DNA of 64,000 bases, taken from contig NC_089312.1 of the NCBI RefSeq assembly GCF_036669915.1, positions 10,112,938 to 10,176,937 on the forward strand. The letters run 5' to 3'. The stretch is from Pocillopora verrucosa. Its lineage: Eukaryota; Cnidaria; Anthozoa; Scleractinia; Pocilloporidae. The translations under genes were made by a program, and so were the position numbers. Every line of letters begins with the position of its first letter. Within the stretch, counting starts at the first letter, position 1. Shown here in pieces: positions 1 to 64,000 of the stretch. Under the pieces are notes generated by a model. The model was given only the letters and a program-made list of their open reading frames with translations. It did no database searches and was not told the origin of the DNA.

Positions 1-344
1 CAGAGCATGCATGGACATGAGACAATAATACATCAAATGACCCAATCGTACATTGCGTATTAGCGAATTATGTCAATCATATTATAAAAATAATTTGTCT
101 CTGTAATTCTATAATTGAGTTACAAATTCTTAAAAAAATCAATGACAATATGGTTTTAAACAAATAAACCATTCCAGTTTAATAGGTGAGAGTTTCCTCA
201 TCCTTACTGCTAATTTTCACAGCTTTGGTTAGGTGGCTCTGAATGAAATTCAGGGAGGGAGGAATTTGCTTTGCTCTGTTTTTTGGTCACTTTGTTATAC
301 GATTTGATACTGATATTCCCTGCAGGAATAATAATAAATAATAA

Positions 345-790
345 TAATTTTTTTTTTTTGAGAGGGCACGGTAACGAATCTTGCAATCTGATTGGTTCCT
401 TACCCGGTCAGTAATTTCCTATCTCTGCCCACGGGCCACGGTAACGCTTTCGTGAGTCGCCAAGTACATCCCAACTTTCATTGCCATTTTTCATAAATAT
501 ATCTCGTTTTTCCGGCTGGGCAGTATTTTTAAGCAAACACATCGGTTACTACCTCAAGCCGATGAATAACTTATGAATCCTCTCTTTTCTCTCACTCAAA
601 TCACTTTGGTTGACAGAAAAATATTGGTTTCAGAATGAATTTGTATAAACAATAGTGCCATTACGTTGGTTAACAAGCGGCCTAAAACCCGTCTGCAATT
701 AATTTTAATCGTTCACAAAAAGTACCAAGCAAGTTAAAAAGTGAGGTATTTGGTTACAGTTAAACTGAACGATGGAACTTTCATTCATCT
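345..790. repeat. Long inverted repeat, arm 1
   Basis: This stretch reads as an imperfect reverse complement of 11895-12350. Matching landmarks are a T-run followed by GAGAGGGCACGGTAACGAATC, the CACGGTAACGCTTT block near 440, TTTCCGGCTGGGCAGTAT near 510 and the GGTTAACAAGCGGCC block near 670. Similarity fades past about 790. The two arms enclose about 11 kb with paralogs A and B and an unrecognised gene. They could be two copies of a dispersed repeat or the ends of an inverted duplication. No coding sequence is seen. Confidence 0.75.
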
Positions 791-1116
791 TTTCACCTTT
801 AGTGCCTTCTCAACCAGATTGAACCATAGCTGGTCATGGGGTGCAACAAATACCGTGGGGTGCAACGATGTTGTGTGCATTAACTAGTGACAACATATAT
901 ATAGAAGTTCTGTCTGACGAGCGCTTAGGCACGAAACTCAGAGTCACAGAGAATCGATGCGTCGTCTTCAATTCTTTAACTTCTGTATACTTAACTCTGC
1001 TACCACAGCATTGAGCATTTTATGCCAAGGTAAACTCTACCCCCACAATTATTTTATTTATATATATATATGATGAGGCCCAGAAGGCCGAAACAGTACT
1101 GTCTGCAGTTAGTTAT

Positions 1117-1141
1117 GTATATATATATATATATATATATA
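1117..1141. repeat. (TA)n microsatellite
   Basis: A run of about a dozen TA dinucleotides. The rest of 1-3190 shows no supportable gene. Besides the inverted-repeat arm it holds AT-rich sequence, a G-tract near 2982-3001 and a GTTT microsatellite at about 3161-3191. Confidence 0.9.
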
Positions 1142-3160
1142 TTGTGGGAGGAATAATCCCACAATATATACATCGCTCTACTCCTATGTGTGGAGCACTT
1201 TTTTGCGTAAGTCAAAATTTTACACTTTATATATAGATATATGAACAACAACAAACTTTCAATATTGCGTAAAACTTGACAGCCATTCGATTTTGGACAC
1301 AAATTAGAGATTTTAAGTCTGCTCACCATTTAAATACAAGGAACAGCTATGTGTTAGGAATATTTCCAGAGTTGGAGACTAATAAGAGCAACATGAACAC
1401 TAGTACACATCCCCCATTTGCTGTGCACCCGCCATATTTGTTGTTGTTGAAGCGATTACGCTCGGCCAAAGGCCATGAGGCCTGAAACTGGTACGAAACT
1501 CAAGAAACTTCTTAATGGTAAACACATTTCCATTCAGAACGTCCCAACCGGGAAAAAGGGACACCTTTTCAGAATTTCCATTAGTCCGGGAATTTTCCAT
1601 TGGGACGAACCGAAAAACTTTACCAGTTACATCCCAACCGCAATTTCTAGGAATTTGTGGTAAATGGTAAACAATCCGTATTACAGCTTCTTAGAGACTC
1701 AAATTTTGAACTGTCAGCGATCAAATGTGGAAGTGAGGTCTTCCTTAGCCTTAATGTAAGTAACTCTTTTTTTATAATCTGAAAGAAAAAATTACCATAT
1801 ATATGCCTCTTTTCAGAAAGTTTACATAACCTCTCGACGCAAACCAAACAACAAGCGTCCGATTATTCGTTTTACCAAACCGGAAGTATGAGAGAGTACG
1901 AGATTCAAATACTCTGGGAGTAGGGGTGGTTAAATATCGATCGACCATGGTCTGGATTTTGCTTGAGAAGGACCTGGACTAAGACCGGGCGTTCGAAGTC
2001 TCTGGTTCTACCATAAAAACATTTTGTAGACCTCTAGCGAAGAAAGAATTTCTAGTCTTTCTAGTTGATTGGAAATAGTTCTCTCATTAACATGCGTGCA
2101 TGGGAAAATGGTATTTAGCATACTCAGGCAACATAGCTATTAGAGTGAAATATTAATGATCTGAACAAGTAACTAATACTTCTACGTTAGACCGTGGATA
2201 GATCTTGGTAGGTGACAATAATTTTTGAAAAAAAATACGGGAAACCCTCGAACCAAACAGAACAACAACCTAACTTTATAGACTTATCGAATTTAGACAG
2301 TCATAATTGTTGAAAGCCAGTTAAGGCCTTGCGAACCTTATAACATCACGGCAAAAACTGACCTTAAACCTTAACCATAACAGAACAACACATTCAACTG
2401 AAATTTCTTCACTAATCATGACCTCTGCTGAGGTTGTCGAAACATCACTCACTACAACTAAAAATAGCCGTTTTCAATACTGACTTCACCTGAAGGATCA
2501 CACTTCTCGAACGATAGGTACAACAGTGAAAACCACTTTCTGAAAGACCTTAAAAGCATAAGTATACGTATATTACAAAAAATTTCTGTTTAAAAAAGAA
2601 ACATAGATAGGCGTATTTCATGCTTTTCAATTTTTCTTCAACTCAGCCGTAAACTAATCGTGGCCCAATTAATCAGTTGGTTTTTTATGTATGTTGGATG
2701 ATTAGATTAAATTAACTAATCTCTTTATTTTATTTATTCATTTGCGATATTTAAATAGCCTAGCCCTTTGCAGCTGGTTTAAATGGCTGGAGGCCTGTAT
2801 AAACAATAACAAGGCCGGACTACAACATTAGGAAGTGCGTGGGTTCCTTTAAGTACCCAGCTAACCATAGCACGGAGTAAGATGAGGGAGCCGGGGGGAT
2901 CAGAGGGGAAAATAGTTGTCGCCAAAAGAGTATGAAAGGAGGACTATAGAGGATATAGAGCCAATTAACTGCCAACAAGGTGGGGGGGGGAGGGGGGGGG
3001 GAAATCACAAGAATATTACAGAGCCTTAGTAGGATCAGGTAAATTTTATCACAACACGTGTATAACCAAAGCAACCAAAGTCCTTCAATTCCCCCCACCC
3101 CCCTCCTGCGCTACATAATGACCGATCACTTAGGTAACCCTCGTGGTGTCGATTTTTGAT

Positions 3161-3191
3161 CGTTTGTTTGTTTGTTTGTTTGTTTGTTTTT
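3161..3191. repeat. (GTTT)n microsatellite
   Basis: About seven GTTT units lie directly downstream of the stop codon of the minus-strand membrane-protein gene, and so probably in its 3' UTR or just beyond. A poly-G tract (2982-3001) lies a little further on. Confidence 0.85.
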
Positions 3192-3192
3192 T

Positions 3193-5102
3193 TCAGGCTG
3201 CTTGAAAGAAGTGATACAATAGCCCCAAGAGTCCAAAGAGAAAGGAGAACCAGGTCAGGGAAGAGTTAAATCTAATTCTACCAATTTTGAAACCGCAGCC
3301 TCTGTCTTTAGCGTAAGCCAAAAACAGAAATATGTTGCGACGATCTTTGAACGGGTGTCCTTCATTCCAGTCATCAGATGTGGTGCAGTTAATTCTATCG
3401 TAGATTCCTTTGAAAACAAGAAAAAAAGGATCTGTTAGTACTGTGATCAAAATCCACCTGCGAAGGAGACAAAAAATGTTTAACTTAAGGTGGCAATCAC
3501 GGAATGACAGTTTTTTCAGCACGCTCCATCGCTGAGAACTCATCCATTAATCCCAAACAGTGCAGAAAGTTGAAAGCGCAACAAAACAAAATGGCGCACA
3601 GGTGTGGAGAAAGTAACAACGTTTTAAGTCAGAGTTTGAGAGAGAGGGAATGCTAAAAGAAAAACACCCAACAAAGGAAAAACAACTGGGTAAAAGTCTG
3701 GCTTACAATAACGGATATGAAAATATTAAGCGACAGGCAATTAAATCGCTCACGTGTCTCTACTCATGTGAACAGTGACTGCTTACGACTCTATTGAACT
3801 TTCTCCAGTTCCTACCTGCGCATGCGCTTGTGATCCTAGCAGCGTAAATACACGGGAGTATGAAAACGTAGAAGAAACAAACGAAGAGTAGGCAGGTGTA
3901 GACTTTGAACGCAGTGGACACACTATTTTTGTCTCCCGAGAGTTCCTCAGATGTTAACATAAAGTAAACAAGAATGCCAGCTCCGTATGTTAACCAATGC
4001 AACACAAACCATACTTTGTAGGCTGACACTGTGTTTAGGACAACTGTACACAAGTCCTCATGAATTCTAATGATGTCATCGAGAGTTCCATTCTCGACGT
4101 CCCGGATGAGTCTGAAAGTGTCTTTTGCTATTGTGCCTGAGGTAAAAAGAGAAAAAAAAGGTTTAGTAGATGTTGGTTTACGTTATTCTTTATGTCTGCA
4201 AGGAACAGTTTTTTAAGGAAGTTTAAGAAATATTAAGGTCTTTAAACGAACCAGAATCGCTAAAACTGTGTTCGATGTCTTTGCTATCTTGATGGCTCTA
4301 TCTTATTTCTAGGGGTGAAAAACGCGTAAGGAAGTAATTCGATAAGTTTTGGCAAAACGCGAAGTCTTCAATCAAGGAAATATGCATCATCATTCTTACC
4401 TAGAGAGGAAGAACTGACGGCAAAGGCGTGACAGGTGTTTACTGAAGCCCAGTGAGCCAACACAGCGGCCGTTAAGTTGTATACAATGCACAATTTGCTT
4501 AGATAAGTATTGTTATTGTTATATAACTTCAAATAAAGAAAAAGTGTCAGCCCGATAAAAAGCGAGGAAAGAAATCCAACGAATCCAATAAACAGCCACA
4601 GTATCGCCGTTTTGTCACAATCTTCGATCATTGATCGTGAAGGTGACACCAAAGCAGACTCTGTACCCCTGAATGTCGTCACACTTGTTATGAAAACGAC
4701 ATATGAAAGGAGTGCTGCAAAAGACAACAGTGAATAGCACGCCTTTTGAGTTCCTGGAAAGACCGTCAGTACTGTGAGGTTGGAATGCTTTTCATTGAAG
4801 TTGCAGTCGAAGTAGGGACAGTTCAGGTCAGAAGAGATTTGCAAGGATACTTGAACAGCACAAATTACAACAAATAGAAGACGAGGGATGTAGTTCCACG
4901 ACCGATGGCTCCACAAACCAAGCGAACAGAAGATAGCTTTGAAAATCATCAGAATGATTCGAGTGGATGTACTAACCAGCTGTGGCTCTCTTCCCCACCG
5001 AAAATACTGATACGTTTGCCCTCGTCGAACAGCCGGCCTCATTGTTTCAATGTTTTGATCATCAGGAACCCTTAGCACGAGATGCTCTTGCTCTGCCATC
5101 AT
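3193..5102 (-). CDS. Multi-pass membrane protein, paralog A (three exons, 412 aa)
   Basis: I do not recognise the family. Exons are complement 4400-5102, 3816-4136 and 3193-3407, with GT-AG borders; phases agree and the join gives 1239 nt including the stop. I chose the ATG ATG pair at 5102 because the dead paralog D begins with the same pair; the frame is also open to a GTG further upstream. About eight hydrophobic segments can be seen (roughly residues 48-64, 73-90, 122-141, 166-192, 204-228, 275-297, 310-335, 385-407). A short loop with C95-PYFD-C100 is shared by paralogs C and D. The N-terminus is polar. The 7-8 TM layout with a C-terminal TM resembles gustatory-receptor-like proteins, but I see no diagnostic motif, so that is only a suggestion. 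It is probably a plasma-membrane receptor or channel. Paralog C shares both intron positions and phases. Confidence 0.8.
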
Positions 5103-5719
5103 TGATCGTAAGCCATTGATTACATCGACTTCTAGCACAGACTGCGTGAATTATATCCGAAAGTTATCCTGATCGTGACTTTCAGGCTAGATTTTGTCAC
5201 CTGATAATTGTATTAAGCTGGTGCCACCGATCTATGATGTGATTTCAGTTTCCATAATCTCTGATCCTCTTTCGAGGTAACGCAAATTTTCTCGCAGAAT
5301 TAATGGTCACGCTTTTGAAGTAACGCTGGCATTGCCGAACCTGAAAGATCTTTTTCGCACATTGCAGGATAAGAAACTTCAGTGACTCTTGAACCTAAAT
5401 AATTAAATAGGTCTGAAAGAAAGCTAGTATCACGTGGTAAAAGGTTCAACTGAATTTCTCGTTGAGGATTTTCGGACAGTTGTTTTTCTTTTTGTATCAA
5501 ATAACAGCATTGCGTTACTTGAGTGCATTTTGAATCTAATTATCACATCTCTTGAAGTTTCTCGGAAAAACCTTTCTTCCGGTGCGTTAGAGTATAGCTA
5601 GAAACCGAAAGGAAAGGAAGTACACAAGATTTATTTTGATCAATTAAAGTTCTTTCAAAGTATTTTTTTAACTTCTTATGAAAAAAAATCATTTTTCTTG
5701 TTGTTTTAAAATGGTCAAC

Positions 5720-6383
5720 AACCCGATCGATGCCGAAAGAGAACCACAAGATCAGGAAGGAAAACGTCTGCCTCTTCTTCCATGAATGAACATATTTGGG
5801 CTTCCGGTCACATAGACATCCGCAAGATGTCAATGGATGCTATCGATTTCTGTTGAAAATTGTCAAAATCACCTTCTGTAGACTTGGATTATGGACTCAC
5901 CAGGTTTTGAACTACATTCTACGAGTACTAGTCTATCTAATCTGTATTTATCAAGCTGTTTACGATTTCTATGTCGTGTTAAGTTGCCACGGTTTTGGTT
6001 GCAGTTCCTCACAAAATTCAACGGATTTAAGAAGCCCCTTCATCACAAGGATGATAATCGTATTGCAAATGTTGTTCATTTTTATAGTTTCATCCGCAGT
6101 TTCATCGTAACAAAGGACAAAAACTCAGTTATGGTCGCACCGTCTTGATCCGCATCGATGGAAGACCTTAACACAACGGCCGGCTGATGGTTGTGTCTTA
6201 TTTTCGCTTTAATGACAATGTTGTATCTTAGCTCGATGGCTGTGTTTCACACCATCGTATGGATAAGTAAGCCAAAGGTTTCCTATTTCACCACTCTTGC
6301 CACCGGAGTAGAAGCCCAGTTTTTCGCGCAGTGCACAGCAATAACAACTTGTCACGAGTTCGTCATGAGTTCCTTTGCGTTAG
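5720..6383 (+). pseudogene. Broken copy of the membrane-protein family, paralog B (exon 1)
   Basis: The translation follows exon 1 of paralog C closely (PQDVNGCYR, then IVKITFC.LGLW near 5860, and IYQAVYDFYVVL near 5940), but the match moves between frames. There is a stop in the frame at about 5811, a frame shift near 6020-6110, and a TGA just after the matching MVAPS at about 6145. The exon-end donor (GGTAAGTT at 6383/6384) is still intact. I could not find exons 2 and 3 downstream, so the copy is truncated as well as shifted. It lies on the opposite strand, directly upstream of paralog A in a head-to-head arrangement. Confidence 0.85.
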
Positions 6384-7488
6384 GTAAGTTGCATACTTCA
6401 AATGCTGATAACAAAATGATCATTGTGTTTTCATTTATCCTTTGTTTTCAGCGTTCAAAACCCTTTTTTGATGATTTAGGTGATTAACCTTTCCTGTTGT
6501 CTTCCATCCTTTCTCTGCGAATTATCTTTGTTACCAAAGTCATTATGGCCGTAGTTATGACCATCACAAGTTTTATAAGCATTGACAATACCGTGACAAT
6601 CAAAAGCACTGATGTAACGAAAGGGCAATATAACAGGATTTATAACAATTTTTTGACATTTTCAATGCACTAGAGTTTTGCTAAAATGTATGATCGATAG
6701 TTAAATCAGTTTGATCTTGTTTGAGTGGTGCACTTCTTCAAGCCATTGGATCATCTTTAAGTATCTACAAGGCATACATTTCACAGGCATTCTTAGAATA
6801 ATCTGGAATCTGAAGACAACTCATTTGGGACAGGCAATCTCTAAACAAATTTGGCAAATCCTAAAATTGGCAACGTCTTGTTTAAATACCTGACGAACAA
6901 TGCAAAAAAAATAGCGTGTAATCAATCTCATTATTTCTCTATTTAACCTTTATCTTTTTCTGTCAGTAAGGGTGTGTGTTTTTTCTGTTTTGTTTCATTC
7001 TACCTTATTCATTGTTATAAAATATCATTATAAAATTTATATTATATTATTATAATTATTATTATTATTACAGATTTTCTGGTATGAACGTATTTTTGTT
7101 ACATTTTTCACTTTAGATACTTTACATAAGCATTATCTTAGAGTGAGTTGCACTCAGTCTTGTAGTATAGAAAGTGTTTTCATGAGCACTGAAGAAAACT
7201 TTCTTCACTGTACTATGAAGGAAATAAAAGTTTTCAAAAGTCACGGAAGTTGCAATTACTCAACCTCCCTTCATAAAAGCAAGGAAGAAACTGCTTTAAG
7301 TTTTAAAATGTGTAAATCATTCTTTCAAAGACCATAAAATGGAATGGGTATGTAAATTAATTCAAACAGTTCATCATTTCCTACTATTTTTGTGCAAAAT
7401 TATCCCTGAAGTTTCCTGGACTTCAATATTTTCTTTCCTAGAGTGATCCTGATGATTTAGTCTATAATCATTTATTTATGATCCTTAG

Positions 7489-9966
7489 AACAACATCTCT
7501 ATTATGTGTTCTGCTCATGGTCAAGTTTTGGACACAGTTCTTATGGAAACGGGTGATGAGTCAGAGACAGACATTCCATTTGACAACATTATTGTCTTGT
7601 AAGTTCTCTTCAATTACAATCCCTCCTCTTTGACTCTGACAAGCAGATTTTACCAGAGTTTACAGATATTTATCCTCACCCTGTCTTCAAAATTAAGCTG
7701 TCTGACTACCTGCCAGAGTTTGAACAAATGAGTTGTTTGTCACAGTTAATAGATTAAGACTCAGCATACTGAGTGGGCCATGACTCACATGTACATTGCA
7801 CTCAATTTGTCAACTTTTACCTCTTCACTTACTCAAACCAAAGTCTCACAATTTAGGAAGACAAGAATCTTTGTATTCTCATGGAGGAATATTTCATTAC
7901 ATGCAGTCATCTTGATGCATTGCAATATCTCTATCTTACTTCTTAAAGTTGAATGTTGTACAGTAAAATTTGATCACCCTCCACTTTATTTGGTGTTCAA
8001 TTCACCTTTTTTAAGTGGTGGTCTACCTGTTCCTTGAGTTATGTGTAATGATGGTATCAGATTCAAACCAGAGTCTGATTTATAAATTTTTTCTAATCTT
8101 AGTGAAAATGTGAGCTATGACCTCAAGCTGGGTATAGAAATAAGCAAACAGAGCTTCGGGAGTGAAAAGGCCATTACGAGGAACTTTAGCGGGCCACGAA
8201 GTTCTCAAATTTATACTTGCGGAACATACACAATTGACAGTGGATCACCTTCATCAGAGGATCAAATCACATGACCTCAAAAATAGGTACAGTGTATATT
8301 TAGTATGGTTAGCAATATTGTCGGGCTATCATTTTGTTTTGTAAGAAACTTTGGCAGTAGTAGTGACTTTGCAACACATCTCTGGCCTGGACGGCACCTC
8401 CGTAAATCAATGAAAATTGGGCTGTGGGTAATTCCCAAAAAGAGTTTCCAAATCGTGTCATCCTTTTGCTCGGTGAATTTCCTGGATTCTCTCTGAGTAT
8501 GTGTATTGCAGGTAATATAGCTGTGATGGGCGATTCGGTGATTTGGTTCATGCTGTAATGTTAGGCGAGTAGAGTTACGCGTGGCAGTTTTGGCCTTTTA
8601 CTTTCTCAAAAAAATATCAGCTCTTGTTTCAATGATTAATGCCAGACTGAAGTTCTATTTCGCTTTAAGGTTTGGTTGGAGCAAGCCCTTTAGTATCCAC
8701 TGTATCTACTGAGGATTCAAACATGCCAAGACTGGCTTTATGGGGCCAGATTAGTCGCCGTCTAGCTGCCAGACCTGCTTGTGTTGAACAAGTCCATACG
8801 GATGGTTTTCTTGAACTACAGGTACGGTCGAGTAATTAGAGCCTGACACTTAAGTACTCATTCAAATATAAAGCTGCTACTGCTGCTGTAATTAGGGTTT
8901 TAAAAGAACCAAAGAAATTATTCCAATCTACACGTATATCTTCTTGCAGTTGAATATTTTTATAGAAACTGCGCGGTATAAATTTAAATTTAATAAATAA
9001 TTTAAAAATTTAAATTTAATGAATGAAAGTAATTCTTCTCGATGATCGGTGCAAATACGTTGAAAGTGTAAAAGCCTCACCATAAGTTTAGTTGAAAAAC
9101 CCCTGCTAGTACATTTAAAGAAGTTTTGCTCATGGCAGGTTCTGTCTTGATAAACACAACATTTTATGTTGACTATTTTCAGAGAATGACTTGCAGTCAG
9201 TTTTCATGGTGTCGGCTCTGGTGTGTTTTGAGACATGCGACAATCAAGTGCTGTCATCAACTGTTGGTAAGTTTTCACTCAGTAGAATACTCCCTTTAGA
9301 CGGAAATTTAATTCTTTTGGTTCTATTTGGTAACTTCCCGGTACACGTGTAACTGTGATCAATCAATGATTATGGAATATTTAGGAAATTTATTTAGGAA
9401 AATGTCAACGGGACAAAACATTCGATCAAGGTTTCAGTCGAAACGCATCCTGCGCCCGATACATTCAAATTTGTACGAGGTCCCTTGGTTTGGTCAATGT
9501 ACACAGCTTGTCGGCTGAGATTGAGTCCAAATTGTTGCTAAATCTTTTCTTAACTTGAACTCGACAGTTTGAAAACATGGACAGCCATTTTCTATGTATT
9601 AGTATTCTTTTTGATGAGTGGAACTCTAATCTTTCGCTTAGTATACGTGGTGCTCGTTAGCCTTTGTAATAATTTTTTTCGGTATACGATTTTATGCTCT
9701 AATCGCGACCAGACAGTCATAGAAAATTTGTTTTGCACTGTAATAGACTGCGTGTGTCATCAATGTTTTCCTCAACAGAACCTTGGAAGGCAGTTGACAA
9801 ACCAGTCCCTCTAGAGGAACTGAAATCAGTACCAGCGGATTCAGAAAGCATCGAATGTGCGTATGCCATCTGGCAAAGAAGAGACCGTGAAAATGGAAGC
9901 TTCAGGAAGGGAAAGAAAAAGAGAGGTGTGGACGAGAATGTGTTGAACCACGAAACCACAATTTGA
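7489..9966 (+). CDS. Unrecognised gene, five exons, about 185 aa seen
   Basis: I do not recognise this protein. Exons 7489-7598, 8103-8131, 8670-8821, 9185-9266 and 9779-9966 join with consistent phases into one open frame ending in TGA. An AATAAA at 10198-10203 supports a 3' end. The second exon is only 29 nt and its donor is weak, so that step is the least certain. An ATG lies six codons into the first exon; an upstream exon is possible. Visible features are an acidic start (ETGDESETDIPF), a middle part PRLALWGQISRRLAARP, a hydrophobic stretch QSVFMVSALVCFETC, and a basic lysine-rich tail (KGKKKRG) that could be a nuclear localisation signal. No enzyme motif, signal peptide or clear membrane segment is seen. 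The strong phase agreement of the last three exons is the main evidence that the gene is real. Confidence 0.6.
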
Positions 9967-10197
9967 ATTTGAAGACCTCTTTGCTTGACGTAAAAATACT
10001 TAATTGTGTTGTGGATCAAGAGAACGTGCGGCTCTAACCCACCTGTTTTACTTTCTTTATTTTCATTAGCTGAGAATAATTGCAGCATTTAGGAATGAAA
10101 TTTTACAAATATAGCAGTTTGGAAGATACATGATTGAGCTCCTGAGTAGAGCCTTTTGTTCTTTCAGTTAACGATGTATGTTGTTTTTCAACAAAGA

Positions 10198-10203
10198 AAT
10201 AAA
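10198..10203 (+). terminator. Poly(A) signal AATAAA
   Basis: A canonical hexamer lies about 230 nt after the stop of the five-exon plus-strand gene and probably ends its transcript. Confidence 0.55.
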
Positions 10204-11013
10204 CAATATTGTGTTCTGGTTATTTGTATGAAAGTAGCTGAGTTTAAGAGATATGTTTGTTTTTTGGATTTGAAAATACATATAAACATAATTATTAATT
10301 GGCTGAATGTTTCTCTACTGTACATCAACTGACTTGATGGCGGAGTTTGGCTGCTCGTTGTGTGGGAAATGATGGCAGCTTTATTGGTACCAATTAAAGA
10401 ACGTTAAGTTACGAGACGAATTAAGCAATAATCTTTTAATTTTTGTGAGCAATCAGATATCAAAGACTTTTTTCACAAAGTTTTGAAAGATTGCGAGCCC
10501 GAGGTGGAATTCTGTGTTTCTTTTTAAACTTATTTTCTAGTTTGTCTCTTACAGAAGGATAGTGAGAGAAAGTAACGTCACTTATTGTTGACCAAAATCA
10601 GACTGATTTTTAAAAACTCTTACGTATATAAAGTCACTCTCGCTCTCGATCCAACTCCCTCAAAAGACCTCGACTAGAACACGATCTAGTAATAGCGGAC
10701 GTTTAAAAACGACAAATCGTTAGTAATAACTCGGCCTACAGCTTCTCTGAGATCCATTGGTTTTTTTGCCAAAAATGGGATCGGACGAACGAGAACGGTC
10801 AAACGAATAACACTGATAAAAAATAATGCTTTTATCGTGCTTATATTGACAACGTTTTGAAACGTTAATCGTGGGACAAACGATTTAAATATTTTGTCTT
10901 ACCAGTAACTCTAAATTTTTGTATCAACCTATGCATCGAATATTTGAACTGAGGAACGATTAAACGAGTATTACAATTTTGTGTCAGAAAGTCACACATG
11001 TTATACATATATG

Positions 11014-11161
11014 TTACGTTATTCGCTGGCCGGGAGGTCCGTATTGGAAAAAGTATACCCGAGGTCTTGAGTACCGCCTGAAGCCGTGGGCCGATGGTGG
11101 TACTTAAGACAGAGGGTACAATTTTACCCAATACGAACCTCCCGGCCAGAGAATAACGTAA
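11014..11161. mobile_element. MITE with long terminal inverted repeats (about 148 bp)
   Basis: The left end TTACGTTATTC.CTGGCCGGG is mirrored by the right end CCCGGCCAG.GAATAACGTAA. The interior also pairs (a GAGGTCTTGAGTACC block against GGTGGTACTTAAGAC), so most of the element can fold into one hairpin. Two further AATAACGTAA motifs follow at about 11166 and 11186. The superfamily is not determined because no clear target-site duplication is seen. Confidence 0.7.
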
Positions 11162-11894
11162 GTAATAACGTAAAGTAAGATATATAATAACGTAAGATCT
11201 TCCATAAACTGAACAATTTTTGAGCGGGTAAATGGTAGTTAAAATAAAGGTTTTTTGATGCAAATTAAAGAGAGAGGCTTCACCGAAACATTTTCATTTG
11301 TGTAACGATAAAGGTGATTTAAAACGCTTCCAAACTAACTTTGAAACATTATTTTTACAAGTATCTGTCACACGGCTGACACCTGTCAATTAGAGAACGC
11401 GTAAGAAACAAAAAAGGGCCAGTACACTTGTGAAAAAGCAACGGAACTAGTTTGGCAAGGACTGTCAGGACAATGTTTTCTTTAAAAACAGTCAATGATC
11501 TTACGGAAAGTATTATTCACTCTTATCGACGATTAATTGATGTACGAAGATTTATCTCTGTTCAGTAAGTAAATGCCAAGGAAAGTAACTAAGTAACTGA
11601 AATTCAAATTTTTTATTTTGAAGTTGTGAGGGTTTGCTCGTTTGTTTACTGGAATGGCTTGTCCAAAGCTGGTCTTTCCTCCACAAAACTAAATTCGAAT
11701 GAGACACTTAAACTAGACACAAGGGATCCGGAATTTAAGGCGGCTTTTTCTCATTAAATTCTATCAGTTTCTTTTGTGCAATTAATGGAACAAACGTCCA
11801 AACTGAACGGACTTGGAGAAACTCACTGAAAGCCCCTTTGTAGTAGAAATGTAAACTTCGCTCGCCCTTTCAGTACGAACAAATTATTTTAGAG

Positions 11895-12350
11895 AATTCA
11901 GATATCAAATGGAGGAAAATTCCGTCAATTAATTCAATTTTAACCAAATACCTCGCGTTTTAACTTTCTAGGTTATATTTGCGAAGGATTAAAATTAATT
12001 ACAGACGGTGTTTAGGCCGCTTGTCAACCAATTTAATGATACTCTTGCTTGTATACAAATTCATTTCGAAACCAATAATTTTCTGTCAACCAGAGTGATC
12101 TGAGAGAGAGAAAAGAGACGATTAATAAATCATTTATCGACTTGAGGTGGTGACCGACGTCTTTGCTTAAATATACTGCCCAGCCAGAAAAACGAGATGT
12201 AGTTATGAAAAATGGCAACGAAGTTAGAGATGTACTCGGCGACTCACAAAAGCGTTACCGTTGCCCGTGGGCAGAGAAAGGAAAATACAGACCGCGCTAT
12301 GAACCAATCAGATTGCATGATTCGTTACCGGGCCCTCTGAGAAAAAAAAA
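11895..12350. repeat. Long inverted repeat, arm 2
   Basis: Imperfect reverse complement of 345-790 (GCCGCTTGTCAACCAA, ACTGCCCAGCCAGAAAAACG, AGCGTTACCGTTGCCCGTGG and CGTTACCGGGCCCTCTGAG are the landmarks). A short open frame that crosses it is not conserved as protein in arm 1 and is not called. The rest of 10.2-13.58 kb shows no gene I can support. Confidence 0.75.
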
Positions 12351-13580
12351 TAAAAGCAAGTACCAGCCATGGTCAGGTACATTCTCTTGCATTCCTGCTA
12401 CTCTCATCCGACTTGATGTTGTTACAAACTATATCATATAGGTGTCATCTGCAGTTTTTTGTTTTTTTGTTTTTTTTTTTTTAATATCTTTTGCAAGATA
12501 ACGAAGTGGTTTTGGGTCGTTTTAAGGCCGCCATAAACAGACGTTGAGTGTTCTCGTATCCCTTGTCGTGGACGAAGAATAATTTAATAAACGGGGACTC
12601 AAAATTACGACATTAGATACAAATCATAGTCTCAAGGTTTCCTACCGGATTTGAATGCATTTTTGAAATTTTGTACCTTCTAACACCTTCAGCGGGGGAA
12701 ATAATACGAGGAAAGCTCAGAAGATCTAAATTTAGAATATCTCAATTTCGACTGCTGACGGGGAATAACCAATGACTAAATTCAGCAATAACTTTTAAGG
12801 CGGATATTGAATGCGGCTTAAGCCTCCAAAAACTGATTATGCTATCAAAAGACCAGTCTCTTTAAATGAGAAGCAAGAAGTGCCCGTCATGCCAACCTGG
12901 GGTTAAAAACGTTGGACCTCTTCCGTAGCCGTAGAAATCCACATGGGTACCAAACGGATGACATCAGTTCTCATCAGTAATTCAGTTGGAGGCGGTTTTG
13001 GTTTCCAGCTGATAGAACTCGCACATTTGAAACTGAAAGAAAGAACAGGTGATTCCCCTTTTAAGATACAAGTCATTTTTGTCTTTCGCTGGGGAAGTCA
13101 AGTCAATAACATATTCCGTTTTCAAGCTCTCTGCATACATTGTCTGAAATTAACAGTTTTGCTCGAGCCTCTCCTTAAGTGGTCTCTTCTCGTCAATTTT
13201 AAAGTTAGAAAGTAAAAATTGTTAAATTTAGGAGCTTTTGCAAGGAATTACTCGGCCGTATTGATAGAGGATTTTTTTCTTTAGAGATCCAAGAAAGTGA
13301 AAGTTATCTCTAAAGGTGACTGAAGCTAATATTAGAACAGATTGAACTCCCCAGTACAGTTTTGGTTTTAGTCTCTTTGTAGGCGAACTAGCACCATGCT
13401 TTTGAGACAGAAAAAGAAATCTTTGAGATGAAAAACTGTTAACTCTTGGAGCCTTTGCCGGGAGTTACCTAACAGTAATCTATAAGGGAGGCTTTTTAAA
13501 AGTGAAAGTTGCCTTCTAAGGAAAAAAATCAGTAATTTTGGAATAAATCTAACGTAATATCAATATAAATCCCCTTTCAG

Positions 13581-16500
13581 GAGTATTTATACTGATGGTG
13601 CGCCTTAATCAACCTCAACGCTTAGTTAGTTGTCGACCGTCAGCAAGTAAGCTGATCATGGCAATTCCAGAGACAGCTTGGATCCATCTCCTTGATGAAA
13701 GAGCACCACATTTAATCGAGGAAGTCGCACCAACTAAGCTGCTACCCTATTTGAATTTACCAAAATGGGATAAAGAGAACATCGTTTGCGACGAACGAAA
13801 CCTGGGACCCGCTTACGCGACATCGACTCTTCTCGACAAATTGAAGAGGCGGAATGGATCAAAGGGCTGGAAGACATTTGACGCGCTCGTCAGAGCTCTT
13901 AGAAATATCGGAAATCAACAATCGGCACTGCTGCTTGACCCACACTTTAAAGGTAATAAATATACCATATGGAAATTAAAAGGCTATCATCTTAGAAGTG
14001 CAAAGTTGTCTATCAAATCACCTTTAAATGACACCGGCTCAAGATATTCCAACTAAATTGCAATATGCAAATCATCCTTCCAGTTCCTTCAGTTCCTTCT
14101 GCTTCAGAGGAAATTGAAGATGAAAACTGCTCTCGACTCGGAATTCTAGGTACAGCAGCAGGTATGTAAAAGATTTAATTAGGTTCACCTCTGATAAAAG
14201 TTACAAACCAATTTACAGTGAACCCCTTTATTGGTACAAAACTTCAAGTAAGTCGCTCTATGGTTAACTCGCACAAAGAGAACACTCCGTTGTACTAAGC
14301 TTTCATAGTAGACATGGTAATCTGTTTTAAAATACTCAGAAGAGGATTTTTTTTCCATTTTTTAACAATATAGAAATTGGCGTCAGAATACGTCTAGTGG
14401 ACGAAGAAACAAAAAATTATTGCGAGAAACTGGAGAACGAAATCTGGAGAAAGTTTCAAGACACCAGATCGGAAAGCACCCTCGAACTGCGTAATAAGTT
14501 GCATGAGGTAGGAAGTTCATAATTGTAAAACAAGATTTGAAAAGTTGACAAGGTACATGAGAGTTGTTAAGGAGTTTGATATCTTCGAAGCACTGATCGC
14601 CACTGAATCTGTTACGTTATTCTTATTAAATTAGGTGCCCTTAGAAATTTTCCTCGAGTTCAACAAGTTTCTGAAATAATTTTTAAGCAAACTGTGCATA
14701 AAATGTTTATTGCTAAGGGTTTACTTTGCACTCGTGAGTTATTGGGCAAAACTTTACCTTCTTATCTACCTGATAGACTTAAAGGGCTCACCACACTTCA
14801 AGATTAGTTTACTTCATTAATTTCATTAACGCACAGTTCAGACGCCGCACTCAGTCGGCCGAGCCGAATCTAATTCAACGAATTAAGTTCATGTGAAGTA
14901 CGGCGTCTGAATCAATTCGGAAGGACCGATTTAATTTAGATGGGTTCAGTCAATTAATCCCGCTTGGCTCTGCAGGGAAGAACGACTGTGGACCGGCTTT
15001 GATTCAGACGCCGTACTTCAACTGAGCCGAACCAAATGCATAAATTATTTTAATGTATTTTTCATGCCGTTTTTACGGTTACATGTTCGCTACTTACATG
15101 CCGAATTCGCTACTTACTTCATCCCATCATTTTATCGTTCTACCTCCACGATCTTTCCGAACCAACATCTTGTTTTGAAGAAATCTGCCTTACTCAGCCT
15201 GAAATGGTCACCATGTTTCAGCGTATTATGGTGGTTATCATCGAGCCTGCGCATCGCTCACAATGGAGTGAGCAGACGTAGAAAAACGACTATTAATGGC
15301 TATCCCCTCTAACCTTTGGCCTGGAAGAGATTTATTGATAACATCTTGTCACTGAGGGACATTTCTATGAAAGAAACTTACAATTTTATTGACTTCACCA
15401 ATACGTTCAACATTACAATCAGGTTTACTTGTGAAACGCAACTTCGCAACAATCACAAAAATAATTAAATGGTGGTTAAAAGTAAACTAGAAGTCAATCT
15501 GCAGAATTTTAACTGACTCCTAAAAGCAGCAATCATGCAGTTGGGAGTATAAATTACAGATATAGCTTGTGGTTTATGTTTAATAGAGAATTAAAACTGT
15601 GAATTGACAGAGGCAGCGAATTCGGTATTCGACGAGTACTCGACGAGTAGCGAAACCGGCGTAAAGCGTCGCTACCACTCGATGATGCATGACAAGAAGG
15701 AGAGTGAGTGCACATACGGTTATCACTTGTCTTCTTCAGGCTGCAAAATAGGCTAAGACGGTTTGTATATGCATTCTTCTTCTTCTTCTTCTTTTTTTTT
15801 TGGCACTGTTTTCCAGCATTTTTAGCAGAAGAAAGGCTCTTACGCGCCGATTGCTGCCGGAATCCATGGCATCCGTCGTGTTTACAATTGCATGCTAAAC
15901 CAATGGCCGAATATTAATTTTCTTCGATTAATTAATTTCGGCCGAATAAAGTTCGGCGTTTGAATCTCTTCAACCAGGATTAACTAATTTAGGTCGGTCT
16001 ATCGTTGAATTCGATTCGGCGCGGCTGAGGTACGGTGTCTGAACCGGGCCTAATGCAACAAATGATCCGCACCGAATTTTCTTACATAAATAAGCACCGC
16101 TATTAAACCATGTGTTGTATCTCACCAAGAAGTCTTCAATTTCCTTATTCTAGGATTTACCAGAAGGCGCAGCTTTCTCAGCGTTAATTCAAGAAACGAA
16201 AGATGAGGTGCTAGTTTGCAAACTTCGAGTATCTCAGAAGTCAGTCGCTGAGCAGATTTAGGAAGATTATGGTAATGGAAAGCTGAAGGCAGTTCTGAAA
16301 GAAAAATTGCTTCATGGAATAGGTGCTGATAACAACCATTTTAAAATGAGTATTCATATCATGGAGGAAGAATATGAACGGGCATATAAAACTTTGGCAG
16401 GTAAAATATATTTTCCATTCCTTTGGTCATTTCAATGAGAGTTTTGAAACGTTTGCTTGCTTTCTGGAACTTGCAGATGGTGTCATGAATTAAGTTGATA

Positions 16501-17140
16501 ACACCTGAACACGACAGAAATCCCAGAATTCATTGAAATTGTTAGCAGTGGTATGAAATACTGTCTGTAAACTATCGAAACGCGAGATGAGGCATAGCGC
16601 ACTGCTCCAGCAGAGTTTCTTTATCGCGCCAAAGAGACGCGTTTAAATTTGCACTATGGGATCACACATTTGAGTCGGTCAATTTTTTATTTCAGGTGGT
16701 AATTCAACTGAGCTTTCAGACGAAACGCAAAAAAAGAAAAAAGTAGGCATCCCGCCAGGTATAGTGATACCCCCTGAATTCTAATCTCTGATTGGTTTTA
16801 TTTTGTTTGTTTGTTTGTTTTTTTTTTTTTTTTTTTTTTCACCTAAATATATGTTAATCCAATGTTAAGTTTCTGATGGCACTTCACATTCAACGTTTCC
16901 TTTTACTTTCATCTCACGACTTAAAGATAAAATATTCTCAGTTTCTCTCTTTCTCTTACAGTGTTACTTGACAAAAGTGCAAGTTGGAAACTTGAACTCC
17001 ATTCATAGCAACACGAGCCTTCGATCCCTGCGTTGAAAGGGAACAGCTGCATCCTTTGCGCTCCAACAAACAGTGGAAAGACTTACGTAGCACTTGCCAT
17101 AGCTACAGCACACCTGGCAGAGAACAGGGTCCCCATAGAT
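13581..17140 (+). pseudogene. RIG-I-like receptor (CARD + helicase start), two nonsense codons
   Basis: Exons 13581-13952, 14093-14161, 14374-14507, 16154-16400, 16696-16758 and 16962-about 17140 have consistent phases. The first encodes a CARD-type death-fold domain (RAPHLIEEVAP, LLPYLNLP, TLLDKLKRR, FDALVRALRNIG). The fourth and fifth encode a charged helical linker. The last carries a DExD/H helicase start: a Q-like PALKG followed by the Walker A variant APTNSGKT and VALAIATAHL. In animals this order is that of RIG-I/MDA5 cytosolic RNA sensors, which signal through CARD contacts. TAG stops interrupt the frame at 16259-16261 and 17006-17008. The rest of the helicase and the RNA-binding C-terminal domain are not found; AlbA_2-family debris follows instead. 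An upstream exon is likely because the first exon is preceded by a good acceptor. It is either a young pseudogene or an allele with errors. Confidence 0.75.
14830..16050. mobile_element. PIF/Harbinger-like non-autonomous element (about 1.2 kb)
   Basis: The left end (GTTCAGACGCCGCACTCAGTC and GCCGAATCTAATTCAACGA) matches the reverse complement of the right end near 16000-16050. Both ends are flanked by TAA (14827-14829, 16051-16053), consistent with the three-base target duplication of PIF/Harbinger elements. Further copies of the terminal motif lie inside at about 14895-14912, 15000-15030 and 15935-15975 in both orientations, so nested or dimeric insertion is likely. It lies in the intron between exons 3 and 4 of the RIG-I-like pseudogene. 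No transposase is seen; a short frame at 15064-15312 is unrecognised. Confidence 0.6.
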
Positions 17141-17789
17141 TCCAGTCAGTCAGAGGTTTTGGGGAAAGGATCTCTGTAGATCAAGGAGACAAGACGAGTA
17201 CTATTGGGAAGCTTGAATATTTCCATAATGCAAATAAACTAAAGCAGATTTCTTAAAAGTAAAGCAATATGAAATCTTCGCATAATGAAAATAAATGGAG
17301 AATGTTTCCTTCTTGTGTGATATATGAACCTCACAGCAGGTTTAAAGGTCGATTGAAACTATGCATGTCCGCTTTGTCACGCTATGAATTTAATGTCACG
17401 AAAATTCGGCCTGACAAAAGTTATTTGAATTAGCAGCCCTTTCTATGATTACAGTACAAAAACAATAACTGGACACTCAATGCTGTTTATGGCGTGTTTT
17501 TACAAGTACTGGCAAGTATGTGGTGCCGGACGTATAGTAAATGAGCATAGTTCACCTTTTCTTTCAGGGAAGACACAGAAGCGGTGACTGACTCGATACA
17601 CTTCCTTTGATCACTAATCCAACCTAGCCTTAGAGAGTAAGAAGGGAAGGGCTAGTGGACACTGATCAACCCAATTTTTCCCCTGTAGGTCAATTGTAAA
17701 ACCTTGGAGTTATCTTAAATAGCCCAGAGTTAATGACTCTTCTTTCAACACCAAATATCAAAACTTCACGAGGAACGACATAATTTAGT

Positions 17790-18132
17790 ACGTACAGCCA
17801 TGATGACGTGACGGACGAAATGCCCGTTACAGAACAAACTAGTCAACAGGTTGAAATAGTGCTGTCATTTATCTTGAAGACCAATAAGATACTTGTCATG
17901 AATGGTATATCCAGAGAGAGATCCTCGTGAAGCAGTTGTAAATGCCTTTCATCACAGAGGGTATGAAGACTGCAACTATGACGTAATAAAAATCCACATT
18001 AGGCCAGATTGCATCTATGTTATAAGTTACCCAGGTCCCAGCCCAACTCTTACAAAGGCGAATAAAACCAAAAACAGTAAAGTAACAGAGGTACCATCTG
18101 GGAACAGAGAGATTGCAAGGTTCCTCAACTGA
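17790..18132 (+). pseudogene. Fragment of an AlbA_2/GHKL gene (GHKL part)
   Basis: The predicted peptide (PREAVVNAFHHRGYEDCN, IKIHIRP, VISYPGPSPTLTK, PSGNREIARFLN) matches residues about 290-400 of the intact gene at 52.8-56.8 kb. The upstream match (SHDDVTDE, VLSFILKTNK) is in a different frame, so there is a shift at about 17900, and the frame stops at 18132 where the intact protein goes on for 300 residues. The AlbA_2 exon is absent. From about 18140 to 19240 I see nothing further that I can support. Confidence 0.85.
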
Positions 18133-19239
18133 ATCGAGTCGGGTATAATTTTAGTTCTTGCCCCTCTCAAGAATTAGTGAGAGGGAAGGGTAAAAGAATA
18201 GAAGGGCTGCACTTCGTGGTGCCCAGACTGGAGGTAACTGGTCGCCAATTCTATTATTTTTTTGCAAACGGGCCACAGTATTCTGATTCGCTTATAAATT
18301 CTACTGGGCCGTTGTCCTTATGTTCAAGCAATTTAGACTGCATGTCCGTCAAAAATTTCTTCACAAAGTTTAAGTCTATCATCGAAACTCTAACAGCTTC
18401 CTTCCGCATTCTGTTAGAAATGTATCATTAGACAGAAAATTAACTAAAGCAGGGCTGCAACTAGTGAAATTAGATGCATTGTAAGATAATACAGCGTCTA
18501 ATAGATTTTTATAATTGTTTCAGAAAAAACTATGAAAGATCTCCTTTCTAACTTAGTGGTGAAATCTGTCCAATCAATTTGTTTAGAAGAGGTTAGTACC
18601 CATATCCCCTCAATCCTGTCATTCTTTCAACAAGCTATTAATGTTGAAAAAAATAAAATATAATGTTCTCAGTTTTTATATACATTTTTTGATGTGGAAT
18701 TTCTATTCTAAAGCATAGTAAAAAGAACACGAGCTAGAAAGTTGTGTCTGTTACACGACGTAAGTTGGCCTTGGACTCACAGTGACCTTCATCACTTCTT
18801 AAAGTTTGGTTTCAGTTTTGTAAACTGAGCAGGCTCTTAGATTAAAAGCTGTAAGGAAATGTCATATTAGAAACCAGAATCAATTTTTATAGAACGCAAG
18901 ACTATTCCTCTTTAGGCATAGAAGATGAGGTGTAGGGGAGGGGTTTCTCTCTCTCTGTGGGACAATATCCAGTTTGATAAAACACGCTACACAGAGGTCA
19001 TGTCAGTAAATTGAAGTTACGTTTGGCGACCCGCCATAAAATGGCGAGCCGGATCACTGACATTGCATGCAGACGAAAAAGTAGAATTTGTTTCATATGG
19101 TAGTCTTTGCGTAACGTACAAGTGAATTAGATTAAGAACTTTATCATTGCTAAGACGGTGCATGAAGTACATAATCATTTTTACAATTTAATTGAATTTT
19201 TCCTTTCACGGAAGGAAAACTAATCGAGAGCTATCTAAA

Positions 19240-20520
19240 CTAACTATGAAGAGGATACCGTTTTCTATGACACAGCCCTGTGGACTTTAAAATCCGTGAA
19301 ATTTGTCACCGAGAGAATTCAGATCAAGCATACAGGAAAAGAATCGGGTAGCTTGAAACAATAAAGGGAAAACACTAATTTCAATAACAAGACACAGCAT
19401 GAGTCTGTTCAGGAGTTGAGTTTAACCTAACTGCCTCCTGTAGGGATGTTAGGTTGGAATATAGTGTAAGTTAGCCTTGATAAAAATTAGAGCTATTTTA
19501 AGTACATCTAGCCACTCCTAGTAGGAAAGTATGGCAACCCATGTAATAATAACCTTTCAATTTTTGCATGTAGTAAGTGAGTCGGATACCTCTGAACAAT
19601 AGCCTCTTCTGAACTTTATCTTGATGTAACACTTTGCCTTGAAAGCATTTCAAAGAAACTTAAAGTTGACTTTTTAGGTAAGATTCAAGGGTATTTCTAC
19701 ATCTGTGCTATTTGATTCATGTCGACTTTTAACGAGTTAGTCGGTTTTTGTGAAGATACTTGCAAAGGGGAAAGCGACATATTCATCGATTAGACCTGTA
19801 TTTTGTAAAGGCTTTTGGGAATCGAGAAACATGTTTAGGACAGAATTGAATGTCATCAGGGGACTAAAAAAAAAATGAGTAACTTGCAAAAATCTATTAG
19901 AAGTTTTGCTCCTTTTTTTAATATAGCACCAGGTGTTTCTTTTTATTTAATGTAGAGATCAAATAATGCTTGATAACTTGCTCATTTAGTTCTTTAAGAA
20001 TATTAATCATCGTGTAACAGAAGTTCAATTCCAACACCTGCGTGAACAAAAGAAACTTTCATCAAAAGCTTTTGAGTATGTTGATGGAGCAATCCATTAG
20101 GAAGTTTAAATGTAACAACTTGGCTGTAAATCATGATAGCTTTGAAAAAAATAACACATGCCCATATCCGTTCGGGCGTGGTAATCCAGGTACAACTCTT
20201 ATACATCTATTCAATCGTTATCTAAAACTTATAGTACACTAGACTGGCAAAAGCGAAAGAAAAAAAGGAAGAAACAAGACGGATATACGATAACAGGCCT
20301 TGGAGCGTTTGAGTATGTTGATGAAACAACCCATCAGGAAGTTTAAGTGTAATGGCTTGATTGCAAATCATATCAGCCATTGCAAAATGATACATGCTCA
20401 TGTATTCCAGGTATGTTACTCTAGGTACAAAGCGTACACAGTCATATTGTAAATTTTGTACTGCACTGGACTGGTATAAGTGAAATAAATGTAACAAGAG
20501 GGACAAGATGCCACTTGGCT
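19240..20520 (+). repeat. Duplicated segment with internal tandem units (partner inverted at 33.86-35.05 kb)
   Basis: Blocks along this stretch match the reverse complement of 33860-35050: an ACAGCCCTGTGGACTTTAAA block at about 19272, an ATCAAATAATGC block near 19958, CAACACCTGCGTGAA at 20032 and TTTGAGTATGTTGATG at about 20071 and 20309. The last two start two imperfect tandem units (about 20070-20200 and 20309-20480). The partner also has two units. Short open frames across it are not conserved and are not called. Confidence 0.7.
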
Positions 20521-20667
20521 GCTTGGATTATTTTGTGTTTATGGTAAATATTGACAATTTCAGGCCAGCCAAAGTCTCATGAAACACAAGATTTCAGACC
20601 ATAGGAGAGCAATGGATAAATGGTCATCTCGAATGCGCCACAGTTTTGAAGAAAGAATAAAACTATT

Positions 20668-20815
20668 AGGTGGCGGATCCAGACCTTGAGCTGAGGAGGG
20701 GGCCCGGTTTTTGTCGCTTTGCCTTACCGGCTTTTCTTCCTTCTGCGATTTTTTTTAACCCAAAATAAGGGGAGGGGCTGGAGCCCCCCAAGCCCCTCTA
20801 CTAGATCCGCCACTG
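20668..20815. mobile_element. hAT-type MITE (about 148 bp)
   Basis: The start GTGGCGGATCCAG is mirrored by the end CTAGATCCGCCACTG. The interior also pairs (GGAGGGGGCCCGG region against GGGGCTGGAGCCCCCC). Terminal repeats of the CAGTGGCGGATC type are common in non-autonomous hAT elements of animals. The flanks (ACTATTAG, CTATATCT) only weakly resemble an 8-bp target duplication. Confidence 0.65.
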
Positions 20816-21531
20816 CTATATCTTGTTCATACGTCCTTATTAGCGCGGATCTGTGTATGAAATTAACCCGGTTTTTGGCGATCGAAGTTATGAATTGTCA
20901 ATGTGTTGTAAAAAAGAATTTTTGAAAACCGTTCCTGGATCCAAATTATTCCACGATCGCGAAACGGTGCCATTACCCATGTAGGCACCAGCACAGCATC
21001 CGCAGAAAGCACAGAAAGCCTCCACAATTGAAACAAATAACAAAGTCCAAAGAACGTTTCCTCAGCTTTCGTATTAAGATCTCAGATATGTCGGTAATCC
21101 CTCTTCAGGAACTTAAAAGACCCGTTGGGAAACGCAAACTCGCAGAGTTGCAGAACACAGGTCGAAAAAATACTGAACAGACTAGGTTGACTGGGTTAGG
21201 TGGCTTCTCCTTGCATAATGTTCTGAACACGTGCAAAAGTTCAGTACGATATTGAGTAATTAAAAGATTACATGATACTTAACACAAACCGTGCCACGCT
21301 GATGCACCCCACGGAATAAATATGGCATTTTGTGCTCAAAAAGGATCATGTTTGTCCATAAACGTTTGGAGGAGCCCAATCGACCGATAGAAACTTCGGG
21401 CATCAAGATGGAAGACCAACAAGAGCACGATCCACTAATAATTTACTATCTCTCGATCTTCAACTCTCCGGCTGGCCAACACCTCCCTAAAGTAATGGAC
21501 TTGTTTTATTTTAAGTTTCTATTAAGTCAAG

Positions 21532-23981
21532 TCAATCGTCCTTTTTGCGGTGAGGATTTCCCATTTCTGGCCACGAACGGGTGCCTTTTGATAAATCTGA
21601 TGTCTGATGGCTCTTTTCCTTTTTGTCTGCGCTCGTACATAATTTTTTTCGTGAAAGAGAGCTCTCTGGATCAAAGTCAGGATTGATGAATATTTTCGGG
21701 TTATACAAGCGAGCTTTGGCGTAGCAATCTTTGTAGTCTCTCTCAAATGACTTTTCGACTGAACATCTCTGGAAATGGATGGAGCCAAGCAAGCGGTACT
21801 GCAAAGCAGTCTTCTGAAGTCTGTCATTAGTCATCTTAAGGTCATCTTTCAGCCGTGTCAGCTGTATGGCGGTTTTCACATAATCGTCTGCCTTTCCTAA
21901 GAGTGGTAAAAGATTTTTACGCTCTTCAATGCTGTTACCCTTTTCTAATCCTTCATTGGTAGTGTTTAAGTAGAACAAATTTAACAAACAGTCTGCAAAC
22001 TGGAAAGATACTGAAGCATTTGTTTGTACAACCTCACCCATCGCCTCATAGAGCTTGTGAGCATTCTGTAAGGCTTCCAAGTTTTGTTCTTTATCTGTAT
22101 TCTTCTGACAGAGTTCAGACGCCCTAGAAACAACACAAGAAAGGTCGCTGATGCCTGCACCCTCTTCCACCAGGCTCTTGACAAGTTTGACACAGGCCGG
22201 TATGTCTGTTTCAACGGCTTCACTCCATTTAAGCAGCTCTTCCTTAAGAGGACTACGGCGTTGTCTCCTTTCTTCAATATACTCGCGATAACAATAATAT
22301 TTTGCATCGTGCTTGTCATCCCCCAGCATCTTGTGATCAGTTTCACGGCTTCTACCTTATTCCCCTTTGCACAGAGATTATCAGCTCTACTTCTGACGGA
22401 ATGAACGATGTATTTGGGGTGCCCCGGAAGACGGACGCGAAAGTATGACTCTTTGAAATCAAATTTAGGTTTGGGATTGTTGGTATCCTTCATAGAACGA
22501 AAGATTGTGCCGACACCAGTGTATCTCCCTTCAGCCAGCTTCAATGATTTTAAGAAGTCTGCTATCCTCCTATTCCTGGATGGGACAGGTGGTACTTCTC
22601 CATCTTCAGAGAAATCTTCTTGATTCAGACTGGGATCTGGACCAGGATAACTAATGATGTCAATGAACTTTGGCTTAATGTGAATTTTGATCCGATCAGG
22701 GACACACCTTTCATAACTTCTGTGATGGAAAGCGTTAACAACGGCTTCACGAAGAGCTCGTTCAGGATATGCAATCATGGCATGGCACGACTCTTTCTTT
22801 GGGATGTCCAGAATAAAACGCAAACATTTCTATATTTGTTGGTCGATTGGACCAGTGATTAGCACCTCTTCTTTTGCCTCGTTGTCGTGAGTGAATACAG
22901 CAATTTCAGTGCTAGCACCGTGAAAAATTCATGAGGCTTTGGGTGAAAGAAAAGTAAGGCCACATTTCGTGGTGTAAACATTTGCTCAGTTACAGGGTGT
23001 ACCAGTTGCAGTTTTTCATAGCGATGAATCGGTTCGATCTCTTGACCAACCAGAGCACTATCGATTGCTTCCAAATACTGTTGTACCAAACTCAAATCTA
23101 TCATGTTTTCATTCAACAAGGAACCGCGCTCTGGTGAGAAATAAAACAAGAAATTTTTATTGATTTACCCTTTTTTATTGATTTTATACTAAAACAGCGC
23201 ATGCCTTTGGACTGATTTCATGTGTAAAGGTTAGGTTTAATGTATTTTACCAGTATTAGGCGCTTTTCTGTCATCAAATGGAGGAGCCCCAGAGTGTTGA
23301 TGAAGTAGGCTTATCTGTTCCGGCCTTGCTTTCCTGGTTTCCGTGCCCTCTCTTATGTAATAGTTCCATTCGTTTGACTTCTTACTTTCTCCGCACATGT
23401 GTGGCCTATTATCCGAAGGTCTGACCCAGATAACAAGAACTTTTTTTCCATCGACGACCACAGGTTGCAGTATGGGATTAATTACAGGTTTGATGTTCTC
23501 TCGACAAGCTCCAGATATCTCCTTCTGTATTTTATCGAGATTTCCTGTGACACCGAGCGGTGATAAAATGACCTGAACGCTATCAGGAGATTCGCAGTCT
23601 TCTTTCTCTTCCACACCGATAATGATATATCCACCGTTTACATTATAAAGGTCGTTGGCAAAGGCAGTGATAGTATGAATAATTTGCCAGTAAATGCTTC
23701 TTGGAGTTCCCTTCAGATTATGCCAAGCTTTCTTGAACTCCACTCTTTGCGACTCTACTCCTTGCAACTTAAGAAGTTCCTCTACGTTTTCTTAAAGACT
23801 TGACGGGCATGATTTTGCGGAAGTCATTCTTATTTAACCATTGCTGCCTCTCAGGCTTGTCATAATTGATAACCAAGCTGAATGCTGTTGGTATTAGTTT
23901 CTTGTCAAGTGATGTGTAGGTAACGGAATGTTTTGGCGTCCCCCGCGGTGCGATACTGTTTCTAGGTTGATATGGTGGCAT
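21532..23981 (-). pseudogene. AlbA_2/GHKL-ATPase gene, frameshifted copy
   Basis: The layout equals that of the intact gene at 52.8 kb. A 5' exon carries the AlbA_2 domain (GVESQRVEFKKAWHN, GGYIIIGVEEKE, YYIREGTETRKARPEQI) and ends at a GGTAAAAT donor near 23252. A second exon from about 23130 carries the GHKL-type part (AYPERALREAVVNAFHHRSY, IISYPGPDPS) and a helical C-terminus. The frame breaks at least four times: a one-base shift near 23790, a shift near 22920, a TAG at 22830-22832, and a shift near 22330 accompanied by a deletion of about 20 codons relative to the intact copy. A 60-residue segment upstream of the AlbA_2 domain has no counterpart in the intact gene. The long open C-terminal frame (about 265 codons) suggests recent decay. 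Confidence 0.85.
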
Positions 23982-24289
23982 GCCGCTGATTTTTTCAAAG
24001 AAGAGACGTCATCAAACGGTGACCTTGTTTATGAAAATAATCTTTTCATTTTTACAACCCTTTTCACGACAACAGAATGAAAAAGTTACGGCTAGTTCAC
24101 ATCTTGTTAAGATCTCTGGGCCCAGAAAGATATCATGTTCAAAAGCCAAATAGCAAAATTAAATTCCATGGTTAAAATTCACGACTACAAAACAATATCC
24201 TGTGTGGCGGCACATAGCTGTCTAGCAAATTATAATAAGGGAGTGTCGATCCAATATACCACATGTCGCTCTTCGGTATTGAGGACAAT

Positions 24290-24570
24290 TAGTCTAGTTT
24301 GAACAGAGAGGTTCTTCTCTCTGAGTGACATAACCCAGTATTGTACACCATTAAGCAAATAGATGTTAACTAAAGCTTCAAACTCGCATTAATGATGGCA
24401 ATATATTGAAATAATTTATGATAACTCGCCATGAAATGGTTGAATTACGGACATGTCAGGTGAACAAGTTAAAGTTCCTCTCCCTGTTCACATGTTAATC
24501 TAAAGGTAACATACAAGAGGATTTTAAATTGAAAAATACCAATAACATCTACAAGTTCACACGATGCATA
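24290..24570 (+). repeat. Duplicated segment, partner inverted at 35.23-35.52 kb
   Basis: It contains CTCGCCATGAAATGGTTG and GTGAACAAGTTAAAG, which recur in reverse complement around 35345-35395. A weaker third relative containing CCGCCATAAAATGGCGAG lies at about 19030. It follows the AlbA_2 pseudogene directly and may be its ancestral upstream DNA copied elsewhere, though this is inference. Confidence 0.6.
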
Positions 24571-24667
24571 ATTTTGTTTTCGTTGAAGCAGTAAAACTGA
24601 AAAAAAGTAGCCTCTCTCTGACACTTGTGATTGAAATGTCTATTGTTCTCTTCAAATTTTTTTTTTT

Positions 24668-25300
24668 GAATAATTAGTCCTGAGGAGTTTTAGCGCTTCG
24701 CCTCTAGGGAAGCCCTTCTTGGCTTCCAGTGGTTGACAGGTAGAACGTGTACTGTAATGTCGCTTTTAGTTTGAAGTGGGTTCTTACATCGAGAACTGAC
24801 TACCTGTTTAATCTTTCACCCTTATAGATATTCGTGTCTAAGAAACCAGCTTCTCAAAAATATATTTTAGCCTTAAATCTGATTATAGGTTGGGGTTTAT
24901 ATGATTACTTAATGAACTGTTTGATGACATCTCTGTTGGTGTGCAAGAGGGAGATTAAGTCGTTGATGTAGCGTTTCCAAACGAGCGGTTTGTTAGCAGT
25001 GTAATCTAAGATTTGTGTTTCGATTTGAGCCCGTTTGCAAAAGCTACCGACATTTTGGTGCCCATGGCAGTTTCGTACGTTTGCACGTAATTTTGCTCAT
25101 TGAATTGAATTGGGTTCAGTCTAAGTGCTCTCTCTAGCGAGCGCTTTGGAATGGGGGGCCATCTCTGTAAAAATTATTGTACGCTGTGCATGCTATGATT
25201 GACCCTCAGCTTGAGCGATATTTGTGTGTAAGCTCATAACGTCCATTGAAGTGAGTATCACTTCTCTCGGAAACATTTTTTTTTTCTATGACATTCATGA
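24668..25300 (-). mobile_element. Penelope-like element, reverse transcriptase remnant
   Basis: Minus-strand translation, moving between frames, gives the core of a Penelope-like reverse transcriptase: LRLNPIQFNEQNYVQTY, AMGTKMSVAFANG, IETQILDYTANKPL in part, VWKRYINDLISL, NRDVIKQFI, then YKGERLN, SVLDVRTHFK and GEALKLLRTN. The YIND motif stands where the family has YIDD. Several stops and shifts show that the copy is dead. A GIY-YIG endonuclease, usual downstream in this class, is not visible. From 25300 to 26980 no gene is supported; a 100-codon frame at 26098-26400 has no recognisable motif. Confidence 0.8.
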
Positions 25301-26882
25301 AGTCTGTTGGATATTTGAGGTATGACTTCAGTTGTAATGCAATAGGACGAAGAAATGTTTTTTATTTAACAGAACAGCTTTCAGTGTTTTTTGTTAATCT
25401 TCTCGTAGGTGGAGTTTTTGTCTCACGTTAAATTCTTTAAACACACCGACGAACAACCGTTTTTTTAAAACCGGCTGAATATGCCTTGAGCGAGTCTTAG
25501 CCTTTCTCCCAAATGAGGAGAGTACATTATCAAAGTGAGGGCTATAATTTTACCCATTAGTTTAAGGCGAGCTAAGGCGGTAGACTAGAGAAACTTGGGT
25601 TGAACCCGAGGAGATCAGGATGAATGTTCATTGTAGCGTGATGGTGGATGGAATGAAAAACAGCGACGGGATGCGGGATTGGAAGAGTCTATTTCGGAAC
25701 CTCGTTTTTCTTGCATGAGTTCGAGTGTATGTTCTTGTGGCAGCAGGTGATTCTTTTTATTTGCCTTAGAGATCAGATAATACATAATACCCTGCCTGTG
25801 TAGTTCTTTGAAGTGTTCATGACAATAATTTTTTGCGTTTTTTGGTTGATTGCGGTAATTTGGTTGATTGCTGTAATTTGAAATAATCGACCTTAGCGCC
25901 TACCGCTCCCTGAAGTAACGGGAGTAACGAATGAAGCGGCTCAGCATTATTCGTGCAAGAGGCGCGCGTTAGTTCACTCGCCTTACAATTTTTATGTTAA
26001 ACGAAATTCGTAATGATTTCGCAGTGAAAATGCATGTCGATCGAAATACAATCTGATTTCGACTTAAAACGATTACTTTATGCTGTGAGGAAACGAGTTG
26101 ACTCGCCAACTCGCAAAAGAGGCAGGGGACGATCTTGCAATGGGACGAAACCTTGATAAACCGCCACCGCCAACCGTTATCAAAACTTGTGTCACAGGAG
26201 TTTTGATGACACTAGTATCTCAGGTAGAACAGGCTACCCCAGATTTGCTAGTTGGAAACCGTACTTTGAACTTAAAATCGTGTGAGAATGAAGCAAGACT
26301 ATACAAGAACGAATTAAGAGAATCAACTAACTGTTATTTCTTCTTGAAGAATGAGCGTATTTACGTGTCTGCGTGTTTTTGCATTTTTTACAAGTACTGA
26401 GAAAGTGAAAAAATTTTAAAGAAGAATATGTCAAAACTATCATAATTTAGGAAATTCTTGCGCAAATTGGCCGGTTAACGTCAGGTACTGGAATAATTCT
26501 TAGTAATCATATTTCGAGTTAGATCTCACGCATTCATTTTGAGCTTCAAGGTCAAAGTTCAAAAGCTGCAAATGTGAAATTATCGATCTCAAATTGAAAT
26601 AAAACAAAAATATAGGCTGATTTTCAAGGCTAAAAGATGTATTACCCACTGATCATGACTAATCGAGGAATGATGAAGGCTGGAAGAGATGAATCCAGCA
26701 AAATTCTACAAAATATCGAAACATTCAAATAAATGAAGAGTAAAACTCTATAAACCCTGTTTCAAACTTTCCCAGAAAATTAGGACGAGTTGAGGCTCTT
26801 AAAAAATTATTCAAATTCAAAGTAAGAGAAAAAGAGGAGAAACGAAGTGTAACGAAATAAAGAACTGGCCTTTGGAGTAGTA

Positions 26883-26888
26883 TTTATT
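26883..26888 (-). terminator. Poly(A) signal for paralog C
   Basis: TTTATT on the plus strand (AATAAA on the minus strand) lies about 100 nt after the stop codon of the minus-strand membrane-protein gene. Confidence 0.5.
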
Positions 26889-26989
26889 TCAATTGTCACG
26901 AAAAAACATAATTTAAAAAGTTTGCAAACTTGTTTAACGCCTTCCGATATTTCACCAAATTGAGTGATTGGCGCGTAAGTCGGGTAAAC

Positions 26990-29900
26990 TTAAAAAAAGT
27001 GAAACAATAAACCTATCAGTCCAAAGAAAAAGGATAGCCAGGCCAATGAGGTGCTGAAGGTGATTCTACCGATTTTGAATCCACAACCACTGTCCTTAGC
27101 GTATGAAATGAAGAGAGCGATGTTTTGACGATCCCTGAATGGATGGCCATCCACGTTCCAGTTCGCAGATGTGGTGGAGTTGATTTTCTCGTACACTCCT
27201 TTAATGCAAAAGAAGAGTCTGTTAAGGTAAGCAATCTCTTTGCTGTCAATTACTTAGTCGAAATTACGGAACACATCTAACGTTGGAGCCATTTTGATTG
27301 TGTAAGTAGGGTGTGGATCAAGCTGAATATTAAAATACGAAACAGGCTTTTACAAACAGAATTCGTAAAATCCTTTATCTAAAAATTGTAACCTTCTTAA
27401 CAGCTTAGATAGCATAATTTCATCCGAACAACCAATTCCAAAGGTAAAATTTGATCATTTCAGATTCTTATTCACAGTGCTTGTCTGTTAAGAAAATTTC
27501 AAATAATTAGTTTTGATCGTTGTCTTGTGGCTTTCACGTCCTCAAAATTCCTGAAAATGAGCATACTTGCACATCTTCATTTTTCAAACATTTTGGGACT
27601 CGTAGAGTCGAATGTGTCATACATTAGGCAATTTTCGATTAGGTATCGAAAGAAATCTGGGATCTAATTGGTTTTTCTTTACTTTGCGCTATGATTGGTC
27701 TGTAAGACTTCCGCCACTCTCTCGACTTAGTCCTCCGTGTTTTCCCGCAGTTTGTTTGTTTTCACTCCGAGTTCTTATTGGCTACTTATGATATTTTCCT
27801 TTTTATTTGCTCGACCGTTTTGATTGCTTTCGTTTTTGTTTTACGACCCTCCATCGAAAAGCTCTCTGTCATAATAAACTTTCCCCTGCAGGGCGGCGCG
27901 GTTTACAATAAGAGTGAAAAGTGCAAAAGTATTCTTATGCATTTTAAAATAATTATCGTACTTCTGCACTTGCTTGTGATTCTTGCAGCGAAGATGCATG
28001 GAACAAGGAATAAATAGATATGGCAGACAAAGAATAAGCCAAGGTACACCAGGTTTATTATAGGAGTGCCATACTTGCTTCTGAAGAGTATTTCTTTAGA
28101 TATGTAAATTACAGACAGAACAACTCCTACTCCATAACTGACCCAGTGCACTACAAACCAGACACTGTAGGATGACACTGTGTTGAAAACAACTGTGCAG
28201 AGTCCCTGGTGTAATGTTATGATCTTGTCGAGGCTTCTATGTTGTTCTTCAATCTGTTCAATGTGCCTCAGCGTGTCCTCTGCATAAGTTCCTGAGAAAA
28301 ATTGAGAACAATTGCGATCATGAAGTGATTATAAAGATGCAAAAAGCACAAGGGTGGGGATGGTGATGATGACATGGAAGGCGATCATCACCGTGGTCAA
28401 GAAGGTTGTGGTGCTATTTTGAGCAGACGACGCGGGTGATGTTGGAAATGGTAGCGGTGATAGTGCTTTTCCTCCTTGAAACTGTTATGTGGTAGTGAAT
28501 TTTAAAATGCCAGCAATGATAATGTTGAAGCTGACGATAATAAGCAAATGTTGGATGTTGTTGAGCGTGATATCACGAATTATCATAACTGAGGTCTGAG
28601 TTTTGTGCTGAGGCTGAAGGCTGACGCAGATAACACAGACACGTGGCGCTTGTATATTAGGCAGACTTTGAATTCAACATAATAATGCAACATCTGCTGC
28701 AGATATTGGGTTATCACGTCAACTTCATCTGCCATTAAGCAATTATTGAATGAGGTAGAGTATGATATGATTAATAATCAACGCCGAGATCTGAGTTATC
28801 TGCCGAAGCCAAAGGTTGAGACTGATAACACTCATACGAGGTTTGATAATTCATGATATCATGCGAAAACCGGATTCAATAATTGTTTTACAATACATTT
28901 TTCAAACAATCTGCAGAAGAAAACACTACACAGGCGAGGGGCTTGGAAACTAGGAAGACTTTGAACACGAAATTAGTTTTGTGATAGGATAACTTGTTCT
29001 TGAAATTTCACACGTTATTGTATAACGACTGAATGCTTTCGACCAATCAGATTTTTCACAATAAATCTAATGTATAATAATAGGTTGTATTAGTAGTACA
29101 TGCAGTGGTGTAGGTGTATGGTTTATTGCAGCAATGAAAATGATGCTGTTGAAGTTACAAAGAGTATATAGTTCTGTTGGCACATTTAATATACTGGTGA
29201 TGGTCATAGTTTTGTGTTTAGGGTTCTGATACCTGCGGAGTTGATGGTGTCTCTGAAAGCAGTGAAAAAGGTGTGTCTGTAATGAAGTTAGATTAGCGTT
29301 TATGCCTCAGGTAGGCATTCCAGTGTATGTGGAAAGATATGAAACTTAAGATGGCGATAGCGATGACCCTGGTGACGAGAGCACCTATAGCCAGTGGTTT
29401 GTGAGGATGGTTATTGTGCTGGTAGTTCACGATATCGGTACTAATATCAAGTGTTGGAGGAGCTGATTAGTAAATAATTAGTAGAAGATGCTGGTGTAGG
29501 AAGTGGTTTCATTTAGTAGTCGTGGCAGTGCTGATGCAGATAAAGTGGTGATGGCTAAAAAAAATGGCTATGGTAAAGTTAGAAATGTTGGTGGCAATAG
29601 CCACTACAGCTGTGGTTCTTTTTAAACATGGCAGTGACTATGGAAGTTGAGGTGGGGATACTGTTGGTTCCAGCGTTTCATGTCAACGATTGGGATAGGC
29701 GAGGGGTAAATGTAGTGCTGTCTCCTTTGCCTAAGATGTGATAAGATTGGCTTGGTAATGATTATGATGATGATGTGATGAAAGTGATGTCCGTGATATA
29801 ATCCATGATGGGGATGATAATTGTGGCTTTGGTGGATATGTTTTTGCATATTGCTTATGTTGCTTAGGTTGATAATCTAAATATATATTTAGGAATTTAG

Positions 29901-31448
29901 AGTGAATCAAGATGTTCAGTAGTCTTGAGGCCAGGAATCTACAGATAAAAGTCTTAACCGCAAATAAATTGACTGAATGATATTTTGACTGTATAATGAG
30001 AACGAAAATAATGTGAACAGGAATTAAAGAGATCGTAGAAAAAAAAGCCTTATTAATTTGAGACTTTGACAGGATTTGAATTTTACGACCAGGTGCTGCT
30101 ATCAACTATCTTGAACGTCTATCATCTAGAAATTGACTGCTTGCCTGAAGGAAACCCAGAGTAAAGGGTAAAGAAAAAGAAAAAAACCGGGAGACTCCCC
30201 AGGCAGAGAGATGATGAAACTGGCGGAAAGATTGATCAATGAAAAAGAGCATCAACGTCAAAAAAAGAAAGTGATTAGCGGTGTCGTGACTGTTTTTTCT
30301 TTTTTGGAGTTGCGTGACTGATAACCTCATTTTGAAATTGTCAGCCTCGGTTCCAGTTACGTACCTCGTAAAAATATGTATCGGGGACGTTTTTTGGGAG
30401 AGCAGAAATTTTGAGTTGTGTTTTCCTTGTGATTTGAGGTTTCACTTTGTGAGGATTAAACCTTTAATTCAAAAACTAAAGCGAGTTATTTGGTGTCTCT
30501 GGAAACGGAAATTTGGTTCCCACAAGCGGTAAATTGTTTTTTTCTATCATTTGTCGGAGACTGGGCCCGAATGTAGTTGAGTTTTGATTGACACTGCACG
30601 CTTGTGTAGTCATACACGTCGCTTTTGAGGCAGTGCTTTTTTCCTAGAAAAGATGCGACAGAGAAATAAACGGTTGTGTTTATAGAAAGAAAACATGTGT
30701 TTATGACTTCGGGATACTAAACTTCCATTACCACGGAGGCATATTCCCGAAATCTTATTTTTTCAGAATATAACTTACCTACTGCAAAGGAACTAACGCC
30801 AAACACGTGACAAGTTGTTATTGCTGTCCACTGCGCGAAAAACTGGGCTCCTACTCCGGTGGCAAGAAAGGTGAAATAGGAATCTTTTGGCTGACTTATC
30901 CATATGATAGCGTAAAACACAGCCACCGAGCTTAGATACAACATTGTTATTGAAGTGAAAATAAGACGCAACCACCAGCAGTCCGTTCCTGTAAGGTCTT
31001 CCATCAATAAGTCAGACGGTGCGACCATAGCTGAGTTTTTTTGCTTTGCTACGATGAAACAACGGATAAAGAACAGGTAAGAAATCACTGCTGCCAATGA
31101 GCCTATCGTGTAAACAGCATTTGCCACACCACGATCATCCTTGTGATGAGAGGGCTTCTTAGAATCCGTTGAATTTTGTAAGAAACTGCAATCAAAACCG
31201 TGGCAACCTAACACGACATAGAAATCGTAAACAGCTTGATAAATACAAATTAGACCGACTAGTACTCGTGGGATGTAGTTCCAAGCCCGGTGACTCCATA
31301 ATCCAAGTGTACAGAAAGTGATTTTGACAATTTTCAATAAACATCGGTAGCATCCATTGACATCCTGCGGCTGTCTGTTACGCCGCAAGCCCAAATATGT
31401 TCGTTCATTTGGAAGAAGAGGCTGTTCTTCTCCCTCAGCTTCGGCCAT
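26990..31448 (-). CDS. Multi-pass membrane protein, paralog C (three exons, 402 aa)
   Basis: Exons are complement 30779-31448, 27962-28291 and 26990-27198; the sum is 1209 nt including the stop, with the same intron phases as paralog A. The start is the ATG of MAEAEGEEQPLLPNE; the frame is open further upstream, so a longer N-terminus cannot be excluded. The N-terminus carries an acidic EGEEQPLLP stretch that resembles a dileucine sorting signal. About eight hydrophobic segments follow. Shared with paralog A are GLWSHR.WNYIPR, a CHGFDC loop, TTCH.F.VSSF, LC..V.NTVS.Y.VWFV, CI.AARIT and the C-terminal GFKIGRI.F. The family is not recognised. The exon 2 donor (GAA/GTACGA) is not strong. Intron 1 holds a long low-complexity GAT/GTG-rich stretch. 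Paralog B is closest to this gene, whereas paralog D is closest to A. Confidence 0.8.
28330..29830. repeat. Low-complexity GAT/GGTG-rich stretch in intron 1 of paralog C
   Basis: The plus strand is rich in GATGATG, GGTGG and GTGATG words without a clean unit. The region 49600-50440 is rich in the complementary CATCAC/CACCA words. Open frames here are composition artefacts (histidine-rich on the minus strand). Confidence 0.6.
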
Positions 31449-32252
31449 GCTTATTGCTATGCTAAAATGAAATAAATGAGATGCTTCCTGAGACGTTAAC
31501 AAAATATGAAATGGAATTAATGGCGACACTTCTTCTGTATGTTTCCTTCGTTTACCTTCGGTTTCTAATTACGCAAACTCTAGAGCGCAGCAGACCGGAA
31601 AAACTCTTTTCCGAGAATGTTCCAAAGACTGATTTATGTCATTATTACATTTAGGGGTGCACTCACGTAACGCAATGATGTGACTTATGAATTAAAATCT
31701 AAGAACTTTTAATCGAATATATTTTCAAATTTACGGCACACTCTGAGTGTTTCTTCCGTGGTCAAGACCTTTCCGTCCTTCCTCTAGACTTTTATGTTGG
31801 TCTTTGGCTTCTGTTCAGGCTCCAAATAGAAGGAATACCATGTCACGTTGCGAAGACTAACTCTCATAATTAAATGTTCGTATGAACTTTTTCAATTATT
31901 TAGTTACTGAGATATTTGCAACAGCATTCGAATTCCAGACTTTGGCATTATACGATATAATTGTTCAGGTACGAAAACAAATTTTCAGCTACGTTGATGC
32001 AAACGTTACTTCGACAAGGACAAAACATTCATTCTGCTATAAAAAGTTGAGTTACCCTGAAAAAAGCTCATATGTTATGGAAACGGAAACCACGTCATGG
32101 ATCTGCGGCGTACTAAGATCAATTGTCAGGTTATAAAACTAATGCCGAAGGGATCCGAATAATTTCCAAATGTGATTCCCGCAGTCTGCGGTTAATAATG
32201 ATAAAGTTAAAAACGAACTAATTGTCAATGTAAGTTCAATAGCCTGTGATCT

Positions 32253-33055
32253 ATGATGGTGGAGGAGGAACATCTTGTGCAACGGGTTTATGAGGATCAG
32301 AACACTGAAGCAATGAGGCCGGCCGTTTAATGAGAACAAACGTATCTGTATTTTCGGCTTGGAAGAGAGCCACAGCTGATTAATACATCCACTCGAATCA
32401 TTTTGATGATTTTCAAATCTAGCTTTAATTCGCTTCGTTTGTGGAGCCATCGATGCAGGAAGTTCGTCCCCCATCCTCTTTTTGCTATACAGTCAAACCT
32501 GTATTAGGCGGTCACCCACAGGAAATGGCGGGGTGACCGCTTAAAACAGGTTGAGTCCTTATGCAGGTTCCAAAGAAAAAACGATCGAAACGCCACTTTA
32601 TGTCATAATTGACCACGTGGTGTAGAAACACTCGCTCAAAAATACTACTAACATTGATTAGATAAATATGGATTTAATTGATTGGTTGAAAGATAATTCT
32701 TAGTTTAATTTCAGTGGTTCCGCTTTGAGTGACCGCTCAGTACAGGTGGAAGATCAACAGGCCGTTGGGACTCAGTGAAGGGTGACCATGACCACTTAAT
32801 AGAGGAGACCGCCCAATAGAGGTGAAAATTAAAGTGATTAATGGGAAACAAATTCGGGACTTCGACAACTGACCGCCTAATACCGGGTGACCGCTTGATA
32901 CGGTGCCTCTTTATACAGGTTCCACTGTAATCTGTCCTGCTCAATTATCCTGCCGACTTTATTTTGACTTGAAATATCCTTGCTTCGACTGCACCTTCTA
33001 TGAAAAACACCCCAACCTTACACTACTGACGCTCACAGTCCGCATCTTGGAACAG
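32253..33055 (+). pseudogene. Membrane-protein paralog D, split by a transposon
   Basis: The ATG ATG at 32253 opens a match to exon 1 of paralog A (EEEHLVQRVYEDQN, EAMRPAV), then stops TAA TGA at about 32328. The frame continues to match (REPQLINTSTRIILMIFK, LRLWSHR, PHPLFAI) up to 32489. After a 438-bp element it resumes in frame at 32928 (VICPAQLS, YPCFDCTFYEKHPNL, LTLLT). Homology is lost by about 33055, before the third hydrophobic segment. The exon 1 donor and exons 2-3 are not found. Confidence 0.85.
32490..32927. mobile_element. Tigger/pogo-like non-autonomous element (438 bp)
   Basis: Its ends CAGTCAAACCTGTATTA and, reading inward from the other side, CAGTGGAACCTGTATAAA are inverted repeats flanked by TA on both sides (32488-32489, 32928-32929), the duplication of pogo/Tigger elements. 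Inside are repeated GTGACCGCTTAATA-like words typical of this group. No transposase frame is seen. It sits inside the coding homology of paralog D, which gives an independent check of its borders. Confidence 0.85.
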
Positions 33056-33689
33056 ATAATGTCGGCGGACAAATATCTTTTCATATTTTCTTTATATTTT
33101 TTTATATGTTACTACAAGATGATTGATTGCTAAGAAAATGACTCTACTTTATAAAAATTGATCCTGTACAGGAATTTCCTGGAAATAACCCTCCTTTGTA
33201 CTTTTATCCATTTAATAATCTCGTTTTTAGGCTAAATCCATGTTGAGCTCTCGATCAGGAAAAAATTTTTTAGTATTTAATTTAGCACGTTCGGCACCTC
33301 TTTTTCTTAGAGGTGACTTAAAGTATAAACACGTAGTAATTTTCATCTTCCGCACTGAATTTGTAATTAGATAACTTATGCGGCTAGCACGTAGCTCGTT
33401 TAGGGGCGGTACCTTGGATACGCCCCTTCTTCTCCGAATTTTGTGTTTATTCTGCTGTTATGCAACAGCCTTCAAGGACTATTTTCTCTTGAGATATCTT
33501 TTCAAGTATGATTTTAATTTTGTTACTAGGTTTATTATAAATTTTTTATTTTGTCAATCTTGTTTTTGTTTTGCCCAAACTTGACCGTAAGACCAAGAAA
33601 TTTAAGTTAGAAAGACATTTTGTAAAGTGTAAACATCGCGAAGGTATCTACTTAGTATGAGAACTCCGTTCTGCGTAGCTTAGCGTGAT

Positions 33690-33872
33690 TCGCACGTTAA
33701 GAGTAAAGGATGACGAAGGTTAGAGATTGACAGCTCAGAAAGTGTCACTTTTGTAAGCGGTGACCCTCACTTTCCTTGAGAGATCAGAGTTAGTCCCTGT
33801 TGTATTAACTTGAGTGAATAAAGAAAGAGACAACAAAATAGCGAGTGTTAGGAAATTATTTCTAACACACTT
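33690..33872 (+). mobile_element. Possible 3' end of a solo LTR
   Basis: An AATAAA near 33817 is followed by a short near-palindromic end (GTGTTAGGAAATTATTTCTAACAC, given here in parts: GTGTTAG, TTATTT, CTAACAC) of a kind seen at LTR borders. The 5' border was not located and no retroviral or gypsy-like coding sequence is visible, so this is tentative. Confidence 0.25.
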
Positions 33873-35050
33873 ATACCAGTCCAGTTTAATACAAAAGATT
33901 TATATGATGAAACACTTTTGTATGATTTGTACCTAGATTAACATACTTGAAATACACGAGCATGTATCATTTCGTGATGGCTATCATGATTTATAATCAA
34001 GCTATCACTCTCAAGCCTCCTGATGGGTTGTTTCATCAACGTGCTCAAACGCTCCAAGCAGCCAAGTGGTACCTCATACCAGTCCAGTGTAATACAATAT
34101 TTATAACACAGTATGAGTAAATAATTTTTGCACGAGTTGTACCTAGATTAACATGCCTGAAATACATAAGCATGTATCATTTTGTAATCGCCATCATGAT
34201 ATACAATCAAGCCAATGCACTTAAAATTCGTGATGGGTAGTTGATCAACATGCTCAAACGCTTATTATGAAAGTTTCCTTTTTCACGCAGGTGTTTGAAT
34301 TGAGCTTCTGTACGCGATGAGTAATATTCTTAAATAACTAAATGAACAAGATATCATGCATTATCTGATCTGTAAAGTAAATCGTGCAATTAATAACATA
34401 AACTCGAAATTGTGCAATGAGGAAAACGTCCAGCTAAAACAGCTTAAACTCCTCTAAGAGAACTAGCTCAACATTCAGTTCTGTCCCAAACGACTCGCAA
34501 AAGCCTCTCCAATAAACAGGTTCTATGATTAAATTCATATCTTTCCACTTTCTACTTTCTATTTTATTCTACATGTATCTTAACGAAGGAACTGACCAAC
34601 TTGTTAAGAGCCTACACTTATCAGGAAATAGTGTAGATAAAAAAATATCCTTAAATCTTACTTGACAAGTTAATTTTCAGTTTCTAGGGATATTTTTAAG
34701 ACATAAATCAATTAAGTAAAATTTATTTCACAAGATGTTAAATCAAGAGAACCTATAACAGTTTAGGTTACTGTTTAGTGATGTCCAACTTGCTACGGTA
34801 CAAATTATCAAGACTTGCTCAAATTTGGTAAATTGAAAATACAAGATGCATGGTAAATGTGAGAGAAGAAATCTCTCTTTATACGGTGAAGTAGTCCTGA
34901 TTAAAGGCTCTATCCTTCTATATCCTTTCTATTGCAAACAATTACCCAGTTTCGCCCCCAGATGCTAAATCTGAATTCGTTTGGCGATAATTTTAGCGGG
35001 CTTTAAAGTCTACAGGGCTGTGTAATAACTAACAGTATCGTCTTCATTTA
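33860..35050 (-). repeat. Inverted partner of 19.24-20.52 kb, with two tandem units
   Basis: The reverse complement carries the same blocks in the same order as 19240-20520: the ACAGGGCTGTGT block near 35012-35024, the ATCAGATAATGC block near 34360, AACACCTGCGTGAAAAAGG near 34290, and TTTGAGCATGTTGAT at about 34250, with a second TTTGAGCACGTTGATG unit near 34040. Copies differ by many substitutions, so the duplication is not recent. From 35550 to 37000 no gene is seen. Confidence 0.7.
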
Positions 35051-35229
35051 GAGTTTTGACCAGTTTTGGAAGAAGCGAGTGACTTTCAACAACTTAAGGG
35101 TCTTGATCGTTCTCTGCGTCTAACAAAGAAAAAAAGACAAACGTCAAAGTTGATTGTCTCCCTCTTTAAAACTCTTTCACAATTTCCCTGCAATAAAATA
35201 ATTAAGTCACTGATTAATAAAAAAAAATG

Positions 35230-35520
35230 TGATGATGAGTCATGCACCGTCTGAAACTCTTAATGAAATCGATTTTTACTCTAATTCTCTTATGGGTTAC
35301 CTTTTATAGTAACATATAATCTTGAAAACTAACTTTATCTTGTTCAACGGAGACGTCAGTAATCCAACCATTTCATGGCGAGTTGCCAGAGATGATATCA
35401 ATTCACTGTCATTATTAATGCAAGTTTGAAGCTTCAGTTTTCGTAAGTGTATTATGGTGTACGTACCTCCCTGGGTTGTGTCCCACAGAAAGAAAGGGAA
35501 CCTTCCCTATCACACTATCG
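35230..35520 (-). repeat. Inverted partner of 24.29-24.57 kb
   Basis: In reverse complement it shows CTCGCCATGAAATGGTTGG, GGTAACCCATAAGAG and CGGTGCATGA in the same order as the plus-strand copy at 24290-24570. Confidence 0.6.
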
Positions 35521-35758
35521 TCTATGCTTAAAGAAAACTAGTTCTCTTTGCTTTTAACACGATTTTCCCTACTTTAGAAATCTTTGATAAAACTTAAGGT
35601 CGCTCCACGTTCAAGGCAAAGTTTTCTTGATCCAAACGAGGCAAATCAAATGGTGCTGGTTCGATTATTTCAACGTCAAGTCCTCCTTGAAATTAATTAA
35701 GTAAATGAAAACATTATATAGTATACGCATACAAACACTTCTTTAACTATACAGACCT

Positions 35759-35797
35759 CATTGTGTGGCACCCCCTTAAGGGCTCTCTGCCACACAA
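35759..35797. other. Short hairpin
   Basis: TTGTGTGGCA and TGCCACACAA form a perfect 10-bp stem, and the enclosed CCCCCTTAAGGG continues the pairing. No gene is adjacent. It could be a MITE tip or a structured RNA; nothing else supports either. Confidence 0.4.
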
Positions 35798-37025
35798 AAA
35801 TTAGTTTTTAAAGAAAAAATTTTAAAATAATTATGGTAAATATAACAAAATAATGAAAAAGCAAAACTAGAAAATATTTTCCTTATTAAAAACAACTAGA
35901 ATTGATGGATCAACGAGAATTAATGTTCATCATTCTTCAATTTGTTCACTTCTTTAATTGGTCAACATTTCAAAATCCTTGATATGCTTCAAACTATGAA
36001 TATAATACTGAACGAAAGAAAGAAAACAAGCAAACGTTATATAAAAGATGGTCTGCCGGATAGATTGCGCGACCTAGCGAAGTCCTCGGTAAAACGAAAG
36101 ATACTCCACAGCCCGGCCAAAGTTACAGTAGAATGTATGGGAAAGAACCTCGTTATAACAAAATCCTTGTAGAATGAAAACAATCCAGAAGCCCCAACGT
36201 ATAATATACCCCGATATAACGAACAAATGTCAACACATGACAAAAGACAAATGCGAAACAGGCCAAAAAGAATCAAATCCTTCAATTCTGTATCAATAGA
36301 ACAACTACACAGTTAACAGCTCATTATAAATGCCGACACTAACACTATCGACACATCTACAGATCCGCTTTCAAGGCTTCTTTGTCTCTTATTAAATTTG
36401 TTCTATTAGCTTCTTTGATTCTGAAGGCTTCTTGTGGTAAAAGGTGTAACAGGCGGGAAATTCCAATCCAATACCATCGCTTTTCCTTTACAATAATCCC
36501 TACACTTCGTTTGAGACACACCTAAAGCGAAGCCTCGATTCGATTATTTTAAGTCCTTACAAGCGTTAAAACTTGACAGATCTTCGATATAACACTTACT
36601 CTTCAGCCTAAATCTAAAAAAAACGGCAGCAAAGGCAAATCGCACATAATACTGAAATGCGGAATCCAGCGACCAATGACATTGTTAGATAAGCGGCTCA
36701 CAGTAAACTGTACCAAAGACATCGAGTAAACCGTGTGAAACAAAAGTGCTACAAACGATTTCTTGTCACGAAATGCATTGTAACTTATATATTTAGCACC
36801 ATTTAACAAGTATATTCCACATTACCGTGTAGCTGTTCAGTAATAGATCACAGAAGAAGTAAAAATATTGTGAAATAAAATAGTCACACAGGAGTTGCAG
36901 GCGAGCGTGTCATTGTTTTTCAATCATTCCCGATCCTCTTTCACTACACTGGGCTTGCAGAACTTTTCTGGCGGGATAAAGACGAACATCACCTGTAATC
37001 TTTATGTTATAAATATATTGCTTAC

Positions 37026-40000
37026 AGGGCGACCAGCTCGTTGTTTTTATCGAATATTTCGGGTGATAGCTCTTCTATCTGGTTGCCGAACAAAAGCCTA
37101 CGAGAAGGATATAACCTGGATTTCAAAGATCTGTTCTGCGTGAGTAAATAATTTCCTTATAGGGTAAGTCAGTGTTGAAAATATTATAAGCACTGTTGGG
37201 TTAAACATCGAAATGAGTCCTAATCAATAGTGCAGTTAAAAAAGATGATGATTATCAGTAATTATAGAATACTCAACTTATTTATCTGTTACTCGCAGGT
37301 CAGATTAGAGAACGCAGAAAGTCAATCAGCCACATCTAACATGATTTTCAATATTTTCTGACTAATCAGAATGGCATTATTCTCAAATTGAGAAAAGTAT
37401 CTTACACGCCTTCTCATCTTGAGTCACTAAGTGACTGATCTGATTGGTTGTTTTGATTAAATAAAGCTCCCTCATTTGTTAGGAAAAAGATACGATTTAT
37501 AGCAAAAAGTTGATGCGGTTTGTGAATAAATCGGAATGATAAGAGGACCAAGGAGCCAATCAGGTTGAAAGGATCACCAGTGATTTCAAAATGATGATGA
37601 AGTAATGAAATACAAAATGATACTTTTTCGTTGATGATTTTTCAAAGTTTCTGTTCTGCAAAATTGTTTCAATAAATTCTGCCACTTTGTGCTCTATCAA
37701 TCTATCAAGTCTCCTGTCATTAAAACTAAGGGTTAAGACCGGTTATTTACACGAGGTCTCACCCAAACCGTGGTCTATAAGAGGGTTGATTCAATAAAAT
37801 AAATCCATTCCACTGTTAGCTTTCCGCCCTCTTAACATAAAAATAAATGTTCACATGAAAGAATCACCTAAATTGCAGATGCGGTTTTGTTCAACTACGG
37901 CTTAACTTAAGTTCAATCAGCCCCTTAAATTTTGGTTAATTATCAGCTATAAGTTAAGCTTCATTATAACGCTCTATAACAACACATTCACGACTTGACG
38001 CACAGAGCTCTTGGATTGATTACTATAGAAAGTAATCCTGAACTAGCCATTCGTTATCGTATTTCTTCCTTGATAAACTTTCTGTACGTATCTCTCGGTC
38101 CCGGTTTTTATATGTGTGACAACGGGAAATCACGTTAAATGTACTGACGAACAAATTTCATATCGAATTTCTTAATTTCTTATCAAAAGTTCCGAACTGA
38201 AAGACAAAAAAGACTTATGAGTCGCGCATCACAGGAATCGATGTAATTCAAACTCCATGCACCGCTAGTAACATAACGGCTACCTGAAGGTTTTCCATTT
38301 GATGTTTTCCTGAAACTCTCCTATCTAAGATCAATTACTTACAGGCCCAGTAATTCCATTGCTGTTACTAAAGACCTCGGGCGGTAAAGTCCTAAGCTGG
38401 TTGTTACTCAGGTCCCTAAAACGACAATTGTGGGTAGCAAATTGAGTTTTCATCTTTACCTGGAGTCCTTTACTCTACATTCCGCAATATAATCATAATT
38501 TTACCTTATCTACTTCTAATTTTATCGGTAAAGTAAACAGTTCAATGTTTCTATCCATAGATGCTATCTCAAGATTGTCTACATTAATTTCTTTTGAGCT
38601 TGTTCATTAGCGCTTTTTGTTTACTTCCTTTCATCAGATTATGCTTGCTAAGGCCCATGGTATCGTAAATGCTTTACGAGTTCACGCGGTCTAGGTCCAG
38701 GTTTAGTGGGCATAAGACCTTTTAGAAGTAAGTAAGTATAGAAGTCAAGCTCGCCTTCAGAACTTCTTGGTCAAGTATTTCCACTGTGTGGGTCAGATCG
38801 ACTGAGGTAAAGCTTTTTGCCATAGTTTCCCTCGTACATATGTTAATAAGTAGTCCATTCAAAGCGTTTTGTCTTTCGAACGGTTGATACATTTTTGTCG
38901 TGGAGCACTTACCTAATTATAACTTTTCACTGAAATTTCTAGGCTTATCAGAGCCAACCAACTGTTAGGGTACTGGATGCTCGGGAAAATAAAACCTAAA
39001 AATTATAGCTCTAACTGATTTGTAATCCTCTTCTAAGTATATAGCAATAATTAGTGATGCAATCGTGGTCAAAATGTACTTCAGGACTACTATGAAAAAC
39101 AATTCTGAAACAGCTGTTGGCTATCGTATTCTTTGTGAATGGGCTATCTGCACGTATCTACCGATAATCGGCTCTGAGTGTGGTAACGGAAAATCGCGTT
39201 AAATGTAATGATGAGCAAAATTTATAATCGATCTGGAAAGGGCGCAGTCCAAATATTGGCTACCTCATCTGTCTTTATGTCACACTTACACCAAAGTCCT
39301 ACACTGAAGGAGAAAGAAAAAGCTCCGAAAAATCTGATTTCTTTATAAAGTTTTGTTATTTTAAGATTTATTTTATTGCTCATCACGTTCAGGGATGATG
39401 AGTCAGGTGTCAAAGAGATGGTCATACTTCAAACTCGATGCACCACCACTAAAGTGCTACTTGAAGTGTCATGATTTGTTTGAAACTCTTATATCTAGGA
39501 CTAGTTACTTACAGGATCTGTAATTTAGTGCCATTACTGAAGGCATCGGGTGGTAAAATTTTCAGTTGATTACCGCCCAGGTAACTACAAGGAAAAACAG
39601 ATTTTGGTTAGCAAAAATAAATGTCACATTCAGCCTGAAGCACTTTATTTTGCATTCCTCAGTGCAATGATAATTATTTCTTTCTATGTTTTTCGTTCAA
39701 ACAACAAACTAGACGATTAGACTTTACAACAAACCCAAATGAAAAATCACAAATAACTTTGGTCACTTTTGTCAGCCAATAACATAAAACAAACTGTCCA
39801 ACCAATCACTTCTCTCGAATGGAACTTATAAAACACTCGAACTCCACACTTGACAATGATAACGACTTTCGCTCGGGTGATCAAACTGCCAATCACTGTT
39901 ACTTACAACAATCTTTCACATGAATACCCTCACCTGCACGATTAGACAAGGCGATAGAAATGAAAACGCTTACAAGATCGCCGTGGACAGTGGCAACTTC

Positions 40001-41122
40001 TTTGGAAAAAAATGTAGATGTCTTCCATAGCAGTCAATCCGTGTAACTATATCCATGATCCTGTAAACAGAAGTGCATCGGCAAGAATCTGGACACACTA
40101 ACAAAAGAAAGAAAATGATCGTTTTTTCATATAATTGTACATTAGTTGATTCTACGTTTGTAGGTGCTGATTGTAAATGAATGGGAAACTAAAGTGGTCT
40201 GTTATCGTAAACGTTAACAATGTAGCAAAGTTAGGTAGGTCTAAATGATGCTGTATCAAAAAGAATATTTTTACGCTTGCAATCATGAAGGCATGTTCGT
40301 TTTGTTACTACAGGATCAGCTCACAAGCGATTTGTTTAAACTTATCAATAAACTTTTGAAAAGCCCAAATCAATATCGGTCTCCCAGCCAAATTTAGTCA
40401 GATTCACAAATTATTGTAACAATAGAAACTCACTTTCCACAACAAGACTGATCTCTTTCTCGGAAAAGCCATACAGTTTCTTCACCACACAGCTATACTT
40501 GTCATTGTTGTTATCACTGATGGTCAGCTGATTGGTGACACTTGTGCTGTTTTGTACCACTTTGCCGTTCTTTTTCCAAACAATGAATGGTGTCGGCGCA
40601 CCTTGTGCTAGACACCATAGAAACGAAGAACGGTTAAAAATTACAAGTTGAGTCTTAGCAACTTTATCCAGGTTGGGTTCAACTAAAAAAAAGACAAAGA
40701 TTTCAGAAGCATTTTAATAAGTAGGGTTTGTATAAATGCCATATATTTTATATACTTGACGAATGTTGCAAAGTGTTTCAGTAAGAAGTTTTTCAAGACA
40801 ATACCTGATACGTTGACTGTTCAATTACAGTACGAGCTCCAGAACCTGTAAGTATTCCTGAAAAGAGACGATTTTCTTAGCCACAAGTTCCGTCCACTAG
40901 ATCGCACAATAGCAGCAATGTTCCTTCCATAAAATAGGCCAAGAAGAACGGCAGACTCGTTGTATCCATTTCGAACCTCAAGATACTGATCTGCACCACA
41001 TGTTCCTATATATAGAGTCTCTAGTGTGAAATTTAGTTCTATGTAATGTCCTTTTGGAGTTCGCAAAAGATGACTTGAAACAAAGTCTGGCACATTAAGG
41101 CCTACGTCTGACATTGTAGCAA
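37026..41122 (-). CDS. CUB-Ig-LRR extracellular protein, partial (possibly decaying)
   Basis: Six exons with matching phases: complement 40829-41122 (CUB-like: HYIELNFTLETLYIGTCGAD, YLEVRNGYNES, then VRSSGRNLWLR), 40434-40682 (Ig domain: FLWCLAQGAPTPFIVWKKNG and DKYSCVV, with the cysteine pair), 39974-40097 (LRR N-terminal cap: CPDSCRC and IDCYGRHLHFFPKKLP), 39513-39584 (LRR, YLGGNQLKILPPDAFSNG), 38343-38415 (LRR, DLSNNQLRTLPPEVFSN) and 37026-37097 (LRR, GNQIEELSPEIFDKNNEL). Two LRR exons are exactly 72 nt; the middle one is 73 nt, which shifts the frame. It would be secreted or membrane-bound and bind ligands. In vertebrate relatives LRRs usually precede Ig, so the order CUB, Ig, LRR is unusual. 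No LRR C-terminal cap, membrane segment or 7TM part was found at lower coordinates; the 5' end is also open. Confidence 0.6.
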
Positions 41123-41762
41123 CTGCTGTTTATTGTTGGAAAACTTAATTAAAATCAAATTTCTCTTCAATAGTCTGTCCTAGGTTATATAAGTTGGAAA
41201 TTTTAGGTGGTTACTTGGTACCATTGCTATTGAAGATTAAATCGCCGAAAGCCGGTTTAGCTTGTTCCATCCTGGTTGTTTGTATTTTAAAAGTGAGTAA
41301 CAGTTTGAAATGTCATTCAATAGCAGGAGGAGTATTAGTATTTAGTTTTCTCGCCATTACAAACGTCCCTAGATTTAGATAACATTAGCCTCAGATTCAG
41401 TCCATGAGTTTTTTTTGAGTGATTCAAGTTCGCTAATTCTGTGTATATGTAGATTATCCTTCCGAGGAGCAATGCATCATCTAATCTTCCTCCATCAAAA
41501 GAATTTTTCAAAACAAAATGTAAAAAAAAAATGTAAGGGAGGGAACGTCTGTTTAATACAGGGCAATAAACTAACAAACTATCTTCCTGGGCCGCTTAAG
41601 CAAGTGCTCTCTCTCACTCTATATCAAGGGAGCGTATCTGGGAATCAGGACAAGAGTCAGCGATCAGAAAAACATAGAAAAAGGAACACTGTTACACTAT
41701 CTCGCTTCCCCGAAATAGAGATTTCAGGTTAGCTAAGTACATTCTTAGCGATTAACGATTTC

Positions 41763-42155
41763 ATCACCGAGTGTGTGATTCCCTAGGAACCAGAAGCCTT
41801 CAATCTAAAAATAACAACAGTGCGATTACTTTAGGAATTGGTTTTAGTGGAGTATGTACTCTGTTAGCCTGATATTCTCCTTAATAAAGACAAGATTGCT
41901 TACAAAGAGCAATAATAAAAACCCGTATGGTCCCTCTGGACAACATCGTCCTGATATCAGGTGTTTAGCTGAAGGAAATAAAAGTGTAAATATAGCCACT
42001 TGAACAAAAACACTCATGTTACAGTTTGATAAAGCTGGATTGAATACAAAGTAAACTCTAAGTATTCTTTTAATAGTACGAAAAGATGGATAACGCATTT
42101 TTTTGTAAAGCGTGTTGCAACTTTCTTCCGTTTGAATGTTGGTAGAATCCCACCC
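41763..42155 (-). repeat. Duplicated segment (copy 1; copy 2 at 47.34-47.74 kb)
   Basis: Shared blocks with 47343-47735 in the same orientation include GCCTTCAAT, GCGATTACTTTA, GTATGTACTCTGTTAGCC (18 bases identical), TCTAAGTATTCT and TGTTGGTAGAATCCCA. Intervening parts differ by substitutions and small gaps. Copy 1 includes the possible signal-peptide exon called separately. Confidence 0.75.
41904..42017 (-). CDS. Possible signal-peptide first exon
   Basis: An ATG at 42017 opens MSVFVQVAIFTLLFPSAKHL, which has the look of a secretion signal, followed by SGRCCPEGPYG and a GTAAGC donor after 38 codons. It lies 0.8 kb upstream of the CUB exon on the same strand and could be the first exon of that gene. 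Its end phase does not fit the CUB exon directly, so at least one exon would be missing. The homologous site at 47.5 kb does not keep the frame. This is a weak call. Confidence 0.25.
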
Positions 42156-43511
42156 TACATTGGTGGACTTCACATCGCTGATGAAAAAGACAACATACAG
42201 CTTCATTATAGAATCATCATTTGTCGAAGCACCGCTTTTCATAATGGCAATATTTTCTATTCATCAAAGTTTTTCATCACTTTTAAGAATCAAGAGTTAC
42301 GTTACAAAACGAATTTTGCCTCATGCCAGTGATGAAGTGCTTTTTAGAGTAACAGTAATGGCCTTTCTTCGTACCTTTGCCGTTACATTTGTTCCAGTGA
42401 TATTTCTAGTAACTTCTCAGAAAGGAATCCAATTTCTTCAATATCCGTTTTTTATCTGCACACCGCAAAGAACGCTTCGTGAACAATTGACGGGACCTGA
42501 AAAAGCAAAATTGTCGTCATGATTTTTAATATCCCAGAAGAGAGAGTTTGAGTTTCAAAGGAAATTGGTGTTTGAAAAAACAATAATCGCCCGGAGAATA
42601 TCACGATTTCCGTTGTTCAGTCGTCGAACTTATGCATGAATTTATAAATTTGTTTTTCCCTATGAAATAGAAATGAACGCATTCATAATTGCCATTTTAA
42701 ATAATGAGGATGTTATTTTTGTAGTTTATGCAAAGAGGTTAATAGATCCACCCTTACTTGGTTTGTTGCGTATTACAGAACAACAACGTTGGATCTTACC
42801 CTCCCTCTTAACGACGGTTTCTTAACTAAAATAAATAATTACCTAAAATATGATTTCCACTGCTTCCTAACTTCTCTTCAGATCTAGCTCCTGGTAAAAG
42901 CAATGAATTTGAACACAGAAAACCAGGCATTGTTCGCCACATTGACTAACATTTGTTCTCTAACGTCAGTAATTGTGCCTTCAGCTCTTTTTGTCTTCTG
43001 CTTCACTCAATCTACATTTTTCATGAAGATATCACCGGCCCTGTGCACATCGTGAACTTAAATGGTTTTACATTTTTGACAGCTTGAGTGTTGTTCAACC
43101 AATCAGATTATTTGAAACATTATAACAAGGATTCTGATTGGCTTATTATAGCGTGCTTTATGAGAGTAAAGAGCATGCTGACGACATTGTCGTTCGCTTT
43201 GGAAATGAAGTTTGTTTGGAACATTGAAAGTAATGCTTGGGGAATTTAACGGATTATTTATTATAAAACAAATAGAGAAGCCTTGACTGTGCTCTGTTCT
43301 GCTGTAAAGCACTTGGAAAGCAGCTAAAGCACTCAAAAACGACTACGTCTCGTGTTTCCCCCTCACTTATTTCGTGGTATACCGGCTCCCTTAAGAATTT
43401 GACTGTATTTTTTATTCCTAAGAGCGGTCGTAAATATTCCATACAAACTCTGATAATTTCGCCATGACTCTTATTTCGCAAGATGATCATCTCACAACTG
43501 TGTTCCAAGTA

Positions 43512-44447
43512 TTATAAGGCGATCGTCAAAGTAAACCCACGAGCCCTATCAATATGCATATCAAGAGTCTGCACTAGAAAGCCTGAGGATGGTCCCAAAA
43601 AGCATGGCTTCAGTTTTTGAGACATTAATAAACAAACTATTACTAAAAAGTCAACTTTCAATTTTTTAATGTTCTTCGTTGAGCTTTCTTTCGACAGTGA
43701 AGTCTTGAAGGCTTGGGAGGAAGCCCAGAACAGTACTGTATCGTCAGCATACATAAGATTACATTTAGACGTCGCATCCGGTAAAACGTGTACATGCAGT
43801 ACCCCTGAGGTACTCTTGAAGACGCACCCTCTGAACTAGACGTCATGCCTTGAAACTCTACAACTTGCCTACAACTTCTCAAATAGCTATCAAGCCACTC
43901 GCGCTCAGAACCAACAATTAATTCCCATATCAGACAACTTTCCCAACAACACCCTACAGTCTACAGTACTTAAAACTTTACGCATATTAATAAACAACGT
44001 TCGGTCAGCTGACCTTGATCATGATTCTACAAATAGAATCAACAAAGCTGGGAGCTGTAAACTCAGTCGGGTGGCATTTGCGAAAACCACACTGATACGG
44101 GGTCAAGATCTTGTATTTCTGCAAATAGTAAAATAGCTGAAAATGTACGGCCCTCCCTGAGATTTGCAAAAATACAGGCAGAATAGAGATTGGCCGGTAA
44201 TTATTCACAACCTGAGCTTTCCCCTTTTTTCAACAAAGGGATAACTCGAGCAGCTTTTCAATCGTTAGGAACTCGGCCGGACTGTAGTGAAGTGTTTATG
44301 ATGTTAGACGAAGGCCTCGTGACAACGTCCGCCGCGTCTTTCACGAGTCGGGCGGGGATGTCATCTATACCTACAGCCTTTCTCGCTTTGAGACCACGCA
44401 GCATGAACTCTTCTGAAACCTATGTAAACTATCAAAGTGCTCTGTGA
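43512..44447 (-). mobile_element. LINE reverse transcriptase remnant
   Basis: Minus-strand translation with frame changes gives LKARKAVGIDDIPARLVKD, NIINTSLQSGRVPND, KAARVIPLLKKGESSG, NNYRPISILPVFLQISGRAV, YKILTPYQCGFRKCH, VPQG and MYADDTVLF, which are the ordered motifs of a non-LTR retrotransposon reverse transcriptase (CR1/L2/jockey type). YADD is the catalytic motif. At least three stops or shifts make it inactive. The region 42160-43500 before it holds no gene that I can support; a 128-codon plus-strand frame at 42136-42522 is unrecognised. Confidence 0.85.
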
Positions 44448-45649
44448 GCATACTCGTGAATTGACAGATGACTTACATGATTTTTTGGATTATGTTTAAT
44501 GTCATCTGGTTTAGCGAATTTTGTGGTTGATTGTGATATTTAGAGTACGAGCAGTAATTCAGTGTTCGCTAATGTAGCAAGGAAACAAAGTAACGTTGGG
44601 ATAAGAAGGCATTACAATTGAAATGATCATGCTATTACATTTGACAAGGGTGGATGATGTCATGTGTTTTAAACATATATCATTTTTGTTTTTGGTTCAA
44701 AAGAAAAGGTTGGAAGTAAATGTGGGTGAAAAGTGAAATTTACTGTCTATCATTGTAAATGTTGGAAAATTAAGGCAATACTGTCTCAATGAAAACATTA
44801 ATGATTCCCTCTTTATCAAATGAGACAAACGGGAAGGATTTTTGAGTGATATGACTAAGCCCAGACTGCCACCGCCATTTTGGATTTCCGCCTGGGTAGA
44901 TTTTGGTCACGTGCTAGGCAACGTATAATCAAGAACAAGATAGGATTTCATTTCAGGCCTATTTATCAATCTTGTGGTGTAGAACTTTCGCATTTTAGTA
45001 CGTAATATTTATTTATAAAGAAAATTGTTCTTTAAAAATTCACTGAAAATCGGTAGCCAAAATCATTTGTTTAGGTGTTATTTCATTTTCGTGTTAACCT
45101 ATAATTTCGTCAGTCGCCGGCACCTTGTGAGCTTTTGTTGCTTCACACCGAAAAAACACACGATACGAAATGTAATGATCGATTTTGTCCCCAATCTCGC
45201 GCCATAGCAGAAAAAGCTTTTGAACACCTGTAAACTCCGAGCGCTTCGGAGTAAGTGATATTTTTATTAATGAATCTTCGGATTGTTTTCAAGTTCAAGG
45301 ATTGTACATTACAACTTTATGAAAAACGAAGGTTGTTCTCTTATTTCAGTGTGAATCCTCGCACGCCTGCCAGTCGCTAGTGCCGCTTGTTGAAACTACA
45401 ACGAAAAAAAAAACTCTTTTAAGATTATCATTGGCTTCTTTGTCACCCCACCACTATTCTTCACAACAAAGGTCGCCATTTCGCTTGTTTATTACTCGCC
45501 AAAAACTATCAAATGCACTCAAAAGCTTAAAATCGAAAAAAAGGTTTACAGGAATCGACCAATCCAGCGAGCGAGCGAACGAGTGCCATTCCCCACATCA
45601 TATATACAACTCGCTCTCGCGCATGCGCGTAATTCACAAGTTAAAAACG

Positions 45650-45880
45650 GTGGATACTGACGAGTAGACATCGTGGGTTTTCGATAGGTGGGGACATTGA
45701 AAGATTGTAGTTGGCTAAAGGTTGGTGCGGTGGCGAAGAACGTGTTAAAAGCATTAGCTATACATCTCTTGTTAGAAGACAGTTCCATTGACGCGAATAT
45801 TAAGGAAAGCCGCCTAGGATTTATTCTCGTAAGAAATTCTAAACACTTGCGAACAGATTGTTCATAACCATATGTTTTAA
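45650..45880 (-). mobile_element. LINE fragment upstream of the reverse transcriptase
   Basis: The minus-strand peptide SSNKRCIANAFNTFFATAP resembles the stretch between the endonuclease and reverse transcriptase of CR1/L2-type LINEs (usually IANAFNxFF). It lies 1.2 kb from the reverse transcriptase remnant on the same strand and could be the same element separated by an insertion. 44450-45650 shows no gene. Confidence 0.45.
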
Positions 45881-46039
45881 TCAAAATACAAAATAGCTTT
45901 ATGAGAATCTCCTGTTAAGGAACAATGACTCAAAATGCAAAAAAACCTGTTTTTTCTCGCCCCATACACTTTGACTCAACATAAAGTAAAAAAAAAAAAA
46001 GGAACAGGCAAGAAAGAGTCACACTGAGGTCATAGAAAA

Positions 46040-47020
46040 GAATAAGTTAATTACTGGCTTTTAATCGATGTATATTTTATAAACAGTTCTATCATATGCT
46101 TTTACAATATACCAAGTGGGTTTCTCCTTCTAAACCTAATGACCTCCAACGCTCAACTGACTTGTTTATAGAGGGTTGAGATACTAATGATGACTAAATT
46201 TGGACAAAGTCTGCATGGATTAAGTACATTTTTAGCTACATGTGGCTACTGGCAGAACATGTAACCACTGCATGGGCTCTCAAACGACCACACGTGTACA
46301 GTGGCATAGTTAATGACTCATCTGTTTCACCAACATATTATGCGTTGCCATGGATCTACTTAGTAACAGAAGGCAGCTGACAGTAAATTGTAACAATAAA
46401 ACCTGGCTCATGGATCAGGAACAGTTTACGGTAAAGTATCCCAGATGTCTGCCCATATGATGACTTGCGAGTAACTTGACCAAAGACAACTATCTTCTAC
46501 TAGCGTTATTACTTAACAGATACAAGCAACATGGAAGATAGAAAACAACCCCTTTAACAACTACATCATTCTCAAATGCTTCCCCCTAAGATCATAGACA
46601 TTATCCAATCGGAACACATGCAGTATTTACTATGTACAATCATCCACATACACTAGTACCCTTAAAATTACATATAACTCACTCATACACTGAAATCCAA
46701 CATAACAACACCACTGGTTAAAGCAACATTGAATGACAGAGAGTACACTGGACTGGATGGGTTTCTGCCTGCATAGTACATCTGTAAAAATAAAAAGCAT
46801 TGTCTCAGAGCTAAATTCACCATCAAGTATGATAATTTACTAAACAGCATGGGCATTACAAAGAATCTGAAAAGAAAGTCCAACACCCTAGAATCACTTG
46901 TGTTAACTCTTTTTTCAGCAGTAAAGAAGTTATCATCACATTTAATCTTCAAGACATTCCTATGCACTATGCAAACTTTTCCAACACATGGCTACAACAC
47001 ATTCCTCCTTTCAACCCCCG
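46040..47020 (-). pseudogene. Duplicated 3' end of the FBXW4-like gene
   Basis: This matches 57415-58340 along its length. It includes the 3' UTR, the last coding exon (46683-46781) with its acceptor, and about 240 nt of the upstream intron. The last exon copy reads MYYAGRNPSSPVYSLSFN then VALTSGVVMLDFSV and a stop; it lacks five in-frame codons present in the original but stays open. Because intron sequence is included, the copy arose at the DNA level and not by retroposition. No other exons of the gene are nearby, so it should not be expressed as FBXW4. The poly(A) signal of the original is degraded here. Confidence 0.9.
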
Positions 47021-47342
47021 AGACACATGAACAGAAGACAATAGCATTACTATGGGGACGTCATGGTCACGCCATGAGGTAAAAATAATCCCAAGAAAAA
47101 AAATGCCATTCCTGCTTAAATCATTGAAAGTTTATCTTTTTCCATTCTTTTTCTGCATCATCGAAATAATCTGATCGCCATCCCTTTTTTAAGAGAGCTG
47201 TACCGTGACATAGTTTAGTGGAGGGGAATAAACTATTTTGCTGGGCTGCTCAGGTAGGCACCCTCCTCCTCATCGCACCGAGCGCTGACGAATGACCAAG
47301 CGTTCTTTTTATTAAGCGCATTTTCTACGCGCTAAACTGTTT

Positions 47343-47735
47343 CATTACCAAGCGTGGCATTCGGTCTAGACCAGACGCCTTCAATCCGTGGCCAAAAATA
47401 ACTAGAGGGCGATTACTTTATGAATTGGCTTAAGAGTATGTACTCTGTTAGCCTGATATTCACCTCAATGAAAATGAGTGCTTATAGAGAGAAGTAATGA
47501 AACCCTTTAGAATGGTCCCTTTTGACGACATCCTCCTGTTTTTAGTTGTTTGGTTGAGGGGATGTGACAATAACCACTTGAGTTTAAAAAAAAAACACAT
47601 GTTACCATTTATTAAAGCTTAGTTTGAACACTGAGTAAAGTCTAAGTATTCTCTTAGTTACAAGAAAAGACGAATAATACATTATGTTATTGATAAAGCG
47701 CGTTCCATGTTACTTTCGCTTGAGTGTTGGCAGAA
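47343..47735 (-). repeat. Duplicated segment (copy 2 of 41.76-42.16 kb)
   Basis: Degraded same-strand copy of 41763-42155. It follows the FBXW4 3'-end copy by about 300 bp, so the two duplicated pieces are now neighbours although their sources lie 15 kb apart. From here to 52.05 kb no gene is supported. Confidence 0.75.
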
Positions 47736-49419
47736 GCCCATTTATCTTTTTTTTTTGTTTTCATCACATTTACTATATATAACATGCGCTTTCACTAACT
47801 AGTTTCGCCGTTTTATGCCCTTATTTTTCGCTGCACCGTAAGAGTGAAAGAACTTCCGAAGCTCTCGACTAAATTTCCCCAAACTAATCGCCGAGAAGGA
47901 AAAAGGTTCCATCTTTTTGCTTCAAGGAAATTGTAGCGGCAAACTAACAGAATTTTCTCGCAGAAACTTATTGAAAATTTGATTCACAGGGAAATGAAAA
48001 CCACTTGCAAAGTGAAAATGCACAATTTAGCTTTCGTTCGACAGTTCTTCAGAAACTTACCAGATTACCTTCGCAGTGGTAGACTAGTTCGTATTTTCTC
48101 CGTTCAAACTGAAGTATTCTTCGGTGGCACTTCATAGTTTGTGCCCTTATCTTACATATCGCTCTCTCTCATGAGCTTTCTTCATAATTTCTGCTCGGGT
48201 TCTGAATGCCTTTCCGTCCATTCATTGAGAATATAGAGAGAGGTTTACTAAAGCATGACGTATACGGCAAACGGGAAATAGCAAAGATGACAACATGACC
48301 AGTTTTTCCCGTCATTTTTTCTGTTTGCCGTTTGTTCTCTGCTGTTTTCAACGAGAAGGGAGGAGGTTTCACTTTAATAAAAAACGAACTGTATGCTTTT
48401 ATGCTGTTGTAAAGTACTAGCAATCGTGTGGTTCGAGGAAAAAATCCGGAAAAAATGAAAAAACCAAAGCGTCGAGAGCTTTGTATTGTTGTTTGCTTTA
48501 AATCACGTTCCTAAGTTTCAACAAATCAAGCTATTTTGTGCTGTAATGATGACTGATTAAGTTCAACGATTTAAAAAAGATGCATATTCGCCGTTTCCCT
48601 TAAACGTCATGCGTAACCTCTAATTAATTAACTTCAATATTTGCTCTTTCCTGGCCGGCAGTTCATTCAGTTTCCTGCGCTTTGATTGGTCTGTCGCACT
48701 TTTTCATGCCTTTACTGAAGACCAGCAACTTCTTCACATAAGAAGAAAAAAATTACGTTCTCCTGCTCGTGGTTTACAAGCTTTCTTCGCGTTCTCCCAA
48801 CATTCCGCGTGGTTATCACGTCAGTAAACCCATAGAAAGTGCGCTTTTTGCAATAAAAGTGTCCTCTATAAATTTTTCTGCGTGTCATCATTCATCCAAT
48901 GGATACCATGCATAGCAGAGATTTCTACGGTTGAAAGACATACAGTAGCACACTGTCGAATACAAAGTCTTGGCCAGATGCATAACAATATATACTGCAG
49001 TATAATTGTTATCATTTGCATAACCTCGCGTTTTTAGGTTAAATTTTGTTTAGGTCAAGAAGGGATAGAAAGGGTTTGCTAGGGGGAGGGGGGAAATTAA
49101 GCCCTTGACCAGGAAATAATAGAGAGGAAGCTTAATAGCGCCATAATCAAAATGTAGGAGACTCTCGCTATGGAAAGACAAACTTTCTCCCCATTTGGTT
49201 CTGCCCGATGTGCTAGTAACTCAGAAAATTACAGTGATTTTAGTGAGGTGTGGCTGCGCTATGGATTTATACTCTATCTCTTCCTGTGTATCATAAATAA
49301 AGCCCGGAAATTTTAACCGTAAATATCGACTCCTGGGTTAAGCCCGATTTTTTTTTGTCAGTAAACATCGACCCCAATCTGTGGGCTCGCGCACAAGAAC
49401 AGTGAAAATATTGTCTCAG

Positions 49420-50440
49420 CGGCCACCGTTATTGCTATCGCCAGTTTTATGAACATTGACACTGCCATGAATGCCTAAAGTACCAACAAATTTAACTATC
49501 ATAACAGACACACTAGTATCTTCACTTCCAGAACTACACAGCTTTACCACTTTTTTTGCACTACGAGCGCCAGAATCTTCTTCACAAACCACCATTAATA
49601 CTCTCGGCACTGTGGCCATTTTAGCACCATCGCTAGAATCGTCTCCATGACCACCAGAACACCGCCACCTTCATCATCACCCAAAACAGTCATTATACAG
49701 AAAAACTATTATCATCTAATTCACCATCATCAAAAACATCACAAGAATAATCGTCTTCCTGTCATGCTGCACTATAATTGACACGTATTCTAAACCCAGC
49801 TCCATAAGCATCATCTCGCAGCACCAGCACCATAACTGTCAACAAAGCCATCGTTTTGCATCAATATTGCCATGACTATCACAAGCACCAACACTCACCA
49901 TCATTAAAAGCAGTCTCATCACCAGCTTCACCAAAATCAACACTTGGAGCATCGCCACCGTCACTAACAAACAACAACACCCCTGCATGGGCCACCGACA
50001 CAAAATATTATCAAGAGCTTCAACGCCAACATTACCGGCATCCCCATCCAATCACCATCAAATACTGCCCCCACCAGACTTACCAGTAGCACAAACTATT
50101 ACCAAAAGCTTGAACACCATCATTACCAACAATGTAATCTTTACTACCACATCTGCTATCAGCAAAAGCCGTTACCACAATCTTGGTCACCTTCATTAGT
50201 AGCACTGTAATCTCCAAAGTCCATCACATTTAATCTCGACCAGCACAAACTGTTATCACGAGCTTCCTCGCCATCACAACACTGAAAGCCACCTTCCCGA
50301 CCACGTCACTTTCATGTGCGAAAAGCACTACACACTCATTCACCACCGTCGCCAGTTACACCGTTCCCAGCACCATCTGCATGACAATGACACCATAAAC
50401 CGCTTTAATCACCTTCTTCATCTTCACCTGTACTTTAGGA
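49420..50440. repeat. Low-complexity CAC/CAT-rich stretch
   Basis: Dense in CACCATCATCAC-like words with irregular spacing. All open frames across it come from composition. The complement resembles the GATG-rich stretch in 28.3-29.8 kb. Confidence 0.65.
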
Positions 50441-52054
50441 TCCGATGTTACCATTATTTTCTAGGGGCACTTTTGCAGAAGATACACTGAGGCGCATTCA
50501 ACAGATTGAGAAAAAACCTAGTACTTGTTTTGGAATAAGAACATTACATCAAGAGTTGTTAACAACTTATCTCGTCTAAATGTTAACCTTCTGTGTCTGG
50601 TTTGTGGTGAACTGCTTCCGTGATGGAGTTTTTAGCTCCACGTCTTGAATTCCTTAGCTTTCTTTAAGTAGGCCATTTCTATTCATTTCTTTTTCCTTGG
50701 GTATTTAATGACGGCATGCATCATGAACGGTGTGAGAGGAAACAAAACTACCTTGAAAAGCGTCAGAATTCATTTGTAACCATTTTCATCCACAGTGTAA
50801 CCCGAAGCTTCCTGCCAGGCAGAGACAGTAAGGGTACGTAAATAATTAGACTCTAGGAGCTTCCACAATTTTTCGAAAGCTCGAAACAGACATCCAACTC
50901 CCAGAAAGAGAACGTGGACTCACTTTTGAGACTTCTAACAACATGTACAAAGTGAGACACAGTAAAGATAAATTGGATTGAGGTTTCGTTAAAAATTTGC
51001 ACCTGCAGTTTCTCCAAGGTAGTCCCAAAAAGTCCACTTTTAGAGGTTTAAGAAAAATGAGGCTACGCAAGTTATTAAATATAGGTTCATATTTTTCTTT
51101 GGAAGAATATTAAGGAGCTTGTGAAAATGAACCCGCTTCGCATTTTAGAATGAAACATGTTCTTCTGCTTAGGGGTTCTAAATAGAAATGTTAGCTTAAC
51201 TAAGCTAAGCCAATATTGGTAGAATCACCTTGAGCACTTTTCTGGCTTGTTTTTCCTTTTCCCGTGGACTAATGCGTTTATCCTCTAAACTTTCCCAAGA
51301 GTTTAAAAAGAACTGAAATCTGTTTTGAGCTCTTTCCAGGTGAGAAATCCTCCATAGTAAGATAAATCTAAAAATTTTTGCGACAAACTTCACGGCTCTT
51401 TGATCAGAAATCAGGTTTCTCCTCTTTTTTCCATGGTGGAAATACGTGACTTAGCTAATACCGGGGTTAGAATGAACGCTGGGATTAGCCAACGAGGTTC
51501 CACAAGAGGCATTTTAATTCGCGCAGCCTCGATCTTTGTAGTTGTTTTGTGAGACGCAGAGTCAAAAAAGCTGTCGTGATTTTCTATAATTTCGTTACGA
51601 AATAAGAGAACGTGTAACCAGTGTTGACCTTTTTCACGGCGTGTCGCCTAGATGTGATTTTCATCAAGCACTACGACAAAAAATAGGTTTACAGTACTAG
51701 AAAAAAGAAATCAATGGAGACAAAAGGTAAAAGCGAACTGGTCTTCAGTCAGAATAATTGTGTAAGCAAGAGAGGGTTTGTTGTTCTAATTAAAGCTTTG
51801 CAAATTATTTTAAAGTTGTATGTTTGCAAACCTTTTTTAAATCTTTTTCTTTCCATGATGGGCCAAGGAAATCATAGTCCGGCCTTCGCCGCCGCACTTT
51901 GGGATGTCACGCAACGCTTGGCTGCTTACAGCCTAACAACATTTCTTTCCCGTTTTTTACCAATCACAGAGAGTCTTCCATTTTTCGGGAGACTCTCGAG
52001 CCAAATTAGCCTTATGAGACGTGACCAACATCGGAAAATATAACTCAAACCGAG

Positions 52055-52250
52055 ATGGCGGCGCTCGAAGAGGCTCTTCATCTGGCGTCCTCAAAGTTCA
52101 AAATATCAGAGCTCAATACTTACAGAGACTTGCTATTCGAAAATTTGTCGTAGAAAAGGTAGACGTTTTTGTTAACTTGCCTACATATACAGGATCCGGA
52201 AAATCATTAATAAATCAGGCTCTTCCGCTCGTTTTTAACGAGAGAGGTTT
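52055..52250 (+). pseudogene. RecQ-type helicase N-terminal fragment
   Basis: The ATG at 52055 opens MAALEEALHLASSKFKISEL. After a frame shift near 52112 the match continues as QRLAIRKFVVEKVDVFVNLP, then TGSGKSL and QALPLVFNE. DVFVNLPTGSGKS followed by the QALPLVF block is motif 0/I of RecQ-family DNA helicases. A two-residue insertion (YT) sits before the Walker A glycine. Nothing downstream continues the helicase. It is a dead 5' piece, about 560 bp upstream of the intact AlbA_2 gene. Confidence 0.75.
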
Positions 52251-52811
52251 CGCCTTTGGTAGCGCTGATGTGAGAGGGCTTAGCGTTGAACATATGAAGA
52301 ACTGAGAGCTCTCCACCTCGACCTCTTTCTCGATCTTTCGGTGTATCCCCCGCCTTGATCAAGAGCATTTGCAAGAATAACCGCCACATACAGTTTGGAC
52401 AAACCTTAGGTCACTTCCACATTTCTTGCCATATGATTGATCTGATCACTAGACCGCAAACAAACCGCTAGAACGATAGGAAAGAAATGTTGTTCGGGTT
52501 TTAAGCAGCCGTTTCTCTCGGGGGAGCTCTCCATGACGTACCAAATAAAAGCTGCAAAGGAGACCAAGGGGATCACTGATCTGTGCGGGAATGTGAAATG
52601 ACCGTAGACATGGTACAAGGTACACAATTTTAACCAAAACCTTTTAGTTCCGATTCGTGGGTCCTTAACATTCCATCGCAATAATCGGAAACTGATCACT
52701 ATGTTATCACCATGGAAACTTGTGAATTTATAAATAAGTCTGACAAGTATTTCGTGACGTCTGGAAATTAACAATATTTGTCCACCTCTTTAGGACAAGA
52801 CACGGCAGACC

Positions 52812-55800
52812 ATGGCTCGGTGTACTTCAAATTTGTTGATAAATGTGAACGATCTGTTGCGACTGCAAGGAGTAGAGAAACAAAGAGTTGAGTTTAAGGA
52901 AGCATGGCATGGAAAACGAGAGGGCGGCACGTATTGGCAAGTCGTTCACACAATTTCTGCCTACGCCAACGACTTCTTCAACGACAATGGCGGATACATT
53001 ATCATCGGGGTTGATGAGAAGGACAAGAAGGAAAGCTGGGAAGATTCTGACGATCGACAAATCAACTATCCTCCACTCGGCGTTCCAGCAAGGGAACTTG
53101 ATCGAATACAGAAGGAAATAAATGGAGCTTGCAGGGCTCAAATAAAGCCAGAGTATCGTCCTATAATCTCACCTGAAGTGATCGAGTGCTCCGAAGGAAT
53201 AACGAAGCATGTGCTGGTTATCTGGGCTATGGCTTCTGATAACAAGCCTCACACATGCAGAGAAAGCGAAAAAGGAATGGATCTTTATTATGTGAGGCAA
53301 GGAACAGAAACCAAGAAGGCGACTCCTGAACAAATCGAGGAACTATTGCGCCAAGGAAATAAGATTCCATTTGATGACAGGAGGGCAATTGACTATGGTA
53401 AGAAACTTAAGTATTTTTCATCTGTTACGTAAAGATAAAATAAAAACTTCAACATTTTTTAAGGCTTTTCTGAGTCCTCTTCAATTTGCATACTGAGATA
53501 GAAATGGGTGAGAAATACGTGACTGATCAATAATAACTACTCATTTGACCGCCAAAACCAGAACCTTTTGCGTAATATACCATTTTTTCACTTTCTACAA
53601 ACGCTTGAGGATTCCAAATCAAGATAAAAATATCTTCTAATAGAAATTGGTATTTTCCAAAGAGAAATATGGAAAAATATCGGACGGCAGAACGTTCGAA
53701 TTTCTTCACTTTCTAGAAGCACTTGAGGATTCTAAATAAAGGCAGATATTTCAAAGAGAAATATGGAGTTGTTTGAGGACCGTTTACGGCCGAGTCACTG
53801 AAAAGTTTCTAAGTGTTGAGCGCTTGAATGGCTTCGTACTCTGTATACAGGGTTGGCGAAAAACGTCAAGTTCGAAATTTTTGGCTGCTTGGAGGCGCTT
53901 GAGGATTGTAAATGAAGATTGAACATTTTCGTTTCAATATTTTTTGGATTTCGAAGAGAAATGTGGAAAAATATCAGACTGCCAAACGATAAGTTATTTT
54001 AAGACCGTGTCCGGCCGTGCCGGACGTTTAGTCACTTCGTTTGCGTATAAACCCCCCGATCAACAAACTAGTACACATTAAACATTGAAAACGTATTTAA
54101 TGAGGTGGCAAACTATTTATTACCTAACTTAGGTTTATACTTCCATCATGTGAGGGCCGAGCTTCGTGGTTGGAGCTGCAATAGCGCGGGGTTGTCGCAT
54201 TTACTAACGGTATTGCGTGTAATCACATAATATCATCAAAGACGAACGTGTGAATAAAGTATTCGGTAAAATTTCCGCACAGCCCCATACTACATTATGC
54301 ATTCAGTTCTTGGATAGAGAAAACAATGAATAAAACAATACATCGCCATTGGGAAAACAGATTTGTTTTACAATAGTATGGGGCTGTGCGGAAATTTTAC
54401 CAAGTATTCCAGAAGTGAAATATGTCTGTGAACTTGCAATTAGTAGTCTTGCAGCAAAACTTGCGTTGTAAAGATTAAAGTGACTGAAGTCTCGAGGTTT
54501 TTACGGTCTCACTTGGCGACTTTGCTCGAAAGCTTTCAGAAAGTCACGGAGAAATCCAGAATAATAGTAACAACAATCCAACTCTGCAGATTAACAAAAT
54601 GCATACCTCAGGTGGTATACAACAATGGCTCAAAATAATATTCTGCGTTTATTAAATTTCCGATTGCAAAATTCATCAAATTCAGACGCTCGATCCAAAT
54701 CTTTCTTCGCCTGCAGCGCCAAATTACATTATTTCCATTCCGATTTCACGCTTCGCCTCACAGTTGCTCACTAAAGAAATTAAATGCTCTTTAACGAGAT
54801 AATCATCGTTTACAATGTTTCAGTGGGAATTGTTAAACCGTGGAACGGCAGACCGCGGAACCTCCGGAACCCTATATTGTTTTTGAAAGAAGAGTAATGA
54901 AATAAAATGAAAACTAAAAAGAACTTAATATTTATATTGTTTGAAAGTTCGTTTTCAGGTGTAATGAACAGTACTTTAAAAGGAGAAATATGTTTTAACT
55001 GTCCTTGACGTCCAACTTTAACTGTGGCGACAGTTACCATACGAGGGCATCTAATGTCATAAGGAACACTCAGCAATCACCTTCAAATAAGCTGATTGAG
55101 GCTCATCTAATTTGAAAATCAAAAAAGGCTAGGGTGAAAAATATACAGCCCAAAATTATTCTGAAAACTTAAAAGAAGCTCGGCTCATAAATTAATTGTG
55201 TGTCAGTAGAGGTTTAGTGATCCGTTTTCTTACTTTTGAACAGGATGTGGGAAGAGGTTGTCCGAAGACGACATAGACTTCAGCCTTGTGCAGAAATTCT
55301 TGAAAGAAATTCAGTCTAAATTACAAGAGCACGCTGATGAGAAAGAGCCAGCATATTTTTACGACAAATTGAAACTATTGCGATATGTTGGAGACAAGAG
55401 AATTGGCGACCAACTTTACAAAGTCTGGGTGCCACGAAATGTGGCCCTTTTGCTCTTTAACCCATCACCAGACGAATTCTTTAGAGGGGCGAAAACAGAA
55501 ATTGCTATATATACTCATGACAATGAGACAGAAGAAAAGTGTATCACAGGACCAATAGATCAACAGATTCGAGAAGTATTATCTTTCATTTTGAAGACAA
55601 CTAAAGAGGAAGCTTGTCATGAATTTGTTGCCTATCCCGAGCGAGCACTTCGTGAAGCGGTCGTAAATGCCTTCCATCATAGAGGTTACGAAGACTACAA
55701 CTGCGATCCCATAAAAATCCATATCAAGCCAGAATACATTGATGTCATAAGCTATCCAGGTCCAAGTCCCACTCTTACAAAGGAGCACTTCAAAGAAGGA

Positions 55801-56829
55801 GGTGAAGTGCCGTGTGTTCCTTCAAGGAACAGGAGGATTGCAGAGTTCCTGAAAGAAAAGAAACTGGCTGAGGCACGATTCACGGGAGTGAAGACTATCT
55901 TCAAGTCTATGAAACAGAACAGAAACCCCAAGCCAGCCTTTGACTTTACTTCAGAACAATTTCGCGTTCGCCTTCCTGGCCATCCCAAGTACATAGCTTA
56001 CTCAGTTATTCGAAAAGTCGACAATCTGTGTGCTAAGGGTGACAAACAGGATGCAGTAAATATCCTCAAGGATTTTCTTGATGAGAATCTTTCCACGTGT
56101 CCAGACATGATTATTCGCAAATTGCTCGAGTTGTTTGACAATGACCAAACTCATCCCGACGTTCAACCATACCAAAAGTTTATTTCTGAAAAGTTACAGC
56201 GAACCAGTCCACTGATTACAGAGCTTTGCAAATGGTGTGTCAGTGAAGAAATGCCAGACATTTCCATCGGAGTCGAAATTGTGAATAAACTAGCGAAAGA
56301 AGGTGCAACCAGTGATGATCTCGATTCTGTTATCAGAAAGGCCGCTGATTTGTGCCAAAGGCGAAGCGATAATAGAGAACAAGTGTTAGAGGCTGCACAA
56401 AATGCTCACAAGCTGTTTGAGGCAATGGGTGCCGATATAACTCAAACGAACGCCTTTGCTGCTTTTCAGTTCGCATGTTGCAAATTCACACTGTACGTGA
56501 AGAAATGCCGTAGCGAACGACAAAGGAAAGATCTGATATGTTATCTCAAAGAAGCTGAGGATTACGTCCATAAGGCAAAACAGCTTACTCGTGAAGAGTA
56601 CAAACATCACTTAGCAAATCAATATCGACAACTTGGCTACATTCACTCGCAACTCTTTTTGATCCAAAAGTCTACGGTGGAACGGATCAAAAATTTCTAC
56701 GACAAGGCTAGACATTACAACTCTGAAATCAAAATTAGCAATATCTTCATTCCAGCGGAGCTCCGTTCATTTTACATGCCCTTAGGAAGTCCAACAAGAG
56801 AAATTAACAGTTTTGATCCTATTAAGTAA
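52812..56829 (+). CDS. AlbA_2 + GHKL-type ATPase protein with helical C-terminus (723 aa, two exons)
   Basis: Exons 52812-53397 and 55244-56829 join as GAC TAT G/GA TGT. Residues about 15-190 form a Schlafen-type AlbA_2 domain (VEFKEAW at 26-32, GGYIIIGVDEK at 60-70, YYVRQGTETKKATPEQI near its end), a nucleic-acid-binding fold. Residues about 205-450 match the domain that follows AlbA_2 in bacterial COG2865 proteins (HATPase_c_4, GHKL type): YPERALREAVVNAFHHR at 326-342 (N-box helix), ISYPGP at 374-379, then PSRNRRIAEFL, and a TG in RFTGVKTIF. Residues 460-700 are helical with TPR-like spacing (AAQNAHKLFEAMG, YRQLGYIHSQ). There is no helicase or membrane part, unlike long vertebrate Schlafens. 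It is probably a cytosolic or nuclear nucleic-acid-binding regulator; substrate unknown. An upstream exon is possible, since an acceptor (CTTTAG) lies 20 nt before the ATG. Confidence 0.85.
53560..53960 (+). repeat. Degenerate tandem repeats in the AlbA_2 gene intron
   Basis: Three units share an A/GGCGCTTGAGGATT-like start (about 53603, 53711, 53890) followed by AAAGAGAAATATGG-like words (about 53659, 53755, 53957) and an AAAAATATC.GAC word in two of them. Spacing is 100-180 bp with strong divergence. Confidence 0.65.
54265..54401. mobile_element. MITE with perfect 27-bp terminal inverted repeats and 8-bp target duplication
   Basis: Positions 54265-54291 (starting GGTAAAATTTCCGCACAGCC) are the exact reverse complement of 54375-54401. 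AAGTATTC flanks both ends (54257-54264 and 54402-54409). An 8-bp duplication suggests the hAT, P or Merlin group; the terminal bases do not settle which. The element is 137 bp, without coding capacity, and lies in the intron of the AlbA_2 gene. Perfect arms indicate a young insertion. Confidence 0.9.
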
Positions 56830-57455
56830 ACACTGAACAAGGAAAAATGCAATTTCGCTGACGAGCAATCAGCTTGCCCTTGTATTTAATTTTCTAGCAA
56901 GTAGTTTTGTCCTTTAGACGAAGCAGCATGAGACTCCTTAATCTGAAATTACTTTTTTATCAAATTAGTTAACTAAAGGAAATATTAACAGTATTCAACA
57001 GATGAAAAAATCTGACAACATCTACTCCGCTCACGGAAAAGCACGTGATTAAAAAATGCAATATACATAAATGGTAATGAAACTCATAGCGTTGAACACC
57101 TGATTTAAATGTAACCAACAAATAATGCATGGCCGAAATGAATAGGTTGGCTGTTTGAGAATTGTTTGTATAGAGTGCACAAAAAATTTTAAGGTAGCAT
57201 CTTTCTCTTTAAAAACCAAAACACACGAAACGCCATTCTCTTTTAAGTAACACCTTGCTTGACACGGAGATGTAGTTTATTGATATGTGTTCAAGTACCG
57301 GGTTTACATATTCAAAGTATAAAATGGTAGAAGTTGCCCCATGCACTTTTATCTCACATTTCGTTAAAAAAAAAAAAAAAAAGACAGGTAACTCACAGTC
57401 TCATCAAGGCTATATAAAAGAATAAGTTAATTATCGGCTTTCAGCCGAGGTGTAT

Positions 57456-57461
57456 TTTATT
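57456..57461 (-). terminator. Poly(A) signal of the FBXW4-like gene
   Basis: TTTATT (AATAAA on the minus strand) lies about 550 nt after the stop at 58009. It matches the end of homology with the duplicated copy near 46 kb, which marks this as the transcript end. Confidence 0.65.
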
Positions 57462-58008
57462 AATAGTTCAGTTTGGAAAGGTGTCATATGCTTTTACAAT
57501 TTACTAAGTGGGTTTCTCCTTCTAAATCTTATGACCTCCTACTCTCAACTGACTTGTTTATAGAGGGTTGAGATACTATTGATGACCAAATTTGGACAAA
57601 GTCTGCATGGATTGGGTACATTTTAGCTACATGTGACCAGTGGCACTACAGGTAACCACCACATGGGCTCTCAAACGACCACACATGTACAGTGGCACAT
57701 CCAATGACACATCTGTTTCACAAACATATTCTGTGTTGCCATGGATCTGCTTAGTAACAGAAGGAAGCTGACAGTAACTGGCAACTAGAAAAACTGGCTC
57801 ATGAACCAAAGACAACTGCTACCATCTACAAGCGTTATTACTTAACAGATACAGGAAACACAGAAGAGAGAAAACAGCCCCATAACAACTACATCTAAAA
57901 ATACTTCCTCCAATAGATCATGGGCATAAGTCAATCGGAACGCACGCAGAATTCACTATGTACAATCAACCACACGCACAACTACCCTTTAAATTACAAG
58001 TAACTCAC

Positions 58009-61000
58009 TCATACAGTGAAATCCAACCTACGAACACCACTTGCTAAAGCAACATAAAGTGATGTTCTATTGAATGACACTGAGTACACTGGACTAGATG
58101 AGTTTCTGCCCGCATAGTACATCTGTAAAAATAAAAAGCATTGTCTCAGAGCTAAATTCACCATCAAGTATGATAATTTACTGAACAGCATGGGTATTAC
58201 AAAGAATCTCGAAAGAAAGTCCAACACCCTAGAATCACTTGTTCTAACTCTATTTTAAGCAACAAAGAAGTTACCATCACAGTTAATCATCCAAGAAATT
58301 CCTATGCGCTGTGTAGAATTTTCTAACAATTGGCAACTACACTTTCCTACTTCTTGGTATAAACAGGCACTGCTTTACTACACACTTGAAAAAATCACCC
58401 AAGACAGGGTGTCAACCCCAGCCTCTTGTGCCACAGTTCTGCAGAACAACCACCATTACTTAAAATATCAGCAATTTTTCCACCTTTTCAAGAAGCCTTT
58501 AACAATTAAGACATTCTCAGTAAAAAAAAACCACCAAGAATTGTTGAAGTCAACTCCACCTGACAGATCACAACCCAAAAATCAGTCCTCTAAGGGTTAG
58601 GAAAACAGTGGTATAGTTTATGCTGATACAATGACCCCACTCCAAAAACGAGGTATTTCAGAGTCTGGGTTTCTACACAACGGGACAGTGTTTGAACATG
58701 AGATGATAACATTTACTAGTAAAAAATATGCACGTATACCTGAAGACACTTTCTGAACCTTTTGTCCCAAATTCTGACCTATATTTACCACAAGAAAAAG
58801 ATTTGGTAAAATTTTCCTCACACAAATGAGAGGTTATCATTACATTATTATGCTATGGCTTAGATTCTCTTCCACTAAAATTCCTCACCCTCTTTGATTT
58901 TCATCTTAAGCTTCTTTTTTTGTCTTTGTTTTTTGTTTGTTAGTTTGTTTTCCTTTGCTATTGTTGTTATTTTTTTGGAAAGATTATGAAAGATGGTATC
59001 TAAAATGAACTGAACAATTAAACACCAGAGGAAAACTTGTGCATTTTCATTGCGCAAATACTGGTATATGTATGTTCTACCTTGCCTTTTACACTTTTAT
59101 TAGTTCTAAATAAACTTCAGGCCCCAGTTGTTTGAGGGTTGGATAATGCTATCCACCAGATAAATCTCTATCTGTTTGGTGTTGAATTGGTATTGTAAGG
59201 AGAAACTCTCTCTTGTGACTCATAGAAGTTAAAGGGTTAAGGTTAATAAATCCTAACCTCAAGTAAATGCAGACTGTCATTAATAATCAACTGTTAAACT
59301 TCAGGAAAATAGTATTGGAAGAAGCCACAAGTAAAAAATACTGATAAAAGTAGGTCAAGATTCATTCATATTTTTAGCCCCAAAAACCATTTACCCCCAA
59401 AGTGATACAAATTTTGCTTACCACTCCATAACGGTTGGTTCCACTGATCACCATCCACTTGCTATCAGAATCAATACAGTAAACCACTGAATCATGAGGG
59501 TCTTCCCACTTCCGTACACATGATGAAGCACTAATGAAACAGCAGAAACATCAGCACAATGACCAGTCAATCAGAAATGGCTCATGCAAGGCTATTAATT
59601 CCCTAGGACACCATGATATGTGCCACCTGATAATGGACTCTTTCTTGTTTGCAGAAGTAGTTTCTCACAGCGTTTGGTTGCATTTAAATCAGCATTGCAC
59701 CATTAAAGAAAATTAAAATAAGTCAATAAGGAAAGACACTGATGTCACAGAAAATGTTAAGATAAAGAAACTACAGCAATGAGCTACAGTAGTTAGGCAA
59801 AGGAAACCATGAATAGGAGTTGTGTGTTAGGTCTGTCAACATATCAAATGCCTCTGATACAGCAAAAGCTGCAATTGGACAACTAGAAATGGCAAAACTA
59901 CAAGGAGGCAACTCTTAAAAGTATGGGCCTCCCACTGATTGGATATTACAGGAAATCGAAAGGAATACTGTAGCACCTTAGGAAGCCTTAAATAGGGAGG
60001 AGGGTGAGGGTGAGGAGCACATAAAGGGTAAAGGGCATCACAAGAGCTGCAAAAGATAAAGAGCCCACAGGCTTAAAAAGGAAGCCAGGATGGACCTATA
60101 TTTCAAAATGTCAGAAAATTAAGGCATGAAAAGAATGACAAGCATCAACCTGTGGTTATGAAGTCTGGTATCCCACAGTCTAACAGTTGTATCGTATCCA
60201 CAGGACAGAAGTGTAAAGGGAGTTTCCCACTTGATCCCACGCACCCCTGCTCCTGCTTGGGCTGATCCTGTCAACAGGTTCATAATGTGCCTTCCACTGC
60301 AGAAATGTTTAAGTATTTATGTCAACACATCATAAAACAGACCACCCTCAGTCATACTAAAAGAGCAAATTAAAATAATTACATTTTGCTTTTGTCTGAA
60401 ACATTGCCCTTAAGCATGATTGCATATATACTCACTAGCAGAAAATTTAACCTTTTACTTGTTTACACTACATTTTTCTTTGTCATATTTTTGGAATTGT
60501 TAAAATTAAAATTCACAAGACTATACCTTAGAAGTGAGGCTTGGGTGTAAAATTGGCAATTCTGATGTAAATAAAATCTCCAAGATTCTACAGATTTCTT
60601 AACCCTTTAACTCCCAAAGGTGATTAACATGTAATACTAATAATACTTCTTCCTGTAATATCCTTGCATTATTCAATAAACAGGTAATGGAAATACTCAG
60701 ACTTGTCAGATAAGGGTTCTTATCTTGATCAAATGATTTGCAAGGAAATGTGTAGCAACTAGAGGGGAGGGTTGACAATCGAATCTTGGGAGTTAGAGGG
60801 TTGAATAAAGCAATTCCTAAGAGGGCTTTAGGATAAGGAATTCAAGAAACACTTAGCTTAAAAATTTCAGTCAAATACTGTAATCATGGTAATAATCAGC
60901 TCACCTGTTGATATCCCACAACTGCAAAGGAGCACTTTCTCTGGTATGACCACCGCTTCCACTCGCTACACACCTGATAAAGCAAATTGAGGGCCCATTA

Positions 61001-64000
61001 CAAAATTCACATATGACATGCATACTGCATACTGGTAGAATCAGCAACGTTGATAGTGTTGTCGTGTTTTGTAAATAGATTAAGAAAGATGGTAAGTTTT
61101 GAGCTCGGTAAAGAAATAGAGAAAGACGTTTTTTTCATCTTGTCATGAACATGGGACAAAGAAAAACTTCTGAGTCCCCATGAGGAATCAAACCTCAGAC
61201 CTTTGAATTCTGTGCTCTGATGCTCTACCACTAAGCCACAGAGCCTCTATGGTGAGCAAGGCTTACCATCTTTCTTATTTACAAAATTACTCTTGGATAT
61301 GAAAGATAGGCTGGTGTGGCAGAAAACTATCATTGAAAATGTTAAATTCTCATAGAACCAATCCACCATTAATTAAGATTTATCTAGAAGTTTAAGGGAG
61401 ATATTAAGGAGACTTGGAGATTCACCTTATAACTCAAAGACCCAGATGATCTCGGATTATCAAATGTACATGTATTTTATGCAATATTCTTTTGATGTAA
61501 AAAGACATCTATTTTAATATGTCCCCTCAACATCATGAAAAACTAATCAATGATTGTTAACAAGGCTTAGGTGACTCAATTTCCTGTCTAAGTTTAAAAT
61601 AAATACATATTAATCTCAATTTGTTATATTTCCATTAAAAAAGGAACTCTGTTAAAATGTTAATAAAATGAAAATACCTAGAGCTTGGATTAAGGGATAC
61701 TGTCCAAACATTATCCTGAATGTCAATGGTGTGAAGACAAGATTGGGTTTGCTGGCACCATACCTAAATGAGACAAAAAGTCTTCTTTTTAATAATTTAC
61801 AAAACATGGCTTAGAGGATTGAATTATGAATATTAAACCATGTCAATCTCCACTATCCAAAAGAGTAGGGAAAGAAAAGGGAAAATTAGAATAAACAACT
61901 GTATTTTTTAATACCAAGAAATGTGGGTAGAACTTTTAGATCCTGTACATTTTTGATCCCTAGCCAGTTCTAGCTTCACTACCAGACAATTTAACCCTTT
62001 AACTTCCAGAAGTGATTAACATTTAACTTCTCCCTAGAGTATCCATACATTACCTAGCAAACAGGTAGTAAGAATACTCAAACTTATCAGGTAAACATTA
62101 TCTTGATCAAAAACCAAATTCTTGTAACCAATTTACAAGGAAATGTGTAGCAGTTAAATGGGAGAATTACCAATTAGATCTTGGGAGTTAAAGGGTTAAG
62201 ACTTTCACTCTCAAAAACATATCATTCGGTAATTCAGCTCCTTACTGTCTGCTATACAATTTTGAAGTTAGTTCAGGGGAATCAATAAAATATTGGAATT
62301 GGATCAACTAATAACCCCCTAATTGATATTTTCTTTCCTCTCATCACTTGTCTGCTTGATGTAGTGCTGACACTGTAACGGAAGATTCTTTCTTGGTCAC
62401 TCTTGGGGGTTAATAAGGTTAAGAATAAGTAATATCTTTATAATTAAAAGATAAAATGACAGTTTTAACAGAATTTGAATTTTTTTTTAATCAATACACA
62501 TAACTGGTAATTGCATGCTTCAGCCGAGCCAGAGTGTTCCATTTGTGCTAGTTCCAAATTACATGTATAGCATACAAACCTTGATGGTTTTGTCTCTGGA
62601 TCCTGAAACAATTAGTTCTCTAAAGCAGTCCACACTGTGAACTTGTCCAGTATGCCCAAGGTATAGGCCAGTACATATTCCTGTTTCCAGATTCCATGTG
62701 CGGACTGACTTGTCCATACCACATGTTAACAACTGCCCTCCAGTAATCACAAACTTACTGATATCACCCTGGTGACCACCAATGGTCATCAAAGGTTTCC
62801 ATGAAAAATGTCCTCCCTTATTGTGTTTTCTTATCTGATACAAGATAACATCAGCAGCTTGGGCAACAAAGAGTTCACGATGTCTTCCAAGTTGAATCCA
62901 CGGCATAAGGCTAAAAATGACAAAAGAGTATTTTAGATGCGTTTAAACTGTTCATGTCCATTGTGAACCCATTGATGCCCAAGAGTGACAAGCTTCTAAT
63001 TTCTTCTTTCAACATCTCCCCTGAATCAAGCATTAAGGCCACAAGAATAAGGGCAAATGATCACCAACTAAAGAAGCTCTTGATGGTTAAAAAAAATCCT
63101 TGTCAGTACCCTTGAAAATGCAAGGTTACTGCATGGAGAATATGCATACTGATATTTGAGTTAATAGAGGCTTAATTTTCAACAATTACATCCAGTTGTG
63201 TACAAAAATTAAACAAGAAACTCTGCTCTCTAAGTGCTCATTTTGATTGGCTGCAAGGAAAAAAATTATCATACAGGTGATAATTTCAAAATGCATCCAT
63301 CCAATTAATGGATATAGAACTGATCAAAAATTTTAAACGATTCACCCACTTAACACTTTCACCTTAGGAGAGATTGCCATCTAATTTCTCCTTACAGTTT
63401 TACTGCTGAATCAAACAATGAAGGTCATGAGAACAGAGAAACGGATCACCAATTAGAGATTCTCTTGATAGGAAAACAAATTCTCCATGTCAGCTCCATA
63501 TACATGTAAATAGAATGATGTTTTAAGAACAGTATTGAGAATATAGATACCCATGTCGAAGTGCAAAGGGTTAAAAAGAACATTGCATGAAGTAAGTTGC
63601 TTGATAGACATGAAGCATTACTTCTGGATAAAAATCAATTTTTTATTTTGATTTACCCTGTATGAGCATAAGATAGGGCTAAAATTTATTAGGGTTTTAT
63701 GGTACAGAAGAGTCCTTGACTTTTGCTCAGACAAAATAATTTGGTTTTATCAACTGAGTTGATAAAGTAAATTGGCCAGCACATAAAGAGTTTCTAAAGC
63801 TGGTACAGTAAACAATTTAAAACTCAGTTGACAAAACCAAATTATCTTGTAATGATCCTCATCAATGCAGCACCACAGCTTCTTCAAAAATTTTGACAAA
63901 AAGGTATGAACTTACTTGCATTTAAACCTGATTATAAATCTGTCTTTACAATATCCATGTGTCCAGTTCCATGAGACTCTACAAAGCTCTTTCCAGCTAA
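58009..64000 (-). CDS. FBXW4: F-box/WD repeat protein 4-like, 5' end outside the window
   Basis: Eight exons have agreeing phases: complement 63916-64000 (cut by the window edge), 62580-62910, 61678-61763, 60905-60973, 60150-60296, 59422-59530, 58740-58778 and 58009-58122. The product is the WD40 part of an FBXW4 (dactylin)-like substrate receptor of SCF ubiquitin ligases. Seen in order: NLMPWIQL, a first blade with GGHQGDISKFVITGGQLLTC and VRTWNLETG, VDCFRELIVSGSRDKTIKVW, CLHTIDIQDNVWTVSLNP, SGSGGHTRE with PLQLWDIN, TPFTLLSCGYDTTVRLWD, WEDPHDSVVYCIDSDSKW, VRIWDKRFRKC and SSPVYSVSF to a C-terminal LDFTV. These agree block by block with my memory of the vertebrate protein. The F-box must lie beyond 64000. 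The seventh exon is only 39 nt. Introns are full of MITEs. Confidence 0.92.
59118..59236. mobile_element. MITE remnant
   Basis: GGCCCCAGTTGTTTGAGGG, GGATAATGCTATCCACC and GGATAAATCTC are the ordered words of a MITE that I associate with anthozoan genomes. GGATA.TGCTATCC is itself a small palindrome. The second terminus is not clear. Confidence 0.4.
60601..60802. mobile_element. MITE, CCCTTTAACTCCC family, copy 1
   Basis: AACCCTTTAACTCCCAAAG at the start mirrors TTGGGAGTTAGAGGGTT at the end. The interior (TGATTAACATGTAAT, AAACAGGTAATG, AAGGAAATGTGTAGCA) is shared with the copy at 61993-62197. It lies in an intron of the FBXW4-like gene. Confidence 0.8.
61060..61291 (-). mobile_element. tRNA-derived SINE inside a short inverted repeat
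   Basis: The reverse complement of 61165-61246 reads like a tRNA, with A box TGGCTTAGTGG and B box GGTTTGATTCC, preceded by GAGGCTCTG. It lacks a well-paired acceptor stem, so it is a SINE head and not a working tRNA gene. The flanks 61057-61093 and 61262-61291 are reverse complements of each other (TTTTGTAAATA, AAGAAAGATGGTAAG), which is unusual for a single SINE insertion. Confidence 0.65.
61993..62197. mobile_element. MITE, CCCTTTAACTCCC family, copy 2
   Basis: AACCCTTTAACTTCC at the start mirrors GGGAGTTAAAGGGTT at the end. It is clearly related to 60601-60802 but differs by indels and substitutions. TTAA is present at both outer edges and may be the target site. Confidence 0.8.
62308..62416. 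mobile_element. Short MITE with AATAACCCCC ends
   Basis: CTAATAACCCCC at the left and GGGGGTTAATAA at the right are inverted. About 109 bp, intronic in the FBXW4-like gene. The family is unknown. Confidence 0.6.
62970..63170. mobile_element. Dispersed repeat, copy 1 of a pair
   Basis: CTTCTAATTTCTTCTTTCA, CCTGAATCAAGCATTAAGG, GATCACCAACTAAAGAAGCT and CTTGTCAG occur in the same order as in 63345-63575, 380 bp away. Both lie in the FBXW4-like intron next to the window edge. Confidence 0.6.
63345..63575. mobile_element. Dispersed repeat, copy 2 of a pair
   Basis: It has AACACTTTCACC at one end and GTGCAAAGGGTT at the other, resembling the termini of the CCCTTTAAC family, and interior words shared with 62970-63170 (CTAATTTCTCC, GATCACCAATTAGAGATTC). 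Confidence 0.6.
63733..63848. mobile_element. Hairpin MITE with TTTGGTTTTATCAACTGAG arms
   Basis: AATAATTTGGTTTTATCAAC at the left is mirrored by GTTGACAAAACCAAATTAT at the right, with ACTGAGTT continuing the arm. About 116 bp, between the first two visible exons of the FBXW4-like gene. Confidence 0.8.

What the first reader, a model, noticed from the sequence alone, without database searches (positions are those of the whole stretch)
52812..56829. Animal gene with a bacterial-style AlbA_2 + GHKL-ATPase pair and a helical repeat tail
The first exon gives a Schlafen-type AlbA_2 domain and the second a COG2865-type GHKL part plus about 240 helical residues. In animals AlbA_2 is known mainly from Schlafens, which lack this second domain. 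The pair is a bacterial arrangement often met near defence genes. The helical tail could act as a sensor or oligomerisation arm. Two dead copies lie in the same window, so the family duplicates and decays fast, as immune genes do. Domain identification is established knowledge; the immune role is inference.
Basis: partly seen in the sequence, partly recalled or inferred. Interest (0 to 1): 0.8.

Follow-up and report, generated by a model that had tools for sequence, protein, structure and literature searches.

The report
Bacterial-type Schlafen gene in corals
Corals and their relatives carry a multi-copy gene family that looks borrowed long ago from bacteria, joining an RNA-cutting type of domain, an ATPase-like domain and a helical arm; some related bacterial genes sit beside anti-phage-type genes, so it may be a coral immune gene, but this is untested.

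Summary
A two-exon gene (52812-53397, 55244-56829; 723 aa) encodes SLFN_AlbA_2 (E=8.6e-13), HATPase_c_4 (E=5.7e-10) and a ~270-residue helical tail. Two broken copies lie in the window; both are nearer to other subfamilies. The tail is not an animal addition: bacteria of 13 phyla encode proteins of this length and order, 22 of 28 bacterial-type rows scanned show TPR in the tail, and anthozoan and bacterial profiles align nearly to the tail's end. Named animal hits are anthozoans only: Stylophora, Dendronephthya, Paramuricea. Six full-length anthozoan-type rows form one clade (100/100), and protein starts imply one shared intron at the AlbA_2/GHKL border, so one bacterial acquisition before the hexacoral/octocoral split is the best reading. 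Nesting inside the bacterial family is favoured, not forced (AU p=0.09). Schlafen RNase carboxylates align with E22/E27/E69; the GHKL N-box is kept, the usual G1 aspartate is not. In 4 of 17 bacterial loci examined the gene adjoins methylase, restriction or helicase genes. Proposed function, inferred: a Schlafen-type RNase gated by its GHKL and TPR parts, in antiviral or anti-invader defence.

The parts
52812..53397 (+). Exon 1: start codon, SLFN_AlbA_2 domain (residues 22-170) with carboxylates E22, E27, E69
53398..55243 (+). Intron, 1846 bp, GT-AG, phase 1, at the AlbA_2/GHKL border; the same border is implied by protein starts of hexacoral- and octocoral-type copies
55244..56829 (+). Exon 2: GHKL part (HATPase_c_4, residues 351-439; N-box E333/N337) and helical TPR-derived tail (about residues 446-715), stop codon
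21667..23809 (-). Broken copy of the family, nearest to Stylophora P0022; both exons and a roughly 120-bp intron at the same place and phase; stops and a frame change
17730..18379 (.). Rearranged fragment of a family copy, pieces on both strands (17730-18126 +, 18379-18115 -), nearest to P0011

Best explanation
An anthozoan gene family acquired once from bacteria as a complete AlbA_2-GHKL-TPR protein and kept, duplicated and diversified since before hexacorals and octocorals parted. Proposed working: the AlbA_2 module is a Schlafen-type RNase part, of which Pfam shows one per chain, so that two chains would have to pair to be active; the GHKL domain (ATP- or ligand-dependent) drives or locks pairing; the fast-changing TPR tail senses a trigger or partner. 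On activation it cuts structured RNA, most likely tRNA, and halts translation in infected cells. Shown: gene structure, domains, bacterial kinship, colinear tail, single clade, aligned carboxylates. Strongly implied: a shared intron. Inferred: pairing, RNase activity, ATP gating, sensing by the tail, antiviral role.
Against: No expression, biochemical or infection data. The GHKL G1 box lacks the canonical Asp (SYPGP, each letter in 173-176 of 177 non-anthozoan rows), so ATP binding is uncertain. The third carboxylate is E, not D. Of 17 bacterial loci examined, 6 adjoin metabolic or transport genes, 6 gave no PADLOC match and 1 (L059) only a partial one; no conserved partner gene was found. The nested position inside bacteria is not forced: AU p = 0.0939.
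Confidence: 0.5

Rival explanations
1. Same bacterial origin, but the protein is a nucleic-acid-binding regulator or scaffold without nuclease activity, co-opted for stress or development.
For: Several bacterial AlbA_2-GHKL proteins are annotated as RNA-binding domain-containing, ATP-binding or RecG-like; SLFN5 and mSLFN1 keep the key catalytic residues yet did not cleave the tRNAs given (PMC5862951, passages); the G1 Asp is missing.
Against: All three carboxylates are kept in all 8 cnidarian rows across two subclasses.
Confidence: 0.3
2. A young, decaying insertion or selfish family with no lasting host function.
For: Two broken copies in 64 kb; several clusters share one contig length, e.g. 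three at 530325 and three at 634445 bases.
Against: Intact frame here; key residues conserved, and one clade with an apparently shared intron in hexacorals and octocorals.
Confidence: 0.07
3. Vertically inherited ancient animal gene related to vertebrate Schlafens, lost elsewhere; bacterial resemblance is deep homology.
For: AlbA_2 is shared with Schlafens and SAMD9; nesting inside bacteria is not forced.
Against: Bacterial kin match all three modules in order while Schlafen chains match about 50-70 residues at E 0.004 or worse; no other named animals among the 120 rows listed by each of two searches.
Confidence: 0.05
4. Bacterial contamination or mis-assembly.
For: None found beyond the bacterial similarity.
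Against: Intron in the gene and in the broken copy, host-like composition (exons 45 and 42% GC, window 38%), a named animal relative on a contig of 1.9 Mb.
Confidence: 0.01

Closest known systems
Bacterial AlbA_2-HATPase_c_4-TPR proteins (e.g. Magnetococcales P0094/L001, Chondromyces P0095, Polyangium P0183), annotated 'RecG-related' or 'RNA-binding domain-containing'
   Same: All three modules in the same order, about 650-690 aa, same invariant residues
   Different: Animal copies are split by a phase-1 intron, lack a short stretch before the N-box, have a very diverged tail and exist as a gene family
BREX-linked bacterial Schlafen RNase + minimal histidine kinase + wHTH (PMC12839542, passages only; cites Taboada 2025 preprint, not held)
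   Same: Schlafen domain followed by a histidine-kinase-like domain, in defence loci
   Different: C-terminal wHTH there, TPR-type tail here; the words TPR and tetratricopeptide do not occur in that paper's main text
Vertebrate Schlafens (SLFN13, SLFN11, SLFN14)
   Same: AlbA_2 similarity and aligned carboxylates
   Different: Schlafen13 has a pseudo-dimeric N-terminal domain with two lobes (passages); here Pfam shows one AlbA_2 stretch, followed by a GHKL domain
SAMD9/SAMD9L tRNase domain (9o0d, 7ksp)
   Different: Different partner domains (recalled)
DIP2311, PDB 3lmm
   Different: The match stops before the tail; rmsd 16.4 means the domain arrangement may differ

Membership tests
Bacterial AlbA_2 + HATPase_c_4 (COG2865-type) proteins | PF04326 above cut-off | tested here: met
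   49.3 bits against 25.3
Bacterial AlbA_2 + HATPase_c_4 (COG2865-type) proteins | PF13749 above cut-off, C-terminal to AlbA_2 | tested here: met
   39.5 bits against 26, residues 351-439
Bacterial AlbA_2 + HATPase_c_4 (COG2865-type) proteins | Match to the COG2865 model itself | not testable with these tools
   No COG library on hand; the COG name is recalled
AlbA_2-GHKL-TPR subfamily | Tail colinear with the bacterial tail | tested here: met
   hhalign probability 100, columns run to residue 705 of 735 against 643 of 657
AlbA_2-GHKL-TPR subfamily | TPR signature in the anthozoan tail itself | tested here: inconclusive
Schlafen (vertebrate type) | Carboxylate triad of the RNase | tested here: met
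   E22/E27/E69 aligned with E205/E210/D248 (chain 5yd0 carries a constant offset of 13 by my count); the third is E
Schlafen (vertebrate type) | Two AlbA lobes in one chain (lobes as in PMC5862951; the AlbA naming of both is recalled) | tested here: inconclusive
   One PF04326 stretch only; whether the segment between residues 196 and 330 forms a second lobe was not tested apart
Schlafen (vertebrate type) | Closest kin by sequence | tested here: not met
   Exon 1: bacterial 2kyy E=0.00038, best Schlafen 0.077; mixed profile 2.4e-12 against 0.004; no Schlafen tree built
GHKL ATPase | N-box E...N | tested here: met
   7 of 8 cnidarian rows, the eighth a gap; 177 of 177 non-anthozoan rows
GHKL ATPase | G1 box DxGxG (recalled motif) | tested here: not met
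   SYPGP instead, nearly invariant in the family; nucleotide binding therefore open
Antiphage/antiviral defence protein | Protection of cells from virus | not testable with these tools
   No experiment; bacterial context only

The most novel reading that the evidence does not exclude
Anthozoans hold a lineage-specific innate immune family built from a whole bacterial antiphage Schlafen: an RNase whose TPR tail diversifies across many paralogs to recognise different invaders or viral proteins, a further route, apart from vertebrate Schlafens and SAMD9, by which AlbA_2 tRNases entered animal immunity.
Probability: 0.28. Interest if true: 0.82.

Novelty: new variant of a known kind. Interest (0 to 1): 0.62.

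Why it matters
It would be an ancient whole-protein acquisition of a bacterial Schlafen-GHKL-TPR gene by animals, apart from vertebrate Schlafens, kept and multiplied in corals. It would make testable whether bacterial antiphage RNases were recruited more than once into animal immunity, and it offers a candidate antiviral gene family in reef-builders.

Tried and rejected
Considered and rejected: contamination (introns); vertebrate-type Schlafen; a fixed bacterial operon partner (455 neighbours within four genes of the family gene in 75 loci; the commonest neighbour cluster is in 7 loci and looks sensor-like by eye); single-sequence PDB search of the joined protein (nothing better than E=0.12); NCBIfam (best E 0.079). 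PADLOC scan of neighbours: near genes (109 scanned of 185 eligible) matched 202 models, far genes (124 of 191) 114 models; the commonest are mad2 (5 members) and mad8 (4) near, mad3 (2) far. Models overlap and one protein hits many, so this is weak support only. Of 17 loci whose neighbours I then annotated, chosen by eye for large adjacent genes, 4 (L046, L053, L054, L065) showed methylase, restriction or helicase partners; L059 matched MkoA/MkoC over part of its length; 6 (L003, L033, L038, L041, L068, L073) had metabolic or transport genes (the L033 molybdopterin-type gene also hit viperin models weakly); 6 (L010, L016, L031, L050, L057, L071) matched no PADLOC model. PADLOC hits of the family itself, four proteins scanned, are to Argonaute-linked models over the AlbA_2/GHKL region. 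Forcing all 50 ingroup bacterial-type rows into one clade is not rejected (p 0.0939). In the quick tree the place of the anthozoan clade was unresolved. In the FastTree of second-exon proteins the set that I labelled hexacoral by similarity needed two changes, so it was not one side of a branch; P0071 was a long odd row, which the tool warned of joining to bacteria. dN/dS was not computed: no DNA of other coral copies. Papers: searches for the domain pair, Schlafen with invertebrate, cnidarian, coral and Nematostella, bacterial Schlafen, and antiphage transfer with cnidaria listed no paper whose title or abstract shows this family in anthozoans; I looked into only a few of them, and the library lacks most subscription journals, so absence in print is not shown.

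Full report
The gene. The window holds a two-exon gene at 52812-53397 and 55244-56829 on the + strand, with a GT-AG phase-1 intron of 1846 bp and an open frame of 723 residues. Pfam finds SLFN_AlbA_2 (residues 22-170, E=8.6e-13) and HATPase_c_4 (351-439, E=5.7e-10), both above the curated cut-offs. The rest, from about residue 446, is helical in the model of a relative.

Relatives. A search of 5.8 billion proteins lists first coral-type sequences (best 1175 bits, 98% identity over 72% of the query) and then bacterial or bacterial-type proteins with both Pfam domains: 27 in the 120 rows shown, 24 of them 33-36% identical over 88-94% of the query and 3 at 40-41% over 63-65%. The named animal hits are Stylophora pistillata (three gene models, AWC38_SpisGene11647 to 11649, all on a contig of 530325 bases), Dendronephthya gigantea LOC114526934 and Paramuricea clavata; NCBI taxonomy places them in Hexacorallia and Octocorallia. 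A second search, from P0047 (unnamed, 70% identical to the Dendronephthya protein), listed 21 octocoral-type clusters, itself included, and then bacterial-type rows mixed with coral-type ones; no other named animal is among the 120 rows shown. Of 112 anthozoan-type clusters only 5 are named; the rest I assigned by similarity. The database covers eukaryotes unevenly, so absence elsewhere is not proved.

The tail is bacterial too. TPR_19 is found in 22 of 28 bacterial-type rows at E 0.001 or better; five anthozoan-type proteins and the window protein show no TPR hit. A profile-profile alignment of 31 anthozoan-type against 28 bacterial-type rows runs in order from the GHKL part to residue 705 of 735 (probability 100, 33% identity over 456 columns). 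So the three parts came over as a unit. The tail is the least conserved part: window against P0045, 54% identity in AlbA_2, 44% in GHKL, 27% in the tail.

One acquisition. A scan of genome contigs found 184 relatives, 80 kept. The tree labels 14 bacterial phyla, many from metagenome bins; 13 of them include a protein of tail-bearing length, while the single Actinomycetota row has 434 aa. In a careful tree of the AlbA_2+GHKL core (61 rows, 418 columns) the six full-length anthozoan-type rows (window, two Stylophora, one Dendronephthya, two unnamed) form one clade (100/100), octocoral-type beside hexacoral-type, inside a bacterial-type family rooted on three plasmid and two viral-contig rows. 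One bacterial row (Saprospiraceae L073) branches outside them (97/90), but a tree with all 50 ingroup bacterial-type rows as one clade is not rejected (p=0.0939). The bacterial source rests mainly on the breadth of bacterial kin and on the outgroups. Of the 112 clusters, 105 carry only PF13749 (one, P0020, reaches back to residue 128 of the query). Those with residues upstream of the motif SGKxLSEDDID (hexacoral type, e.g. P0015, P0031) or SGKxIxxxAI (octocoral type: P0122, P0123, P0130, P0131, P0138) read into unrelated, intron-like residues at the same point. This was read from protein starts, not from DNA. The broken copy at 23809-21667 has an intron of about 120 bp at the same place and phase. 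A shared intron speaks for one ancestral, spliced gene. P0003 and P0047 read through both exons on contigs of 2.3 and 2.6 kb, which suggests spliced transcripts (inference; the source type was not shown).

The dead copies. The copy at 23809-21667 matches P0022 best over its length (1079 bits summed, window gene 646) and is up to 90% identical to cluster P0061; the fragment at 17730-18379 matches P0011 best (260, window gene 135). Both are remains of other family branches.

Active sites. Schlafen13 needs E205, E210 and D248 (PMC5862951, passages). In the profile alignment these fall on E22, E27 and E69 of the window protein, taking a constant offset of 13 in the chain of 5yd0 (my count). E22, E27 and E69 are present in 8 of 8 cnidarian rows and in 173, 173 and 160 of 177 non-anthozoan rows. 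The GHKL N-box glutamate and asparagine are kept in every row that has letters there, but the usual G1 aspartate (recalled motif) is not: SYPGP stands there instead. Nucleotide binding is plausible and unproven.

Context in bacteria. Of 75 loci analysed with my own gene caller, 44 have a same-strand neighbour within 120 bp. Among 17 loci whose large neighbours I annotated, four lie in methylase, restriction or helicase settings: L046 (DUF1156-type methylase upstream, PLD-helicase downstream), L065 (methylase-like gene, small gene, then after the family gene a BrxH/DrmD-like helicase), L053 (type IIG restriction-methylase, small gene), L054 (N6 methylase with HsdR-like part). One more (L059) has a partial match to MkoA/MkoC, six adjoin metabolic or transport genes, and six gave no PADLOC match. 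The outgroup L085 lies before SNF2 and N6-methylase genes. [quoted passage not shown] the preprint is not held).

Mechanism. Schlafen13 is described as pseudo-dimeric (passages). Pfam shows one AlbA_2 per chain here, so an active RNase may need two chains; whether another part of the chain forms a second lobe was not tested. GHKL domains often pair when they bind ATP (recalled). The simplest working model is a ligand-gated dimer whose TPR tail holds or senses the trigger. Every step past the aligned residues is inference.

Verdict. It is a new, animal-borne variant of a known bacterial kind. The immune role is likely enough to test and is not shown.

Noticed in passing
window 13553-14056 (+): ORF with a CARD_2 caspase-recruitment domain (PF16739, E=1.6e-10), another immunity-type domain about 39 kb from the gene.
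   Followed up: partly
window 3760-5150 and 27903-31568 (-): Two pairs of multi-membrane-helix ORFs that look alike by eye, perhaps tandem chemoreceptor-type genes; only a sub-threshold 7tm_7 match in one (E=0.0041).
   Followed up: partly
window about 54265-54401: Inside the intron, an inverted repeat of 28 bases about 80 bases apart, like a small MITE; seen by eye.
   Followed up: no
L066, L068, L069, L070, L071, L075, L080: Bacterial relatives of about 430 aa that end after the GHKL part; those in the trees lie in at least two places among tail-bearing ones, suggesting repeated tail loss, or broken frames.
   Followed up: partly
L046, L053, L054, L065: The tail-bearing bacterial gene lies beside methylase, restriction or helicase genes, a possible uncatalogued accessory of such systems.
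   Followed up: partly
PDB 9ylu/9ylv/9ylx (CbCash): A deposited protein of 297 aa matches the AlbA_2 profile (E=5.2e-8), 28 chains in three entries; what it does was not found.
   Followed up: no
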